Source of the DNA: Devosia sp. 2618
GTDB taxonomy: Bacteria > Pseudomonadota > Alphaproteobacteria > Rhizobiales > Devosiaceae
NCBI RefSeq assembly: GCF_040546815.1
Contig: NZ_JBEPOO010000001.1
Location: forward strand, 2,418,001 to 2,482,000
Reading direction: 5' to 3'
DNA length: 64,000 nt
Shown piece by piece: positions 1-64,000 of this stretch. Within the stretch, counting starts at the first letter, position 1. Each line of letters begins with the position of its first letter. The position numbers and the translations under genes were made by a program. The notes beneath the pieces are model-generated. The model was given only the letters and a program-made list of their open reading frames with translations, had not been told where the DNA came from and did no database searches.

Positions 1-210
1 CCCGGACGGGGCGGTGCCGAGGGGGCGCCGTTCTGGTCCGAGACACCGTTCTTCGTCAATCAGCTCGGCATTCCAGCCGTCTACTGCGCGCCGGGGGACA
101 TTCGAAACTGCCACACCTTCGAGGAACGCATCAGCGTTGATGAATATCTCAACGGCGTCGTGGCATTCGCCGACTTCATCACTCGCTTCTGCGGGGTGGA
201 GGGGACCTAA
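1..210 (+). CDS. M20-family peptidase/deacylase, C-terminal end (partial)
   Basis: The first frame is open from the window edge to TAA at 208-210. It reads a 69-residue tail containing WSETPFFVNQLGIPAVYCAPGD and then HTFEERISVDEYLNG. The glycine-rich stretch followed by H-x-x-x-E-x-I-x-x-x-E/D-x-L is typical of the end of M20 metallopeptidases of the acetylornithine deacetylase / succinyl-diaminopimelate desuccinylase type. The catalytic part lies outside the window, so the substrate cannot be named. The gene ends 25 bp before the first binding-protein gene and may be first in the same operon, which would pair an amidohydrolase with solute uptake. Confidence 0.6.
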   Translation, partial: PGRGGAEGAPFWSETPFFVNQLGIPAVYCAPGDIRNCHTFEERISVDEYLNGVVAFADFITRFCGVEGT

Positions 211-235
211 AATACTACTTCAAGGGAGATCGTGC

Positions 236-1285
236 ATGTATACCAAGACAATTCTGGCCGCCCTTTTGGCGAGCACACTAATGAGTTCTGCCGCTCTGGC
301 CCAGACCGTTGGACCAAACGGGGAAACGGCAACGCCGAGCGCGGATGTCGTTCTGTCCGACGCCGATATCGCCGCGCTCCAGGGCAAGGGCTACAAGGCC
401 GCGCTGCTCTGGCATACCTCGTCGGATTTCGTGAACGCCGTTTCGGCTGGTGCCGCTGACGAGTTCGCTCGCGCCGGCGTTGAAGTTGTCGCAACCACTG
501 ATGCTGGCTTTGACGCCGCCAAGCAGCGCTCCGACATCGAAACCGCGCTCGTAGCCGGTCCCAATGTCATCCTGTCGCTTCCTGTCGATCCAGTGACCTC
601 GGCAGAGGCATTCCGCCAGGCCATCACCGACGGCGTCGAGCTGGTGTTCCTGTCCAACCTGCCAGCCGGTTATGTGCATGGTACCGACTATGCAGCCATC
701 GTCACCGACGATCTCTACCAGATGGGCAAGCAGGCTGCCGATACGCTGGCTGCTGCCATTGGTGACAAGGGCACAGTCGGCTGGATCTTCCACGACGCCG
801 ACTATTACGTAACCAACCAGCGCGACAACGCCTTCAAGAGCGTTATCGAAAGCGACTATCCCAATATCGAAATCGTCGCTGAACAGGGCATCACCGATCC
901 GGCGCGTGCCGAGGAACTGGCCAGCGCGATGCTGCTGCAGAACCCCGACCTGAACGGCATCTATGTGACCTGGGCCGAGCCTGCGGACGGCGTCCTGTCG
1001 GCGCTGCGCGCAGCCGGCAACACCGAAACCAAGATCGTGACGCTCGACCTGTCCGAGCCAGTTGCGCTCGACATGGTGCGCGGCGGCAATGTCGTGGGCC
1101 TGGTGGCAGACGAAGCCTACGAACTTGGTCGTGCCATGGCTGCTGCGGGTCTGAAAGGTCTGCTGGGCGAAGATGTCCCTGCCTTCATTGTCGCCCCTGC
1201 CCTGACCGTCACCGCCGCCAACGTTGCCGAAGGCTGGCAGCAGTCGCTGCACCGCGACGCCCCGGCCAGTGTTCTGGCCAAGTAA
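236..1285 (+). CDS. Periplasmic sugar-type ABC transporter substrate-binding protein (first of a tandem pair)
   Basis: This is a periplasmic binding protein of the ribose/autoinducer type (Peripla_BP_4 fold) that would deliver a solute to the permease and ATPase downstream. Residues 1-20 form a Sec signal peptide ending at ALA-QT. The mature protein starts with VGPNGETATPSADVVLSDAD and continues with alternating beta/alpha segments typical of the fold. ATG 236 was chosen because it starts the signal peptide and follows AGGGAGA. The frame is open further upstream, but that part overlaps the peptidase and is not protein-like. The next gene is a clear paralogue with the same NVAEGWQQSLHRDAPASVL ending. 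The ligand is unknown. Confidence 0.85.
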   Translation: MYTKTILAALLASTLMSSAALAQTVGPNGETATPSADVVLSDADIAALQGKGYKAALLWHTSSDFVNAVSAGAADEFARAGVEVVATTDAGFDAAKQRSDIETALVAGPNVILSLPVDPVTSAEAFRQAITDGVELVFLSNLPAGYVHGTDYAAIVTDDLYQMGKQAADTLAAAIGDKGTVGWIFHDADYYVTNQRDNAFKSVIESDYPNIEIVAEQGITDPARAEELASAMLLQNPDLNGIYVTWAEPADGVLSALRAAGNTETKIVTLDLSEPVALDMVRGGNVVGLVADEAYELGRAMAAAGLKGLLGEDVPAFIVAPALTVTAANVAEGWQQSLHRDAPASVLAK

Positions 1286-1310
1286 CGTCAAATTTTAGAA
1301 GAGGACTAAA

Positions 1311-2378
1311 ATGACCATGCGTTTCCCAACTCTTTGTTCCATTGGCCTGATCGCCGCCCTTTTGCCGGCAGTTGCCTATGCACAGGAGCCTATCACGGTG
1401 GGCCCCAATGGTGAGGCCGCAACGCCAGTCGCTGAACTTGAGTTGAGCGATGCGGAAGTCGAGCAAATCCGGCAAGGCAGCTACACAGCTGCCTTCGCCT
1501 GGCACGAGCTCTATGACTGGTCCGGGGCCGTGGCCCAAGGCGCCAAGGACGAGTTCGACCGCCTTGGCATCAAGGTTGTTGCCGAAACCACTGCCGGTTT
1601 TGACTCCGCCCGCCAGCAGGCCAATGTCGAAACCTCGATGGCGCTTTCGCCGTCTATCCTGATCTCACTGCCGGTTGATCCTGCAGCCGGTGCAAGCACT
1701 TACGCTGCTGCATTGCAGGGCGGCGCAAAGATCGTCTTCATCGACAATGCCGCAGCTGGCCTCACTCAGGGCACCGACTATGTGACCACCGTGTCGGCCG
1801 ATCTGGTCGGTATCGGCGAAAAGACCTCAGAAGCCATGGCTGCCGCGCTCGGTGGCGAAGGCAAGATCGGCTACATCTTCCACGATGCCGATTTCCATGT
1901 GACCAATTTGCGTGACTCCGCCTTCAAGTGGATGATCGAGAACAAGTATGATGGCATTGGGATCGTCGCAGAAGCCGGCATGGCCGACCCTGCGCGCATC
2001 GAAGACATCGCCAGCGCAATGCTGCTGCAGAACCCGGACATCGACGCGCTCTATGTCCCATGGGCAGAGCCAGCGACCGGTGTCCTGTCGGTACTGCGCC
2101 AGCTCGACCGTTCGGACGTCAAGATCGTCACCATCGACCTCAACGAACCAGCCGGTCTCGACATGGTCCAGGGTGGCAGCATCTCCGCCCTCATCGCCGA
2201 CGAGGCGTACAACATTGGCGTTTATGCCGCCCGTGCCGGTGCCGCTAGCCTGCTCGGTAAGGACGTTGCGCCTTTCCTCGTGGTCGACGCCGTTATCGTC
2301 ACTGCCGACAATGTCGCCGAAGGCTGGCAGCAGTCGCTGCATCACGACGCGCCTGCTTCAGTACTGAACGCACAGTAA
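1311..2378 (+). CDS. Periplasmic sugar-type ABC transporter substrate-binding protein (second of a tandem pair)
   Basis: This is a paralogue of the preceding binding protein (355 residues against about 349). It has its own signal peptide (cleavage near AYA-QE) and the shared blocks VGPNGEAATP, SLPVDP, GYIFHDADFHVTN and NVAEGWQQSLHHDAPASVL. The start ATG 1311 follows AGAGGACTAAA. It lies 25 bp after the first copy, and the permease follows 62 bp later. Two full-length, diverged receptors for one membrane complex suggest duplication and specialisation, either two ligands or two affinities. No residue tells which ligand each one binds. Confidence 0.85.
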   Translation: MTMRFPTLCSIGLIAALLPAVAYAQEPITVGPNGEAATPVAELELSDAEVEQIRQGSYTAAFAWHELYDWSGAVAQGAKDEFDRLGIKVVAETTAGFDSARQQANVETSMALSPSILISLPVDPAAGASTYAAALQGGAKIVFIDNAAAGLTQGTDYVTTVSADLVGIGEKTSEAMAAALGGEGKIGYIFHDADFHVTNLRDSAFKWMIENKYDGIGIVAEAGMADPARIEDIASAMLLQNPDIDALYVPWAEPATGVLSVLRQLDRSDVKIVTIDLNEPAGLDMVQGGSISALIADEAYNIGVYAARAGAASLLGKDVAPFLVVDAVIVTADNVAEGWQQSLHHDAPASVLNAQ

Positions 2379-2440
2379 GTTCACGCAGGCCGGGCGGGAC
2401 GCCATGTCCTGCCCGCCCTCCATTCCTACAAAGGACCGCC

Positions 2441-3433
2441 ATGTCTGCGCCCAGCACCACCGCGCCCAAGGCCAGCCCGATCAAGACGCTGCTTACGAGG
2501 TTGAACTTCCAGCAGTATGTCGTTTATGTCGGCTTTCTGGCGATCTTCCTGTTCTTTGCCATCGTGCTGCGCGACAGCGGATTTCTGACCCAGCGCAACC
2601 TGATCAACATCGTCCTGCAGACTGCGCCCGCGACCGTCATGGCCATAGGCCTGGTGTTCGTTCTTTCGGCGGGCGAGATCGACCTATCCTTTGGCTCGAC
2701 CGTCGCCGTCTCGGCGCTATGCGCGGCGATGGCAATGGCCGCTCTGCCTGACGTTGCGCTGCCGGTCGGCATCGCCGCGGGCATTGGCGCGGGCCTAGTG
2801 ATCGGAGCCATCAATGGCGCACTAGTCGCCTGGATGCGGTTGCCGTCATTCCTGGTGACGCTCGCCACCATGGGGCTGATCGCCGGCGTGGCGCGCTCGC
2901 TGACGCAATTGCGCTCCATTCCGGTCACCGACCCACTGTTCACCGGTATTTTCGGCTCAGGGAATATCTTTGGTGTCCCGTCCCTAGTGATCTGGACCGT
3001 TGTCGCGGTCGCTGTCGGCCATTTCTTTTATCGCCAGACCCGGTTCGGCGCCCATGTGCTCGCTACCGGCGACAATGCCCGTGCTGCGCAGGTCAGCGGC
3101 ATCAAAGTGCCACGCGTTCGGCTGTGGGTCTTCATGATCAGCGGCGGTCTCGCAGGCCTTGCGGGGCTGCTCTATGACGGTCGCCTGCAGGCCGCCAAAT
3201 ACACGCTGGGCGAAACTGACCTGATGACCGTCATCGCGGCCGTTATCGTCGGCGGCACACTGCTCAATGGCGGCAAGGGCTCGATCATCGGCGCGCTGTT
3301 TGGTTCGCTGCTGATGGGCATGCTCAACAATGGTCTCATCCTGATGGGGCTTTCGGTTTCCGATCAGATGATCGTTCGCGGTCTTATTATCCTCGCTGCA
3401 GTCGCCGTGTCGCTGCGCGAGAAAAGCCGCTGA
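2441..3433 (+). CDS. ABC transporter permease, RbsC-like (BPD_transp_2)
   Basis: This inner-membrane permease has about eight to ten hydrophobic segments over 330 residues. The motifs GEIDLSFGSTVAVSAL and TRFGAHVLATGDNARAAQVSGIKVPRVRLWVFMISG match the ribose/xylose permease family; the second is the cytoplasmic loop that contacts the ATPase. It is the only permease in this operon, so a homodimer is likely. ATG 2441 follows AAAGGACCGCC. The ATPase partner is probably the gene at 4656, with a PLP-enzyme gene lying between the two. Confidence 0.88.
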   Translation: MSAPSTTAPKASPIKTLLTRLNFQQYVVYVGFLAIFLFFAIVLRDSGFLTQRNLINIVLQTAPATVMAIGLVFVLSAGEIDLSFGSTVAVSALCAAMAMAALPDVALPVGIAAGIGAGLVIGAINGALVAWMRLPSFLVTLATMGLIAGVARSLTQLRSIPVTDPLFTGIFGSGNIFGVPSLVIWTVVAVAVGHFFYRQTRFGAHVLATGDNARAAQVSGIKVPRVRLWVFMISGGLAGLAGLLYDGRLQAAKYTLGETDLMTVIAAVIVGGTLLNGGKGSIIGALFGSLLMGMLNNGLILMGLSVSDQMIVRGLIILAAVAVSLREKSR

Positions 3434-3446
3434 GGAGGAGTTTCAG

Positions 3447-4646
3447 ATGTTTCTCGACGTCCTGCGCCGCCGCAATCCGCGCTTCATCGAAGCCGCCATG
3501 GCCCTGCACCAGCAAGGCGCAATTCCGGCCAATTCCTATGTGCTCGACCTTGATGCCGTGGAGGCCAATGCCCGCACGCTCAAGACAGAAGCGGACCGCA
3601 ATGGTCTCAAGATCTTTGCCATGACTAAGCAGGCCGGCCGCTCGTCGAGCTTCTGCCAAGCTGTACAGCGTGGTGGCATTGAGAAGTCCGTCGCCGTCGA
3701 TATGGCCTGTGCTCGCGCCACCCATCGCGCAGGCATGCCTGTCGGCCATCTGGGGCATCTGTCGCAAGTCGCTCGCGCCGAGGCCGACGCTGCCGCCCGC
3801 ACTTTCCGCCCCGACTACTGGACCGTGTTCAACGCCGAAAAGGCCAACGAGGCCGCTGGCGCTGCTCACAAAGCCGGTTATCGCCAAAACCTTCTGGCCC
3901 GCATCAAGGCCGATGGTGACACCTTCTATCGCGGCCATGAGGGTGGGTTCGACGCCGCCGACATCGCTGCGGTAGCCGACAGCTTGGATCGCATCGAAGG
4001 TGGGCGCTTTGCCGGTATTACCACCTTCCCTGCCCTGCTGTTCGACCATGCCACGCGCAAGGTCAAGCCGACGCCGAACCTGGCGACACTGGCTCGCGCC
4101 GCTGACGCCCTGCGCAAAGCTGGCCGTACCGACCTCGAGATCAATGCACCGGGCACCACCTCATCGGTGCTGCTGCAAGGTCTGGCCGAAGCGGGCGCCA
4201 CTCAGTGCGAACCTGGCAATGGCCTGCATGGCACCACGGCCCTGCATGTCGTTGAAGACCTGCCCGAATTGCCCGCCGTGCTCTATCTCACCGAGGTCTC
4301 GCACCTCTCCGGCGGCAAGGCCTATTGCTTCGGCGGTGGTTTCTATATTGACCCGATTTTCCCCGACTATCCGGTCAAGGCGCTGGTATCGGCCGAGCCG
4401 ACTACCCGAGCCGATGCGCTGCTGGAGGTGGAAATCCCGCCGCCATCAGCCATCGACTATTACGCCATGATCGACGCCACGACGAACCGCCCGCCGCGTC
4501 CCGGCGACACTGTCGTCTTCGGCTTTCGGGGGCAGGCTTTTGTCACCCGCGCCTATGTCGTCGGCGTCTCGGGCATTTCGAGTGGCAATCCCAAGGTCGA
4601 AAGCATCGAAAACAGCTTCGGCGACACCGCAAACTGGCCGGTTTAG
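3447..4646 (+). CDS. YhfX-family PLP-dependent enzyme (alanine racemase-like fold)
   Basis: A 399-residue protein with an N-terminal alanine-racemase-like barrel. ANSYVLDLDAVEANARTL is followed by IFAMTKQAGR, where the lysine of MTK sits at the usual PLP Schiff-base position. A C-terminal beta domain ends in GDTVVFGFRGQAFVTRAYVVGVSGIS. The layout matches the YhfX group, which is related to D-threonine aldolases and amino-acid racemases. The start follows GAGGAGG. It lies between the permease and ATPase genes, which suggests the imported solute is an amino acid, amino-sugar or similar amine. The exact reaction is not known for this family. Confidence 0.72.
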   Translation: MFLDVLRRRNPRFIEAAMALHQQGAIPANSYVLDLDAVEANARTLKTEADRNGLKIFAMTKQAGRSSSFCQAVQRGGIEKSVAVDMACARATHRAGMPVGHLGHLSQVARAEADAAARTFRPDYWTVFNAEKANEAAGAAHKAGYRQNLLARIKADGDTFYRGHEGGFDAADIAAVADSLDRIEGGRFAGITTFPALLFDHATRKVKPTPNLATLARAADALRKAGRTDLEINAPGTTSSVLLQGLAEAGATQCEPGNGLHGTTALHVVEDLPELPAVLYLTEVSHLSGGKAYCFGGGFYIDPIFPDYPVKALVSAEPTTRADALLEVEIPPPSAIDYYAMIDATTNRPPRPGDTVVFGFRGQAFVTRAYVVGVSGISSGNPKVESIENSFGDTANWPV

Positions 4647-4655
4647 GAGGCACAC

Positions 4656-5399
4656 ATGCTCGACACTCGCAGCGCTCCGGTGCTTGAACTCCAAAATATC
4701 CACAAGGCCTTTGGTGGCATCGTCGCCGTCGAGGACTTCTCGCTCGACGTCCGTGCGGGCGAAATCGTTGCCCTAGTCGGCGACAATGGCGCCGGTAAAT
4801 CGACCCTGATCAAGATCATCTCGGGCGTACACGCGCCCACCACGGGCAACATCCTGCTCGATGGCGCCCCAATTTCCATGTCCAGCGCCACCAAGGCGCG
4901 CGAGCATGGCATTGAGGTCGTCTACCAAGATCTGGCTCTCGCTGATCAGCAGCAGGTCTATATGAATCTCTTCCTCGGCCGCGAAATGACCCGCGGACCG
5001 TTCAAGATGCTCGACCGCAAGGCGATGATTTCGGAAACCGAACGATTGGTCGAAGAACTCGACGTGCGCATCCCATCGGCACACGCCACCATTCGCGACT
5101 TGTCTGGTGGCCAGCGCCAGGGCATCGCCATCGCCCGCGCGACCCACTGGGCCCGCAAGCTCATCCTGCTCGACGAACCGACGGCAGCGCTCGGCGTTGC
5201 CGAGACGGCAAAAGCCGAAAAGACTGTGGCGGCCCTCCGCTCCCGCAATATCGGCATCCTGATCGTCAGTCACAGCCTTGATCAGGTCTTCCGCCTGTCC
5301 GACCGCATCTGCGTCCTGCGCCGCGGCAAACAAATCGGCATCCGTGAGACCGCCAAAACCGACAAAAACGAAATCGTCTCGATGATCACGGGAGTTTAG
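4656..5399 (+). CDS. ABC transporter ATP-binding protein, single nucleotide-binding domain
   Basis: This ATPase would power the importer encoded just upstream. It has Walker A GDNGAGKST (about residues 43-51), signature LSGGQRQGIAIAR, Walker B LILLDEPTAALG and the H-loop IVSHS. At 247 residues it has one NBD, unlike the double-domain 500-residue RbsA type in the neighbouring operon, and so resembles the fructose-type FrcA arrangement. AGGAGG sits just before ATG 4656. It is the last gene of the first operon and is followed by a convergent dehydrogenase. Confidence 0.88.
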   Translation: MLDTRSAPVLELQNIHKAFGGIVAVEDFSLDVRAGEIVALVGDNGAGKSTLIKIISGVHAPTTGNILLDGAPISMSSATKAREHGIEVVYQDLALADQQQVYMNLFLGREMTRGPFKMLDRKAMISETERLVEELDVRIPSAHATIRDLSGGQRQGIAIARATHWARKLILLDEPTAALGVAETAKAEKTVAALRSRNIGILIVSHSLDQVFRLSDRICVLRRGKQIGIRETAKTDKNEIVSMITGV

Positions 5400-5478
5400 T
5401 GTCGACACAGCGCCCGGCGTTACTCCCAAATCTGGATAACGCTCGGTGGTTCCCTCCCGGACTCCAACAACGAAGTTC

Positions 5479-6201
5479 TCAAACCGCCTGAAAGCCACCA
5501 TCCACCGGCAGGCTGATGCCGTTGATCATTGCGGCGGCGTCGCTGAGGAGGAAAAGTACCGCTTCGGCGACGTCGTCGGGTACGGCAAATCGGCCGAGTG
5601 GCGTGCGGGATAGCATTGGGCCGGATTTTTGAGGATCGCTCCATGCTTCGGCGGCGAGGGCCGTCAGGGTAACGCCTGGATTGATGGCGTTGACCCGGAT
5701 GCCATGGGGGCCCAACTCGTTGGCCATCACGCGTGTCAAAGCGTCTAGTGCGCCCTTGGACGCGCAGTAGGATGCGTGGTCGGTGAAGCCGTTGAAGGCC
5801 GATATGCTCGAGATATTGACGATGGCCCCACCCAGCCCGGCTGCAATGCGGCTGCTGGCATAGAGCTGCGAGACAATCAGCGGCGCACGAACATTGATGG
5901 CCTGCACCTGATCAAAGCTCTCGGGGCTGGTGTCGAGGAATGACTCAAGAATGTTGATGCCGGCACAATTGACCAGGAAGTCAGCGGGCAGCGCGGCAAG
6001 AGTTGCGGTACGGGTCGCCTCAATATCAGCGAGATCGACCAGTACAGGTATGATGGCTGGATTCGCTGGCGTATCAAGCTCGAGCGGGCTGCGCGACAAG
6101 GCATAGACCCGGGCCCCACGCGCCACCAGCATCTCAGTTATGGCCCGACCTATGCCCTTGCCGGCACCGGTTACGATTGCTGTTCTGCCTGCAAAGGACA
6201 T
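5479..6201 (-). CDS. SDR-family NAD(P)-dependent oxidoreductase
   Basis: A short-chain dehydrogenase of 240 residues. The N-terminal nucleotide site is TGAGKGIG, NCAG is the core stabilising motif, the catalytic Ser lies in NISSI and YCASK holds the Tyr and Lys. The C-terminal NGISLPVDGG is standard. It is the last gene of the leftward sugar operon, 12 bp after the epimerase. It therefore probably oxidises the imported sugar or polyol or its epimerised product. The substrate cannot be named from sequence. Confidence 0.82.
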   Translation of the reverse strand: MSFAGRTAIVTGAGKGIGRAITEMLVARGARVYALSRSPLELDTPANPAIIPVLVDLADIEATRTATLAALPADFLVNCAGINILESFLDTSPESFDQVQAINVRAPLIVSQLYASSRIAAGLGGAIVNISSISAFNGFTDHASYCASKGALDALTRVMANELGPHGIRVNAINPGVTLTALAAEAWSDPQKSGPMLSRTPLGRFAVPDDVAEAVLFLLSDAAAMINGISLPVDGGFQAV

Positions 6202-6213
6202 GGCTGTGTTCTC

Positions 6214-7062
6214 TTAGATAAGGCCGTATTGCTGGGCTTTATTGCGCAGGAACGGCAGTCCCTTGCTCATGACTTCTTCCACGTTCTCAGCAACCGGTCG
6301 CCACACTGCCAAGCCATAGGCAAACTCGGGCGGCATGTTGATGAAGCTTTCCATCGCAAGTCCGCCGTCAAACTGGATGGCGGCCAACGCCGCGAAGATT
6401 TCATCCCACCCACACGTACCGTAGCCAGGTGTGCCGCGATCGCTCTCGGAAAGGTGGATGTATTTGAGGTGCTCACGCGCTGCCAGGATACCGTTCGCAA
6501 TGCCCCTTTCCTCGATATTCATGTGATAGGTATCGAGGTGAACAAAGACATTCTCGGCGCCCACGCGTTCGATCATCTGCACCGCCTGCCAACCGGTATT
6601 GATCAGGTGATTTTCGTAGCGGTTGACCGGCTCGATACCGAGCTGAATGCCCCTCGACTTTGCGCGACGGGCGGAGTGCTGCATCACCCGCGTAATATTG
6701 TCATATTCCGCTTCGGTGGGCGGAAGGCCAGTGCGCTGGCCAATACCACCGAAGATAACGCCGGAAAGCGCCTGAGCGCCGATATCGGCCGTCTTGTCGA
6801 TGGCGACGTCCAAAAACTCCATAGCCGCTTCTGGCCGCACAGAAGCCCAAGCCCGCTCGGGTAGGCCCAGCGAGCAGACCGAGGCAAGGTGGTGTTTTTC
6901 CAGCAAGGCACGCGTATGCGCGACATCGATGATGCTCGGCTCGGGCATGGCTATTTCGATGAAATCGAGCTTGTGTCGAAGGGCCTCGGCAACGGCACGC
7001 TCGGCGCTATCTGGAGTCCAGACCATCGCCCAAACGCTGGTATGCGCACCAAAACCCTTCAT
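6214..7062 (-). CDS. Sugar phosphate isomerase/epimerase, TIM-barrel (AP endonuclease 2-like) family
   Basis: A 282-residue TIM-barrel protein resembling D-tagatose 3-epimerases and hydroxypyruvate isomerase-like enzymes. Metal and substrate residues sit in blocks such as IEPVNRYENHLI (Glu), FVHLDTYHMNIEE (Asp, His), YIHLSESDRGTPG and AMESFI (Glu). The start at 7062 (MKGFGAHTSVWAMVW) is chosen because GAGGAGGT lies just upstream and family similarity begins there; the 24 residues encoded further upstream look non-native. It sits between the binding protein and the SDR gene in the operon, which suggests interconversion of ketoses after uptake. Confidence 0.82.
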   Translation of the reverse strand: MKGFGAHTSVWAMVWTPDSAERAVAEALRHKLDFIEIAMPEPSIIDVAHTRALLEKHHLASVCSLGLPERAWASVRPEAAMEFLDVAIDKTADIGAQALSGVIFGGIGQRTGLPPTEAEYDNITRVMQHSARRAKSRGIQLGIEPVNRYENHLINTGWQAVQMIERVGAENVFVHLDTYHMNIEERGIANGILAAREHLKYIHLSESDRGTPGYGTCGWDEIFAALAAIQFDGGLAMESFINMPPEFAYGLAVWRPVAENVEEVMSKGLPFLRNKAQQYGLI

Positions 7063-7154
7063 GCCGACCTCCTCAGTGTACGGGGTGGCCGGCGCAGTTG
7101 GGTCGAACCCAATCCGCGCCGGTGTCGTTCGCAATCGCGTCCGTCAATCAGACC

Positions 7155-8261
7155 CTAGAAGTTGAAGTCGCCGATATTGTCCTTGGTGAAGACAAATGGT
7201 GCGCCGAGCAGGATTTCACTGCCGTTGATCACCGACAGATTGCCGAGCTTGCCAGCAGCAACGCTGGTGGCGCCGGGCTGCAGGGTGCCGTCCGCGGCAG
7301 CGCGGATCACGTAGGCCGCCGCATAGCCCAGATCGACCGGGTTCCACAGAACCACCGACTTGACGCAGTCCGCCTCGACGTAAGGCTTCATGGCATTTGG
7401 AGTAGCGAGGCCCACCACTGCGACCGAACCACACTTGCCGGCCTGGGTGACGGCATCCGCGGCTGCCGGCGTTGCCACGCTGGTCATGCCCAGAATGCCC
7501 TTGAGATCATCGCCATATTTGTTGATGAGCGTATTGGCCTGGTTGAACGACAGGATATTGTCTTCCTGCGCTTCCACCGTTTCCAGCCACTTTAGGCCAG
7601 GATGGCACTTGGCCGCATAGGCGCCCATTTCCGAGATCCAGCGCGCCTGATTAGGCGTGGTGAAGGTCGATGTGACAATGGCAAAGCTCGCATCCGGGCC
7701 TGTTTCGGCGGCCAGGCTATCGATCATCGACTTGGCGATGCCGTTGAACTCGGCCTGATTGACGAACCACTGGCGGGCGTCTGGTTCCGAGTTGGCATCA
7801 TATCCAACGACGTTTATGCCAGCGGCAAGTGCCTTCTTGAGCACAGGAGCAATGGCCACCGGGTCATTGGCGGCAAACAGAATGCCGTCGACACCGCTGG
7901 TGATGTAGTTGTCGATCAGGGTGATCTGATCATCGATATTGGCTTTGGTCGGGCCGTCGGTGGTGGCCTTCATGGTGCCGATTTCTTTGGCCGCTTCGGC
8001 AATGCCCTTGGAGGTGGCGTCAAAATAGCCGATGCCGATGAGCTTGGGCACATCAACGACCGTTATCTCTTTGCCTTTGCGATCGGGCGGATTGGTGGGG
8101 ACGCCACCGTCATAGGGCATGGCAGCGGGGGTAGCTGCCGTGGCGTCGCAGGCCAGCGGATTGTTAGGCAAGTCATCGCCACCGGTCCACGCCGTTTGGG
8201 CGTGAACAAGGCTGGTCGTCAATGCAAGGGTGGTCAAGACTGTCATACCGATACGGAACAT
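7155..8261 (-). CDS. Sugar ABC transporter substrate-binding protein
   Basis: A periplasmic binding protein of the ribose type, 368 residues. A signal peptide covers about residues 1-21 (SLVHA-QT). It has the family blocks KLIGIGYFDATSKGIAEAAKEIG, DGILFAANDPVAIAPVLKKAL and GINVVGYDANSE. The start follows GAGGAGAAACG. It is the receptor for the two permeases and the double-NBD ATPase upstream in the same leftward operon. It is only distantly similar to the tandem receptors at 236-2378, so the two transport systems are not recent copies of each other. Confidence 0.87.
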   Translation of the reverse strand: MFRIGMTVLTTLALTTSLVHAQTAWTGGDDLPNNPLACDATAATPAAMPYDGGVPTNPPDRKGKEITVVDVPKLIGIGYFDATSKGIAEAAKEIGTMKATTDGPTKANIDDQITLIDNYITSGVDGILFAANDPVAIAPVLKKALAAGINVVGYDANSEPDARQWFVNQAEFNGIAKSMIDSLAAETGPDASFAIVTSTFTTPNQARWISEMGAYAAKCHPGLKWLETVEAQEDNILSFNQANTLINKYGDDLKGILGMTSVATPAAADAVTQAGKCGSVAVVGLATPNAMKPYVEADCVKSVVLWNPVDLGYAAAYVIRAAADGTLQPGATSVAAGKLGNLSVINGSEILLGAPFVFTKDNIGDFNF

Positions 8262-8319
8262 AGTCGTTTCTCCTCATGCGCTTTGGCTTATTGGGTCGGC
8301 AAAAACTCTTTCGTGGCTT

Positions 8320-9264
8320 TCATCGGTTGCCGTTCCGCTGAAAGATGTTGGTTAAAAGGATGGTCAGGATCAGCGCGGCGCCGATCAGCACAATGGTGCC
8401 GTCGCTCTTGATGCCCGCGAGCGACAGCCCGTTTTTTAGGGTCTGGATCAAGACCAGGCCCAGAAGTGTACCGATGATCGTGCCGCGCCCGCCAAAGATC
8501 GACGTGCCGCCCAGCACCACCGCGGTGATGGCGTCCAGCTCCAGTCCGGTTCCCATATCCGAGCGCGTGGTGGACACACGCGACACGAAAATGACCGCCG
8601 CGAGTGCCGCTGCAAAACCGGACGCCGAATAGATCGCCAGCTTGGTCAGATCGACCTTGAGCCCCGAAAAGCGAGCGGCGGTTTCGTTCGAGCCGATGGC
8701 ATAGGCGGCCCGCCCCCAGGTCGTGTAGGCCAGCACTATGGTTGCCAATAGAGCCACGATACCCAGTATCCAGAGCTGGGTGGGAACGCCCAGCACCTGG
8801 CCTTGGCCGAGTACGAAGAACCAGTCTGGATAACCACGGACCGAACGCGCCTGGCTGATCCCTTCGGCAATACCGCGATAGAGCGCCAGCGTCGCGAGAG
8901 TTGCGATCAGTGGCGGAACGCGGAAACGGGTGATGATCAGGCCGTTAACCGCGCCCGCGAGGGTGCCGACGAGCAGTCCCAGCGCGATGGCCACAGGCAG
9001 CGGCAGGCCCAGATCTTTCCAGAACACACCGAGCAGAATAGCGACGAGCCCAAGAATAGAGCCCACCGAAAGGTCGATCCCGCCGGTCACGATGACGAAG
9101 GTCATGATGATGGCGATCAGACCAACCTCGGTCATTAGCCGACCCTGATTGAGCAGATTGTCGACTGTGAGGAACTTGTCGGACTGGTTGCCCAGAATGA
9201 TGAGGGCAACGACTACAAGGACAGCCAGTATAGTCTCGTGGCGGATAAGTTTGCGCCAGTTCAT
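8320..9264 (-). CDS. ABC transporter permease, RbsC-like (1 of 2)
   Basis: An inner-membrane permease of 314 residues with multiple hydrophobic helices. GGIDLSVGSILGLVAI and TTWGRAAYAIGSNETAARFSGLKVDLTKLAIYSASG are the family motifs. The start codon overlaps the stop of the previous permease by 4 bp (ATGA type), which points to translational coupling. It probably forms a heterodimer with that permease. Confidence 0.88.
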   Translation of the reverse strand: MNWRKLIRHETILAVLVVVALIILGNQSDKFLTVDNLLNQGRLMTEVGLIAIIMTFVIVTGGIDLSVGSILGLVAILLGVFWKDLGLPLPVAIALGLLVGTLAGAVNGLIITRFRVPPLIATLATLALYRGIAEGISQARSVRGYPDWFFVLGQGQVLGVPTQLWILGIVALLATIVLAYTTWGRAAYAIGSNETAARFSGLKVDLTKLAIYSASGFAAALAAVIFVSRVSTTRSDMGTGLELDAITAVVLGGTSIFGGRGTIIGTLLGLVLIQTLKNGLSLAGIKSDGTIVLIGAALILTILLTNIFQRNGNR

Positions 9265-10262
9265 CGCTTGGCACTCCGCGTCTCATTGGTGCGTCTTGCC
9301 ATGTCGATCAGCACGGTAGTGAGGATCAAAAGGCCGATGACCGCTCGCAGCCAATAGGCCGACACGTTGATGAAAATCAGCGCTGATCCGATGGCCGAAA
9401 ACAGAATGGCGGCCAGCGTTGCTCCCACGACTGTTCCGGTTCCACCCAGGATGGAGACACCGCCGATCACGGCTGCGGTAATCACCGTCAGCTCGAGATT
9501 GGGCGGCACGGTCGACTGGATGATCTTGAGTTGGGTGGCAAACAGTATGGTCGCCAGGCCCGCAAAAGCGCCGTGAATCATGAACACCAGCACCGTCCGG
9601 CGTTCGATATTGATGCCGGCGGCACGCGCTGCTTCGGCATTACCGCCAATGGCATAGATCGAGCGTCCGGTGGCAGTGTAGCGCATCCAAAGCGCCGCCA
9701 GTGCCGTGAGAACGATCATGGCAACTACAGGCGCCGGCACGCCGAGCAACCGCTGTTGGGCGAGGAGAAACTCAGGCGGCAGGTCGTTGATCCAGGCGCC
9801 GCCGGTGACGCTGACCAGACCACCGCGCAAGATCGAAAGCATGCCCAAAGTCACGACAATGGACGGAATACGGCCATAGGCCACCAGCACGCCAACCACG
9901 GCATTGATGCACATGCCGACCAGGACAGGCGCCAGCCAGGCGACCCAGACGGGATATCCCGCGACTGCGAGAGTGCCCGAAATCGTCGCTAGCACCCCGA
10001 TCAAGGCGCCGACCGAAACGTCGATATGGCCGGTGATGATGATCATCGACATCCCGATCGCCGCCACCGCGATATAGGCATTGCCGGAAAAGATCGTCGT
10101 CAGGTTGTTGGCGCCTAGGAAGCGCGGATTAATCAACGAAACAAGGGCAAAGAGGATCAGGATCGCACAAAAGATGACGATCTCCTGCCCGTAGCCCGAC
10201 ACAAACCGGGCAAGCGTACTGCGCCTTACGCCGCTGGTCTTGGGGAGAGGTTCAACCATCAC
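9261..10262 (-). CDS. ABC transporter permease, RbsC-like (2 of 2)
   Basis: An inner-membrane permease of 333 residues. HIDVSVGALIGVLATISG is the counterpart of the GxIDLSVG motif, and YTATGRSIYAIGGNAEAARA the ATPase-contact loop. It overlaps the ATPase gene at its start and the second permease at its stop, each by 4 bp, so ATPase-permease-permease form one tight unit. Two non-identical permeases are common in rhamnose/autoinducer-2-type importers. Confidence 0.88.
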   Translation of the reverse strand: MMVEPLPKTSGVRRSTLARFVSGYGQEIVIFCAILILFALVSLINPRFLGANNLTTIFSGNAYIAVAAIGMSMIIITGHIDVSVGALIGVLATISGTLAVAGYPVWVAWLAPVLVGMCINAVVGVLVAYGRIPSIVVTLGMLSILRGGLVSVTGGAWINDLPPEFLLAQQRLLGVPAPVVAMIVLTALAALWMRYTATGRSIYAIGGNAEAARAAGINIERRTVLVFMIHGAFAGLATILFATQLKIIQSTVPPNLELTVITAAVIGGVSILGGTGTVVGATLAAILFSAIGSALIFINVSAYWLRAVIGLLILTTVLIDMARRTNETRSAKR

Positions 10263-11764
10263 GCCGCCTCAGTGTTGCTGACACGGGTCATCGCCGCGCC
10301 GACGCTTTCGGGATTGGCATCGGCCCGATCCAGAGTGGCGGTCAATCGCCCACCATTGATCACCAGAACGCGGTCGCTCATTCCAAGCACCTCGGGAAGT
10401 TCACTTGATATCATCAGGATCGCCATGCCCTGAGCGGCGAGCCGCCCCATCAATGCGTGAATTTCTGCCTTGGCGCCGACATCGATGCCGCGTGTCGGCT
10501 CGTCCATGATCAGGATGCGCGGTTCGGTTTCCAGCCATTTGCCCAGCACGATTTTCTGCTGATTACCGCCGGAAAGCTGGCCGACGACCTGCTGCGGACC
10601 GCGCGCTCTGATCCCAAGCCGCTTGATGGCTTCGGCAGCCCGCGTAGTCTCCTGCTCGGCGCGGATGAAAATCCCGTTGCTGACCCGGTGCAACGACGCC
10701 ATGGAAATGTTCTGACCGATGGTCATCGGGCGAACCAGCCCTTCGAGCCCCCGGTCTTCGGGCACATAGGCAATGCCGAGGTCTCGGGCCTGACGCGGCG
10801 ATGTGATCGACACCGCGTGCCCGTCAATTTCGATGACGCCGCTCGTTGCCGGCGTGATGCCAAAAATGGTCAGGGCCATTTCGGTGCGGCCCGAACCGAC
10901 CAATCCAGCGACGCCCAGAATCTCTCCTCGGCGCAGTTCGAACGAGATGTTCTGCACCCGGGCGCCACACGACAAACCAGATACCTTAAGAACGACCTCC
11001 CCGATTTGCGGTTCGACTTTTGGGAATAGCTGGCCGATTTCGCGGCCCACCATCATCGTCACAAGACTTGCCTCGTCCACCTCAGCAATAGCCCGGGTGC
11101 CGATGAGTGCGCCGTCGCGGAGTACGCTGACGCGGTCAGCCAGTTCAAAAATTTCGGGAAGTTTGTGGCTCACATAGATGATGCCAACGCCCCGCTCGCG
11201 CAGCCGTTTGATCACCACCATCAACCGCCTGACGTCCGCATCGGCGAGTGCCGCTGTTGGCTCGTCCATGATCAGAACTCTTGCGTCCTGGCTCAAAGCC
11301 TTGGCGATTTCCACGCGCTGCCGATTGGCCACAGAAAGCGTGCTGACCTTCGCATCGATATCGAGATCAGGGCTATCGAGGGAGTCGAGCAGCTCGCGCG
11401 CCCGCTGGCGCATCTGCGTCCAGTCGATTGTGCCCCATGTGGTACGAGGCGCATTGCCGAGAAAGACGTTCTCGGCGACCGTCAATTCAGGGAATAGCAG
11501 CAGTTCCTGATAAACCGTGGCAATGCCCAGCCGACGCGCCTCTCTAGGTGAAAGGACTTTAGCCTCTTCACCACCAATACTGATGATGCCGGAATCTGGA
11601 GCGTGAACACCTGCAATGACCTTGATCATCGTGGATTTTCCCGCGCCATTTTCCCCCATCAGAGCGTGGACCTCACCGGCCCGCACGTTGAAATCAACAT
11701 CCTTGAGAACGGATATTCCCGCGAAGGATTTTGATACCTTGCTCAGGGCGAGGATGACGCTCAT
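10259..11764 (-). CDS. Sugar ABC transporter ATP-binding protein, two nucleotide-binding domains (RbsA-like)
   Basis: A 501-residue ATPase with two fused NBDs. The first has GENGAGKSTMIK, LSVANRQRVEIAKAL and LIMDEPTAAL; the second has a degenerate Walker A (GLVGSGRTE), then LSGGNQQKIVLGKWL and LIMDEPTRGIDVG. The degenerate second P-loop is normal for this sugar-importer family. It is first in the leftward operon, with the DeoR regulator divergent about 280 bp away. Confidence 0.9.
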   Translation of the reverse strand: MSVILALSKVSKSFAGISVLKDVDFNVRAGEVHALMGENGAGKSTMIKVIAGVHAPDSGIISIGGEEAKVLSPREARRLGIATVYQELLLFPELTVAENVFLGNAPRTTWGTIDWTQMRQRARELLDSLDSPDLDIDAKVSTLSVANRQRVEIAKALSQDARVLIMDEPTAALADADVRRLMVVIKRLRERGVGIIYVSHKLPEIFELADRVSVLRDGALIGTRAIAEVDEASLVTMMVGREIGQLFPKVEPQIGEVVLKVSGLSCGARVQNISFELRRGEILGVAGLVGSGRTEMALTIFGITPATSGVIEIDGHAVSITSPRQARDLGIAYVPEDRGLEGLVRPMTIGQNISMASLHRVSNGIFIRAEQETTRAAEAIKRLGIRARGPQQVVGQLSGGNQQKIVLGKWLETEPRILIMDEPTRGIDVGAKAEIHALMGRLAAQGMAILMISSELPEVLGMSDRVLVINGGRLTATLDRADANPESVGAAMTRVSNTEAA

Positions 11765-12044
11765 GGCGTAGCCACTCCGTCAGCTGTCTGCGACGCCACC
11801 AAGCGCGCGCATGCACCACAGGTCCGGCAAGACCAAATCCGCATCGATCTCCTCCACCGGGCTTTGCCCGCTGTCCTCGCTGATGACCATCCTGTGGCCT
11901 GCGCCCGGCTTTGCCAGTGCTGCGAGCAAGTCTAAGCACCGATTAGGACATATGGTCAACAGATGATTATTTGAAATCTTTCTCGTTGAAGAACATCCCA
12001 CTTCGTGCCAGTTTCGGACAAACAAATGACGATCGATAATCACC
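11765..12044. promoter_or_regulatory. Divergent promoter region between sugar operon and DeoR-type regulator
   Basis: A 280-bp intergenic region between the leftward transporter operon and the rightward regulator. It is relatively AT-rich around 11945-12010, where promoters for both directions are expected. No operator could be read with confidence. Control by the adjacent DeoR protein is inferred from the divergent layout only. Confidence 0.4.
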
Positions 12045-12833
12045 ATGACTGTGTATAGTGAGGCTGAACGCCATCGCATCATTCGCGATGCGCTCAAGCA
12101 TCGCCCCTTCGCAACGGTGCGCGACCTGCTGGATTTGCTCGCAGTATCCCCGGCGACGGTGCGACGCGACATCGCCAAGTTGCATGAGGATGGGAAGATC
12201 CGGAAAGTGTTTGGCGGCATAGCCTTGCCGGAACACGCAGAGTCCGAACGGGTCCATGCGCGGCCATTCGAGGAGAACCGGGTTCTCAATGTCGCGGTCA
12301 AACAAGCCATCGCCATAGAGGCCGAAAAGCTCTGCCGCGACGGTGATACCATCATCGTCAATGGCGGGACGACCTGCTACATTTTTGCCCGGCTCCTCGC
12401 GACACGGGCGCTGACGGTTTTCACCAATTCCATGCCAGTGGCGGCGACCCTATGGGAGAGCGGAGTGTGCCACCTGGTGGTTGGAGGTGGCGAGCTTCAT
12501 CGGGAGCCCGGCGTACTCTTCACGCCTAATGCCCCCGAAAACGAGTTCTACGCCTCCAAATTCTTCGTCAGCGCGCAAGGGATAGGGCCGGAGGGCCTTA
12601 TGGAGTCCCATCCGCTTATGTCTCGCCTGATCGACGACCTGGCGAGGCGCGCCGATGAGGTCGTTGTGCTGGTCGATGCCAGCAAGTTTGCCATACGCGC
12701 CCGCCACTCGGTCATCCCGCTTTCACGGATCAGCACCCTGATCACAGACAGCAATCTCACCGACATCGACGCCAAAATGCTCGCCGACGAAGGTGTCGAC
12801 GTGATCATCGTAGACGGAAATACGTCGGCCTGA
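12045..12833 (+). CDS. DeoR/GlpR-family transcriptional regulator
   Basis: A 262-residue regulator. The N-terminal helix-turn-helix spans about residues 5-60, with the DeoR recognition signature LLAVSPATVRRDIAKLHEDGKI. The C-terminal DeoR sensor domain has INGGTTCYIFARLL, TNSMPVA and VLVDASKFAI, and would bind a phosphorylated sugar. It is transcribed away from the ABC operon at 5479-11764 and is probably its repressor. No clear Shine-Dalgarno precedes ATG 12045. Confidence 0.87.
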   Translation: MTVYSEAERHRIIRDALKHRPFATVRDLLDLLAVSPATVRRDIAKLHEDGKIRKVFGGIALPEHAESERVHARPFEENRVLNVAVKQAIAIEAEKLCRDGDTIIVNGGTTCYIFARLLATRALTVFTNSMPVAATLWESGVCHLVVGGGELHREPGVLFTPNAPENEFYASKFFVSAQGIGPEGLMESHPLMSRLIDDLARRADEVVVLVDASKFAIRARHSVIPLSRISTLITDSNLTDIDAKMLADEGVDVIIVDGNTSA

Positions 12834-13077
12834 AGTTATATCACAATGTCCAGCCTAACACTCGCCTTTAGCGCGCGCGTCTTATGGCCGACGGCGCATC
12901 AGGGACAGACTATCCCTGACTTAGGTGGAATGGCGCAGCACGCCCGAGGGGGGCCTCAACACGGGGTTCGACTTCCCGACGACGCTTCAGCCGCGACCTT
13001 GCGGAGGGACGTTTCTATCTCTCCGCCGCGATAGGAGGGCGCCGTAGTCCGCACGGGCGTTTTTTCGGCCAGCTTTT

Positions 13078-13242
13078 TCAATGGGCGAGATTGGCGATGC
13101 GGCGCACGTTGGTGACGGGCACAGTTTGTTCTAGGATGTGAGCTATCGTAGAGAAGCGCTCCGCCATTGTCCTCCACAAGACGGCACTGACGACGTCGGT
13201 ACCGACCGTTAGCCCGCGGCGCCGGCCGGTTTCTTCCCGCAT
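13078..13242 (-). CDS. Possible small ORF, 54 residues, unknown
   Basis: ATG 13242 to TGA 13078 reads MREETGRRRGLTVGTDVVSA and then ends TVPVTNVRRIANLAH. The amino-acid mix looks protein-like, unlike the neighbouring frames, and an in-frame stop lies just upstream. No Shine-Dalgarno is obvious. It could equally be the tail of a degraded gene. No function is recognised. Confidence 0.25.
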   Translation of the reverse strand: MREETGRRRGLTVGTDVVSAVLWRTMAERFSTIAHILEQTVPVTNVRRIANLAH

Positions 13243-13715
13243 CTTGGCACTCAGTCGTTACCCACCGCCTATTCCCGCCGTCACGGTACACTCAGTGCCC
13301 AACCAGCACGACGGCGAAACCAGGCCTCGCATTGACCGAGGGCTTCGCTTATCAGGACGAAACGAAACCGCAGGAGGTATGGCGCTTGGCGAGCCAAGCG
13401 AGCGGCTGCCGTCCACGTCAATCGTAGTCTACATACCGGACCATGATCAGATTCGGCCACCGCATTAAAGGTGATCGCATAACGCGCATAGCTAACGACG
13501 GTGCGGTCAAGGCGCGGACCTCGGTCTATTTGCTCTCGCCGCAGGTCCTGATGCTGTGCAAGATGAGGGCGATTGGGGCCGTGGGCAATGTTGTGGACGA
13601 TCGATGTGTAGCCACTAATCTTGTACCCATTCATGGGTGATACGGTTCTCGATCAGTTAGTTAGAAACATGGTGAGCGTTAGAGGCGGCGAACACTATCT
13701 AGCACCAGGAGCACC

Positions 13716-13889
13716 GTGTCCTTTCCAACGCCCGATCCAGCGCCAACGGATATCCCACCGCCACCTGACGTGGCGCCGATTGCTGACCCCGATCAGGAAC
13801 CGTTCCAGCGTCCTCCCGAGCCGGACGATGAAGACTATCGAGACCCCGGAACTGTGCTTGTTTCCGAAGATATCCCGCCGCCCGTCTAG
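13716..13889 (+). CDS. Small proline/aspartate-rich ORF, 57 residues, unknown
   Basis: GTG 13716 preceded by AGGAGCACC opens a 57-residue reading frame ending at TAG 13889. It is full of PPPPD, DPDQEPF and PPEPDDEDY, so it would be acidic and unstructured. The good ribosome site and biased composition support a real small gene. Function is unknown. Confidence 0.35.
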   Translation: MSFPTPDPAPTDIPPPPDVAPIADPDQEPFQRPPEPDDEDYRDPGTVLVSEDIPPPV

Positions 13890-13995
13890 ACCCAGACCAG
13901 GTCCTTTCCACCGCGATGGCTCCGAACGGCGCGATTAGTGTCGGCCTCGCGATTGCGGGCGTGCTACACGGCGGGGCAATCGAAAAGGATCCGTG

Positions 13996-14229
13996 ATGCC
14001 AACTTTGTTTTTTGTTCAGGGCTTTCGGCAAAAAGGCCGGAAGTTTGAACCGGATCAGCCACAGCAGGCCAAAACTGCCGAAGCCGCGATAGCGTCTGCC
14101 GAGCGGATTGCCCCAGCGCGCACCGGGGTATGGGCCTATTCGGCCAACGTAGACGTCGAAGCCGACACCTACGATGAACCACAGGTGTTGTTCAAGGCAG
14201 GTACACTTCCACCGGGCGTCGCTGATTGA
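13996..14229 (+). CDS. Small conserved-looking hypothetical protein, 77 residues
   Basis: Starts MPTLFFVQGFRQKGRKFEPD and ends LFKAGTLPPGVAD, with a helix rich in A, E and R in the middle. Small proteins with a YFVQGF-like start and a GxLPPG-like end occur in Hyphomicrobiales, recalled from general knowledge rather than a search. A GTG three bases upstream (13993) is an alternative start. It is isolated in decayed DNA, so expression is uncertain. Function unknown. Confidence 0.5.
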   Translation: MPTLFFVQGFRQKGRKFEPDQPQQAKTAEAAIASAERIAPARTGVWAYSANVDVEADTYDEPQVLFKAGTLPPGVAD

Positions 14230-14406
14230 AACTCATGGCGGTTCTATGAGCACAGGCACCAAGGCGGATACGCCCAAACTCGCCCACGCCGTTTTGCGAT
14301 CTGCAAGCGCTTTTCCCAGCCATCCGGGTGCTTTGCCTTTTTGACCGCGGCCTTTGAAAATCGACTTCGCCAGCGCCGCGAACGCCCCCCCCTCCCCAAG
14401 ACTTAG

Positions 14407-14591
14407 TCACAAGGTCTGCTGCGTTGAAGTCTGCGTACTGTTAAAGCCGCTTGTCATAAATCCCCAGTGTTCTTCGGACCACGGGCGATAATAGGGTTGC
14501 TCCCGGCGAGCGGCATCTTCTTTTCGGCTCGGGTCAAGACCATTTTCGGCCAACTTCTGGCGCACATCCTTCGCAAGCGTTGGGTAACTTT
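14407..14591 (-). pseudogene. C-terminal remnant of an unknown protein-coding gene
   Basis: On the minus strand the frame from about 14591 to TGA 14407 reads LAKDVRQKLAENGLDPSRKE and then REQPYYRPWSEEHWGFMTSG before ending STQQTL. This looks like genuine protein but has no start codon and is preceded by an in-frame stop. The IS3 remnant begins about 40 bp beyond, so the insertion may have destroyed the gene's 5' part. Family not recognised. Confidence 0.3.
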
Positions 14592-14629
14592 ATCTGCTTG
14601 CCGTTGGTATGATCTGAACCCTTAGATAT

Positions 14630-15362
14630 TGAAGGACGATCGAACGCTTGGCTCAAGAAGCTGCTGGCCGAAGCAATGCTGGACAACGCCATCCTCAAGG
14701 ATGTCGCCGCAAAGAATGGTGACGCCCGACGCGAAGCGTGATGCTGTGGCCCACGCCTGCTTGCTGCATGGCGTGAGCCAGCGGCGGGCGTGTGAAGCTC
14801 TTGAGGTTGATCGATCGAGCATGCGGAATCGCAGCACTAGGCCCGCCGACCAGGAACTGCGCGAAGCGATGAAGTCCGTGGCGTCGGAGCGTCCGCGGTT
14901 GGGCTATCGGCGCATCCACGTGATGTTGCAGCGCCAGGGGATCGCGATGAACATCAAAACGCTCAGGCGGCTCGATGGCGAGTGGAGGCTTTCAGGTGCG
15001 CAAGCGCGGCGGTCGAAAGCGAGCTCTAGGCACCCGGCGACCTATGCTCGTTCCTGACCGGCCCAACAAGCGCTGGAGCCTCGACTTCGTCTCCGATGCC
15101 TTCACCGATGTCGCCGCTTCCGGGTGCTGACCGTGGTGAACGACCATACGCGGGAGGGCCTGGCGCTGGTCGTCGATACATCGCTATTCGGCCAACGGGT
15201 ATCACGCCAGCTCGACGGCATCATCGCCAGGCGCAGCCGCCCCCTCACCGTGGTCAGCGACAACGGGACCGAGTTCACCAGCATGGCGATCCTGCGCTGG
15301 CCTCAGGATCGGCAGACTGATTGACACTATATTGCTCCCCGCAAGCCGATGCAGAACGCGTG
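14630..15362 (+). mobile_element. IS3-family transposase remnant (orfAB, frameshifted and truncated)
   Basis: Three frames together read the end of OrfA (KKLLAEAMLDNAILKDVAAK) and then OrfB. OrfB has MVTPDAKRDAVAHACLLHGV, RPRLGYRRIHVMLQRQGI, PNKRWSLDFVSDAF and the DDE core VVNDHTREGLALVVDTS and SDNGTEFTSMAILRW. This is the IS3 family, probably its IS407-like group. Frame changes lie near 14980 and 15110, a stop replaces Trp after RQTD near 15320, and similarity ends near 15362 at HYIAPRKPMQNA. The 3' part and both inverted repeats were not found, so the element is dead. Confidence 0.75.
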
Positions 15363-15809
15363 AGGGGCATGCCAGCCCAAATTCTTCCATAACGCCTACC
15401 CAAAAGCTTGATGTAGCTATTGAAGTGGCTTTGGGGCAAATTACCGGACAGTTCAACACGATCCCCTTCTTTTCAGAGATAGGCCGTCGGGCAACCGCTC
15501 GGAGCTGCCATGATAGCACACTCTGCCGCGAAGCAGAGTTTACGTCCGTGCAGTCATGAGCTCGGAATGTGCCGACGCCCGTGCCTTCGGAGCTCGACAG
15601 GGACCTAGCTATCGAAATGCTCAAGTGGAACTACAACCTGCTTAGATGCGATGCAACCAGCTTCGCATGATCGTCAAAAGCTATATTTCGCTGGCAAAAA
15701 TCTACTCCACAGATAAGGAGTAGGTTGGAAAAATAACGTCACACATCACGTGCTTATTATCTTCAGCGGGATATAATGGCATGCCCCCAGAATACAATTA
15801 GAAAGAAAC

Positions 15810-17126
15810 ATGCGAAAAACTGAGCGTACCGCACGGCGAAGACTCAGCGGGGATTTGACCCTTGTTACGTCTCTTGGAGGCCGTACTCGGCAACATCGAT
15901 ACCTTGCCCACTTCCGCTCGTTCTTATGGACGTCAGTGCTATCGATCGCGTTGCAGGTGGTGACCTACCTGTTGTCGGACGTCCGCTCCAACGATATGCC
16001 TGCCGAAAGAGTGATCATTACGATGACGGCTCTGGGCCTGCCGGTCATCATAAACTCGCTCGTGCTGGCTGCCTTCCGTCGCCACGACTCACCGATCATT
16101 TCGGCTGTCGTGGTTTATGGCGCGCTGTTTTGTGCCATGGTCACTGTTATATCGGCTACACGGATGCAGATAAGCTATGGCGCCCTAGCCTCCTGCGCCG
16201 CGATAGGGACCTTTTTTGCGTGCGCCGCAAACTACCGCTTCCACTTACTAACTGGCGAAAAAATACGCATCATGCCCTTCGAGGGAGCGGAGCAGATTGC
16301 TGAACAAATTCCAGGGTCGCAGATCCTGACACCGGAGGAGCTGGAAAGCTCGCCAACAGAGATAAATTTCGACGTACTGCTAATCGATGATCACTCGTAC
16401 AAGACGGCCGAGTGGGCGGAGTTCATCTCGCGCATGCATGTTCTGGGCATCGACATCGTCAATTGCGAGAGCTTTCTCGAACGCGTTTCTGGTAGCGTAA
16501 GAGTTCAGAAGTTCGAGTTTTCTCAGGTCGCTTACTCGCCAAGCCAGTTATTGTACGCTCGGGTCAAACGCTATCTCGATCTCACCTTTGTGATCTTGTT
16601 TTCACCGCTGCTCATAACCATTTCCGTACTGGCGGGCGCATATATCTACGCCCGAGATCCTGGGCCTATATTGTTTGTGCAAATCAGGCGTGGCTACGGA
16701 AATCACCCGTTCCGCATGTACAAGTTCAGAACGATGTTCCAAGGGACAGCGGGCGGGTCAACCGTTGCAGGTGATCCGCGCATTATCCCGGGCTGCCGAA
16801 TCCTACGAAAGTTGCGCATCGACGAAATTCCGCAGTGTTTTAACATCTTGAAGGGCGACATGAGCCTGATCGGACCTCGACCGTCGGCAGAATATCTGGC
16901 TAAAAAGCTGATCAAAATGGAGCCTAAATACGCTTACCGCTGCGTAGTTCCGCCAGGCATCACCGGATGGGCCCAAGTCAATTCCGGGCATATACACAAT
17001 CTGGACGACGAGATGATCAAGCTGTCCCAAGACTTGTACTATATAAAGCGGTTCTCGATTGATCTTGATCTGGTCATTCTCGTCAAGACGATAAAAACTG
17101 TCTTGTTCGGTTCTGGAGCAAAATAG
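15810..17126 (+). CDS. Exopolysaccharide initiating sugar transferase (polyprenyl glycosylphosphotransferase)
   Basis: Transfers a sugar-1-phosphate to undecaprenyl phosphate to start repeat-unit synthesis. The N-terminal half holds about four hydrophobic segments (residues 35-140). A linker follows, then the conserved bacterial sugar transferase domain from about residue 250: KRYLDLTFVILFSPLLIT, FRMYKFRTM, LRKLRIDEIPQCFNILKGDM, SLIGPRP and PGITGWAQVN. At 438 residues it is slightly short for the WcaJ/ExoY-like two-domain type. It converges on the GT2 gene at 17218 and serves the EPS cluster although it is transcribed on the opposite strand. Confidence 0.87.
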   Translation: MRKTERTARRRLSGDLTLVTSLGGRTRQHRYLAHFRSFLWTSVLSIALQVVTYLLSDVRSNDMPAERVIITMTALGLPVIINSLVLAAFRRHDSPIISAVVVYGALFCAMVTVISATRMQISYGALASCAAIGTFFACAANYRFHLLTGEKIRIMPFEGAEQIAEQIPGSQILTPEELESSPTEINFDVLLIDDHSYKTAEWAEFISRMHVLGIDIVNCESFLERVSGSVRVQKFEFSQVAYSPSQLLYARVKRYLDLTFVILFSPLLITISVLAGAYIYARDPGPILFVQIRRGYGNHPFRMYKFRTMFQGTAGGSTVAGDPRIIPGCRILRKLRIDEIPQCFNILKGDMSLIGPRPSAEYLAKKLIKMEPKYAYRCVVPPGITGWAQVNSGHIHNLDDEMIKLSQDLYYIKRFSIDLDLVILVKTIKTVLFGSGAK

Positions 17127-17217
17127 GCGCAAAATCTGCGCAGCTGCTATGTGCAGGCTGGCAAATGTTAGCACTCAACTGACAGAGAGGGTGATACTTG
17201 GTGAGTTTGCCTGCGGC

Positions 17218-17982
17218 TCAAGAGCCCAGCAGTGGCTTCACGTAGGTGTTCAGAACTCCGGCGGCAGCATAGTGGGCAAAATAATAGGTAGAGCGCGCCA
17301 AGTCCAGCTTCTCGACATCGCGATAGACTGACCAAGTATATTGCGCGGCTTTGAGCTTGTTGGACGATATCGAACCGCTCCGCACCCGATATTGCGCCAG
17401 ACTTTCAGTAAGGGGGTAAGCGGCATCAACCTCTTTGAGAATGCGCAGCCACAGTGCAAAATCCTGCCGCTTGCGAATGTCGGGCATATATATCTTGCCG
17501 AGCTTGTGAGTATCGTAAACCGCAGTGAGGCAACCGATGACGCAGGATTTGAGAAGATTCCGGTACGTGACCGGGCTTTCAACACGGTGGATGCTAACTA
17601 AACTTCCCGCCTCATCTACGCGGTCATAGGAGGAGAACGAAAACGCCACATCCTTTTCCTGCATGAATGCGATCTGGCGTTCGAGCTTTTTCGGCTTCCA
17701 CAGGTCATCGCTGTCGAGAAATGCAATGTATCGCCCCGCAGCAGCCTCAATTGCCGCGTTACGTGCCTTGGCAGCGCCACCATTTTTCGCGCTCATGAGC
17801 AAGCGAATTCGTGGGTCACCTGCCTGCAATTTTCTCACGATATCTATGGTTCCATCGATGGAACCATCGTCTGATATCATAATTTCCCAATCGGGGAACG
17901 TTTGCGCCTGAATGGAAGAAATCGCCGAAGAAATGTACGCTTGGCTATTATAGGCCGGCATGACAATTGAAACTTTAACCAT
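17218..17982 (-). CDS. Glycosyltransferase family 2 (EPS repeat-unit assembly)
   Basis: A GT-A fold enzyme of 254 residues. VSIVMPAYNSQAYISSAISS begins the nucleotide-sugar domain, DDGSIDGT and the DXD-type motif FLDSDDLW (metal/UDP site, about residues 100-107) follow, and KRQDFALWLRI is the acceptor region. It is cytoplasmic or membrane-associated. Its start overlaps the end of the Wzy-like gene by 8 bp. It is the last gene of the leftward EPS operon. Sugar specificity unknown. Confidence 0.85.
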   Translation of the reverse strand: MVKVSIVMPAYNSQAYISSAISSIQAQTFPDWEIMISDDGSIDGTIDIVRKLQAGDPRIRLLMSAKNGGAAKARNAAIEAAAGRYIAFLDSDDLWKPKKLERQIAFMQEKDVAFSFSSYDRVDEAGSLVSIHRVESPVTYRNLLKSCVIGCLTAVYDTHKLGKIYMPDIRKRQDFALWLRILKEVDAAYPLTESLAQYRVRSGSISSNKLKAAQYTWSVYRDVEKLDLARSTYYFAHYAAAGVLNTYVKPLLGS

Positions 17983-19216
17983 TGGTCAAATCACGAATTA
18001 TGAAATTTGAATAGTACACCCCTAAAAGGCCATAAAAAATAGCAGACATATGAGGCTGATCCGTCATAACGCTTGAAAGCGACAAAAATGGCAAAGTCAC
18101 TATAAAGGCTGGAATTGCCCAAAAAAGCGGCGACGCTGACCTGTATCCCCTAACGTATAGCTGGATTGACCTTGCGATGGGAAAAGACCAGAAAACTACA
18201 TAGGCGAACATTCCTATCAATCCAAACCGATAATAGTATAGTGCCGGCCAAGACTCGAGCAGCCTGTAATATCCCTTACCTACTCCTGCTCCCCACAATA
18301 AGTAAGGGTTGTTGTTTAGAGCCCACTCTATCTGTGCAAACCTGAGGCCCAACGAATTATCTCGGCCAATATTTCGATGCCAATTGAGTACATAACTCCG
18401 GAATCCTGAAATTAGGTAACCCAGCCTTTGAGATGCGTAGTCAGAATATTGCCAAATAACACCAATCGCCACTGCCAGAGATACCACTAAAACTACCTTA
18501 GTGGGCCATCGATTGAAGCACCATATCCGAACTAAAAAGATCAAAGAAAGAATTGCCGCACCAAAAACAGCAGATCTACTTTGGGTGAATACAATCAACA
18601 CCAGAAAAACGATTGAAAAAAATGCAGATAAAATCATTGAGCGAGCATCGCTGGGACGAACCGAAAATATCCAGTAGCTTGCTAAAAGCGCATATATTGC
18701 CGCAGCAAAGTATGTCGTATGAAAAAATGTGATGGGCTTACCGAAAAATCGCTGTCGAGAATAAAACCCTTCAATTAAAATGAAATATTTTGGAAATAAA
18801 ATTACGCCCAAACCGAACAACGCTATCAATATTGAAAATACAAGAACGGACGCATGAAGCTTTTTTCCAGAAACTTCAATCTTGACATTTAATCCAATAA
18901 TGAGGAACAACGAAATTCCTATGTACTTAATTATTTCGAAGTAATCTTCGATAATTGATCTTTCTAAATCCATGACTATAGAAATAGAAGTTAATAAAAT
19001 TAACAAAATTGGAAGCATTATTACTGTTAGATGTATTGCCCTTACCTTCACTCCACTTCCGTAGATGCAACAGCAACCGATGGCCGCTAACACCGCATTT
19101 AACGCAAATTGAGTTTCCGGCCCAACAATCGCGAGACATGACACAGTCATAAATGCAGAAATTATGAAAACTGCAAAATTTGAAGCAGATATACTGCTGT
19201 ACTTACTGTATTTCAT
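17975..19216 (-). CDS. O-antigen/EPS polymerase-like membrane protein (Wzy/ligase family)
   Basis: About ten to twelve hydrophobic segments over 413 residues, with a large loop around residues 255-325 containing WHRNIGRDNSLGLRFAQIEWALNNNPY and GAGVGKGYYRLLESWP. This G-x-G-loop layout is typical of Wzy polymerases and WaaL ligases. In this cluster, next to a flippase, a polymerase role is most likely. The DNA is visibly AT-rich against its neighbours, as is common for Wzy genes acquired by transfer. Assignment rests on topology and context, since the family is poorly conserved. Confidence 0.75.
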   Translation of the reverse strand: MKYSKYSSISASNFAVFIISAFMTVSCLAIVGPETQFALNAVLAAIGCCCIYGSGVKVRAIHLTVIMLPILLILLTSISIVMDLERSIIEDYFEIIKYIGISLFLIIGLNVKIEVSGKKLHASVLVFSILIALFGLGVILFPKYFILIEGFYSRQRFFGKPITFFHTTYFAAAIYALLASYWIFSVRPSDARSMILSAFFSIVFLVLIVFTQSRSAVFGAAILSLIFLVRIWCFNRWPTKVVLVVSLAVAIGVIWQYSDYASQRLGYLISGFRSYVLNWHRNIGRDNSLGLRFAQIEWALNNNPYLLWGAGVGKGYYRLLESWPALYYYRFGLIGMFAYVVFWSFPIARSIQLYVRGYRSASPLFWAIPAFIVTLPFLSLSSVMTDQPHMSAIFYGLLGVYYSNFIIRDLTNG

Positions 19217-19399
19217 CGTGTTTTCATAATTTCAAAATTCTGAATGGAGCCTATATCGCCGGTCTTTGATTTTTGCACTATTCGTGGAAGCCGCTTTACG
19301 CCCCAGGTGGCCATTTCGCATAATGCTCGTGATCGGCGGCTTCATTCCAGTGCTGTTGTTCGTCATGCGGCATTTCATTGTTGCGGGATTAGGCTCTCG

Positions 19400-20260
19400 T
19401 CAGCGCCGCTCCTCGACTTTGCCTGCCAGAAGCCGGGCGACTTCAGCAACCTCCACCCACCAAAGCTGAAGTTGAACACCAATTGCATTAGCGCGATACC
19501 GAACAGGCCACCTGTCATCTCGTGCAAATCTGGAGACTGCGAGAACCGGCGGGAACAGCGTCCTTAAAATGACGAGCAACTTTCTTCTGACAGAACGCTG
19601 ATGGTTCAACTGGCCACCCTTGATACGACGCGTTTTTATGACCAACTCATCCCACGTGGAGCGCGCAGGATGCTCCACGACGGCTTCTGCACAAAAAACC
19701 AACTCTGTACCGGCCGCCACCGACCTCCGGCAAAAGTCCGCGTCGCCCCCAGACTTCCTCGACGCGTCAAATCCACCCACCTTGTCAAAAAGCGCTCTCG
19801 ATGTCGCGAGGTTCGCGGTTGCGGCGTACCCCTTTGACACGTAACGCTTCTGAGGTATTCCGCGTAAAATGTCGTACATTTCGAAGCGGTTAGGCGCCTG
19901 TGACGCGCCGACCATAGCCACTTCTCCAGCAATAATTGCGTTCAAGTCGCGGCCTAGCCGTTCAACTATGTTTCGCAGCCAATCCGTTCTCGGGATACAA
20001 TCAGCATCGGTGAAAACAAGAATTTCGCCAGAACTCTTCGACACGCCAAAGTTTCGCGCCGCATATGAACCGGGCGTGGAACATGAAACGATCATAATAT
20101 TTGCTGGAATGGCCTTAGGGTATTGAGGGTCATCAGATCCATTGTCGACCAAGACAACCTCGGTCTCGGCTGACAGTTGGGGCATCAATGCCGCCAATAG
20201 AAGCGGAACTCCGTCCCACTGATTGTATACCGGAATGACCACTGACACCCGAACAGTCAT
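19400..20260 (-). CDS. Glycosyltransferase family 2 (EPS)
   Basis: A 286-residue GT-A enzyme. VSVVIPVYNQWDGVPLLLAA is followed by VDNGSDD and FTDADCIPRTDWLRN (DXD-type), and GGDADFCRRSVAAGTELVF is the acceptor-site region. It overlaps the flippase gene by 4 bp. The 183 bp after it (19217-19399) show no gene. It would add one sugar to the lipid-linked repeat unit; which one cannot be told. Confidence 0.83.
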   Translation of the reverse strand: MTVRVSVVIPVYNQWDGVPLLLAALMPQLSAETEVVLVDNGSDDPQYPKAIPANIMIVSCSTPGSYAARNFGVSKSSGEILVFTDADCIPRTDWLRNIVERLGRDLNAIIAGEVAMVGASQAPNRFEMYDILRGIPQKRYVSKGYAATANLATSRALFDKVGGFDASRKSGGDADFCRRSVAAGTELVFCAEAVVEHPARSTWDELVIKTRRIKGGQLNHQRSVRRKLLVILRTLFPPVLAVSRFARDDRWPVRYRANAIGVQLQLWWVEVAEVARLLAGKVEERR

Positions 20261-21732
20261 GCTTGTTCTTTTCCCTGCTTGTTCCGTTTAAAGGCGACTG
20301 CCACCACCTCGCCAAGCACAGATCTTGATGCCGGCCAAAATGTCGCAGCTAAAATGAAATATAATATCTCCGAGGCAATAGAAATTGCGAAAAATCCATC
20401 ACCAAAAACTCGAATAACAGCGACGGGTATAATGTACATTGGAATAAAAAATACAATAAAACATATAAACCCACACAGAGTTATTTCACCTACTTTAACT
20501 CCCGTAACTTTTTGAACCCAAGCCATCTGAGCCAGCCAGACCAGAAGGTATGAAACGCTAAGTGACAATGCGATACCAAATCCGCCCCAAATTGCCCCAA
20601 TGATTATCGCTGAAATAATGAACGGTTGAGCAAAAAGATGAAATAGGAACTGCGACCCGGTACGTCCCTTGACAATAAAAATCCAATACGGGACCTGCGC
20701 GAAGGTTCTGAACACGCCGCCAAAAACCATTGCCTGAACAATGATGGATGTGTCGGTCCAACTTTCCCCAAGCAACCAGGGAATAACGGTACCAGCCGTC
20801 CCACCGATCAGGCCATATGCCGACGATGCGCAGATCGCGGTGCAGAGCTGAACCTTTTTAAGGGAAGCCAGCAAGAGATCATCATCGTCGCGAAGCTGGC
20901 CCAGCAATGGAACAGCCACACGGGTCAATGGGACCAAAATCTGAGTGACGGGAGCCATTACCAGACTGTAAGCACGGTCATAAAGCCCAACAGCTGCTGC
21001 GCCCCAGCCGTAGCCGAGGACGACATTATCGCCCCTTTTGGCCAGATACGCCAACAGTTGGGTCCCTGCCAGACCAGCTCCGAATTTCGCAAAGCGCGTA
21101 ATTGAGACTTTTAGGTCCGGCGCACCTGGCCGCCAGGACGCAAACGACGCTGCCATAGCCAACTCACTAATGGCAGTCGCCAATAGCATGACCACGAGGG
21201 CCATGTAGCTTCCCGTTAAGTAAGCGACCAAAATGCCCAAGCATAAACCAATAGCTTGAGATCCGGCTTCGACCAGTCCCAAAATACCGAAGCGCAGGTT
21301 CCGATTGAGGTCGGCCTTAAACTGGGCACACGCGCCATTGAATAGAATGACGCTTGAGCATAGCCACAATACCTGTGTCAGTCTGACATCGGAGAAAACA
21401 ACTGCCAAATGTGGCGCCAAAACCAGCAACGCTGCGAACAGCGCGAGCGAAATGGCGACATTTGCCCAAAAGAGGTTTGTTCGTTCGGCATCCGATATTG
21501 TCTTTGCCTGAACGGCAGCCATCGAGAGACCAAAATCTCGAACAAGATCACCCAGCCCGGTCACCGCCAGGACCATGGCGATGATGCCAATATCCTCGGG
21601 GGAGAGAAGTCTCGCCATGGCGATAACCGACACAAAGTTGAGAATTATTCTAGAAACTTGCCACGACAGGGTCGAAAAACTCCCCCGAAATGCTGCCCGG
21701 CCTATTTCACTTGCTGGTACGGGTGGCTTCAC
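20257..21732 (-). CDS. Polysaccharide flippase, Wzx/MOP superfamily
   Basis: An integral membrane protein of 491 residues with about 12-14 hydrophobic helices. The start SFSTLSWQVSRIILNFVSVIAMARLLSPEDIG matches the WzxC-type polysaccharide exporters. It flips undecaprenyl-linked repeat units to the periplasm for polymerisation. GTG 21732 is used because it lies 4 bp after the pyruvyl transferase stop and the family's N-terminal helix starts there. Confidence 0.85.
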   Translation of the reverse strand: MKPPVPASEIGRAAFRGSFSTLSWQVSRIILNFVSVIAMARLLSPEDIGIIAMVLAVTGLGDLVRDFGLSMAAVQAKTISDAERTNLFWANVAISLALFAALLVLAPHLAVVFSDVRLTQVLWLCSSVILFNGACAQFKADLNRNLRFGILGLVEAGSQAIGLCLGILVAYLTGSYMALVVMLLATAISELAMAASFASWRPGAPDLKVSITRFAKFGAGLAGTQLLAYLAKRGDNVVLGYGWGAAAVGLYDRAYSLVMAPVTQILVPLTRVAVPLLGQLRDDDDLLLASLKKVQLCTAICASSAYGLIGGTAGTVIPWLLGESWTDTSIIVQAMVFGGVFRTFAQVPYWIFIVKGRTGSQFLFHLFAQPFIISAIIIGAIWGGFGIALSLSVSYLLVWLAQMAWVQKVTGVKVGEITLCGFICFIVFFIPMYIIPVAVIRVFGDGFFAISIASEILYFILAATFWPASRSVLGEVVAVAFKRNKQGKEQA

Positions 21733-21736
21733 GGCA

Positions 21737-22816
21737 TCAATAACTACCGACGATCATTGTAGACACTTTCCGTGCCTCTTCATCGATAGCCAATTCCGCA
21801 TTCTTCAGGGCCATCTCGACAACAGGCAGGCGAAGCAATGTAGCTTCCAGATGCTGAATTAGGTCAGCTTGGTTCGACGTAGGCTCCGACACAATATTTT
21901 CCAAATTTATTGCATCAAAATGCCGTTGTACCTTGATATCCTCTCGTTCCACGCAGGCACATGGGCAAGCACCCTCGGTCATCGCAACAATAAGGACATG
22001 CAGCCTATCACTCAAAACGAGCGCGCTTTTCTGGTATATACTTCGCAATGCAATTTCGTGGTTTAAATGATGCCCGTTCCACGGAATGTGCTTCACTTTC
22101 AACCTTGCTGCGATTTCTGCCGACCTTGGCTCATCGCGCCCAACCTGAGTGACCACCAAAACCTCGAGTGATCGTCGCGCAGCGAAAGCGCTCACGGCGT
22201 CGTACCATCCATCGCTTGGCGCAGGACGATCAGAGCGCATTGAGACTACCAGGCTTTGCCTCGGCCAGTCTGCCTTATCGCCAACACTTGCCAGTTTTGA
22301 AAAGGCCCAATCCGGGACGATATTTCCGATTCCAGCATATTGATATGACTTACTGTCTCGCCAGGACACATGGTTGAAGACTGAAAAAATCAACCGAACT
22401 GGCAATAGCTTTGGCGGCCTATTGCGGAATCCAACGCCAGCAATAACCGCTTGGCCTCCAGACAGCCTTGCTCGTAAGGCAAAAAATATGGTCCTCAAAA
22501 ACCGCAGACAACCCTTTGGAGTTGTGGTGATTTCGCCCGGCTTTGCAATATATGACACCGCGCCTTCGGAGCCCAGGAACGCGGATGTCCATTTTCTGAC
22601 GTCGCGGTACAGCACAGCTGTTTCGGGCACAACAAGCCCCTCCACAAAATCGTCACTCGCCGGCCCTACATAGAGATGTAGTTCGCCTGCATCTCTAATC
22701 TCAGCGATTAGAGCCCTACGCAGAACGACGTCTCCAATGTTGTCGTCCTGGCCTGAGCAATTAACGAATACTCTTTTTATCTTTGTGTATTCGGTACCTT
22801 TAGCTAACGGCTTCAT
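21737..22816 (-). CDS. Polysaccharide pyruvyl transferase family protein
   Basis: Adds ketal-linked pyruvate from PEP to sugar residues of the EPS, giving it negative charge. The N-terminal GT-B-like half begins [22 protein letters not shown], and the C-terminal half has [28 protein letters not shown] and [10 protein letters not shown]. This matches the CsaB/WcaK-type family. ATG 22816 overlaps the epimerase gene by 17 bp; the extra 39 upstream codons in frame are not family-like and overlap the epimerase further. About 359 residues. Confidence 0.8.
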
Positions 22817-23828
22817 AGCTTTTCCTGTACCACTCAACAAACCTGCCAACTCCCTCGCGGACTGATGTCTGGGGTTTGTAGGCAGTGGCTTTTGTGAGTT
22901 CGGTGGTGTCTGAAAGCGTGTCGAGGACGTCACCGGGTTGGAGGGGCAACAGGTTGCGGATGGCTTTTGTGCCTAGAGCGGCTTCGAGCGCATCGATGTA
23001 GTCGGAAAGCTTGACCGGATCGGAATTGCCGATGTTGAACAGGCGGAAGGGTGCGCTGGATGTAGCGGGATCTGGCGTTGCCGCATTCCATGATGGATTG
23101 GGCGCCGCTGTGCCATCGGATGCGCGGACGACCCCCTCAACGATATCATCGATGTAGGTAAAATCGCGGGTGTGTTTTCCGTAGTTGAAGACGTCGATCG
23201 GCTCGCCTGCCAGAATATTGTGTGTGAATTTGAAAAGCGCCATATCCGGCCGGCCCCACGGTCCGTAGACCGTGAAGAACCGGAGCCCGGTCGTGGGCAG
23301 ACCGAACAGATGTGAATAGGAATGCGCCATCAGTTCGTTGGCCCGTTTGGTCGCTGCGTAAAATTGCAGCGGATGATTCGCACCGTCATGTTCGGAGAAG
23401 GGCATTTTTGTGTTGCCGCCATAGACCGACGAGGTCGAGGCATACGTTAAATGTTCGACGCGATTGTGGCGGCAGGCTTCGAGGAGGTGCGTAAAGCCAA
23501 CCAGGTTGGACTGCACGTATGCCATTGGGTCTTCCAGACTGTACCGCACACCCGCTTGCGCGGCCAGATGGACGACACGATCGAAACTGCCTGTGGCGAA
23601 AACGCCGTCCACTGCCGACTTGTCAGCCAAATCGGCGCGGATAAAACTGTACCGGTCTTCGTGGGCAGCACCAAGCATGTCGAGCTCGGCCAAGCGACCC
23701 TCTTTGAGAGCAGGGTCGTAGTAGGCGTTGACAACATCAAACCCGACGACGGTGTCGCCACGCTCGATCAGTTTCCGCGCGACGTGATACCCGATAAAAC
23801 CCGCATTGCCTGTTACAAGTATTTTCAT
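22800..23828 (-). CDS. NAD-dependent epimerase, UDP-glucuronate 4-epimerase type
   Basis: An extended SDR of 342 residues. The Rossmann motif is [13 protein letters not shown], the catalytic set is STSSVYG with YAATKRANE (Tyr, Lys), and [19 protein letters not shown] is diagnostic for the UDP-glucuronate 4-epimerases (LpsL/CapI type). It follows UDP-glucose dehydrogenase with a 4-bp overlap, so the pair would convert UDP-glucose to UDP-glucuronate to UDP-galacturonate for the polysaccharide. Specificity inferred from motif and neighbour. Confidence 0.86.
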
Positions 23829-25192
23829 GACGCCTGCTCGCTACCCGATGCTGCAGGAAAAACGGGGGAGCGCCCGATGCTGAAATACGTCCACCCGTCT
23901 GCCCGCAATCGCTGTGGAGCATAAATATTGCGGCCGTCGAAGATGACGCGAGCTGCCAGACGATCCCCCATTTCCGCAAAATCAGGCGCGCGGAACTGCT
24001 GCCATTCCGTACATATCGCCAATGCATCGGCGCCATTGAGCGCCGCGTATTTGTCGCCAACTAGCATCAGGTCGTCGCGGTCGCCATAGATGCGGCGCGT
24101 CTCATCCATCGAGACTGGATCAAACGCTTGCACCCGAGCTCCGGCGCTCCATAACGCCTCCATCAGCGCGCGAGACGATGCTTCTCGCATGTCGTCGGTG
24201 TTTGGTTTGAAAGCCAGGCCCCAGACGGCAATGGTCTTACCGCGCAGATTTTCGACACCGCCGAAATGGCCAGCCACCTTCTGGAACAACACGGTTTTCT
24301 GCCGATTATTTACCACTTCCACTGCGGCGATCAGGGGGGCATCATAGCCAATCTCGTTAGCCGTGTGCCCCAGCGCCTGAACGTCTTTGGGAAAGCACGA
24401 GCCGCCATAACCAAGGCCTGGATAGATGAAGTGGTAGCCAATGCGTGGATCTGCGCCAATGCCGCGGCGCACTTCCTCGATGTCAGCGCCAAGGAGTTCG
24501 GCCAAATTGGCGATCTCGTTGATGAAGCTGATCTTGGTGGCCAACATGGCGTTGGCCGCATATTTGGTGAGTTCTGCGGAGCGAACGTCCATATAGATGG
24601 TGCGGTCATGGTTGCGATTGAACGGCTCGTACAAGTCTTTCATGGCATTGCGAGCAAAATCGGAAGACGCGCCAACGATGATGCGATCAGGCTTTAGGAA
24701 GTCGCTGACGGCCGCGCCTTCTTTGAGGAATTCGGGGTTGGAAACGACGTCAAACGACAGGTCGGAATTACGCGCGTCGAGCACTTCAGCCATCTTGGCA
24801 CGAACCTTGTCGCTGGTGCCCACCGGCACCGTCGACTTGACGACAATTATCTTGCAGTCCGCCATCGCCGCACCAATCGAATTGGCAACAGCCAAGACAT
24901 AGCTAAGGTCGGCACCGCCATTTTCGTCAGGCGGCGTTCCGACCGCAATAAACTGCACTTCAGCGTGCGCGACTGCTTTTGCAACCTCAGTGGTAAAGAC
25001 AAGTGACCCCGCAGCCATACTGCGGACGACCACGTCGTCGAGACCGGGCTCGTGAATGGGTATTATTCCAGCTTGCAAGGCGGCGATCTTGGCCGCGTCC
25101 AAATCGACGCAAACCACCTGATGGCCGACATCGGCGAGACAGGCGCCTGTTACAAGACCAACGTAACCCGTCCCAAAAATAGAAACTTTCAC
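23825..25192 (-). CDS. ugd: UDP-glucose 6-dehydrogenase
   Basis: Oxidises UDP-glucose to UDP-glucuronate with two NAD+. Features in order: [22 protein letters not shown] (NAD site, residues 2-23), [37 protein letters not shown] and the catalytic cysteine in [39 protein letters not shown] starts the C-terminal domain. The start is GTG 25192 with GGAG about 8 bases upstream; the 55 codons further upstream are not family-like. At 455 residues it has normal length. First gene of the leftward EPS operon. Confidence 0.9.
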
Positions 25193-25404
25193 TCGCCTAC
25201 TCCAGCACAATGCAGCCCTATTAACCGCTATGTTGTCCCAGCGGTAGGAATTTTTGAACGGCTTTTCCGAGCTATGCTGGCAAAGCCTCTCACAAACGCA
25301 GCTGCCGGAAGCGTTATTCGCTAGCATGAAGTCTGTGTAACGGCTAGTTGGGGCCACTGGAAAATCGATGATGGCGTTTTTCTCGACATGTTGGGGAGGT
25401 CGTA

Positions 25405-26040
25405 GTGAACGAGAATATGGAACAAGAAGTTAGCTTGTATGACTTAGCAGATTGGGCCTGGTCGTATCGTTTTCTTGCACTTGTATTTGTGGTCATTGGC
25501 ATTGCCGGGGCAGTCGCAGCGTGGGCTGTTCCGAATGTTGCGACACCAAGCTATCGAGCTAGTTTCACCATCTATACAGCTGGAACCCCGGTCCGAACCG
25601 CAGCGGAAATTGCAGAAATTCTTGCAGGCCAGCTTTCAGACACGGCCGCGATTATAACATCCGATCCCGGGGCCAACCCTGTTACCGCCGAGATGTCGAG
25701 TTCAGGAAACGATACGGCCGCTAGCACTGCAGCAAACGTAGAAGCAAGCCTGGTCGCCGAAGTGCAAGAACGCCAGTCTGTCACTTTGCCGCTAATTTCC
25801 GGTACGGAAGGCGCTTTAGAGCTCAACCTGACTGCAGACAGCTTTCTTGCAGCTCACAGGGATGGGTTGATCAAACTGATACAGCCTGAATTCAGTGAGC
25901 AAAGTCCAGGACGGTCTATTAGAGATTCTATCATCATCATTGTTGCATCCGGCGCGTTGTTTTTTCTGATCGCGGGAATGCATAGCTTCTGGATACATTG
26001 GCGTCGGCACCGTCGTGAAAAATTGGTCACAAACAAGTAA
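25405..26040 (+). CDS. Short Wzz-like chain-length/co-polymerase protein
   Basis: A 211-residue inner-membrane protein. The cytoplasmic start [16 protein letters not shown] leads into a first helix (about residues 23-42), followed by a periplasmic region of about 130 residues and a second helix (about 172-193). This is the Wzz topology, but the periplasmic part is short and no tyrosine kinase domain follows. The start is GTG 25405 behind GGGGAGG; ATG 25417 is possible. It diverges from ugd and probably sets the chain length of the EPS. Confidence 0.6.
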
Positions 26041-26198
26041 CGTCGGAGATGCTATCTAGACGCCTCACTAGGATGTTCTACAGCCCGACCTGCAAGCACG
26101 TCCTCAATGGAAGGCTATCGCCTGTCAAGTTCAGGCGACAGCATCAAATTTGACCGCGAACGTGTTCAGAACGCGGAATGTTCGGGACTATTCAATGT

Positions 26199-28137
26199 TC
26201 ATATCCCAGCCCGGATCTCGAGCAGTTGCGGCTCTGTCCACCCACGCTTTGACTTGGTCAAAGCCGAGACAGCATCGCAATATTCAAAAACCGCTATAAT
26301 CTCGCTGGCGACCAAAACCTTCTGTTCGATTAACTTATCTGCCAGCATCAACGTCACTTTATGGTATGCTTCGATGATCGATATCGCGCGGGCTAGCTGA
26401 CGCTTGAGGTCAGCGTTTACATCCGCCCGATACTCGGCATTCCGGACACCTAAGGCGGGTCCATGGACCAAGTTATCGCGCATGCCCTGACTTGCGTAGC
26501 CTTCTATGAGCCTTGTAGTGGCTTTGGCCAGATCGCCTTCGGCCCCGGCATTGGCGCCTTTGCCGAGAACGATATCGGCGGCGCGGCCGCCTAGGGTGAC
26601 GGCAACGTCGTCGAGGAGGTCCGTCCAGACCGGCACGATGGTGGGAAAGCGGATCAAGGTATGTCCGCCGCTTTCGCCTTCGGGAATGATGGAAACGCTC
26701 TCCACTTTTCGGCCAAGGCTATGGGCCACCACAGTATGGCCTGCTTCGTGGATGGCGATGGCACGAATGTCGGCAGACGTGCGGGTGTCCACCGGAACCA
26801 TCGCTGAAAGAAGATCGCCTATCGCAAGGGGACGCCCGGCCAGGCGCGCCGCTGCCCTGCCCTCCTTGACCCAGCCCTCCACTGCCGCAGGCACGGCGCC
26901 GCTTCCAACGCGAGCCAATTTCACGAGATCACTAGCCGCGATCTCCGCCCCCAAATAATGGCGCAAGACCGCGACCACCTCGTCTTCGCTTTGCGGGGGC
27001 AGAACGCGCACACGCTGCTGCAATCTTCCCGGGCGGACCAGGGCGTCATCGAGGCGATCATAGTAGTTGGTGGCGCCGAGCAGCAGTACTTTCTTGTTGG
27101 ATTTCCTGACACGGTCAATTTCAGTTAGAAAGAGGTTGATTATCGTCGTCCACCAGTCCCGGCCGCGATTGTCCATCGTGGCGCGGTTGGGAATTGCGTC
27201 AAGTTCGTCCAAGAATCCGATCGCTGGCTCGCTCGCAAGGGTAGCGTCCATAAAACTCTTGAGGTTTTTTGCAACGCCACCCAGGGCACCGTCACCGCTG
27301 GTGAACCATGTGCCCACCGAGCTGGGCACGAATTTCCAGCCGGCAGTGTGCGCCAGGCTTTCGGCAATCAATGTCTTGCCGGTACCGGGCGGGCCGTCCA
27401 GCGTGGCGAAGACGATGTCTTTGGGCGGCAACGCACCTGCCTGTACTGCTGCAAGATCATGCAGCACCTGATCGGTCCAGGCACGCACCGGCGCGGTCAG
27501 CGGAAGGCCCGGCAGCAATGTAACATATGTGGCTGCCAGTTTGAGCTGACGTTCGATGGCGCGCCGCAGGTTATCCACGCATTGCCCGGCAGTCAGTTCC
27601 TGCCGTACAGCGCTAGCGAGAACCTTGATGGGGAGGCTCGCCATGTCATCGTTGACATTGCGTGCCCGACCGCCCGTGACGGCATTGATGACCTTGCGCA
27701 ACAAAAGGGGGGCTGAGCGTGGGAATATCGATGGTGAGATCGGCCACCGCCAGAACGGCTTCGTCCAGGACTTCTTCCGGGTCCTGCGACACGAACAAAA
27801 CGCTGCGGCCCTGGCGCAGGAATTCCAGCATGTCCCCGCCCACGCGGTGATAGACGCCTCCCTGCCGGAGTTTCTCGGTGACCGATTTGATAGCTGGAGC
27901 GTCCTGCATGCGTTTGAGCATTTTCGGGAGCACCTCAGCATAGTCGGCATGCGGCACCTTGAGGATGACAAGGTGGGGATGGCGCTTGAGAGCGGTCCGG
28001 CTGGCGCGAGTCAGCGCTGCATCCATTGAAACCCTGGCGAGGGTTACCGCAGCATTGGGACGAAGGGGGCTATCGGGAACCGGATCGTCGAAATCGGGGA
28101 TTTCGTCGTCGATGTCGTCATCGTGAAACAAGGTCAT
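26199..28137 (-). pseudogene. Soluble FtsH-like AAA+ ATPase with M41 zinc peptidase domain, split by a frameshift
   Basis: Two frames join into one protein of about 646 residues. The first (28137 to about 27710) starts MTLFHDDDIDDEIPDFDD behind AGGAG. The second (about 27710 to 26199) has Walker A GPPGTGKT, Walker B AIGFLDELDAIPN, the sensor/arginine-finger region RPGRLQQRV and the M41 zinc site HEAGH with GAEGDLAKAT. The break lies in a run of six C (coding strand) at about 27712-27717; five C would restore one frame. There is no membrane helix, unlike FtsH. The shift could be a sequencing error, slippage or a true mutation. A GIY-YIG gene lies directly upstream. Confidence 0.72.
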
Positions 28138-28221
28138 GACAGGTCTCCTAGCGCGGACCAGACTTCCAATCTGTTCCGTGCGAATGAGGGACAGTGGGAA
28201 ATCGATGGGAGCGGTGTGCCG

Positions 28222-29217
28222 TCAGGAGGCGACCAGCGCCGCGGTGCCCGGATCGTAGCCACCATCGGGGTCGATCGGGCGCCATGCCGCCAGGCTCTTG
28301 CCCTTGGAGCCAGTGCAGAACTGCGCAACGGCGCTACCGCTCTTGAACACCAAATCGCGGGTCGGGACATAGCTGCGGCCACCCGGCCCGGCATGCAGCC
28401 AGGATGCCCGCAAATAGCTGGTGCAGGCATTGGCGCTGCGCACGGTTTCCGGCTTGACCTCGGCCCCCTGCAACAGAACCCAGTGCTGTTCCGACTGACG
28501 CGCGGCCAAGGCAATCAGCCCGCTTCCGAGATTGAGTTCGACGACATCTGCACGCGGCATGGCATCGAGTGGGCGCAACGGGCCGACGCGGCCCGGCTCG
28601 CCGCGCGGGCCGGCCAGCACGGCGCGCGCAGAAGAATAGGTGAAGAACACATCATGCTGGCGGAGTGTGAGGCAGGCCCGCGCCACAAATGCCTCGAGAT
28701 CGCTATAGCGTTCAGCATCGATGGTGACACCGTCTGGGACACCATTGACCACCTGCCTCTCCCTGGCGGCATGGACGCGTGCCCACAGCATCCGCTCCGC
28801 CGCCTTTGCGTCATCAATGCTGAGCGTGTCACGGGCATCGACGATGACGAAGACGCTGTCCACGTCTTCGATCGGCTGCTGCCCGGTGGCCACGCGCATG
28901 CCCACGTCGCCACCCATGCCGATATAGATCGAGCTCTTGCTGATGAGGCCGTAAATGCCTGGACGGCGGAGCAGATCAACGCGAGAGAAATTGCGGCGAT
29001 CGCTTCCTGCGCCGACAAACACTTGTGTAGCGAACGCTGCGCCGCCGAGACACTGCAGCGTTTTGGGGAGTTCTGCAGCGGTCGCATCTCCATCAGATGG
29101 TAGCGTCGGCTTGGATTTCTCAGACTCAGGATCGGGATCGGCACGCTGCACAATCGTATGCGCATCTAGCGGGCCACGAAGCTCCACGACAAGGATGGTG
29201 AGGTGCACCATGATCAT
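28222..29217 (-). CDS. GIY-YIG-like domain protein paired with FtsH-like ATPase
   Basis: A protein of about 331 residues from ATG 29217; the frame stays open to TTG 29304, which overlaps the stop of a small upstream ORF as TTGA. The central block GIYGLISKSSIYIG, with GDVGMR after it and AAERMLWARVH further on, fits the GIY-YIG nuclease fold (GIY, YIG, Arg and Glu all present), with a short GIY-YIG spacing of eight residues. A C-terminal segment DLVFKSGSAVAQFCTGS resembles DUF4357. It lies 84 bp upstream of the FtsH-like gene, probably in one operon. Whether it cuts nucleic acid is unknown. Confidence 0.6.
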   Translation of the reverse strand: MIMVHLTILVVELRGPLDAHTIVQRADPDPESEKSKPTLPSDGDATAAELPKTLQCLGGAAFATQVFVGAGSDRRNFSRVDLLRRPGIYGLISKSSIYIGMGGDVGMRVATGQQPIEDVDSVFVIVDARDTLSIDDAKAAERMLWARVHAARERQVVNGVPDGVTIDAERYSDLEAFVARACLTLRQHDVFFTYSSARAVLAGPRGEPGRVGPLRPLDAMPRADVVELNLGSGLIALAARQSEQHWVLLQGAEVKPETVRSANACTSYLRASWLHAGPGGRSYVPTRDLVFKSGSAVAQFCTGSKGKSLAAWRPIDPDGGYDPGTAALVAS

Positions 29218-29667
29218 GGCGGCGCCGACAGGATCGGGGTGATCGGAACGCTTGGCGACGATATCGCCAATCGTCGTGCAGCCGGTCTCGTCGGCGATGA
29301 TCAAAATCCTGACCTGGTCGACGCCGACATGAGTGCGTGCCGCACCAGACCGTTCTCGATCCGGGCATCCTCAAAGAGCAAAGCACATGTGGGGGACTTG
29401 TTCGCCACGCTGATGGCGATAGAAGAAGACTTAGCTAAGTTAGCCTCTGTTCTAAGCAGGGGTTGGGATGGTCAGGTCGACGGCGGGTTTGCAGACCTTC
29501 CGTCGGCCGCCCTTTTGCAGAGGACGGTCCAACCATATCGGGCCTTTTGGCACCGACGCCTCTCAAGATGAGGATCCGCTTTCGGAAAGCAAGAGGCTTT
29601 CGAGCGCGTTTCAGGTCTCGTTGGAATCGTGGCTAAACGACATGTTGCGGGCCGCTTTGCCAATCGC
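29218..29667. other. Intergenic stretch with possible short ORF
   Basis: No complete gene is seen. On the minus strand a frame without ATG (about 29301-29470) reads protein-like sequence such as KSSSIAISVANKSPTC and FEDARIENGLVRHALM and ends TGA inside the TTGA overlap with the GIY-YIG frame. It may be a leader or remnant. The rest gives nothing. Confidence 0.3.
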
Positions 29668-30581
29668 CTATGTGGGCGTGGGCGCCCTATAGCGCGGTGT
29701 AAAGGCCTTCGCCTCACGGATAACCTGCGCCATGCTGACCGCTATTGGCTTGCCTGCCAGTTTCAACCCATGCCAGCCGCTGCGGCGCTTGGCGTAATGA
29801 CTGGTGGCGGTGCGCATGGAGGCGTGACCGGCAGCGGCGGCAACTTCGTGCGGGGTCATCCAGGTTTTTGCCGTCGCCATGCCGACATGGCGTAGCGTGT
29901 AAAAGCTCACCCGCCGAATGTTCAGAGTCTTGCAGATGCGGGCGAGCCGCGCCGAGAGGCGATCGTGGAATTTCTTCCAACTTTCGGCCGCAGCGGCAAC
30001 TTCGCCAAAATGGCTGAGGAATTTTACCAGCGACGCCTTGGCTTTGGGCGCCATATTGTCTGACGAACGTTTGCGGACGTCTCCGTTGGCCCTGCCATTG
30101 GTGGCCTTAGCATTCGGCACGATCAGCGTGTTGCCGTCGACGCGGGCTCCCAGATATTCCACCGGCCGCAGGAACAGCGCCACGCCATAGGCAAGTAGCC
30201 CGCGGATCAACTGGTCATCGGCTCGCCTCGAGTTGTCCAGATGTTGCATGAGTGCGAGAAATTGATCCCGCTTCAGGCTCTTGCGCTTCCGGGCCGATGT
30301 CTGCTTTGGGCCGCTGGTCCTGGGAATTGGCCCCGTCTGCAGGCGTGCTATTATGCGCTCATGACTACCGCATGCAGGCATATCGCGGCGGCGCGATACT
30401 GGCGCACCGTGCTTTCGGCCCAACGCGCATGCTGTGAGGTGAACCAGTCGATGACCTGCTCCATGCCGGTTCCGAAGCTGTCAAGGCACGCTGCCTGTTG
30501 CAGGGCCAGAAAACGCCGGACATAAGCGGCCTCCGTTTCCGCCGTTTTGGTGACCGTCCTTCCAGTGCAGTCCCGAACCAT
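29668..30581 (-). pseudogene. Tyrosine recombinase/integrase, frameshifted
   Basis: The N-terminal SAM-like core-binding part (from ATG 30581, MVRDCTGRTVTKTAETEAAY, behind GGGGAG) runs to a stop near 30351. The catalytic part continues in another frame to 29668. It keeps FLRPVEYL (Arg I), FYTLRHVGMATAK (LRH) and AAGHASMRTATSHYAK (GH and nucleophile Tyr). One base change near 30350-30360 would join them. It sits beside a second broken integrase, consistent with layered insertions near tRNA-Gln. Confidence 0.7.
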
Positions 30582-30766
30582 GACCTGTGCTCCCCTCGTT
30601 ACTCGACGCTGGGGAAAGACTGCTGCACGGGTCTGAAATGAACAACATCACGAGCGCGTGATTGAAAGAAATCCCGATACTGCTCGTTCAGGCGCAACCC
30701 CGGTCCCGGCATTCTGCAACGGGAATATCGAATGCCAGAATGGTATTACAATCTGCCGGATTGCCG

Positions 30767-32074
30767 TTACCTCGGGGCGCGCTTCTGCGCTTTCCCTGCC
30801 TTCGACCAGGGCGCAATCTCCTTGGCCACAACCCAAGGCAAAAGCCGGATCGGCTGCGCTTTGAGGTGGGCGGTCACCACCGGCAGCTTCAGCAAGTGGA
30901 CCATCTGCCGCTGCAGGCTAATCGGATTGCAGTAGCGCTCGGTCGTTTCCGATTCCCCGCCATGGCCGAGAAGGTCGGCGCGAAATTCCCGCGAGACTTC
31001 TTCCTGCTTCAACTCGTCGCCAAAGAAGTGGCGGATCTGGTGCGGGGTGAAGTCCACCGCCCGCAGGGATGGCAGCATCTGCTTGTAGAGCCGGTCGCCG
31101 AGCGGCGAGCGGGTCGAAGGGGAATACAGATCGGGAAAAAGGCGCTCGCAACCAAGCGCACTGATGGCCTCGACATAGTCGAGGAAACCAAGACGGATGA
31201 CTTCGGGATGCAGCGCCAGGTTGCGGACCGACTGCAAATTCTTGACCCGGCGGAGGGCATTGGGGGCGACGTGGATATAGGGGATGTCGCCGTTGTCGGT
31301 GATCACATCATCCACCGCCAGGCCGCAGTGTTCTTCCCGCCGCGCGCCTTCATAAGCGGCGAGAATGGTGCAGAAGAACTCCGCACGATGGAAGAATTCC
31401 GTTCCGGGCGTATCGATATCGTCCCAATGCGCATAACCAGTAAAGACCGGGCTCTCGAACAGCGTCTGCACCTTCGCGCCGGGCCTGTGGCGGGCAGCGT
31501 CGCTTCATCCGTCACAGCAGGCGATGGGGTTCCGTCGCCACGCATCTCCTCCAGCAGCGCGCCAAAATCCAGCTCGGAGACCGGCCGGTTCCCATAGCGC
31601 TGCTCGGCGCCCAGCAGGGCTTCGCCCAAAGCCCTGAGATAAACCGGCTGGGCCTTTACCAGGCTGATGGCATTGACCGGCGCACCAGCGCTTTCGATGT
31701 GCTGCGCCCTGCTCGGACAACAGCTTGTAGGCGAGACCCTGTGCCAGTTCCGTGTCGAGCAGTTCCGTTCGCTCAGTTGTCGGATTGGCACGCTCAAGGG
31801 CAGCCAAAAGATTCAGTTTCTGCTGGTGCTCAACCAGCACCGCCTTGAAGAGCGAACTAAGCTGCTCCCGGCTGATCTGTGCGCGCTCGTCCATGAAAAC
31901 CTCCATTGCCTGCGCATCGAGCGGCGGGACCAGGCGACGGGCGACAGCCACGTCCTTGGTTCTGAGGTTCACCTTGACATGAGAGATTTGCAAGCGTCTT
32001 GCGAGGTGATCCGGCAATCGGCGCTGCCAGTAATAGACAGCGCCTCGACGTAGACGATGGGGTCCGCGTGCCAT
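30767..32074 (-). pseudogene. Site-specific tyrosine integrase with two frameshifts
   Basis: From ATG 32074, RGPHRLRRGAVYYWQRRLPD is the typical start of DUF6538-type phage integrases. Frame changes near 31710 and 31470 separate three pieces. The catalytic piece has EGARREEHCGL (Arg I), FTPHQIRHFFG (HxxRH) and LLGHGGESETTERYCNP (GH, Tyr), so the core residues survive. If the transposon at 32190 is removed, this gene lies about 130 bp from the 3' end of tRNA-Gln, the usual place for an island integrase. Confidence 0.75.
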
Positions 32075-32189
32075 TTGTACCTGCCTTATGTATCACAGGC
32101 ATGTACCCCCGTTACTGCGACTCAAGCCCTAGAGCAGGATTGCTCTGGAAAACTCGAAGCCCGCAACGCAAGGGAAATTGACAAGCGCA

Positions 32190-32313
32190 TGTCCGGCCCA
32201 CGTAACACTGCGACGCAAGTGCCCCAGTATCTGGGGATTCTCATTTTAACACCGCGACGAAATTCAACTTAAGAATGCGACGCGGGGGTGGATTTTCAGC
32301 TTAAGACTGCGAC
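32190..32313. repeat. Transposon left end with four end repeats
   Basis: Read on the minus strand there are four related sites: CGTCGCAGTGTTA (32203-32215, in the terminal repeat), CGTCGCGGTGTTAA (32246-32259), CGTCGCATTCTTAAGTTGAA (32263-32282) and GTCGCAGTCTTAAGCTGAAA (ending 32313). The core GTCGCA-N2-TTAA-N2-TGAA recurs at irregular spacing, as in TnsB/TniA-type ends. The last site is only about 30 bp from the first protein-like codons of the ATPase gene. Confidence 0.75.
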
Positions 32314-32411
32314 TGCGAATTAACTCTAATAAATCCAGATACTTAAGAGATCTCTTCCGACCTGGGCAGTCGGACCTGGAGTTCTTCAGGTTTTTCTCGC
32401 TGGCGGTCGAG

Positions 32412-34160
32412 TTGGTGTGCGTGGACAAGGTACTCAGCGCAGTGCACGAGCTTCGCCTGGCTGACGAACTTGAACTCCAAGCCGTTCACGAGATCGCGGT
32501 CGTCGAGGATTTCGTCGCCGAGTTTCCAAGGCTTACCGGGGCCGATCAGGCAGTCCGGACGTTTTCGGATCTCGCCCGGATGTGTCGCAATCTCGTCAGA
32601 CGCATGAACGAGGCAAGCGGACGCGGGCAAGTGGCCGAACTCGTCGGAGGATTGCCTGCGCGCGAACCCTACGAACTCTTGGGGACCCTCTGCGATAAGC
32701 TTTCGGGGGTTATCCGCTTCAAGACGGCAGCTTCGAGGCCCACACCGGGCTTCAAATTCTGCCTCGATGACTGCGAAGTCCTCAGCCCGACACAACTCCG
32801 CTCCATCAATACCTTGGTCAGGAAGAGCCGCTTCCCTGTTTCTTGGGTGATCTGCGCCGTCGGTGAGACGATCGAGGGAGGCGACACGTTCATTAAGGAA
32901 CGGCCGTTGACCGACGCCGACCGTCGCGTGATCTCGCTCGACGAGCGGGACCGTCCCGAGTTCGTGTCGCTTTGCGAGGCGGTTGTCAGCTTGCGGACCT
33001 ATTTCTCGCTGCCGCAGAACGACAGGCCGCCGGTGACCGGCGATACCATTGCCCGGCAGTTTTCCCTGCGCGAGAAACTCGGGGTAGTCGGTGTGAACGA
33101 CATCCTCGGGATCGTCCTGGCACGCTCGACGAGACCCCTCGCAAGGCAAATCGCCGCCGCTGCCACTCGCCTCTCGGATCTCGCCAGATCGTCCAAGGGA
33201 GGCGTGCCGAACACGATTCTCGGTGACGTCCCCCCATACTACCAAGCCTACCTGTTATGGCACTGGACAGGGAGAGAAGATGCGTTCGTCGCTACGGCTG
33301 CGCCAAGCGACATGGTGCGGATAGACCAACACCTCACGCAACTGTCGTCACCGGCATTCCAGGCTTGGATGCGACGCAAGATGGTCGGGACCATGCTGCA
33401 TATCTCGGCACGCCTCGGTTTCAAGCAGCTACCATTGTCGGGCAGCAACATCGTCACGTCATTGGCAGACGGATCGATCCGGGATTTCCTCGAGATCATG
33501 GCGGCGATCTATGACGCGTACAAAGCCAGCAATAGCAAGGTCGACGCTAGCCAGACGCTGAAACGTTTCGTCACGTCACGGACCAAGATCGCCACCCGTG
33601 TGCAGACGATCGGCATCTACAATGCCAGCACTCAGTACTTCGACGGCGTGGGCGCCTTGAGCGATGCGAGCTCGACCTCCATGGCGAGGTTGATCGAGGC
33701 TCTCGGTAAGTACACGAGCCGGCTGCAGAGCACGGCCGACGACCCTTCGGTGCTTGCCACCACGGAGCGGGGAGTATTCGTGCTCGACGGAAACCAGTAC
33801 CTGTGGCCCGAGGACGATACCGTCACCCAGTACGTTCGCCAGGTTATCGCGCGTGCCGAACTTTCAGGCTACTTGCGGACGATCACCTTGAAGCGGCGGC
33901 CAGCCGGGACGGCGACCTCGCCTCGATCCTCCGGGACCTTGACCGGCTTCAGGCTCCATCGCCGGTTCGCGCCGTTCTTCATGTTCTCCTACCGTGGCGC
34001 GTACGAACCCGTCCGGGTGTCGACGGAGTATCTTGCGGCCCTTTGCGCTGCAGAGTCCGCTATCACGCCCGATGCCTGGGTCGCCGGCGCTGCGCCACTC
34101 GAGGCGGACACACTCGAACAACTCTCGCTGCCTCTTTCCGGGGATGACGATGAAGCCTGA
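32412..34160 (+). CDS. ORC/CDC6-like AAA ATPase fragment lacking Walker A (5'-truncated)
   Basis: A 582-residue frame from TTG 32412. It is open back to 32250 and protein-like from about 32340 (YLRDLFRPGQSDLEFFRFFS). FCLDDCEVLSPTQLRSINTLV resembles a Walker B with following helix, and WVICAVG a sensor-1 strand. This is the pattern of the bacterial ORC/CDC6-like ATPase family as I recall it, not a searched match. The N-terminal part that should hold the P-loop is missing: the frame runs straight into the transposon left end. The partner gene overlaps its 3' end by 17 bp. Probably part of an accessory, possibly defensive, pair that has been cut. Confidence 0.5.
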   Translation: MVCVDKVLSAVHELRLADELELQAVHEIAVVEDFVAEFPRLTGADQAVRTFSDLARMCRNLVRRMNEASGRGQVAELVGGLPAREPYELLGTLCDKLSGVIRFKTAASRPTPGFKFCLDDCEVLSPTQLRSINTLVRKSRFPVSWVICAVGETIEGGDTFIKERPLTDADRRVISLDERDRPEFVSLCEAVVSLRTYFSLPQNDRPPVTGDTIARQFSLREKLGVVGVNDILGIVLARSTRPLARQIAAAATRLSDLARSSKGGVPNTILGDVPPYYQAYLLWHWTGREDAFVATAAPSDMVRIDQHLTQLSSPAFQAWMRRKMVGTMLHISARLGFKQLPLSGSNIVTSLADGSIRDFLEIMAAIYDAYKASNSKVDASQTLKRFVTSRTKIATRVQTIGIYNASTQYFDGVGALSDASSTSMARLIEALGKYTSRLQSTADDPSVLATTERGVFVLDGNQYLWPEDDTVTQYVRQVIARAELSGYLRTITLKRRPAGTATSPRSSGTLTGFRLHRRFAPFFMFSYRGAYEPVRVSTEYLAALCAAESAITPDAWVAGAAPLEADTLEQLSLPLSGDDDEA

Positions 34161-35163
34161 TGCATCTATCGGCGCTTTGCACGTCACCCAGGGCGAGTTG
34201 ACGAATGACGCTCTTCTCAAGAAGTACGATCTGGGGGTGGCGGCGATCAGTTGGGAAAGCCGGACGGTGACGGCTCTCCCCTTCATGGCCGGTCGCTCGG
34301 AAGAAACCGTGATGCTGAGATTCGCATCGACCGATAAAAGCGTGGACGACCTGAAAGACGTCATGCAGTCAGACGCGGACAAGATACTCGGTTCGTACAG
34401 CCTGCACTCCCTTGAACGATCGACTGTCTGGAACGAGAACGTCGCTGATCTCGACAGGCTGGTGTCGGAGGCCGTCAGGAGAGCCGGCAGGCCGATCTCG
34501 GTGCTGCTGGACATGTCTTGTCTTCCGAAGCGCTATTCACTGCTCTTGCTCGGTCGGGGCTTCCGGCAGGAGCATGTTGCCCGGATGGACATTCTCTACG
34601 CCGAGGCAGAACGGTACGAGATGACGAGGCTGAAGCATTCGGGCGCGGTGAACATCGTATCGGAGGGCGCGTCGACTACGGTTCAAGTGCCATACTTCGA
34701 AGGAGACAATTATACGCCCGACAAGCGAGACCTGTTCATCTCTCTCGGCGGCGAGCTGACAAACGCGGTCCCCATCGTCGAGCGCTTCGAGGCCAGCGAC
34801 CTGCGACTGTATTCGGTCGAAGACACTCAAGCGCGGGTACCGAGCGCGCAGTTCGAGGGAGAAGCGCCGATAAGGCAGCGCTTGTCCGAGATGCCGAACG
34901 CGTACAACATGACGTTCGCACTTGGCGATGTGCTCGGATTGGCCGAGGATGTGCTGAGGACCAAACAACTGCCAACAACATGCCTGGCGATAGGTCCGAA
35001 GACCCACGCCTTGGCATTCGGACTGGCCGCTCTGGCCGACGACTCGATCCAATTGGTTTGCCGTTCGCCAGGTAGGTACTTGGCAAACGACGCCATACCT
35101 TCCGGTAAGATCTTCCTGTACCAGATCCAGGACCGCTTCGAGCCCAGAGCCTATTGGAGCTGA
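34144..35163 (+). CDS. Unknown partner protein of the ORC-like ATPase
   Basis: A protein of 339 residues from ATG 34144 (MTMKPDASIGALHVTQGELT), overlapping the ATPase gene by 17 bp. ATG 34150 is an alternative. Repeated beta-strand/helix blocks (GVAAISWESRTVTALPFM, ISVLLDMSCLPKRYSLLLLG, RDLFISLGGELTNAVPIVE, TTCLAIGPKTHALAFGLAA) suggest a Rossmann-like or two-lobed alpha/beta fold, perhaps a sensor or nucleotide-binding domain. No catalytic motif is recognised. The tight overlap implies it works with the ATPase. Confidence 0.6.
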   Translation: MTMKPDASIGALHVTQGELTNDALLKKYDLGVAAISWESRTVTALPFMAGRSEETVMLRFASTDKSVDDLKDVMQSDADKILGSYSLHSLERSTVWNENVADLDRLVSEAVRRAGRPISVLLDMSCLPKRYSLLLLGRGFRQEHVARMDILYAEAERYEMTRLKHSGAVNIVSEGASTTVQVPYFEGDNYTPDKRDLFISLGGELTNAVPIVERFEASDLRLYSVEDTQARVPSAQFEGEAPIRQRLSEMPNAYNMTFALGDVLGLAEDVLRTKQLPTTCLAIGPKTHALAFGLAALADDSIQLVCRSPGRYLANDAIPSGKIFLYQIQDRFEPRAYWS

Positions 35164-35352
35164 AGTGTGGGGTTGCTTGGTGGACCTCGTACCAGAAAAG
35201 TACGCCTTCGCCCCCTCATTAGTGCTCGTATGTCCAGATCGATGTTAGTGACATTGCTGTCACCCAATTCTCCGATGCCCAGCCCGATGAACTGGGCATC
35301 TGGGCAGTGTTTCCATCACGTCGCTTTGTCCCTGCGCGAGTGAAGGCGCTCA

Positions 35353-35571
35353 GGCGGACTTTTCGGCGCCGTCTTTATCGGCACCGCCATTTTGATGGTG
35401 CCCCGCCTCGGCGCGGCGACGGCCATGGCGCTTATCGTGGTGGGCCAGATGCTGGCGTCCATCGCCATCGACCACTTCGGCGTTTTGGGCACGACGCAGC
35501 ATAGCGCGGGTCCGGTACGCATCGTTGGGGCATTGCTGCTCCTTGCCGGCGTTGTCATGGTCAGACTCTGA
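35353..35571 (+). pseudogene. DMT-family transporter (DUF606/YdcZ) C-terminal fragment
   Basis: A frame with no start codon reads GGLFGAVFIGTAILMVPRLG, then GQMLASIAIDHFGVLG, and ends ALLLLAGVVMVRL at TGA 35571. This is the last 72 residues of a YdcZ-type small drug/metabolite transporter. An in-frame stop lies just before it. The rest of the gene is missing, so it is a fragment carried between the two cargo modules of the transposon. Confidence 0.7.
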
Positions 35572-35683
35572 GAGATCGAATCCCGATCTTTGGACGTACG
35601 GAGCCGACGGTCACGTTCTGACCCCAAAGCACCGTCGCGCTGCTATCATGGCGCATGAAGCACCAGGCAAAGGATTCGAAGCT

Positions 35684-37579
35684 ATGACGGGCGACGCGTG
35701 CGACGATGGCGAGGCGACAGCACAGGCTGAAGCGCCCTGGCCGCCGCAAAGCGTCGTCACACCATCTGACTTCCGGAAAGTCGACTACAATGCCATCGTC
35801 CGGGGCCTGAAGTCAGCCTATGACGGTCGCCTGGAGACGGCCTTCATGGAGGTCGCGCGAGCGAGCAGGGACAAGGAGCCTGATTTCAGCGTCTATCGCT
35901 TGCTGGGGTCGGCATGTGGCCTGCATTTCAGGTTGCATGACAAAGCCGGCGCCTTCGGGCCCAAGATGACCTACGGCAACAGCCGGACGCCTATTCCTGA
36001 GGATTGGCTCGGCGACCAGACAGACCATATCTTCGAAATCCTTGATGACGTCGAGCACCCGGCTCTCCGGGCAAGATTGGCCGATGTCGTCTGGACCAAT
36101 GATCGCAAGAAGGGAAAGGCGGCGGCGATCGCCGTGGTCGCCTATTGCGAATGCGTCGAGGGCCTTCTGAGCGGAACTTACGAGGACCGTTTTGCGACGG
36201 AAAACGAGGTATCCCTCGAGGAAGTTGACCTCATCGAGCGGGCGTCGCAGATCCACTCCCGGTCGAACAAGCGAACGGCGCCAATGCACGATCGGGTCGC
36301 GACGTTGCTGGAAACCCTCTATGTCGCCGCCTTGGGCCATGTCGACGTCGTACCCTTAAGTCGACTGGCGACGCTCCGGTCACGGTATTCCCTGATCACA
36401 ATGGATCAACTGTCCGCGGACATGGAATCTGCGGCATCCGCTGCCGAGCAACTTCCCGATCCCAACCCGATGGTGATCAAGGACCTCTGGGATACGGCCG
36501 CCTTCGCTCACGGCGAGGCCAAACGCTTAGACGATCAACGCCGGTGTCAACTCGCGGGTGTCGAGCAGACACTCAGGATGGCGCCGCAAACCGGCTCCGC
36601 TTCTGGAGCCGCGCACTGGTACCGACGGGCGATTGGCGAGTTGAGGCAGATACCGGGCACGGAGGCACGGCGTGAAGAACTCCGTAAGGAATTGCGGAGT
36701 CTCCAGGAAAAGTCGCTCGAGGAGATGGGGGCGTTCGAAATCCCGATCGACCTGTCCGACATCGTCAGCGGGACGATCGAGATCTTTGAGAAGCTGACAT
36801 TACCGGAGGGGCTCAGGCAATTTGCCCTACTTGCGCGTCCGCAGAGCGTTGCCGACATGCGCGCAAAGGCGATGGAACCGGAAACCGGCATTGCGGGTCT
36901 GTTTTCGGCTACACATCTCGATAACGAGGGAAAGATCGTTGCGGAAATCGAGGGAGCGTCCCTTGACGGTTCAACTCCCAGCGAAGAGCGGATCAAGAGC
37001 AAGATGGTCCAGCAACTGCAGTTCGCTATGGACATCGCAGTGAAAGGCCAGATCGAGCCCGCACGTCGATTCCTCTCGGGAGAGTTTCCGCTCTCCGAAA
37101 GGCACTTTCGCTTCATCGTCCTCCAGAGCCCGTTCGTTCCTCACCAGCATGCGGCGACCTTTGCACTCGGTCTTGCGCGCCTTGTGCAGGGAGACCTCCT
37201 CTCGGCCGGTCCGATCCTCATCCCGCAACTGGAGCACTGCCTGCGGCACGTGCTGATCAACGCGAGCACGGATACTTCGAAGATGCGTAACGACCTCACA
37301 CAGGAGGATCGGTCGCTCTCAACCCTGCTGGACAGCTATCGCAAGGAACTGGTCGATATTTTCGGCGAGGACATCGTCACCTATATCGATCTGATCTTCA
37401 ATCATCGCCCGGGACCCGCTTTACGACACGAGTTTGCCCACGGCAAGGTCGGCGACCGCAGCTACGGGGATCCGGCGATCTACTTCGCCTGTTGCTTCAT
37501 CTACCTGCTGGTGTGCCTGCCACTGCAGTCGGCGTGGGCGCAATATGTCGCGCCGGCGATCGAGGCTGGCTCGTTCTGA
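35684..37579 (+). CDS. DUF4209-domain protein with HEPN-like RX4H motif
   Basis: A 631-residue, mostly helical protein. The N-terminal part (HPALRARLADVVW near residues 130-142) matches the region that precedes DUF4209. The C-terminal GPALRHEFAHGKVGD fits the DUF4209 signature RNxxxHG with His for Asn. R-x4-H is also the catalytic motif of HEPN RNases, so RNA cleavage is a reasonable guess. ATG 35684 is chosen because AAAGGA precedes it by 9 bases; ATG 35648 is in frame without such a site. It stands alone between a transporter fragment and a small zinc-ribbon-like gene in the transposon cargo. Confidence 0.65.
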   Translation: MTGDACDDGEATAQAEAPWPPQSVVTPSDFRKVDYNAIVRGLKSAYDGRLETAFMEVARASRDKEPDFSVYRLLGSACGLHFRLHDKAGAFGPKMTYGNSRTPIPEDWLGDQTDHIFEILDDVEHPALRARLADVVWTNDRKKGKAAAIAVVAYCECVEGLLSGTYEDRFATENEVSLEEVDLIERASQIHSRSNKRTAPMHDRVATLLETLYVAALGHVDVVPLSRLATLRSRYSLITMDQLSADMESAASAAEQLPDPNPMVIKDLWDTAAFAHGEAKRLDDQRRCQLAGVEQTLRMAPQTGSASGAAHWYRRAIGELRQIPGTEARREELRKELRSLQEKSLEEMGAFEIPIDLSDIVSGTIEIFEKLTLPEGLRQFALLARPQSVADMRAKAMEPETGIAGLFSATHLDNEGKIVAEIEGASLDGSTPSEERIKSKMVQQLQFAMDIAVKGQIEPARRFLSGEFPLSERHFRFIVLQSPFVPHQHAATFALGLARLVQGDLLSAGPILIPQLEHCLRHVLINASTDTSKMRNDLTQEDRSLSTLLDSYRKELVDIFGEDIVTYIDLIFNHRPGPALRHEFAHGKVGDRSYGDPAIYFACCFIYLLVCLPLQSAWAQYVAPAIEAGSF

Positions 37580-37629
37580 CCGAGGGCCGTCGAAACAGAC
37601 GACGGCACGCGGCCGGCTGCGAAGACAGC

Positions 37630-38025
37630 TCATCTACCGAACTTGCGGCCACCCCTGCGCTTGCCGACCCATGGCAGCTCGGTCTGCGCTACGGCCTCGC
37701 GAGCGCGCTGCATGGCGACGAGTTCATCCGTCGATAGCGGCACGGTGCCAGCGCCATGCGAGCCTGCGAATTCGGGGCGGCGTCCGGCGTGGCCCAGAGC
37801 GAATGTCGGATGGTACCACCCACATATCGAGCATCGTAACCGGCCCGAAAGGTGGTCTCGTCCCAAGTAGAAGTCGAACGCCCATCCCAGATGAGCGGCA
37901 AGAACGTCCAGTTCCAGTCGGGCATCATGGCTGCAGACCCAGTAGTGACTGCAATAGGCGTGGATCGCACGGCCAGTGTCACGGAAGTCCTCGAGTGTGC
38001 GTATCAGGCGCGTGAGCGTGATCAA
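37630..38025 (-). CDS. Small hypothetical protein with zinc-ribbon-like cysteines
   Basis: About 131 residues from TTG 38025 (AGGA lies about 8 bases upstream; no ATG available). RAIHAYCSHYWVCSHDARLE supplies Cys/His pairs and GRLRCSICGWYHPTF a CxxC, together a likely zinc-ribbon. The charged C-terminal tail ends RGGRKFGR. Similar small zinc-ribbon proteins are common in Hyphomicrobiales islands. The frame is open a further 25 codons upstream, so the true start is uncertain. Function unknown. Confidence 0.5.
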   Translation of the reverse strand: MITLTRLIRTLEDFRDTGRAIHAYCSHYWVCSHDARLELDVLAAHLGWAFDFYLGRDHLSGRLRCSICGWYHPTFALGHAGRRPEFAGSHGAGTVPLSTDELVAMQRAREAVAQTELPWVGKRRGGRKFGR

Positions 38026-38103
38026 TGGAAGTTCCTGCCCGTAGGCAAGGCATCGGTGAGGCGCTTGACCACCGTTGCTTGATATTACTCCTGCTCCCTG
38101 TTT

Positions 38104-39590
38104 CTACCCTTCGGGCCACCCGACTTTGCTTCGTCGGCCCTGGCGATGACCCGTTCGCCGAATATCGGTGCCGCCAGCGATCCTGGCCATATCCGGCGTC
38201 AGATCGACGAATTCTTTGGCGATGACATGGATTACGATGCCTTCACGCTGCAGAATGCCCCGCACGCCGAGGACCCTGGCGCCAAGCACGACCCGCCGGT
38301 TGGCCTCGAAAACCTTGGGCCAGACGATAATGTTGGCGACGCCGCTCTCGTCCTCGAGCGTCGCGAAGATCACACCGCTTGCAGTGCCTGGCCGCTGCCG
38401 GACAAGCACCAGTCCTGATACCATCACGGTGTGGCCGGGGTTCATGGTCCGCAACTCGTCGTTCGGCACGAACCGCCGCCGTGTCAGGTCTTCCCTCAGA
38501 AAGCTCATGGGGTGCGCCTTGAGCGAAATCGACAGTGCCCGGTAGTCGTGGATGACTTCCTCGCCCGGTGGCATGGGCGGCAATCCACTTTCGTCGTCGA
38601 CCCATCGTGGCGGCGCACCGCCGGACTGAAACAATGGCAGGGTCTCGGCGCCATGCATGCCGATCAACCCTGTGATGGCCCACATGGCATCGCGCCGGTT
38701 GAGCCCGATAGACTGGAACGCGTCCGCATCGGCCAGCGCCGAGGACCGATGGAGAAAGCCCCGTCCGCAGCCAAAGGTCACGAACGCTGTCGTAGCCGCC
38801 TCCGCGACGGGCGACGATTAGGTTGGCATGCTCGATGCGCAACCCCTTCACGAGGTTGAAACCGAGGCGTACGCCCATGGAGCCCCAGATGTCCTCTTCC
38901 ATTTCGGAATGCTTGGGCGCCAGGGTCAGGCCGGCCTGGTTGGTTCGCTCCATCACGTTTTCGAGGTCGCTCAGGTTGATATCCACCGGCCGGACGTCGA
39001 CACCGTGGTCCATGGCGTCACGGATGATCTGGCTGGGCGCATAAAAGCCCATGGGCTGGCTGTTCAGCAGCGCGGCGGCGAAAACGTCCGGGTAACGGCA
39101 TTTGATCCAGCAGCTGACATAGACCAGCAGCGCGAAAGAAGCGGCATGGGATTCCGGAAAACCATACGACCCAAAACCCTCGATTTGCCGAAAACACGCC
39201 TCGGCGAAATCCCGGGTGTAGCCGTTGCCGAGCATCCCGTTGATGAATTTGTCTTCGAAGATCCCGACCCCGCCGGTCCTTTTGAACGTGGCCATTGCGC
39301 GCCGCAAACGGTCCGCCTCCGCCGGTGTGAAACCGGCGGCCACGATGGCGATCTTCATCGCCTGCTCCTGAAAGAGCGGCACACCGTACGTTTTTTCAGG
39401 ACATGTTCGAGTTCGGGTGACGGATAGGAGGTCGCCTCCAATCCCTGCCGTCGCTTGAGATATGGGTGCACCATCGCGCCCTGAATCGGCCCGGGGCGCA
39501 CGATGGCCACCTCGATGACCAGGTCGTAGAATTCACTCGGCTTCAACCGCGGCAGCATGGACATCTGCGCCCGGCTCTCGATCTGGGCCG
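38104..39590 (-). pseudogene. dnaE2: Error-prone DNA polymerase DnaE2, C-terminal fragment with two frameshifts
   Basis: Pieces in three frames read the second half of DnaE2: [72 protein letters not shown] and [20 protein letters not shown], followed by the OB-fold region [20 protein letters not shown]. Frame changes lie near 39393 (an A6 run) and 38735. The N-terminal half with the PHP domain is absent: similarity stops near 39590, where the opposite strand becomes TniQ sequence. No imuA/imuB is present. Non-functional remnant. Confidence 0.82.
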
Positions 39591-40298
39591 GCTGAGCTCG
39601 CCAGTGTCCTTAGAATACCAGCATCTGGGGCGCAAACCCTCTCAAAAGCCGGAATCCTGATGGAGAGCATCACCGTAAAAGGTGCCCAAACACACCGACG
39701 GTACAGTCGGCGGTCGCTTGATGAATTCGTGGGTACATTGGCGAAATCGTCCGCGGTGACAGGCAACTCGGACACCACTCTCCGGCAAGCAATGAAAGCT
39801 GTATGGTGGCCGTACGGAAATTCTGCAATCGCGCTCGTGTACGTTTCCCTTTTCCCATTCAACCTCATTGGGGTGGGGCCTCATCACCTGGACTGGCGTG
39901 ACGCGATCTGCGTGGCAGACGTTGACCACTTCCATAACGAACTGCCTCGTCTCGCCGAGCGCTTTGGGGCTGGAGGAATACATATAACTAAGTCTGGAGT
40001 GATGAATCGGTTGAGGTGCTCCAACGCGACCTTCGACAGTCTGGTATGCCGTAACCTGTTGCGGCCTGCGAAGGGCCCGCTAAAGCACCACCGCTTCTTG
40101 GTTAGTGACGTTGAGGCGTTTCGCAAAAAGTACGTTCTGCTGGACGAGGCTGCGTCGACCTTTGGGTTCAAAAGTCCGAAGCAAGCATTCTTCATGGCCA
40201 CAAGGCTGGGCATGCGCCCAAAGTATGCCTGGGGCAGCAATATGCCACTCTTGTTTGAAAGGTCCGACTTCGAAAGGGTGCGGAGTGCCTTGAACTAA
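39591..40298 (+). pseudogene. TniQ-family transposition protein, C-terminal fragment
   Basis: The open frame starts without a start codon at about 39591 ([20 protein letters not shown]) and contains RRYSRRSLDEFVGTLAKS. Two helix-turn-helix-like segments follow (ITKSGVMNRLRCSNATFDSL and LLDEAASTFGFKSPKQAFFM). The RRFS-x-x-SLDxF start of a repeated DNA-binding region is how alphaproteobacterial TniQ/TnsD-like proteins end. ATG 39660 could start a 212-residue product. The N-terminal zinc-finger part is gone, replaced by the dnaE2 fragment. TniQ is the target-selection protein of Tn7/Tn5053-like transposons, which fits the ends found here. Confidence 0.5.
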
Positions 40299-40324
40299 GA
40301 GGGGCGCCTCGAGAGGCGCCTCTC
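40299..40324 (+). terminator. Hairpin after TniQ fragment
   Basis: GAGGGGCGCCT and AGGCGCCTCTC form an 11-bp stem with one mismatch just past the TniQ stop codon. No T-run follows, so termination may be weak. Confidence 0.4.
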
Positions 40325-40344
40325 CGATATTTGTTGTTGTCTGC

Positions 40345-40554
40345 CTAATGTATAGTGTCCCGCCGACTGTGCAGGAAGGTGCGCAACACCTGGTGGCGGT
40401 CGTTCCTCACTGCAGCGTTGATGTGGCTGCCGAACGTATCGTCGTCGGCGAAAGCCACGTCATCGTCCACTTCTACCAGAGTAACGGTCGCCCGACGGAC
40501 ATGCGGCATCGGCAAGGGTGAGCGCTTGCCTGGCAGTTCAATGTTTAGGGTCAT
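40345..40554 (-). CDS. Small hypothetical protein, 69 residues
   Basis: ATG 40554 has a strong AGGAGG six bases upstream, which argues that this is a translated gene. The protein starts MTLNIELPGKRSPLPMPHVR, has an acidic middle (VEVDDDVAFADDD) and ends FLHSRRDTIH. It faces the TniQ fragment tail to tail. The 330 bp before it hold an AAGGAT box array that might control it. No family recognised; a small regulator or antitoxin is possible but unsupported. Confidence 0.5.
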   Translation of the reverse strand: MTLNIELPGKRSPLPMPHVRRATVTLVEVDDDVAFADDDTFGSHINAAVRNDRHQVLRTFLHSRRDTIH

Positions 40555-40800
40555 GAGACCTCCTGAGTTGTGCACTCGGAAGCCAAAACAAGGTAGCGGC
40601 TTGACTAACCGAATCAGTCAAGGCAGTATTGTTTTGCGCTTTAGAGTGCGATTGGAAAGACTATGTGGGAGCCTGGGCGTGTGAGATTGGCTCCCATTTA
40701 GTTTTCAAGAACATCTCCTCTCAAACATCATTTCGGCTACACCGCCGACACAACGATAATGCCTGATTCCTTTTAATGTTCACATCCCATTTTATTTTCT

Positions 40801-40912
40801 AATCCTTTGACTTATCAGAACAATATCTATCCTTGATATTTGAATACTGTAATCCTTTGAATCATCAATTTAGCAAGGATTGACGCCCAATCTATCCTTG
40901 GTGGCGAAGGAT
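40801..40912. repeat. Array of six ATCCTT/AAGGAT boxes
   Basis: Within 112 bp: AATCCTTTGA (40801-40810), ATCCTTGA (40829-40836), AATCCTTTGA again (40851-40860), CAAGGATTGA (40874-40883), CTATCCTTGG (from 40892) and GAAGGATAGA (from 40906). Four read one way and two the other. The stretch before it (40690-40880) is AT-rich compared with the rest. It could be an operator array, a promoter region for the small gene at 40345-40554, or replication-type iterons. Confidence 0.45.
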
Positions 40913-41168
40913 AGATCGGCGCGAGGCGCCCCGAGAGGCTGTCAGCTTTCAATCGAAATTTTGGATCTCCACCGGCGACATCTGCCGGCGGATTGAAAAT
41001 GCCCATGCGAAAAACTACCCCTCGCCTCGGGATCAAATAGTCTTGGATCGCGGAATTGGTGGTAGCTTGATGAAGCTTGCAGCCCGAACCGCCAGCAATA
41101 TTGCGCACCTCTCCGGTAGGGTGCTTTCAATCTGTGAGCTGATTGCAGATTTAGGCGGCGTCGTCTGA
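40884..41168 (+). pseudogene. Coding-like fragment without start codon, unknown
   Basis: From 40884 to TGA 41168 one frame reads sequence such as SKFWISTGDICRRIENAHAK, YPSPRDQIVLDRGIGGSLMK and ISICELIADLGG-like text at the end (VLSICELIADLGGVV). Composition is protein-like, but an in-frame TGA at 40881 precedes it and no early ATG or GTG exists. Probably the end of a broken gene inside the transposon. Family not recognised. Confidence 0.3.
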
Positions 41169-41335
41169 AGGTGCGACCTGCCGGCGCCCGGAGCATTCGC
41201 TCAACGGAATCCCAAAGCGTGTCCGGTGAACGATCCCATGAAGCACGCCGGAACACAGCGTGGTCCTGAGATCCAGGCACGGCCGGATCGGACTAGCTGC
41301 CAAATCTGGGCCGGTTTTCGACCCGCCCCGGTAGC

Positions 41336-41382
41336 GTCGCAGTCTTAAAGCGCAATCGTCGCAGTTATTCGCGGTGCGGACA
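41336..41382. repeat. Transposon right end with two end repeats
   Basis: GTCGCAGTCTTAA at 41336-41348 and GTCGCAGTTATT at 41358-41369 lead into the terminal GGTGCGGACA at 41382. Both copies are oriented outward, as at the left end. GCGCA follows at 41383-41387, matching the left flank. The end lies 13 bp short of the tRNA-Gln 3' terminus. Confidence 0.75.
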
Positions 41383-41395
41383 GCGCACCAAATCA

Positions 41396-41470
41396 TGGCT
41401 GGGGCGCCAGGATTCGAACCTGGGAATGTCGGTACCAAAAACCGATGCCTTACCACTTGGCGACGCCCCA
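41396..41470 (-). tRNA. tRNA-Gln (anticodon TTG)
   Basis: On the minus strand a 75-nt cloverleaf: acceptor TGGGGCG pairs with CGCCCCA, the anticodon loop is TTTTGGT with TTG (Gln) flanked by ATCGG and CCGAC, the T-arm holds GGTTCGAATCC, and CCA is encoded. Its 3' end points at the genomic island and is the likely landing site for the integrase genes and the nearby transposon. Confidence 0.93.
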
Positions 41471-41645
41471 ACTGGCGCGGTTCCTACACGGTTTGATGAT
41501 GCTTCGCAACACAGCGGTTGAGGTCTTAAATAGGCTCTTGTGGATGCTTGAACGGCTCCGTGGGCGGGTCTATAACGCGCGCCATCGCGACTGGCAGCGG
41601 CTTGCGGCCCCTGCTATCCTCTATCAATCCGTGTCGCGATTTTAT

Positions 41646-41722
41646 CGGAGTATGGCGCAGCCTGGTAGCGCACCTGCTTCGGGAGCAGGGGGTCGAGTGT
41701 TCGAATCACTCTACTCCGACCA
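41646..41722 (+). tRNA. tRNA-Pro (anticodon CGG)
   Basis: A 77-nt cloverleaf: acceptor CGGAGTA with TACTCCG, D-arm GGCGCAGCCTGGTAGCGC, anticodon stem CCTGC/GCAGG with CGG in the loop, T-arm GTTCGAATC and encoded CCA. It is transcribed away from tRNA-Gln. Confidence 0.93.
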
Positions 41723-41727
41723 ACAGA

Positions 41728-41766
41728 ACCGGGCGCTTCCGAGTTTTTGGCGGCGTCCGGTTTTTC
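41728..41766 (+). terminator. Terminator of tRNA-Pro
   Basis: ACCGGGCGC pairs with GCGTCCGGT (one mismatch) and is followed by TTTTTC. It lies 6 bp after the tRNA end. Confidence 0.6.
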
Positions 41767-42266
41767 TTTGCCGACAGAAATCCTCAGGCATCACTAGTGC
41801 AGCCAGGACGTGCCAAGCGCGTTTTTCACCCAAGTTGTGGGAGCTTAGCTTCTTTCTGAAGCGCGCTACGATCAGGTTACTGAACTAACCGACGGCTTAA
41901 GTCCGTTCTTTTATCCCAACGCTTGTCAGCATCATATTCTTGGCGACGCTGCCTCGTTGCTAGAAACCCACAGAAAAGCTGGCCTTTGCGCCGTGATCAT
42001 GGCCATCGGAAAGGAACCTGCCACCATAAAACCCGCGTAAGTTGGCGGCCGAAGACAAGTTCAAAGTTAGGGCCGCCTCCACCACCGTTGCGTTCTGGCT
42101 GATGGGGGCTCCCAAACGGTAAATGCACTGGAACCATCAAAGGAATACGTCGACGTGGGCGTCAGGTCGCCAATAGCCGATTGCCAACCGATAGCACGAA
42201 GCCCTGACCACCGGCGTGCTGCACAATCCAGGCGCGATCCTGCTCTTCACCTACGAAGGCAACAAG
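41767..42266. other. Gene-free region downstream of tRNA-Pro
   Basis: About 500 bp without an intact gene. The last 75 bp (42195-42269) read ALTTGVLHNPGAILLFTYEG-NK then TAA in one frame, which looks like the very end of a lost gene, possibly an outer-membrane protein. An in-frame stop precedes it. Nothing else is supported. Confidence 0.35.
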
Positions 42267-42310
42267 TAATCAAACGAACGGCGGGTGTGAGCCCGCCGTT
42301 CGTTTGATTA
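42267..42310. terminator. Long perfect hairpin
   Basis: TAATCAAACGAACGGCGGG and its exact complement form a 19-bp stem around a 6-base loop (TGTGAG). It follows the remnant frame that ends at 42269. Likely the terminator of the lost upstream gene, working in both directions. Confidence 0.6.
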
Positions 42311-42364
42311 CTGGCTATCGGACGTGCTCGGCGCTCGCGCCGCGGCCAAGTCCCCTGCCCCGGT

Positions 42365-42398
42365 AAAAAGCCCGGCCTCTTGCAAGGTCGGGCTTTTT
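42365..42398 (-). terminator. Terminator of nrdB
   Basis: AAAAAGCCCGGCC and GGTCGGGCTTTTT form a strong stem with A/T tails on both sides, directly past the nrdB stop codon at 42401. Bidirectional by structure. Confidence 0.75.
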
Positions 42399-42400
42399 GG

Positions 42401-43498
42401 TTAGTCCCAGCTCAGCGCGCCGCCGTTCTGGTATTCGATGACGCGGGTTTCAAAGAAGTTCTTTTCCTTTTTGAGGTCCATCGCCTCGCTCATCCATGGG
42501 AATGGATTCTCGGTTTCCGGGAAGACCGGCGATAGACCCAGCTGGGCGCAGCGGCGGTTGGCGATGAAGTGCATATATTGCTCGCACAGCGCCGCGTTGA
42601 GCCCGAGGAAGCCCCTCGGCATGGTGTCGCGGCTATAGGCAGCTTCCAGCTCGGCCGCCTTCTGGATCATCTCGCGCACTTCGGTCTGGAACTCGGCCGT
42701 CCAGACATGGGGATTTTCCGCCTTGATCTGGTTGATGACGTCGATGCCGAAGTTGAGGTGAATGCTCTCGTCGCGCAGGATGTATTGGTACTGCTCGGCA
42801 ATACCGACCATCTTGTTGCGGCGGCCCAACGACAAGATCTGCGCAAAGCCGGTGTAGAACCACATGCCCTCAAAAATCACGTAGAACGCGATCAGGTCGC
42901 GCACGAAGGCTCGGTCGGTTTCGGGCGTGCCGGTGGTGAAATCGGGATCATCGAGGTGCTGGGTGAAGTTCAGCGCCCAGGCCGCCTTGTCGGTGATCGA
43001 GGGCACTTCGCGATACATGTTGAACAGCTCGCCCTCGTCGAGCCCGAGACTTTCCACGATGTACTGGAAGGTGTGGGTATGCACGGCCTCCTCGAAAGCC
43101 TGGCGCAACAGATATTGCCGGCATTCGGGATTGGTCAGGTGCCGGTAGATCGCCAGCACAATGTTGTTGGCCACAAGGCTTTCCGAGGCGGCGAAGAACC
43201 CCAGATTGCGCTTGAGCGTGTGACGCTCGTCGTCGGTCAGGCCGTCCTTGGACTTCCACAGGGCGATGTCGGCCTGCATGGAGACTTCGGTCGGCATCCA
43301 GTGGTTGTTGCAGCCATTGAGGTACTTTTCCCAGGCCCATTTGTATTTGAGCGGCAGCAACTGGTTCACGTCGGCGCGGCAGTTGATCATCGCCTTGTCA
43401 TCAACGGAAACGCGGCCGCCGGTTGGATCGATGCGGGCATCGGTGGTTGCCGGAGCGGCGGCGGGTTTTGGCGTGTCGGAGGTCCAGTCGAGGGACAT
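42401..43498 (-). CDS. nrdB: Ribonucleotide reductase beta subunit, class Ic type
   Basis: The small subunit (365 residues) supplies the oxidising cofactor for dNTP synthesis. Metal ligands are seen as Glu106 ([10 protein letters not shown]), Glu137 and His140 ([12 protein letters not shown]), a Glu in VIFEGMWF and Glu/His in [10 protein letters not shown]. At the place of the radical tyrosine (E-x6-Y in E. coli Tyr122) there is Phe144, and the first ligand is Glu rather than Asp. Both changes are the signature of class Ic (Chlamydia-type) enzymes that use Mn(IV)/Fe(III) instead of a tyrosyl radical. It follows nrdA, with a 122-bp gap that holds a palindromic repeat. Confidence 0.9.
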
Positions 43499-43522
43499 TT
43501 TTATTCCTTTGCATTCGCAGCA

Positions 43523-43607
43523 GACCTCATCCTGAGCGTGTCGAAGGACGAGGTCGTGGCACCATGCTGGGCACGACCTCGTGGTTCGACGAGCTCACCA
43601 TGAGGTC
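43523..43607. repeat. Palindromic intergenic repeat, copy 1 (nrdA-nrdB gap)
   Basis: Starts GACCTCATCCTGAGCGTG and ends CTCACCATGAGGTC with an internal CGTGGTTCGACGAG, so the outer arms are complementary. It shares the GTGGTTCGA and CTCACCATGAGG words with the other copies but is a shorter, diverged form. Confidence 0.6.
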
Positions 43608-43620
43608 TACTACTGGTTGA

Positions 43621-46539
43621 TTACTGGCAGGCTTCGCAATCTGGATCGTCGATCAGGCAAGCCGGACCATCGATCACCGGCATGACCAGCCCGGTCCGCA
43701 CCGGTGCTGCCTCAACGACCTGAGCAACCGGCGCCGCGATCACGGGCGCCGAAACCGCTACCGCATTGAGCTTGCCGTCCGTGCCCTTGAGCGTCGACTT
43801 CTCCACATGCGTCGCCGAGCGCGAGCGCAGGTAATAGGTCGTCTTGAGGCCCGCTTTCCAGGCCGAACGATAGAGATTGTCCAGCGCCTTGCCCGATGGA
43901 TTGGCGAGGTAGAGGTTGAGCGACTGCGCCTGATCGATCCATTTCTGGCGGCGCGAGGCGGCAGCGATGATCCAGGCAGAGTCCATTTCGAAGGCCGTGG
44001 CGTAGATGGCCTTGAGGTCAGCCGGCACCCGGTCGATCTGGCCGACCGAACCGTCGAAATATTTGAGGTCCGAGATCATCACAGCGTCCCACAGGCCACG
44101 CGCCTTGAGATCGCGCACCAGTTGGGCGTTCACCACGGTGAAGTCGCCAGACATGTTCGATTTCACATAGAGGTTCTGATAGCCGGGCTCGATCGACTGG
44201 CTGACGCCGCAGATGTTGGAAATCGTCGCGGTCGGGGCAATCGCCATCGTGTTGGAATTGCGCATGCCGACGGTTTTGACGCGCTGGCGCAGCGTGTCCC
44301 AATCGAGCCGCTGGGTGCGGTCAATATTGATCTCGCTACGCGTCCGGGCCAGCAATTCCTGGCTGTCGATGGGCAGCACGCCCTGGCTCCACAGCGAGCC
44401 GTTGAACGATGCGTAAGCACCGCGCTCTTCGGCCAGATCAGCCGAGGCCGAGATGGCGAAATAGCTGATCGCTTCCATCGAGCTATCGGCAAATTCCACT
44501 GCTGCGTCCGAAGAGTAGGCCAGGCCCTGCGCCTGCAGCGCATCGGCAAAGCCCATCAGGCCGAGGCCGACCGGACGGTGACGGAGGTTGGATTTGCGGG
44601 CCTCCGGGATGGTGTAGAAATTGATGTCCACCACGTTGTCGAGCATGCGCATGGCCGTATCGACGGTGCGCTTGAGCTGATCGAGATCGAGCCCGTTCGG
44701 CCCGATATGGGCGAGCAGGTTGATCGAGCCGAGATTGCACACGGCAACCTCGTCCTTGGACGTGTTGAGGGTGATTTCGGTGCAGAGATTGGACGAGTGC
44801 ACGACGCCGACATGCTGCTGTGGCGAGCGGATATTGCAGGGGTCCTTGAAGGTCACCCAGGGGTGGCCGGTTTCAAAGATCATGGTCAGCATCTTGCGCC
44901 ACAGATCGAGCGCCTTGACGGTGCGGAACACCTTGAGCTGGCCGGCAGCGGCCTTGGCCTCGTAGCCTTCGTAGGCCGCCTTGAACGCTGGACCATAAAG
45001 GTCGTGCAGGTCCGGCGCTTCGTCGGGGGAGAACAGGGTCCAGTCGGCACCCGCTTCGACGCGCTCCATGAACAGGTCCGGCACCCAGTTGGCGGTGTTC
45101 ATGTCGTGGGTGCGGCGGCGGTCGTCACCGGTATTCTTGCGCAGGTCGAGGAATTCTTCGATGTCGACATGCCAGGTTTCGAGATAGGCGCAGACCGCGC
45201 CCTTGCGCTTGCCGCCCTGATTGACGGCGATGGCGGTGTCGTTGGCAACCTTGAGGAAGGGTACGACGCCCTGGCTCTCGCCGTTGGTGCCCTTGATGTG
45301 GGCGCCGAGGCCGCGCACGGGCGTCCAGTCATTGCCCAGACCGCCGGAATATTTTGCCAGCAGGGCGTTGTCCTTGACCGCCTTGAAGATGCCGTCGAGG
45401 TCGTCGGCCACCGTCGTCAGGAAGCAGGAGCTCAGCTGCGGGCGCAGCGTGCCCGAGTTGAACAGCGTTGGCGTCGAGGCCATGAAGTTGAAGCTCGACA
45501 GCAGGTTGTAGAACTCGATGGCGCGCGCTTCGCGGTCGATTTCTCGGATGGCGAGGCCCATGGCGACGCGCATGAAGAAGGCCTGCGGCAGCTCGAACAC
45601 CGCCCGGTCGACATGCAGGAAATAGCGGTCATAGAGCGTCTGGAGGCCCAGATACTGGAACTGGGTGTCGCGCTCCGGCTTGATGGCGGCGGCGATGCGC
45701 GCCACGTCGAAGCGGGCCAGTTCGGGGTCGATCAGTTCGGCTGCAATGCCCTTGGCCAGGTATTGCGGGAAGTATTCGGCATAGCGGGTCGCCATGTCGG
45801 CCTGAGTTGCCAGTTCGGTGCGGCCCGAGACATAGCTCAGCGCTTCGCGGCGCAGCTTGTCCAGCAGCAGGCGCGCCGAAACGAACGCATAGCTTGGCTC
45901 GGTTTCGACCAGCGTGCGGGCGGCCAAGATCGGCGCCAGCGCCAGCTCGTCGAGCGAAATGCCGTCATAGAGATTGCGGCGGGTTTCTTCGAGGATGACT
46001 TCGGGCTGCGCGCCTTCAAGGCCGGCACAGGCTTCGGTGACGACGGTGGCCAGACGCGCTTCATCGAGCGGCACGCGGCTACCATTGTCGAGCGTCATGG
46101 TCAGGCTGGTGGCGCTGGTTTCGACGGGCTTGGTGGCAGCAGCGCGAGCGCGGGCATGTTCTTCGCGATAGAGCACATAGGAGCGCGCAACCTTCTGGTG
46201 CTCGCCGCGCATCAGCGCCAGCTCGACCTGGTCCTGCACGTCTTCGATGTGAAAAACGCGGCCATCCTTGGCGCGGCGGGTCAAAGCGGTCACGACTTCG
46301 GTGGTCAGCTGTTCGACGATCTCGTGCACGCGGCGCGATGCGGCGGCCTTGTTGCCTTCCACGGCCAGAAACGCCTTGGTCAGCGCCACGCCGATCTTGG
46401 AAGAGTCAAAGGGGACGCTGCGGCCATTGCGCTTGATCAGCGAGAAGCCGGGCTCGGCGGCGACACGGCGGTCGTCGGCGTCGTGATAGGCGGGTGCGAC
46501 ACCATCGTCGGCACGGCTTGCAATATCGAGTTCAGTCAT
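43621..46539 (-). CDS. nrdA: Ribonucleotide reductase alpha subunit
   Basis: The catalytic subunit (972 residues) reduces ribonucleoside diphosphates. An N-terminal ATP-cone (SLIKRNGRSVPFDSSKIGVA, about residues 30-120) and a second cone-like segment precede the barrel. Active-site residues: SSCFL (Cys, about 370), SNLCTEITL (Asn, thiyl Cys, Glu, about 583), VCNLGSINL (Cys, about 597), TTYYLRS (Tyr-Tyr, about 901), and the C-terminal redox tail ending DCEACQ. ATG 46539 (MTELDIASRADDG) is used; the 53 codons upstream lie in the riboswitch region. A cobalamin riboswitch precedes it. Confidence 0.93.
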   Translation of the reverse strand: MTELDIASRADDGVAPAYHDADDRRVAAEPGFSLIKRNGRSVPFDSSKIGVALTKAFLAVEGNKAAASRRVHEIVEQLTTEVVTALTRRAKDGRVFHIEDVQDQVELALMRGEHQKVARSYVLYREEHARARAAATKPVETSATSLTMTLDNGSRVPLDEARLATVVTEACAGLEGAQPEVILEETRRNLYDGISLDELALAPILAARTLVETEPSYAFVSARLLLDKLRREALSYVSGRTELATQADMATRYAEYFPQYLAKGIAAELIDPELARFDVARIAAAIKPERDTQFQYLGLQTLYDRYFLHVDRAVFELPQAFFMRVAMGLAIREIDREARAIEFYNLLSSFNFMASTPTLFNSGTLRPQLSSCFLTTVADDLDGIFKAVKDNALLAKYSGGLGNDWTPVRGLGAHIKGTNGESQGVVPFLKVANDTAIAVNQGGKRKGAVCAYLETWHVDIEEFLDLRKNTGDDRRRTHDMNTANWVPDLFMERVEAGADWTLFSPDEAPDLHDLYGPAFKAAYEGYEAKAAAGQLKVFRTVKALDLWRKMLTMIFETGHPWVTFKDPCNIRSPQQHVGVVHSSNLCTEITLNTSKDEVAVCNLGSINLLAHIGPNGLDLDQLKRTVDTAMRMLDNVVDINFYTIPEARKSNLRHRPVGLGLMGFADALQAQGLAYSSDAAVEFADSSMEAISYFAISASADLAEERGAYASFNGSLWSQGVLPIDSQELLARTRSEINIDRTQRLDWDTLRQRVKTVGMRNSNTMAIAPTATISNICGVSQSIEPGYQNLYVKSNMSGDFTVVNAQLVRDLKARGLWDAVMISDLKYFDGSVGQIDRVPADLKAIYATAFEMDSAWIIAAASRRQKWIDQAQSLNLYLANPSGKALDNLYRSAWKAGLKTTYYLRSRSATHVEKSTLKGTDGKLNAVAVSAPVIAAPVAQVVEAAPVRTGLVMPVIDGPACLIDDPDCEACQ

Positions 46540-46664
46540 TGGACCCCAGGACCCCGTAGGTGGATGGCGGGGTACAGAAGGGGCGCGCGCGAGGACGTGA
46601 CCAAGCGGCCAAGCCTGTGCTTCGCGACCAAATGGGACACCCCGCCCGTGGACGAATAAACCTG

Positions 46665-46785
46665 TCGTGGCAGGTATCTGGCTGGCGTGCTGAAGCACGC
46701 TTTCACAGTTGCGGGGGCAGCGCTGGACTGGAGGATGAACCCCGCACCAGCTTCCCTATTATCACCCGTCCTTGCGACCCGGATG
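46665..46785 (-). promoter_or_regulatory. Cobalamin riboswitch upstream of nrdAB
   Basis: On the minus strand the conserved elements occur in order: ATAATAGGGAAGCTGGTG, then GCTGCCCCCGCAACTGTGA, a stem (GCGTGCTTCAGCACGC) and a B12-box-like GCCAGATACCTGCC at 46669-46682. A hairpin (CCTGCCACGACAGG) follows before nrdA. This should switch nrdAB off when adenosylcobalamin is plentiful, presumably because a B12-dependent class II reductase elsewhere takes over. Confidence 0.85.
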
Positions 46786-46793
46786 ACCACGAC

Positions 46794-46809
46794 ACACTAG
46801 ATGTAGTGG
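46794..46809 (-). promoter_or_regulatory. NrdR-box-like site in nrdA promoter
   Basis: ACACTAGATGTAGTGG is close to the NrdR consensus ACACWATATATWGTGT. It lies 17 bp after a minus-strand TTGACG (46831-46826), so it overlaps the expected -10 region of nrdA. A second box at the usual spacing was not found. Confidence 0.5.
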
Positions 46810-46869
46810 TCCTATTCTAGATTCGCGTCAATGCCTTGCTGAGCAATTTTCCAGTCCATGTGGACAGCG

Positions 46870-46926
46870 GGGATATAACGATATCTTTATATCCCAATTG
46901 ACAGCCGTCGCTTTGCCGTGCATCTT
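46870..46926 (+). promoter_or_regulatory. metE promoter with adjoining palindromic operator
   Basis: TTGACA (46898-46903), a 17-bp spacer and CATCTT (46921-46926) make a good promoter. Directly upstream lies a 26-bp inverted repeat, GGGATATAA-N8-TTATATCCC (46870-46895). Such ATATAA/TTATAT palindromes with a central GATATC resemble sites of ArsR-type methionine-cycle regulators (SahR). That identification is a guess. Confidence 0.55.
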
Positions 46927-46939
46927 CAGCCTGCCCATG

Positions 46940-47093
46940 GTCCTCGCAAGAGGATAACAGGGAATCCGGTGCGGCTCATGCCTAGTCCGGAGCTGCCCCC
47001 GCAACTGTAGGCGGTGACGGATATCCACATGCCACTGGTGCAAACCGGGAAGGCGGATGTTCGGCCAATCCCGCGAGCCAGGAGACCTACCTT
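46940..47093 (+). promoter_or_regulatory. Cobalamin riboswitch upstream of metE
   Basis: All core elements are present: AGGATAACAGGGAATCCGGTG (from 46950), GAGCTGCCCCCGCAACTGTA (from 46990), GCCACTGGTGCAAACCGGGA (from 47031) and the B12 box GAGCCAGGAGACCTACC (47075-47091). It should repress the B12-independent methionine synthase when cobalamin is available. Confidence 0.93.
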
Positions 47094-47145
47094 GGGATTG
47101 AACACTCCAATCACGCCGGTCGGGTGGACTGGTCGAGGACATGCC

Positions 47146-47205
47146 ATGACGATTTTCTTGCCGCCGATTGCAGCCACAAGCCCAAGGCGAATGCGTCACT
47201 TCTGA
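47146..47205 (+). CDS. Possible 19-residue leader peptide between riboswitch and metE
   Basis: ATG 47146 opens [19 protein letters not shown] and stops at TGA 47205, 95 bp before metE. It starts 54 bp after the B12 box. It may only be chance, but its position in the expression platform is that of a leader peptide. No Shine-Dalgarno is obvious. Confidence 0.25.
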
Positions 47206-47300
47206 CGCCTGTTCAGCCCGCTTTTCCGCTTTTTCCGCGACCCGGCCATGGCGACCGTTCCGGTCTGCCGGTGGGCGCACCATTTTGCATCGGCACCATC

Positions 47301-49556
47301 ATGACCAGATCCGCCAATCTCGGCTTTCCGCGCATCGGCGCACATCGCGAACTCAAAAAGGCCCTCGAATCCTACTGGAAGGGCGAAACCGACGCCGTGG
47401 CGCTTGAGGCCACCGCCGCCCAGTTGCGCGCCCGCCACTGGCAGCTGCAGCATCAGGCCGGGATCGACATCATCCCTTCCAATGATTTCTCGTTCTACGA
47501 CCACATGCTCGACATGACCGCAGCGCTCGGCGCCATCCCGCCGCGCTTTGCCGGTATAGACAATCCACTGGCGCTCTATTTCGCCATGGCGCGCGGTACC
47601 AAGGATGCGCCGGCGATGGAAATGACCAAGTGGTTCGACACCAACTACCACTACATCGTGCCCGAATTTCACGCCGGTCAGCGCTTTGTGCTGTCGACCC
47701 GCAAGGCGCTGGATCAGTACAGCGAAGCCAAGGCGCTCGGCATCGAGACCCGCCCGGTCATCGTCGGCCCCGTCACGTGGCTGAGCCTGGGCAAAACCAA
47801 GGATGAAGGGCTCGATCCGCTGTCCCTGCTCGACGCAGTCCTGCCCGCCTATGTCGACCTGCTCGCCGCACTCAAGGCCGAGGGCACCCAATGGGTGCAG
47901 ATCGACGAGCCAATCCTAGTGCTCGATCTCAGCCCTGCCCAGCGCGACGCCCTGAGCCGTGCCTACGCGGCGCTCGCGCCCGTCGCGCCCAAGATTATGC
48001 TCGCGACTTACTTCGGCGCCCTGCTCGACAATACCGAGCTGGCCGCCACCCTGCCTGTCGCCGGCCTGCATATCGACCTCGTCCGCGCCCCCGAACAATT
48101 GCCTGTGGTGCTCAAGGCTCTACCTGCCGACAAGGTCCTGTCGGTTGGCGTGATCGATGGCCGCAATATCTGGCGCGCCGATCTCGATGCTGCCTTTGCC
48201 TTGGTATCGAAAGCCTGGGATGCGGTGGGGCCGGATCGGCTGGAAATTGCGCCATCCTGTTCGCTGCTGCACACCCCGGTCGATCTCGACGGCGAGACCG
48301 AACTGGATGCTGAGCTGCTGTCCTGGCTTGCCTTTGCCAAGCAGAAGCTGGCCGAAGTCTCAGCCCTCAGTCTTGCCATGCAAAAGGGCAAGGGCGCGGC
48401 CAAGGCGGCGTTCGATGCAAGCGCCGCCGCCATTGCCGCCCACCGCAATTCGCCCCGCATTCATCAGCCAGCGGTCAAGGCTCGCGCCGCCGAGGCCATC
48501 GATCTGGCGCGACAGTCTCCGTTCCCCAGCCGGCGCCAACAGCAGCGCTCGCGCTACAACCTGCCCGCCTTCCCGACCACGACCATCGGCTCCTTCCCCC
48601 AGACCGCCGAGGTGCGCGAACAGCGTTCGGCCTTCAAGAAGGGCCGGATCGACGAAGCGACCTATAACGCCTTCCTCGAAGCTGAGACCGAACGCGCCGT
48701 GCGCATTCAGGAACGGCTCGATATCGACGTGCTGGTGCATGGCGAGTTCGAGCGCAATGACATGGTGGAGTATTTCGGCGAACAGCTCGATGGCTTTGCC
48801 TTTACCAAAAATGGCTGGGTGCAGTCCTATGGCTCGCGCTGCGTCAAGCCACCGGTCATCTATGGTGATGTGAGCCGTCCTGCCCCGATGACCGTGCGCT
48901 GGTCGGCCTATGCCGCCTCGCTCACCGACCGACCAATGAAGGGCATGCTGACCGGTCCGGTGACCATTCTGCAATGGAGCTTTGTACGCGTCGACCAGTC
49001 GCGCTCGGAAACCTGCCGCCAGATCGCCTTGGCCATACGCGACGAGGTGATCGATCTCGAAGCGGCCGGCATCGGCATGATCCAGATCGATGAGCCCGCT
49101 CTGCGCGAAGGCCTGCCGCTGCGCAACGCCGATTGGGTCATCTATCTGCGCTGGGCCGTCGACTGCTTCCGGGCGTCGGCCTCAGGGGTCGGCGATGCGA
49201 CGCAGATCCACACTCATATGTGCTATGCCGAGTTCAACGACATCATGCCCGCCATCGCCGAAATGGATGCGGACGTGATCTCCATCGAGACCTCGCGGTC
49301 CGACATGGAACTGCTGCATGCCTTCCGCGACTTCAAATATCCCAACGAGATCGGCCCCGGCGTCTGGGACATCCACTCGCCCCGCGTCCCCAGCCAAGGC
49401 GACATGGAGGCCCTGATGCGCAAAGCCGCCGAAGGCATCCCTGCCGATCAGCTTTGGGTCAATCCGGATTGTGGTCTAAAAACCCGCGGCTGGCCGGAAG
49501 TCGAAGCGTCGCTGACCAATCTGGTGGCCACTGCGAAGGCCTTGCGCGCATCGTAG
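47301..49556 (+). CDS. metE: Cobalamin-independent methionine synthase
   Basis: Transfers methyl from 5-methyltetrahydropteroyl-tri-glutamate to homocysteine. The 751-residue protein has the two-barrel layout: N-terminal [19 protein letters not shown]-terminal [16 protein letters not shown], then [16 protein letters not shown], the zinc ligands [10 protein letters not shown] (His, Cys), SIETSRSD and [13 protein letters not shown] (Cys). ATG 47301 gives the normal family start. Regulated by the riboswitch and promoter upstream. Confidence 0.95.
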
Positions 49557-49563
49557 GCCAAAT

Positions 49564-49587
49564 GCCCCCGGACTTCGGTTCGGGGGC
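49564..49587. terminator. Hairpin between metE and convergent methyltransferase
   Basis: GCCCCCG and CGGGGGC enclose a 10-base loop, 7 bp past the metE stop codon. It probably ends metE transcription; the T-run is weak. Confidence 0.5.
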
Positions 49588-49600
49588 GTTCCCTACCACT

Positions 49601-50278
49601 TTAAGCCTTGCGCGCCAGCCAGATATGGTGCCGCTCGCCACCGCTTTTGCCACGCGCCCGCACCGGCACTTCTTCCACCGCAAAACCCGCCGTCACCAAC
49701 CGCTTGGTGAACGGCGCGCTGGTATGGGACGACCATACCGCCAGCACACCGCCATCGCGCAGTGCCCGCAGCGTGCGGCGCAGGCCGGACACCGTATAGA
49801 GCTTGTCGTTGGAATCGCGTGTCAGCCCCTCAGGGCCGTTATCAACATCGAGCAGGATGGCGTCGAACAGCTTTTCGCCATTCAGCACGGCGCCCACATC
49901 GGCCTCGCGAATCGTCACCCGTGGGTCGGAGAGGCTTTCGCCGAACACTTCGGCCATCGGGCCACGCGCCCAGGCCACGACCGCCGGTACCAGTTCGGCC
50001 ACGGTAATCTTCGCATCGGCCGGCAACAGGGCCTGTGCCGCGCGCAGGGTAAAGCCCATGCCGAGCCCGCCGATCAGCATATGCGGCTTGGGCTGCTTGC
50101 TGATCCGCTCCCAGGAGAGGCTGGCCAGCGCTTCCTCGGAGCCGCTCATGCGGCTGTTCATCAGCGAGGTTGCCCCCGCCATGATGGAAAACTCGGTGCC
50201 GCGCCGCATCAGGCGCAGGTCGGCTTCGCCACCGGGCACGCTGACGGTATCGAGGAGTGTCCAGGGTTTGACCGGCAT
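49601..50278 (-). CDS. Spermidine synthase-like methyltransferase-fold protein
   Basis: A 225-residue Rossmann-fold protein related to polyamine aminopropyltransferases. HMLIGGLGMGFTLRAAQAL is motif I, ITVAELVPAVVAWAR holds the acidic ribose-binding residue, and FDAILLDVDNGPEGL is the D-rich post-motif region. The N-terminal beta domain is short, so polyamine synthesis is not assured. ATG 50278 excludes 56 upstream codons that overlap the bioY terminator. Confidence 0.75.
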   Translation of the reverse strand: MPVKPWTLLDTVSVPGGEADLRLMRRGTEFSIMAGATSLMNSRMSGSEEALASLSWERISKQPKPHMLIGGLGMGFTLRAAQALLPADAKITVAELVPAVVAWARGPMAEVFGESLSDPRVTIREADVGAVLNGEKLFDAILLDVDNGPEGLTRDSNDKLYTVSGLRRTLRALRDGGVLAVWSSHTSAPFTKRLVTAGFAVEEVPVRARGKSGGERHHIWLARKA

Positions 50279-50289
50279 GAATGTCTCGC

Positions 50290-50323
50290 AAAAAACAGAA
50301 AGCCGGCCTGTTGGGCCGGCTTT
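50290..50323 (-). terminator. Rho-independent terminator of bioY
   Basis: AAAGCCGGCC-CAACA-GGCCGGCTTT followed on the minus strand by CTGTTTTTTG, 21 bp past the bioY stop. A textbook intrinsic terminator. Confidence 0.85.
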
Positions 50324-50343
50324 CATCAAGAGGTTAGAAGCGT

Positions 50344-50955
50344 TCAGCGCTTGCCGAACAGGCTCCAGGCGCCCGAAACGGTCAGCGCAGCCAGAGCCAT
50401 CTTGAGGATGTCCCAAACGATGAATGGCTGTACGGCACCGGCCCATGCGGACGCGACGACGTTGTTCTGGTCGATCCAGCCAGCATTTCCCGACAGGGCC
50501 AGCAGCCAGACAAAGCCCAGTGCCAGCAGCACAGCTTCGCCGAATACCATGGCAGCAAACAGGGTCAGTGGCTTGGCCGAAGCGCCCTTGTCGGCAGCGT
50601 AGCCAACGATGGCAGCCAGCACGAGGAAGCCGAGCAGGAAGCCGCCGGTCGGGCCGACGAGGTAAGCAAGACCGCCGCCAGTGGCGAACACTGGCAGGCC
50701 GAGCGCGCCTTCAAGCAGGTAAAGAGCGACAGTGGCAACACCGATGCGGAGACCGAAAGCGGCCGTAAGCGCAACAATGGCGAAGCTCTGCAGAGTAACT
50801 GGAACGGGCCAGACCGGCACGTTGATCTTGGCGCAGAGAGTGATGAGCAGCGTGCCGAGTACGACAGTTGCGAGATTGGATGCCAGCTTGGCTGCCTCGC
50901 CCTTGGGCTGGAAAACGCCGAGCAGCGTATTGGGCGTGGTCAAAGTCACTGCCAT
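50344..50955 (-). CDS. bioY: Biotin transporter substrate-binding membrane protein
   Basis: The S-component of a biotin importer, 203 residues with about six hydrophobic helices. Family blocks: INVPVWPVPVTLQSFAIVAL, YLLEGALGLPVFATGGGLAYLVGPTGGFLLGF and a C-terminal VQPFIVWDILKMALAA. No bioM/bioN is adjacent, so it acts alone or shares an ECF module. The 96 bp before it (to 51051) hold no clear BioR box. Confidence 0.92.
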   Translation of the reverse strand: MAVTLTTPNTLLGVFQPKGEAAKLASNLATVVLGTLLITLCAKINVPVWPVPVTLQSFAIVALTAAFGLRIGVATVALYLLEGALGLPVFATGGGLAYLVGPTGGFLLGFLVLAAIVGYAADKGASAKPLTLFAAMVFGEAVLLALGFVWLLALSGNAGWIDQNNVVASAWAGAVQPFIVWDILKMALAALTVSGAWSLFGKR

Positions 50956-51051
50956 TTCATACCTTCCATGCTTTCTGAACCGGCGTCCCCTCTCGGGCCG
51001 CGCATGTCGTTCAAATCATGACTTGTTTAGTCTCTCGGTAAAGTGAGTGCA

Positions 51052-51963
51052 ATGGCGTCGGCACCTACAGCTCTGGCCTTTGATAGAAGTTTTGTTCCTC
51101 AAACGGGGCAAGCGGTGCCTGTGGCCGATGGCATAACGCGCATCACCGCCCCCAATGCCAGCGCCTATACCTATACCGGCACCAACAGCTTTTTGCTGGG
51201 ACATGAGCGCCTTGCGCTCGTCGATCCCGGCCCTGAAGACGCAGACCACAGCGCCGCTCTCATCCGCGCCATTGCGGGGCGACCGGTCGATTCCATCATC
51301 TTGTCGCATACCCATCGCGACCATAGCGCCGCCGCTGCCGAGATGGCCCGCACGCTGAACGCCCCCCTCTGGTTTGGCGGTCCGCACCGCCTGTCGCGGC
51401 CACTGCGGCGATTCGAACGCAACCCGATCCGCTCATCATGCGACTGGGATCTGGTGCCGGACCGGGTGCTGGTGGATGGTGAAACCATCACGGCCGGCGA
51501 TATCGACATTATCGTTCGCACCACGCCGGGCCATTGCGCCAATCATCTGGCCTTCGGCATCGGCGACGATCTGCTGAGCGGCGATCACGTCATGGGCTGG
51601 AATTCAACGCTGGTATCGGTGCCCGATGGCTCGATGGCCGACTATTTCGCCTCGCTCGACAAGGTCATCGCCCTGCCCTATCGCCGCTATATCCCTGCGC
51701 ATGGCGGGCCGATTGTCGATGGTCCAACCTATGCCACCGCCCTGCGCGAGCACCGCCAGTTGCGCAACAGCCAGGTGCTGGCCGCCATCGGCAATGGCGC
51801 CCACACCGTTCCAGCCATTGTGCGCGCGATCTATCCCAAGCAGTCGCTCGCCGTCCGCATGGCGGCGCGGATGACCATCACGGCACATGTGGAATACCTG
51901 GAAAGCCTTGGTTCCCTAACAGTCGCCCGTGGCCTGCCGGGCACGCGCATCACCCTTAGTTAG
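51052..51963 (+). CDS. MBL-fold metallo-hydrolase
   Basis: A metallo-beta-lactamase-fold hydrolase of 303 residues. The metal-binding SHTHRDHSAAA is followed by GHCANHLAFG (third His), SGDHVMGW (Asp) and PAHGGPIV (last His), so the dinuclear site is complete. NSFLLGHERLALVDPGP is the usual first strand pair. It resembles the LACTB2/beta-lactamase-like RNase group. ATG 51052 is used; GTG 51043 is in frame. Substrate unknown. Confidence 0.85.
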   Translation: MASAPTALAFDRSFVPQTGQAVPVADGITRITAPNASAYTYTGTNSFLLGHERLALVDPGPEDADHSAALIRAIAGRPVDSIILSHTHRDHSAAAAEMARTLNAPLWFGGPHRLSRPLRRFERNPIRSSCDWDLVPDRVLVDGETITAGDIDIIVRTTPGHCANHLAFGIGDDLLSGDHVMGWNSTLVSVPDGSMADYFASLDKVIALPYRRYIPAHGGPIVDGPTYATALREHRQLRNSQVLAAIGNGAHTVPAIVRAIYPKQSLAVRMAARMTITAHVEYLESLGSLTVARGLPGTRITLS

Positions 51964-52771
51964 CGGGCGGGGCGGGCTCGTCATCATCGTCGTCTATGGG
52001 CTGATTGGCGTTGGGATTATCGCGCAGCAGCGTGGTCACGGCATCATCGAGCTGCGCCAGAAAATCGGTGATGCGCGTCCCGTTCGAGCCGAAATCATGC
52101 AGCGCATTGAGCGAAGCCGAGCGCATATCGACCACCGCCGTCGTCGCCGTACCTGTCACCCGCACGACCACCTCTTCGCGCCAGCCCGGCAGCGTCACGA
52201 TCTGGGCGTTGAGCTGACCGACATCCAAACCCTCGACCGGCTCGCGCAGCATCTTGATGTCCCAGCCATTGCTTGCCACCAGCGAACGTACAATGCCAAA
52301 GGTCGGCACCAGCCCCAGCGGATAGGTGCGGGTTTCGACATTGGGAAAAATCACGGCGCGCTGGGCCGAGGTCAGCATTTTGGGTGTCGGCATGGATGCC
52401 GTGCCCGGCTCGAACACCAGTGGCATCGGCCCCCGATCGGCCGTCGCGATATCGGTGACGGCAGGATAGCGCAGCGCCAGATTGCCGTACCAGGCGAAGG
52501 GCATCAGGCACAGGCCGCCCAGCACGATCCCCATCAGCGCCCGGCTCCACCCCTGATCGCCGGAAAACCACAGGCGTCCCAGCGCCACGATCCCGGCAAG
52601 AACGGCCAGCGCCGCGACAAGCCCGGCCGACAGTACCGCCACCAGAAACAGGTCGCTGGTGATCAGGCGCAGATGATGCAGCAGCACCGAAATGACGAGC
52701 AGCGGCACAGCCACGCCGCCAAACCGGCGCGCCCAGATGGCCCATCTCGATGTTCTGATGACTATGCGCAA
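51956..52771 (-). CDS. DUF1499-domain membrane protein
   Basis: A 271-residue protein with three hydrophobic helices in the first 110 residues and a DUF1499 domain after it (YPAVTDIATADRGPMP, VVRVTGTATTAVVDMRSASL, GSNGTRITDFLAQLDDAV). It ends in an acidic tail (DDDDDEPAPP). It overlaps the convergent MBL gene by 8 bp. The role of DUF1499 is unknown. Confidence 0.8.
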   Translation of the reverse strand: MRIVIRTSRWAIWARRFGGVAVPLLVISVLLHHLRLITSDLFLVAVLSAGLVAALAVLAGIVALGRLWFSGDQGWSRALMGIVLGGLCLMPFAWYGNLALRYPAVTDIATADRGPMPLVFEPGTASMPTPKMLTSAQRAVIFPNVETRTYPLGLVPTFGIVRSLVASNGWDIKMLREPVEGLDVGQLNAQIVTLPGWREEVVVRVTGTATTAVVDMRSASLNALHDFGSNGTRITDFLAQLDDAVTTLLRDNPNANQPIDDDDDEPAPPAN

Positions 52772-53196
52772 ATGCCGAACCGCCGCGAATTCAGTTGGAG
52801 CGCGAGTTTAGCCGCAAGGTATTGCGCGAAATTGAAGATTTGGGCGGGGTGGGGAAAATGGGGGCACGCCCTCGTGGTTCGAGGCTTTGCAAAGAGCAAA
52901 GCACCTCACCATGAGGACTACTTTAGCTGAGGTGTATCAACAGCCCTCATGGTGAGGTGGGAGCGCAGCGACCCTCTGCCCAATCCATCAGTCGACCACC
53001 CTCCCCCTTGCGGGGAGGGAAGCGAGATAGGACTTAGCCCTTCGCTAAGTCCGTAATCGAGCAGGAAGGGGGTAATCTCTCCGAGAGCGAGGAGTCCGCG
53101 ACTCACCCTCACCCTTGATCCCTCCCCGCAAGGGGGAGGGTGTCGACTGGGAATTCCGGGCCCACGACCTAGTGGTTGTGACTAGAGGCGTGCCCC
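52772..53196. repeat. Intergenic block with two palindromic repeat types
   Basis: From 52864 to about 52974 lies copy 2 of the CCCTCGTGGTTCGAGG / CCTCACCATGAGG repeat, with CCCTCATGGTGAGGTGGG in its second arm. From 52991 to 53146 an inverted pair follows: GTCGACCACCCTCCCCCTTG with CGGGGAGGGA, mirrored by TCCCTCCCCGCAAGGGGGAG with GGTGTCGAC, enclosing about 100 bp. No gene is seen. Confidence 0.7.
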
Positions 53197-53856
53197 CTAC
53201 GGATACAACCGATCACTCACCCAGCCATCGCCATCGCGCTCAAACCGAACGCGATCATGCAGCCGGAACTCGCCGTCTTTCCAGAACTCGATGCTCGTCG
53301 GCACCAGCCGATACCCGGACCAGTGCGCCGGACGCACCACCGGTCCCTCACCGACTTCCGCCGTCAATGCCGCTACCCGGTTGAGCAGCGTCTGCTTGGA
53401 ATCAAGCGGGCGCGACTGGTCCGAGGCCGAGGATGCAATCTGGCTGCCCACGGGTCGGCTACCGAAATAGGCATCTGCCTCTTCGGCCGTCACCACCTCG
53501 ACCGGACCACGCATCCGAATTTGGCGGCGCAGCGACTTCCAGTGCATCACCATCGCGGCCTGCGGATTGACTGCCAGCTGGTTGCCCTTGGCGCTTTCGA
53601 AATTGGTGAAAAAGCAGAAGCCGCGGGCATCGCGCCGGTTCAGCAGCACCATGCGCACGTCAGGCAGGCCAGCCGCATCAGCCGTGGCCAGCGCCATGGC
53701 GTGCGGATCGTTGGGCTCGGCTTCCTTGGCGTGGGCGAACCATTCTTCGAATACGGCAAAGGGGTCGAGATCGGCGCGGTCGCCATCATCGAATAGCCGC
53801 TCGGTCAGGGTTTGGAGCAATTCGTTTTCATCCCATCGTTGCGCGAAACTGGACAT
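53197..53856 (-). CDS. pdxH: Pyridoxamine 5'-phosphate oxidase
   Basis: An FMN enzyme that makes pyridoxal 5'-phosphate. At 219 residues it has the standard family blocks PHAMALATADAAGLPDVRMVLL, FFTNFESAKGNQLAVNPQAAMVMHW, RQIRMRGPVEVV, FGSRPVGSQIASSASDQSRPL and FRLHDRVRFERDGDGWVSDRLYP at the C-terminus. ATG 53856 (MSSFAQRWDENEL) is used; the frame upstream is not family-like. It diverges from the dnaJ-like gene. Confidence 0.94.
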   Translation of the reverse strand: MSSFAQRWDENELLQTLTERLFDDGDRADLDPFAVFEEWFAHAKEAEPNDPHAMALATADAAGLPDVRMVLLNRRDARGFCFFTNFESAKGNQLAVNPQAAMVMHWKSLRRQIRMRGPVEVVTAEEADAYFGSRPVGSQIASSASDQSRPLDSKQTLLNRVAALTAEVGEGPVVRPAHWSGYRLVPTSIEFWKDGEFRLHDRVRFERDGDGWVSDRLYP

Positions 53857-53927
53857 TGGCAGGGTCGGTCGCCATATAGGACTCGAACCTTGGGCGAAGC
53901 AACGCCCCACACCTTTGAACGGACAAC

Positions 53928-54896
53928 ATGCGCGATCCCTATACCGTGCTTGGGGTACCAAGATCGGCGAGCGAGAAGGACATCAAGTCCGCCTATCGCA
54001 AGCTGGCCAAGAAGTATCACCCCGATCAGAACCCGGAAGACCCCTCGGCACACTCAAAGTTTGCCGAGGCGACAAATGCCTATGACCTGCTGAACAATAC
54101 CGACAAGCGCGGCCAGTTCGACCGTGGCGAAATCGATGCGGACGGCAATCCCAAGTTTGGTGGGTTCAATCCCGGTGGATTCGGCGGCGGTCAGCGCGGC
54201 GCGCGGCCTGGTGCCGGAGCTGGTGGCGCAGGCGGCTTTTCGGCCGAGGACATCCTCAAAGAATTCATGAGCGGCTTTGGCGGTCAGCCACGCGGTGGCG
54301 CAGGCGCCGGTCGTGGCCCGGCAGGCGGCGCGCAGTGGGACCCGTTTGCGGGTGGCGCAGCGGGCGGCGCAGGCGCTGGTCGCAGCATGAAGGGCGAGGA
54401 CGTCGTCGTCACCGCCGCCGTGTCGCTCGAAGACGCTCACAAGGGCGGCTCTATCCCGGTGCGCATGCCGTCGGGCAAGGTGCTGTCGGTCAAGCTGCCT
54501 GAAAAGGTCGAAGAGGGTCAGCAGATCCGCCTCAAGGGTCAGGGTTCGCCCGGCTTCGGCGAGCCCGGCGATGCGCTGGTCACCGTTCGATTCGAAAAAT
54601 CCAAGCAGTTCCGTCGCGACGGCGCCGATATCCGCACCGATGTGGCCATCACGCTTTATGAAGCGGTGCTGGGCGCCAAAGTGCGCGTGCCGACGCTCGA
54701 TGGTTCGGTTGAACTCAACCTGCCGCCCGGCATCGACACCGGCAAGGCCCTCCGCCTCAAGGGCAAGGGGCTCTACAGCGACGGCGATCTGTACGTGAAC
54801 ATCAAGGTTGTCCTGCCACCCGGCGGCGACCCAGACCTCGAAGCCCTGGCCCGCTTCATGCGCGACCAGAAGCCGTACAAGGTTCGGGATAACTAA
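53928..54896 (+). CDS. DnaJ/CbpA-like co-chaperone (no zinc finger)
   Basis: The J-domain (residues 1-65: MRDPYTVLGVPRSASEKDIK, then KKYHPDQNPED with the HPD motif) stimulates DnaK. A Gly/Phe-rich linker (about 75-150, GGFGGGQRGARPGAG) leads to two C-terminal substrate domains (VVVTAAVSLEDAHKGGSIPV, VAITLYEAVLGAKVRVPTLDG). No CxxCxGxG repeats, so this is a type II (CbpA-type) protein of 322 residues. Confidence 0.9.
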   Translation: MRDPYTVLGVPRSASEKDIKSAYRKLAKKYHPDQNPEDPSAHSKFAEATNAYDLLNNTDKRGQFDRGEIDADGNPKFGGFNPGGFGGGQRGARPGAGAGGAGGFSAEDILKEFMSGFGGQPRGGAGAGRGPAGGAQWDPFAGGAAGGAGAGRSMKGEDVVVTAAVSLEDAHKGGSIPVRMPSGKVLSVKLPEKVEEGQQIRLKGQGSPGFGEPGDALVTVRFEKSKQFRRDGADIRTDVAITLYEAVLGAKVRVPTLDGSVELNLPPGIDTGKALRLKGKGLYSDGDLYVNIKVVLPPGGDPDLEALARFMRDQKPYKVRDN

Positions 54897-54912
54897 ACCC
54901 AGCATACATAAA

Positions 54913-54945
54913 GCGCTGCCCTCGGAGTTGATCCGAGGACAGCGC
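54913..54945 (+). terminator. Hairpin after co-chaperone gene
   Basis: GCGCTGCCCTCGGA and TCCGAGGACAGCGC pair (one mismatch) around GTTGA. The CCTCGGA-TCCGAGG core also occurs in the palindrome at 60134-60213. Confidence 0.55.
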
Positions 54946-54988
54946 AGAGTTTGTCTTCCACGTAGAGCAAATGTTGTCGCCCCAATAA

Positions 54989-55044
54989 CCCTCATAGTGA
55001 GGTGCTTTGCCCCTCGCAAAGCCTTGAAACCCGAGGGCGTGGCA
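54989..55044. repeat. Palindromic intergenic repeat, copy 3 (partial)
   Basis: CCCTCATAGTGAGGTGCTTTG, then CAAAGCCTTGAAACCCGAGG and GCGTGGCA. Only one half of the full repeat seems present. Confidence 0.55.
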
Positions 55045-55977
55045 CTACCCTCTTGGCGCTGCAGCCCGCTGCAGCCGATCATTGATTGCCTCGCCAAGCC
55101 CCGTCTCCGGGATCGGCGCCACGGCAATCGCCCCAACGCCCAAGCCATCAAGCTCATGCAGCATCGAAAACAAGTTCCGCGCCGCCTCGCGCAGGTCACC
55201 CGTCGCCGACAAATTCCGCAACGGCCCTGTAAACTCCGGCCCAGCGCCGAACCCAAGATACGCCTCGCCATCACGCGGTTCGGCATTCAGCCGCATCGAC
55301 GCGTTCGGCGCATAGTGGCTGAGCAGCATGCCGGGCGCTGAAATCGCCGCGCCCTCCTCGACGCTTTCAACCGTCACCCCAATCGCCCGCTCGATTTCCT
55401 CGCGCGCCACCGCCCCTGCCCGCAACTGCACCAGCCGGTCGCCATCGACCCGCACGATGGTCGATTCCACCCCCGCATGGCATGGCCCGCCATCGAGCAC
55501 CGGCACCGCTCCGCCAAAGCCGCGCCGCACCTGCTCCGCCGTCGTCGGCGATAGTTTCCCCGATGGATTGGCCGACGGCGCGGCCAGCGGCCGCCCGACC
55601 GCCGCGATCAGCTCCAGCGCCATCGAATGATCCGGAATACGGATCGCCACCGTATCGAGCCCCGCCGTCGCCACATCGGCCAGTCCATTGCCAGCGTTGG
55701 CCGGCAGCACCAGCGATAGCGAGCCAGGCCACAGCGCTGCCACCCGGCGCGCCAGCGGCGAAAATTCGACCAGCGTTTCGGCCATAGCCAGATCGGCGCA
55801 ATGGATGATCAGCGGGTTAAAGCGCGGACGGCCCTTGGTTTCGTAGATCGACAGCACCGCATCGACATTGGTCGCGTCGGCCCCAAGCCCATAGACGGTT
55901 TCGGTCGGGAAGGCGCACAGCTTGCCCGCCCGCAGCAATGCTGCGGCTTCCGCTACGGATTTCGGTTCATTGGACAT
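55045..55977 (-). CDS. L-threonylcarbamoyladenylate synthase, Sua5 type
   Basis: Makes threonylcarbamoyl-AMP for t6A37 in tRNA. The YrdC/Sua5 catalytic domain covers about residues 1-200: AGKLCAFPTETVYGLGADAT, KGRPRFNPLIIHC, PLAAPSANPSGKLSPTTAEQV and GGPCHAGVESTIVRVD. A linker and the Sua5 C-terminal domain follow, so at 310 residues it is the long Sua5 form rather than short TsaC. It converges on the co-chaperone gene. Confidence 0.9.
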   Translation of the reverse strand: MSNEPKSVAEAAALLRAGKLCAFPTETVYGLGADATNVDAVLSIYETKGRPRFNPLIIHCADLAMAETLVEFSPLARRVAALWPGSLSLVLPANAGNGLADVATAGLDTVAIRIPDHSMALELIAAVGRPLAAPSANPSGKLSPTTAEQVRRGFGGAVPVLDGGPCHAGVESTIVRVDGDRLVQLRAGAVAREEIERAIGVTVESVEEGAAISAPGMLLSHYAPNASMRLNAEPRDGEAYLGFGAGPEFTGPLRNLSATGDLREAARNLFSMLHELDGLGVGAIAVAPIPETGLGEAINDRLQRAAAPRG

Positions 55978-56081
55978 CTAGAGACCGCTTCTACACATGG
56001 CTGTTGTTTGACAACGCCACCGTGGCACGTCAAGACGAAGGCCCCATATAGACGCCACCTGTAGTCGGAGACATCCCCCGC

Positions 56082-57029
56082 GTGACAACGCTGCTCGTCA
56101 GCCAGCCGAATTTTGCCGACCATGTTACGCCGCAGGGTCACCCCGAGCGCGCCGACCGCATCCACGCGGTTGAGGAGGCTCTGTCTCGCTCGCGTTTTGA
56201 TGGCCTATTGCGCCGTGACGCGGTCAGTGGCGACCTGCATCTGGCAGAACTGGTGCATGACGGCAAATATCTGGCCCGGCTGCGCGAGGCGCGCCCGGCC
56301 GAAGGCATTGGCCAGCTTGATGGCGACACGTTCATTTCCGCCAATTCCATGGCCGCTGCCGCTACCGGGCTTGGCGGGGCGCTGTCGGCGCTCGATTCCG
56401 TGCTGCTGGGCGAAGTCGATAACGCCTTTTGCGCCATTCGTCCGCCGGGCCACCATGCCGAAATTCACCGGCCAATGGGCTTTTGCCTGATCAATACTGC
56501 CGCCATCGTCGCCCGCGAAGCGCAGCGTAAATACGGCGCCGAACGTATCGCCATCGTCGATTTCGACGTGCATCACGGCAATGGCACGCAGGACATTTTC
56601 AAAGCGGACCCGACGGTGTTTTATGCCTCTAGCCATCAGATGCCGCTGTTTCCGGGTACTGGCGCACCGACCGAAACCGGCGTCGGCAACATCACCAATG
56701 TCCCACTCGATGCCAATAGCGACGGCGAAGCCATGCGCGACGCCTATCTCACGCGCATCATTCCGGCCCTGATCAACTTCTCGCCCGACCTGCTGATCAT
56801 CTCGGCCGGCTTTGACGCCCATGAGCGCGACCCGCTGGCGCAACTGCGCTGGACCTCGTCGGACTATAGCTGGCTCACGGGAAAGTTGATGGATGCGGCC
56901 GACCGCACCTGTGGCAATCGCATTGTGTCGCTGCTCGAAGGTGGCTATGACCTCAAGGGCTTGGCCGGGGGCGTTTCGCACCACGTGGCCATGCTGATGG
57001 ACGGCGCCGTCGGGCGTCTGGAAGACTAG
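56082..57029 (+). CDS. Histone deacetylase-family protein (acetylpolyamine/acetoin hydrolase-like)
   Basis: A zinc hydrolase of the arginase/deacetylase fold, 315 residues. [20 protein letters not shown] starts the domain. The catalytic region has [20 protein letters not shown] (His-His), [16 protein letters not shown] (Asp, His zinc ligands) and [14 protein letters not shown] (Asp). GTG 56082 is the start. xseB follows 10 bp later. Bacterial members act on acetylated small molecules or proteins; the substrate here is unknown. Confidence 0.88.
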
Positions 57030-57039
57030 GAATCTCGCT

Positions 57040-57282
57040 ATGGCCGACAATGACGACATCAAGACCCTGAGCTTTGAGGCGGCCCTCGCGCAGCTCGAAG
57101 AAATCGTCGGCAAGCTGGAATCGGGCCGGGCCCCACTGGCCGAGTCCATCGCCATTTATGAGCGCGGCGAAGCGCTGAAAGCCCATTGCGAGACGCTGCT
57201 GCGCACCGCCGAAGCCCGCATCGAAAAGATCACGCTCAGTCGCGACGGCAAGCCAACCGGCACCGAACCGCTCGACGCGTGA
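57040..57282 (+). CDS. xseB: Exodeoxyribonuclease VII small subunit
   Basis: An 80-residue helical protein with the XseB pattern [20 protein letters not shown] followed by [20 protein letters not shown]. It binds XseA to form the single-strand exonuclease; xseA is not in the window. It follows the deacetylase gene with a 10-bp gap, a linkage common in Hyphomicrobiales. Confidence 0.92.
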
Positions 57283-57290
57283 TTGTGCCC

Positions 57291-57414
57291 GCCCTCGTGG
57301 TTCGAGGGTCGCTTCGCTCCCACCTCACCATGAGGGCTAATTTCGCCTCCGTGGTTTAGTAGCCCTCATGGTGAGGTGCGAGTTCTTACGAGCCTCGAAC
57401 CACGAGGGCGTGCC
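57291..57414. repeat. Palindromic intergenic repeat, copy 4
   Basis: GCCCTCGTGGTTCGAGGGTC ... CACCTCACCATGAGGG at one side and CCCTCATGGTGAGGTGCGAG ... CTCGAACCACGAGGGCGTG at the other make a long imperfect palindrome of about 124 bp. It is one of the best-preserved copies. Confidence 0.8.
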
Positions 57415-57425
57415 ACAGAGGCAAA

Positions 57426-58028
57426 ATGACCAAGAAATCCCTTCGCAATTTCCGTATCATCCTGTGGGCGCTGGTGGCCGTTGTCGCGCTGGGCGCGACG
57501 GCGCTTTATGTGATCCAGCCCCCGAGCCGTCCGCTGGGCGTGACGGGCCAGGAATTTGCGCTCAACTCCTCCCGTGGCGGCGCCTTCACGCAGGCTGACC
57601 TGCGCGGCACGCCGAGCCTTGTCTTCTTCGGCTTCACCTTCTGCCCCGACGTGTGCCCAACCACGCTGGCGGAAACCACCGCCCTGCGATCCGAACTGGG
57701 CCTCACCGACGATGATCTGCGCATCATCTTCGTCTCGGTCGACCCCGAGCGCGATACGCTCGACATGGTCAAAAGCTATGTCGAAGGCTTTGATCCCTCG
57801 ATCATCGGCCTTGTCGGCAGCAGCCTCGAGCAGACCGAGAATGCCAAAAAAGCGTTCGGCGTGTTTTCCGAGAAGGTCGAGAGCGAGCCCGGCGACCCCT
57901 ATTATCTGGTCAACCACACCGCGCTGACCTTCCTGATCAAGGCAGACGGCACCTTCCAGGGCACCATTTCCTACGAGGAATCGCACGACACCGCCCTCGC
58001 CAAGGTCAAACGCCTGGTTCAGGGATGA
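57426..58028 (+). CDS. SCO-family copper/thiol protein (SCO1/SenC)
   Basis: A membrane-anchored thioredoxin-fold protein for cytochrome oxidase CuA assembly or thiol chemistry. One hydrophobic helix (residues 9-32) precedes the periplasmic domain. The CxxxC copper site is FTFCPDVCPTT and the conserved His is in LVNHTALTFL. 200 residues. Its stop overlaps the tlyA start by 4 bp. Confidence 0.9.
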   Translation: MTKKSLRNFRIILWALVAVVALGATALYVIQPPSRPLGVTGQEFALNSSRGGAFTQADLRGTPSLVFFGFTFCPDVCPTTLAETTALRSELGLTDDDLRIIFVSVDPERDTLDMVKSYVEGFDPSIIGLVGSSLEQTENAKKAFGVFSEKVESEPGDPYYLVNHTALTFLIKADGTFQGTISYEESHDTALAKVKRLVQG

Positions 58029-58759
58029 GCGAGCGTATCCGCCTCGATCTGGCGCTGGAACAGCGCGGCCTGCTCCCCAGCCGCGCCCGCGCACGTGACG
58101 CGATCCTGCGCGGCACCGTCACCATCAACGGGATCACCGCCGTCAAGCAGAACCAGATGGTCGGCCGCGACGACAAGCTTGCGCTGAGCGATCCCGCCGC
58201 CAATTACGTGTCCCGCGCCGCGCTCAAGCTGGTTGCCGGCCTTGATGCCGGCAGTATCGATCCGACGGGCAAGATTTGCCTCGATGTCGGCTCCTCCACC
58301 GGCGGCTTTACGCAGGTGCTGATGGAGCGCGGCGCCAAGCGCATCTACGCCGTCGATGTCGGTCATGACCAGTTGCACCAGCGCCTCAAGGGCAGCGACC
58401 GCGTCGTCAGCATGGAAGGCGTCAACGCCCGCGACCTGACGGCAGAAACGATCCCTGAACAGATCGATCTGCTGGTATCGGATGTGAGCTTTGTGTCGGT
58501 CATCAAGGTGCTCGCCGCACCGCTCGCGTTGTGCACCGCGACGGCTGAGGCGGTGATCCTCTTTAAGCCACAATTTGAAGTGGGCCGGCAGAATGTCGGC
58601 AAGGGCGGGATCGTGTCGAGCGAAGCCGCCATCGAGACCGCACTGGTCGAAGTCATCGCCTTCATGCAGGAGCAGGGCTTCACGCATCGCCACTCGGTGA
58701 CATCGCCAATTGCCGGCGGTGATGGCAATGTCGAGACGGTGCTGGTGTTTGGGCGGTAA
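58025..58759 (+). CDS. tlyA: TlyA-family rRNA methyltransferase (16S/23S 2'-O-methyltransferase type)
   Basis: The S4 RNA-binding domain (residues 1-60, RIRLDLALEQRGLLPSRARA) is followed by an FtsJ-like domain. That domain has CLDVGSSTGGFTQVLMERGA (SAM site), LVSDVSFVSVIKVL (motif IV region) and LFKPQFEVGR (Lys). 244 residues matches the family. The exact target nucleotide is not provable from sequence. Confidence 0.88.
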   Translation: MSERIRLDLALEQRGLLPSRARARDAILRGTVTINGITAVKQNQMVGRDDKLALSDPAANYVSRAALKLVAGLDAGSIDPTGKICLDVGSSTGGFTQVLMERGAKRIYAVDVGHDQLHQRLKGSDRVVSMEGVNARDLTAETIPEQIDLLVSDVSFVSVIKVLAAPLALCTATAEAVILFKPQFEVGRQNVGKGGIVSSEAAIETALVEVIAFMQEQGFTHRHSVTSPIAGGDGNVETVLVFGR

Positions 58760-58766
58760 GCGTTGC

Positions 58767-58893
58767 CACGCCCTCGTGGTTCGAGGGTCGCTGCGCTCCC
58801 GCCTCACCATGAGGTCTACTCTTGGTGAGGTATTTCAGTAGCCCTCATGGTGAGGTGCGAGTTCTTCACGAGCCTCGAACCACTAGGGCGTGC
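58767..58893. repeat. Palindromic intergenic repeat, copy 5
   Basis: CACGCCCTCGTGGTTCGAGG ... CGCCTCACCATGAGG, then CCCTCATGGTGAGGTGCGAG ... CTCGAACCACTAGGGCGTG. Nearly identical to copies 4 and 6, with one substitution in the last arm (CACTAGGG for CACGAGGG). Confidence 0.8.
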
Positions 58894-58897
58894 AACC

Positions 58898-60013
58898 TCA
58901 GTTCCGTTCAAACCCCACAGCGCCATCGCGCCCGGTCTGCCCACGATGGCGTAGCGCGTGGTCGGCCAGCACCAGCGCCATCATCGCCTCGCCCACCGGC
59001 ACCGCGCGAATACCAACACACGGGTCATGCCGACCCTTGGTGATGATGTCGGTATCCTGATTGCCCGTCGTCACGGTCTGGCGCGGGGTGATGATCGACG
59101 AGGTCGGCTTGACCGCAAAGCGGCACACCACCGGATCGCCGTTGGAAATGCCGCCCAGAATGCCGCCGGCATGGTTGGACAGGAAATAGGGCCTGTCGGC
59201 CCCTGCCCGCATTTCGTCAGCATTTTCGACACCGGTGAGGCTTGCCGCTTCGAAACCCGCGCCGATTTCCACCGCCTTGACGGCGTTGATGCTCATCATG
59301 GCCGAGGCCAGGTCGGCGCTCAGCTTGCCATAGATTGGCGCGCCCCAACCGGCTGGCACGCCCTCGGCGACGACTTCGATCACCGCGCCAACGGAATTAC
59401 CGTCCTTGCGGATGCCATCGAGATAGTCCGCCCACAGTGCTGCCGCCACCGGATCGGCGCAGAAGAACGGGTTCTGGTCGACCTGGTCCCAGTCGAAATT
59501 TTTGTAGTCGATCTTGTGCGGCCCAACCTGCACGAGGCTGGCGCGAATGGTGATCCCGGCGAGCACCTGACGCGCCACGGCCCCTGCCGCTACACGCGCC
59601 GCAGTTTCGCGGGCCGAGGTCCGACCACCGCCGCGATAGTCGCGAATGCCGTATTTGTGGTCATAGGTATAGTCGGCGTGGCCCGGACGGTATTTGTCGC
59701 GGATTTCGGCATAGTCCTTGGAGCGCTGATCGGTGTTTTCGATCACCAGCGAAATCGGGGTGCCGGTCGTGCGCGGGCCGTCGGTGCGCTCGTCCTCGAA
59801 CACGCCAGAGAGGATTTTGACCTCATCGGCCTCGCGGCGCTGGGTGGTGTATTTGGACTGGCCCGGCTTGCGGCGATCAAGGTCGCGCTGGATGATTTCG
59901 GGGGTCAGCACGAGGCCCGGAGGGCAGCCATCGACCACAACGCCCAGTGCGGGCCCGTGGCTCTCGCCCCAAGTGGTGAAGCGGAAAAGCTGTCCGAAGG
60001 TATTGAAAGACAT
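58898..60013 (-). CDS. aroC: Chorismate synthase
   Basis: Converts EPSP to chorismate with reduced FMN, the last shikimate step. 371 residues with [20 protein letters not shown] at the start, [40 protein letters not shown] and [19 protein letters not shown]. All conserved blocks are present. It converges on tlyA with the repeat between them. Confidence 0.96.
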
Positions 60014-60133
60014 GGCGCGGCCCCGTTGTTGAGGGCTTTCTAGGGAGCGCTGGCCGTCAGGTCAATCAGCCTATTGGCCTCAGGTCCTGCTCACCAAAGC
60101 TTCCCTACCCACAGGACTTCCCCACCCACCGGG

Positions 60134-60213
60134 GCTTCCCTCGCGCTTGACCCGAGGGCCACTCACCGCCGCACCGTGCTGGCAGAGGCCCTCGGATCAA
60201 GTCCGAGGGAAGC
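60134..60213. repeat. Inverted repeat with CCCTCGGATCAAG core
   Basis: GCTTCCCTCGCGCTTGACCC GAGGGCC (60134-60160) is mirrored by GGCCCTCGGATCAAGTCCGA GGGAAGC (60187-60213) around a 26-bp loop. A different palindrome family from the CCCTCGTGG one; its core recurs at 54913-54945. Confidence 0.65.
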
Positions 60214-60268
60214 GATTGTGGGTTGGCAACATAGTGCATGGCCGGGCACTCACGCCCCCATCGCCCCA

Positions 60269-60880
60269 CTAACCCCGCAGCAATTCCATATTGCCGGGCG
60301 TAAAATGCATGATGGCATCCTGGGGCGGCGCCCAGTTGATCACTTCCAGCACGGGCGCATGTTCGATCAGTACGCGCAGTGTGCGGGCGATGCCGCCATG
60401 GGCCACGACCACCGACGGTCCCTTGAGCACGCTGGCAAATTCGGCCAGACGCGCTTCGACGTCGCGGTAGTTTTCGCCATTTTCAGGGCGATAGTCCCAA
60501 TAGTCTTCGGTGCGATCGCCCGGTGCGATGGCCATATTGGCCGGCAGCTGCTCGAACAGTTCGCCTTCCAGCACGCCGAAGGAAATCTCCATCAGCCGCA
60601 CGTCATACTGCACGTCGGGCAGATGCGCATCGAACCCGGCGCGGACGCGATCCATCGTTTCGCGGGTGCGTCCGAGTGGCGAGGCGTGCCACTCGAAGCT
60701 GTTGGGATCAAGGCCGCGCGCCGCAAACAATGCGGCGAGCGTCTTGCCGTTCTGATTGGCCTGGCCACGCCCTTTGTCGTTGAGCGGAATGTCCTTGCGC
60801 CCCTGATAGCGGCGCTCGGCATTCCATGGCGTTTCACCATGCCGGATGAAGTAGATTTCCGGCCAGACCAGGGCTGTCAT
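60269..60880 (-). CDS. Histidine phosphatase family protein (phosphoglycerate mutase-like)
   Basis: A 203-residue phosphatase. IYFIRHGETPWNAERRYQGR holds the catalytic His and Arg, SPLGRTRETMD the second Arg, FGVLEGELFEQLP the acid region and VVVAHGGIARTLR the second His. ATG 60880 is preferred over the TTG two codons earlier. Substrate unknown. It lies between aroC and fabI on the same strand. Confidence 0.88.
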   Translation of the reverse strand: MTALVWPEIYFIRHGETPWNAERRYQGRKDIPLNDKGRGQANQNGKTLAALFAARGLDPNSFEWHASPLGRTRETMDRVRAGFDAHLPDVQYDVRLMEISFGVLEGELFEQLPANMAIAPGDRTEDYWDYRPENGENYRDVEARLAEFASVLKGPSVVVAHGGIARTLRVLIEHAPVLEVINWAPPQDAIMHFTPGNMELLRG

Positions 60881-60925
60881 GTGCAATCCCGCGCCGCTAT
60901 GCCGACGCGTCCTATAAAGAGAAGT

Positions 60926-61735
60926 CTATTCGCCGGCGGCTGGCTCTACATTGTCGAGCAGCTTCATGCCGACAACGTTGAAGCCTGCGTCAACGTAATG
61001 GATTTCGCCGGTCACACCACTGGCGAGATCGCTCAGCAGGTATGTTGCAGCGCCACCAACGTCGTCGATCGACACGTTCTTGCGCATGGCCGAATTGGCT
61101 TCCTGCCAGTGCAGCATGTCGCGCAGGCCGGAGATACCCGAAGCGGCAAGGGTCTTGATCGCGCCGGCCGAGATGGCGTTGACGCGGATTCCGGCCTTGC
61201 CCAGATCGACGGCGAGGTAGCGAACCGATGCTTCAAGCGCGGCCTTGGCAACGCCCATGACGTTGTAGTTCGGCACATATTTGACGGCGCCATAATAGGT
61301 CAGCGTCAACAGCGAGCCGCCTTCGCTCATCAGCGCTTCGGCGCGCTTGGCGACGGCGGTGAACGAATAGACCGAGATGTTCATGGTCAGCGCGAAGTTG
61401 TCCGCCGAGGTGTCGAGGTAGCGGCCTTCGAGCTCATCCTTGTTGGAGAAGCCGATGGCGTGCACGACGAAATCGAGCTTGCCCCACTTTTCCTTGATCT
61501 GGCGGAACGTCTCGTCCATTGCCGCGTCATCAGACACGTCGCATTCGACGAGGAAGTCCGAACCGAGTTCGGCAGCCAGCGGCTCGACGCGGCGTTTGAG
61601 CGCTTCGCCCTGATAGGAGAAACAGATCTCGGCGCCCTGCGCGTGCAATTGCTTGGCAATGCCCCATGCGATCGAGCGGTTGTTTGCGAGACCCATGATC
61701 AAGCCGCGCTTGCCTGCCATCAATCCAGTGGCCAT
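60926..61735 (-). CDS. fabI: Enoyl-[acyl-carrier-protein] reductase (NADH), FabI
   Basis: Last step of fatty-acid elongation. 269 residues with the FabI-specific SDR pattern GKRGLIMGLANNRSIAWGIA, VHAIGFSNKDELEGRYLDTS and the catalytic Y-x6-K in YVPNYNVMGVAKAALEASVR. NAISAGAIKTLAASGISG and the C-terminal GVTGEIHYVDAGFNVVG follow. Upstream of it the GlcD-type gene diverges. Confidence 0.93.
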   Translation of the reverse strand: MATGLMAGKRGLIMGLANNRSIAWGIAKQLHAQGAEICFSYQGEALKRRVEPLAAELGSDFLVECDVSDDAAMDETFRQIKEKWGKLDFVVHAIGFSNKDELEGRYLDTSADNFALTMNISVYSFTAVAKRAEALMSEGGSLLTLTYYGAVKYVPNYNVMGVAKAALEASVRYLAVDLGKAGIRVNAISAGAIKTLAASGISGLRDMLHWQEANSAMRKNVSIDDVGGAATYLLSDLASGVTGEIHYVDAGFNVVGMKLLDNVEPAAGE

Positions 61736-61837
61736 TGTTTAATCCCTTGCTGGAGTCGTTGCGCCGGTTGTGGCACATGGCGACCCACGGGGGCAAGTTC
61801 GCCGCCCGGCTATCCCATGCCAAACCCCGGTTTTTCC

Positions 61838-63253
61838 ATGTCCGTATCTGCAGCCGAGATCGTTACACAGTTGACCGAACTCATCGGGGCGGATGCCGTT
61901 ATCGGCGATCCCGGGCGGATGACCACCTATCTCAGCGAACCGCGCAAACGCTTCCACACCGGCGCGGCGGCCATTGCCACCCCTGGATCGGTCCCCGAGG
62001 TGCAAGCTATCCTGCGCTGGGCAAACGAAAAAGGCGTCGGCATCATCCCGCAGGGCGGCAATACCGGGCTGGTCGGCGGCCAGGTTCCACTGCGCGGCGA
62101 CGAAGTCATTCTCAGCACCGCCCGGCTCGACCGCATCCGCGCCATCGACCCGGCAGCGGGCGCGATGACCGCAGAATCAGGCGTCATTCTCGCCAATGCG
62201 CACGAGGCAGCCGAAGCCGAAGGGGTGATTCTGCCGCTCTGGCTGGCCTCCCAGGGGTCTGCCCGGATCGGCGGCGTGCTGTCGACCAATGCCGGTGGCG
62301 TCAATGTGCTGGCCTATGGCAATGCGCGCGACCTCACCATGGGCGTCGAAGCCGTTCTGGCCGATGGCCGCCTCTATCAGGGCCTCAATTCCCTCAAAAA
62401 AGACAATACCGGCTACGATCTCAAGAACCTTCTGGTCGGTGCCGAAGGCACGCTGGGCATCATCACCGCCGCCACGCTCAAGATTTTCCCCAAGCCCGAA
62501 GATTACGAAACCGCCATTGTCAGCCTCTCGAGCCTCGATGCCGCGCTGCGCCTCTTTGAATACCTCCGCGAGCGCGCCCGCCGCCGCTTGAGCGCCTTTG
62601 AAATCGTGCCGCAGCTTGGCCTCGAAATGCAGCTGCGTCAGGGCATGCTCGACCGTGACCCTACCCCCGGCCCCTCCCCGTGGTATGCGCTGATCGAAGT
62701 CTCCCGCCTCACCAAGGGCGCATCGGGCACTTTGATGACCGCCATCGAAGCGGCGTTTGCCGCAGGTCTGGTCGACAATGCGGTGTTTGCCGAATCGCTC
62801 AGCGACCGCACCCGGATGTGGGCGTTCCGCGAGCAGATGAGCGAAGTGCAATCGAAGGAAGGCGCTTCCATCAAGCACGACGTGTCGGTCCCCATCGACA
62901 ATGTGCCCGAGCTGATCACCGAAGGCATCGCCGTTGCCGAAAAGCTCATCCCTGGCATCCGCGCCGTGCCGTTCGGCCATCTGGGCGACGGCAATATCCA
63001 CTTCAACTTCAGCCAGCCTGTCGGCGCCGACCCCAAGACCTTCATGGCCGAATCCGACGAAAAACTGCACGAAGCCATCTACGACATCGTCCTGCGCCTC
63101 GGCGGCTCCGTCTCGGCCGAACACGGCATCGGGCAGCTCAAGGTCGATCTGCTGCGGCAGGTGAAGGACCCGGTCGCGCTGCAAATGATGCGCTCGATCA
63201 AACAGGCGCTGGACCCCAAGGGCATTTTGAACCCGGGCAAGGTTTTGGGGTGA
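61838..63253 (+). CDS. FAD-binding oxidoreductase, GlcD/D-2-hydroxyglutarate dehydrogenase type
   Basis: A 471-residue flavoprotein with an FAD_binding_4 domain (PGSVPEVQAILRWANEKGVG, IIPQGGNTGLVGGQVP, LGIITAATLKIFPKP). The FAD-oxidase C-terminal domain has VPFGHLGDGNIHFNFSQP with metal-binding His/Asn and SAEHGIGQLK. These features are shared by D-lactate and D-2-hydroxyglutarate dehydrogenases. ATG 61838 is used; ATG 61817 is in frame. The long open frame upstream to 60074 is antisense to fabI and the phosphatase and is not part of the gene. Confidence 0.88.
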   Translation: MSVSAAEIVTQLTELIGADAVIGDPGRMTTYLSEPRKRFHTGAAAIATPGSVPEVQAILRWANEKGVGIIPQGGNTGLVGGQVPLRGDEVILSTARLDRIRAIDPAAGAMTAESGVILANAHEAAEAEGVILPLWLASQGSARIGGVLSTNAGGVNVLAYGNARDLTMGVEAVLADGRLYQGLNSLKKDNTGYDLKNLLVGAEGTLGIITAATLKIFPKPEDYETAIVSLSSLDAALRLFEYLRERARRRLSAFEIVPQLGLEMQLRQGMLDRDPTPGPSPWYALIEVSRLTKGASGTLMTAIEAAFAAGLVDNAVFAESLSDRTRMWAFREQMSEVQSKEGASIKHDVSVPIDNVPELITEGIAVAEKLIPGIRAVPFGHLGDGNIHFNFSQPVGADPKTFMAESDEKLHEAIYDIVLRLGGSVSAEHGIGQLKVDLLRQVKDPVALQMMRSIKQALDPKGILNPGKVLG

Positions 63254-63263
63254 GAGGCTGCGT

Positions 63264-63391
63264 CACGTCCTCGTGGTTCGAGGGTCGCTGCGCTCCCACC
63301 TCACCATGAGGACTTCTCTTTGTGAGGTGTTCAAGTAGCCCTCATGGTGAGGTGCGAGTTCTTCACGAGCCTCGAACCACGAGGGCGTGCC
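63264..63391. repeat. Palindromic intergenic repeat, copy 6
   Basis: CACGTCCTCGTGGTTCGAGG ... CACCTCACCATGAGGA, then CCCTCATGGTGAGGTGCGAG ... CTCGAACCACGAGGGCGTG. Full-length copy of about 128 bp between two rightward genes. Confidence 0.8.
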
Positions 63392-63455
63392 CCAACGCAC
63401 AGTCACCTATTTGTGCCGTCTTGCACCGCTTTGCCCACGGGCCCATCTACCCGTC

Positions 63456-64000
63456 ATGCTGCTCAACATCCAATTCCTCGACGACGCAACCCGTCCGCCG
63501 GTGCAAAAGCTTGATGGTCTGACTGAGGACCAGCGCGAGGCCGGCCATCATTTGCGGATAATCCACGATCACCTGCGCGCCAATATGGTCACGCTCGGCA
63601 AGATGATCGACCGCGCCAATGCGGGCACCGTCACCCGCAGCGAGATTGCCGAAGAAACCAGCGCGCTTGCCATGGTCGCCAACTATCGGCGCTTCGGAAA
63701 TCTCTGCGGCCAGCACTGCCAGATCGTCAATACGCACCACTCCATTGAGGACCATCACCTGTTCCCCGTGCTCGGCCGCCAAAGCCCCGGTTTCAAGGCC
63801 ATCGCCGACCGGCTAACGGCCGAACATGTCGTGGTGCACGAATTGCTGGAACGGCTGGTCGACGCACTAAACGCATTGGCCAATGAACCATCACAATCCC
63901 GCTTCGACGACGCCAAAACCGTCTATCACGCCCTCGAACGCGTCCTGCTCTCCCACCTCGGCTGGGAAGAAGAAGCCATGGGCGATGCGCTCGGGTATTT
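63456..64000 (+). CDS. Hemerythrin-like HHE domain protein (partial, cut by window end)
   Basis: From ATG 63456 (MLLNIQFLDDATRPPVQKLD) the frame is open to the window edge, at least 181 residues. The four-helix metal-binding pattern is visible: HHLRIIHDHLRANM, THHSIEDHHLFPVL, EHVVVHELLERLV and LSHLGWEEEAMGD, giving the His and Glu ligands of a di-iron site. Such proteins bind oxygen or store/sense iron or NO. The C-terminus lies outside the window. Confidence 0.82.
   Translation, partial: MLLNIQFLDDATRPPVQKLDGLTEDQREAGHHLRIIHDHLRANMVTLGKMIDRANAGTVTRSEIAEETSALAMVANYRRFGNLCGQHCQIVNTHHSIEDHHLFPVLGRQSPGFKAIADRLTAEHVVVHELLERLVDALNALANEPSQSRFDDAKTVYHALERVLLSHLGWEEEAMGDALGY

Follow-up and report, generated by a model that had tools for sequence, protein, structure and literature searches.

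Transposons of the Tn5053/Tn402 family generate a 5-bp target duplication and have TGT ends. Plasmid resolution sites are given as their targets in the accounts consulted. Tn7 and Tn7-like elements, which combine TnsABC with TnsD and home, for example, to glmS, are described as having arrays of sites at their ends, a 5-bp duplication and defence cargo (PMC8649781, PMC11406308). The type I-B2 and I-D CASTs PmcCAST and CyCAST are reported to home by TnsD to tRNA-Val and tRNA-Leu, respectively. Whereas these other tRNA genes have been published as home sites, no case of Tn7-type homing to tRNA-Gln was found in those portions of the literature that were covered.

The window (the whole stretch of DNA analysed, 64,000 nucleotides from Devosia sp. 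2618) contains an element beside tRNA-Gln that resembles Tn7, as portrayed in the sections consulted, in that it has an array at each end, a 5-bp duplication, a constant distance and orientation relative to a conserved home gene that is left intact, and defence cargo (PMC8649781, PMC11406308). It differs from Tn7 in its home site and in that no tns genes were found in the three copies with both ends in view. Like PmcCAST and CyCAST it is inserted just downstream of a tRNA gene, which in those systems reportedly proceeds through a TnsD-type protein; unlike them, it has no CRISPR or tns genes that could be seen, and it lies 8 bp past tRNA-Gln, whereas the distance given for CyCAST is about 30-33 nt past tRNA-Leu. 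The 5-bp duplication and TGT ends are shared with Tn5053/Tn402, but the target here is tRNA-Gln, at chromosomal-type sites. A preliminary description of this DNA had assigned the ends to the Tn7/Tn5053 type. Of this, the Tn7 part stands, given the TnsB-like arrays and the same motif in two Devosia operons (L104 and L160); the Tn5053 part is set aside because these related operons include TnsA.

Boundaries, target site and flank

The features of the element and its surroundings are as follows.

30767..32074, minus strand: broken DUF6538 and Phage_integrase gene in the flank, outside the element (domain matches; relatives in genomes G063 and G002)
32185..32189, no strand: left target repeat GCGCA (read from the sequence; end-pair scan)
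32190..41382, no strand: element TGTCCG...CGGACA, 9,193 bp (ends; empty site in G063; right end common to G003, G023 and G098)
32190..32313, no strand: four-site, tRNA-distal end, presumed TnsB sites (19-nt repeats starting at 32196, 32240, 32263 and 32295)
32367..34160, plus strand: ORC-CDC6-like ATPase gene without about the first 105 of about 702 codons (PF24389; relatives, alignment start)
34144..35163, plus strand: 339-aa protein with a CARF6-like match (PADLOC model, E=1.4e-10)
35672..37579, plus strand: DUF7380/DUF4209 protein, PADLOC phage-defence candidate PDC-S39 (E=1.2e-91)
38104..39382, minus strand: error-prone DNA polymerase gene, broken pieces in two frames (partial PRK05672 matches)
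39660..40298, plus strand: 212-aa protein, possible helix-turn-helix (PF12728, 22.4 bits, below the cut-off of 27)
41336..41382, no strand: two-site, tRNA-proximal end, presumed TnsB sites
41383..41387, no strand: right target repeat GCGCA (read from the sequence; end-pair scan)
41396..41470, minus strand: tRNA-Gln (ttg), predicted intact, the probable target gene

The 26-bp inverted termini of the element agree at 20 of 26 positions, and a perfect 5-bp duplication, GCGCA, is present on both sides. A scan of the window required inverted 26-mers that begin with TG, agree in the first 6 bases and at no fewer than 20/26 positions overall, have identical 5-bp flanks and lie no more than 50 kb apart; it yielded a single pair, the element itself, against none in 40 dinucleotide shuffles. 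The ends, duplication and 9.2-kb size given in the preliminary description are thus borne out by sequence and scan, although its span of 32185..41387, the same block, takes in both target repeats. The outward-facing repeats that it noted are also present: the left end has four, and the right end has two, near positions 41336 and 41358. The two arrays are therefore unequal in site number, with conserved spacing, and to judge from their sequence might be bound by TnsB.

The right GCGCA is separated from tRNA-Gln by 8 bp, as had been described. Genome G063 represents the empty site: the left flank of the window is present and runs into tRNA-Gln via 14 bp, in exact agreement with the length predicted for the window flanks without the element. 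In G002 the integrase flank likewise continues uninterrupted into tRNA-Gln. The predicted empty site was thus found, and the uninterrupted homologues of the left junction, a finding that the preliminary description had listed as possible counter-evidence, represent that site in both genomes. The broken integrase gene starts at a distance of 116 bp from the left end, on the outer side, and belongs to an integrase island that makes use of the same tRNA-Gln. The integrase flank also gave a 45-bp match in G029, which was judged to be due to chance.

Copies in other Devosia genomes

With up to 3 mismatches, the right end occurs in 4 of 136 genomes of the family, namely the window's own, G003, G023 and G098, so that the same ends mark element boundaries elsewhere, as anticipated. 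The distance between right end and tRNA-Gln 3' end is 13, 13, 12 and 13 bp, respectively, the flanks are unrelated, and in all four Devosia genomes the two-site end faces tRNA-Gln, at chromosomal-type sites. Since all four insertions place the same end 12-13 bp from tRNA-Gln in spite of unrelated flanks, tRNA-Gln is taken to be the target, which upholds the earlier proposal of directed insertion. The bases between tRNA-Gln and element are not conserved across copies.

Both ends are in view in three copies; the far end of G003 is off its contig. Spacings in the four-site end are almost identical (32-23-44-25 in the window and G098, 31-23-44-25 in G023). The outer 5-bp bases of G023 match at 4 of 5 positions, and those of G098 do not form a clean repeat (CTCAT vs TCATG). 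G098 also contains a fifth, degenerate right end 10 bp behind its first element.

A first relaxed pattern (GGACA, 13 bp, TGGCTGGGG) matched 6 of 75 Devosia genomes but not G023, whose spacing to tRNA-Gln is 12 bp. The match in G066 is at tRNA-Gln with TGTCCA and without repeats, and those in G070 and G074 are away from tRNA-Gln; all three were considered to be other than this element. Searching for the far-end pattern gave 2 of 75 Devosia genomes, a lower bound because the pattern is unable to match the repeat of G023. For one match, in a MAG labelled Bacillota (L053), neither tRNA-Gln nor a second site was visible, and it was discarded.

Search for transposition machinery

Two tnsA-tnsB-tnsC-tniQ-like loci of Devosia, L104 (in G013) and L160 (in G074), have a four-repeat array just behind tniQ. 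A weight matrix built solely from the tRNA-Gln elements scored 71.2 on L104 and 42.6 on L160, compared with 28.0 for the next best real stretch and 27.8 for the best shuffled one; since it was trained on these elements, the scores that it gives on the window carry no weight as evidence. A second matrix, which also includes the L104/L160 sites, served for spacing only. Spacings are 31-23-46 and 32-23-46 in L104 and L160, nearly the same as in the tRNA-Gln elements, whereas the outermost bases differ (CGGCATA vs CGGACA). Pfam scores exceed the cut-off for TnsA and AAA/TniB of L104 and for TnsB of L160, and fall below it for TnsB and TniQ of L104 and TniQ of L160. The sequence read on either side of the two loci showed no tRNA gene, and thus their link to the elements as machinery rests on the end motifs. 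Ends on the opposite side of the L104/L160 elements were not found.

TnsA, TnsB, TnsC and TniQ of L104, used as tblastn queries, had no match at E<=1 either in the window or in the element stretches of G003 (2.7 kb only), G023 and G098. The Devosia sp. 2618 genome has no profile match to TniQ or Mu-transpos_C, an absence that is not absolute because the Pfam models miss some tns proteins: TniQ of L160 is outside the TniQ list, and TnsB of L100-L103, recovered by tblastn, is outside the Mu-transpos_C list. Among 75 Devosia genomes there are 43 TniQ matches (29 genomes) and 28 Mu-transpos_C matches (19 genomes). No tRNA-Gln element ends surround the loci that were read, which comprised 41 of the 43 TniQ loci in 14-20 kb stretches (all except G087:C19 and G030:C229) and 27 of the 28 Mu-transpos_C loci, the second G071 match being covered as a 3.2-kb locus. 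Lone end matches with 7 mismatches (L102, L119, L156) and six further two-hit repeat clusters in other loci were attributed to chance.

Beyond the genus, TnsB of L104 has matches at E<=1e-30 in 6 of 397 genomes sampled from the order, 12 of which are Devosia. Seven stretches around five of these six contain no convincing array, and the sixth (G011) corresponds to L101. Neither a tns locus with the exact ends nor a selector for tRNA-Gln was found in the Devosia loci read or the order sample, and the far-end pattern detected no tns locus with these ends across 385 genomes of the class. The full-length relative with tnsABC between the same ends, suggested in the preliminary description, was therefore not recovered in any of these sets. 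The TnsB relatives on plasmids are below 60% identity and all extend over less than 80% of the query; TniQ has three partial matches there. A viral scan for motif triples returned 11 stretches, with repeats in unrelated sequence and no tns homology.

As no tns genes were found, the element is classed as non-autonomous with ends of the Tn7 type, as opposed to an autonomous Tn7-like transposon. The cargo-only derivative proposed earlier agrees with the three two-ended copies at tblastn sensitivity; its corollary, a loss of core genes, is presumptive.

Proposed mechanism and alternatives

Very probably, the element is a non-autonomous Tn7-type cargo island that is moved in trans and aimed by an unseen, TnsD-like protein that reads tRNA-Gln. 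Bounded by TnsB-type ends, the island would enter its site by cut-and-join and duplicate 5 bp there, at a position 8 bp past the tRNA-Gln 3' end and with the tRNA on the side of its two-site end. Its trans-acting machinery might be a TnsABC set like that of L104/L160 or a closer, unseen relative. Because the sequence separating tRNA and element is not conserved across copies, the TnsD/TniQ-type selector would read the tRNA-Gln gene itself. The window copy is possibly an internal-deletion derivative, because its ATPase gene beside the four-site end lacks the first ~105 codons and the tns operon of L104/L160 is located just inside that end.

The nearby integrase could suggest that the block belongs to a tyrosine-integrase island in tRNA-Gln and that its ends are incidental, as the relatives of this integrase adjoin tRNA-Gln in G063 and G002. 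This is very improbable: G063 joins the integrase side to tRNA-Gln with the element absent, and G003, G023 and G098 share the right end without any match to the integrase flank. Moreover, the 3' 20-mer of tRNA-Gln is single in the window (up to 3 mismatches), no direct repeat was seen at the far boundary, and the rest of the genome has weak matches only (among them two 25-bp matches at 88%, which lie 400-450 kb away on the opposite strand). Type V-K CASTs are reported to employ guides to tRNA genes (PMC11406308, PMC9938897, in the parts consulted), yet a CRISPR-guided element of this kind is equally hard to credit here. The longest exact matches between element and tRNA-Gln (11, 12 and 11 nt in the window, G023 and G098) are within the range for shuffled tRNA (9-12, 9-13 and 10-12), in a comparison that covers exact matches inside the element, mismatched or trans-supplied guides being outside its reach. 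No transposase is present to fix the family, and another 5-bp-duplicating family without target choice might have landed at tRNA-Gln by chance; with 4 of 4 right-end genomes at 12-13 bp and in one orientation, this is the least probable reading.

A much stronger contender, to which we give a little less than an even chance, keeps the site-directed Tn7-type origin but regards the copies as independent deletion relics that nothing moves now. The ATPase and polymerase genes of the window copy are broken, and its genome has no machinery at the sensitivity used; against this, numerous long frames are intact in G023 and G098, neither of which retains a tns remnant, and the end repeats of G023 are preserved as well as those of the window. 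The island moved in trans might, more tentatively, exemplify a Devosia family of islands of 9 to about 33 kb without machinery of their own, consisting of end arrays and exchangeable cargo, homing to tRNA-Gln, stackable, and mobilized by a shared TnsABC and a tRNA-Gln-reading selector; we consider this broader proposal possible but somewhat doubtful. If true, such islands would stand in the same relation to Tn7 as phage satellites do to phages.

A trans-moved island adds tRNA-Gln to the home sites of Tn7-type elements and indicates that whole defence islands can have Tn7-type ends while lacking any transposition gene between them. Such islands would escape scans based on tnsB or tniQ and would be picked up by scans for end arrays next to tRNA genes. 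With only 8 bp between element and gene, the spacing is also relevant to how selector and TnsC gauge distance from a tRNA gene.

The 9.2-kb island likely carries anti-phage genes; the longer frame holding its CARF6-like protein has no Pfam match. Across the proposed family cargo would be exchangeable, with apparent phage defence in two islands and apparent sugar-transport metabolism in another.

Boundaries of the element and its empty site

Beside tRNA-Gln lies a genuine Tn7-type cargo element with exact boundaries and a directed insertion site. The kind of system is known; the home site is new, and the form is machinery-free. The features concerned are the following.

30767-32074, minus strand: tyrosine integrase gene (DUF6538), broken across frames, flanking the element
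32190-41382: element of 9,193 bp with TGTCCG...CGGACA ends, 20 of 26 positions matching
32196, 32240, 32263 and 32295 (starts): four 19-nt repeats of the left (far) end
~41336 and ~41358: two repeats of the right (near) end
41396-41470, minus strand: tRNA-Gln, predicted intact

The 26-bp ends and perfect GCGCA duplication claimed in the preliminary description were seen again, GCGCA being repeated exactly and directly outside both ends, and its four left and two right end repeats were located. The window was scanned for inverted 26-mer pairs that begin with TG, agree in their first 6 bases, match at 20 or more of 26 positions and have equal 5-bp flanks; this pair was the sole match, and 40 dinucleotide shuffles gave none.

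The anticipated empty tRNA-Gln site is found in the comparison genome G063. There the left flank (31704-32183, 86% identity) is followed by TTGACA, 14 bp and tRNA-Gln, exactly as in the window when the element is removed and one GCGCA kept. In a second genome, G002, the integrase flank (76%) also continues into tRNA-Gln. It follows that the element was inserted later, between the broken integrase gene and the tRNA gene.

In both G063 and G002, homologous integrase sequence adjoins tRNA-Gln, while G030 and G011 have weaker matches about 1.7-1.8 kb from it; integrase islands in Devosia thus probably use tRNA-Gln as a site too. A 251-aa frame at 29668-30423 (minus strand), with no Pfam match, resembles by eye the terminal part of another tyrosine recombinase. 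In G063, a Mu-transpos_C match (C130:17574-17780, stretch L133) is located beyond the tRNA as seen from the empty site, ~11 kb away; it shows no similarity at E<=1e-4 to TnsB of L104, a Devosia tns locus.

tRNA-Gln as a home site

With up to 3 mismatches allowed, the 26-mer of the right end is present in 4 of 136 family genomes, namely the window's own and the Devosia genomes G003, G023 and G098, so that the same end bounds elements elsewhere. It lies 13, 13, 12 and 13 bp, respectively, from the tRNA-Gln 3' end, always with the same element end facing the tRNA, in agreement with the tRNA-Gln-proximal target proposed earlier. The intervening bases are dissimilar among the four genomes; given the near-constant distance and the constant orientation, the tRNA gene is most likely the measuring point. 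A fifth right end, degenerate in sequence, is located in G098, 10 bp past the far end of that genome's first element; the G098 site has therefore probably been used at least twice. Two tRNA-Gln elements appear to be stacked head to tail here (C1, ~2695665-2695817; L041, L046), the inner right end being the degenerate one.

The spacing of the two near-end sites is identical across all four right ends. Far-end spacings, from inner to outer, are 32-23-44-25 in the window and G098 and 31-23-44-25 in G023, in elements of 9.2 kb (window), ~33.4 kb (G098) and ~24.6 kb (G023). The target repeat, visible for these three (the G003 far end is off its contig), is perfect in the window, 4/5 in G023 and unclean in G098 (CTCAT vs TCATG). 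In a sample of 397 genomes of the order, which included 12 Devosia and into which G003, G023 and G098 were not drawn, one genome, that of the window, had GGACA at 12-13 bp from tRNA-Gln; the far-end pattern likewise occurred in one of 385 class genomes, again the own one. A right-end scan of a public collection returned two Devosia records and one metagenome-assembled genome (MAG) labelled Bacillota, the latter judged a chance match.

The target repeats imply insertion by cut-and-join with a 5-bp stagger. The end repeats are conserved motifs, presumably bound by TnsB. Aim at tRNA-Gln is evident from position, and the protein reading it may be TnsD-like. A guide RNA encoded in cis is disfavoured, because in three elements exact matches to the tRNA-Gln region are no longer than those to a shuffled tRNA. 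In published work, I-D homing occurs ~30-33 nt past tRNA-Leu and the PmcCAST target plasmid involves tRNA-Val (PMC10293859), V-K CASTs are positioned downstream of tRNA genes (PMC9938897), different tRNA genes have repeatedly been turned into home sites, and resolution sites are the Tn5053 target (PMC11406308). A literature search pairing Tn7-like elements with tRNA-Gln gave no match, most subscription papers being outside its coverage and gene-name spellings varying; this silence is weak evidence of novelty.

Transposition machinery

Pfam models, which miss some tns proteins (TniQ of L160, TnsB of L100-L103) and so limit claims of absence, gave no TniQ or Mu-transpos_C match in the own genome, and L104 TnsB had no match there at E<=1e-30. 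With TnsA, TnsB, TnsC and TniQ of L104 as queries, neither the window nor the regions that contain the G003 (~2.7 kb visible), G023 and G098 elements gave a match at E<=1. The cargo-only state claimed in the preliminary description thus stands for the window, G023 and G098 elements at this sensitivity; core genes may once have been present and been lost.

A weight matrix for which only the tRNA-Gln elements served as input picked out two arrays among the Devosia tns stretches covered, in L104 (genome G013; score 71.2) and L160 (genome G074; 42.6); the next-highest real stretch scored 28.0 and the best shuffled stretch 27.8. In both loci the genes are ordered tnsA-tnsB-tnsC-tniQ and the array directly follows tniQ (the TniQ matches are under the Pfam cut-off, hence "tniQ-like"), with spacings of 31-23-46 and 32-23-46, respectively. 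No tRNA gene was found in either stretch. In our reading of these sequences, the two loci would belong to the same TnsB subfamily as the tRNA-Gln elements and have a different selector. In each, the tns operon is found immediately internal to the four-site array; a single internal deletion could have removed such an operon, together with the start of an ATPase gene, from the window copy. At the position of that truncated gene, G023 and G098 carry other cargo.

At L160, as in the window, the element end has a DUF6538 integrase gene for a neighbour (14182-15888), which starts immediately beyond the array. G069, G072 and G003 (C52), genomes without a Mu-transpos_C match, have long frames of 620-730 aa with a TniQ domain; weak TnsB-like tblastn matches lie near some of them (L105, L108, L112).

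Cargo of the elements

The window cargo comprises the following.

Aligning from 32367-32373: ORC-CDC6-like ATPase gene, 5'-truncated (relatives ~702 aa, alignment from residue 106-108)
339-aa partner of the ATPase: CARF6-like match, E=1.4e-10
PDC-S39 phage-defence candidate: E=1.2e-91
Error-prone polymerase pieces, broken
Small protein: sub-threshold HTH match

The ATPase alignment starts ~55 bp inside the innermost left-end repeat, and the missing part appears by eye to hold the Walker A motif. The ATPase and CARF6-like genes, side by side at 32367-35163, are possibly an undescribed defence pair.

In G023, ten proteins of ~18 listed frames were scanned for families. They are PtuA, JetA, JetB, JetD, a patatin, a GajB-like helicase whose start may be incomplete, and a reverse transcriptase of the RT_III-A type by its match; of the others, a kinase matches defence models moderately, one protein matches SIR2 weakly and one has an HTH match only. 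Between JetB and JetD lies a long frame, outside these ten, that is presumably JetC. The G098 cargo, judged by eye from translations, appears to consist of transport, ROK-type regulator and receptor genes.
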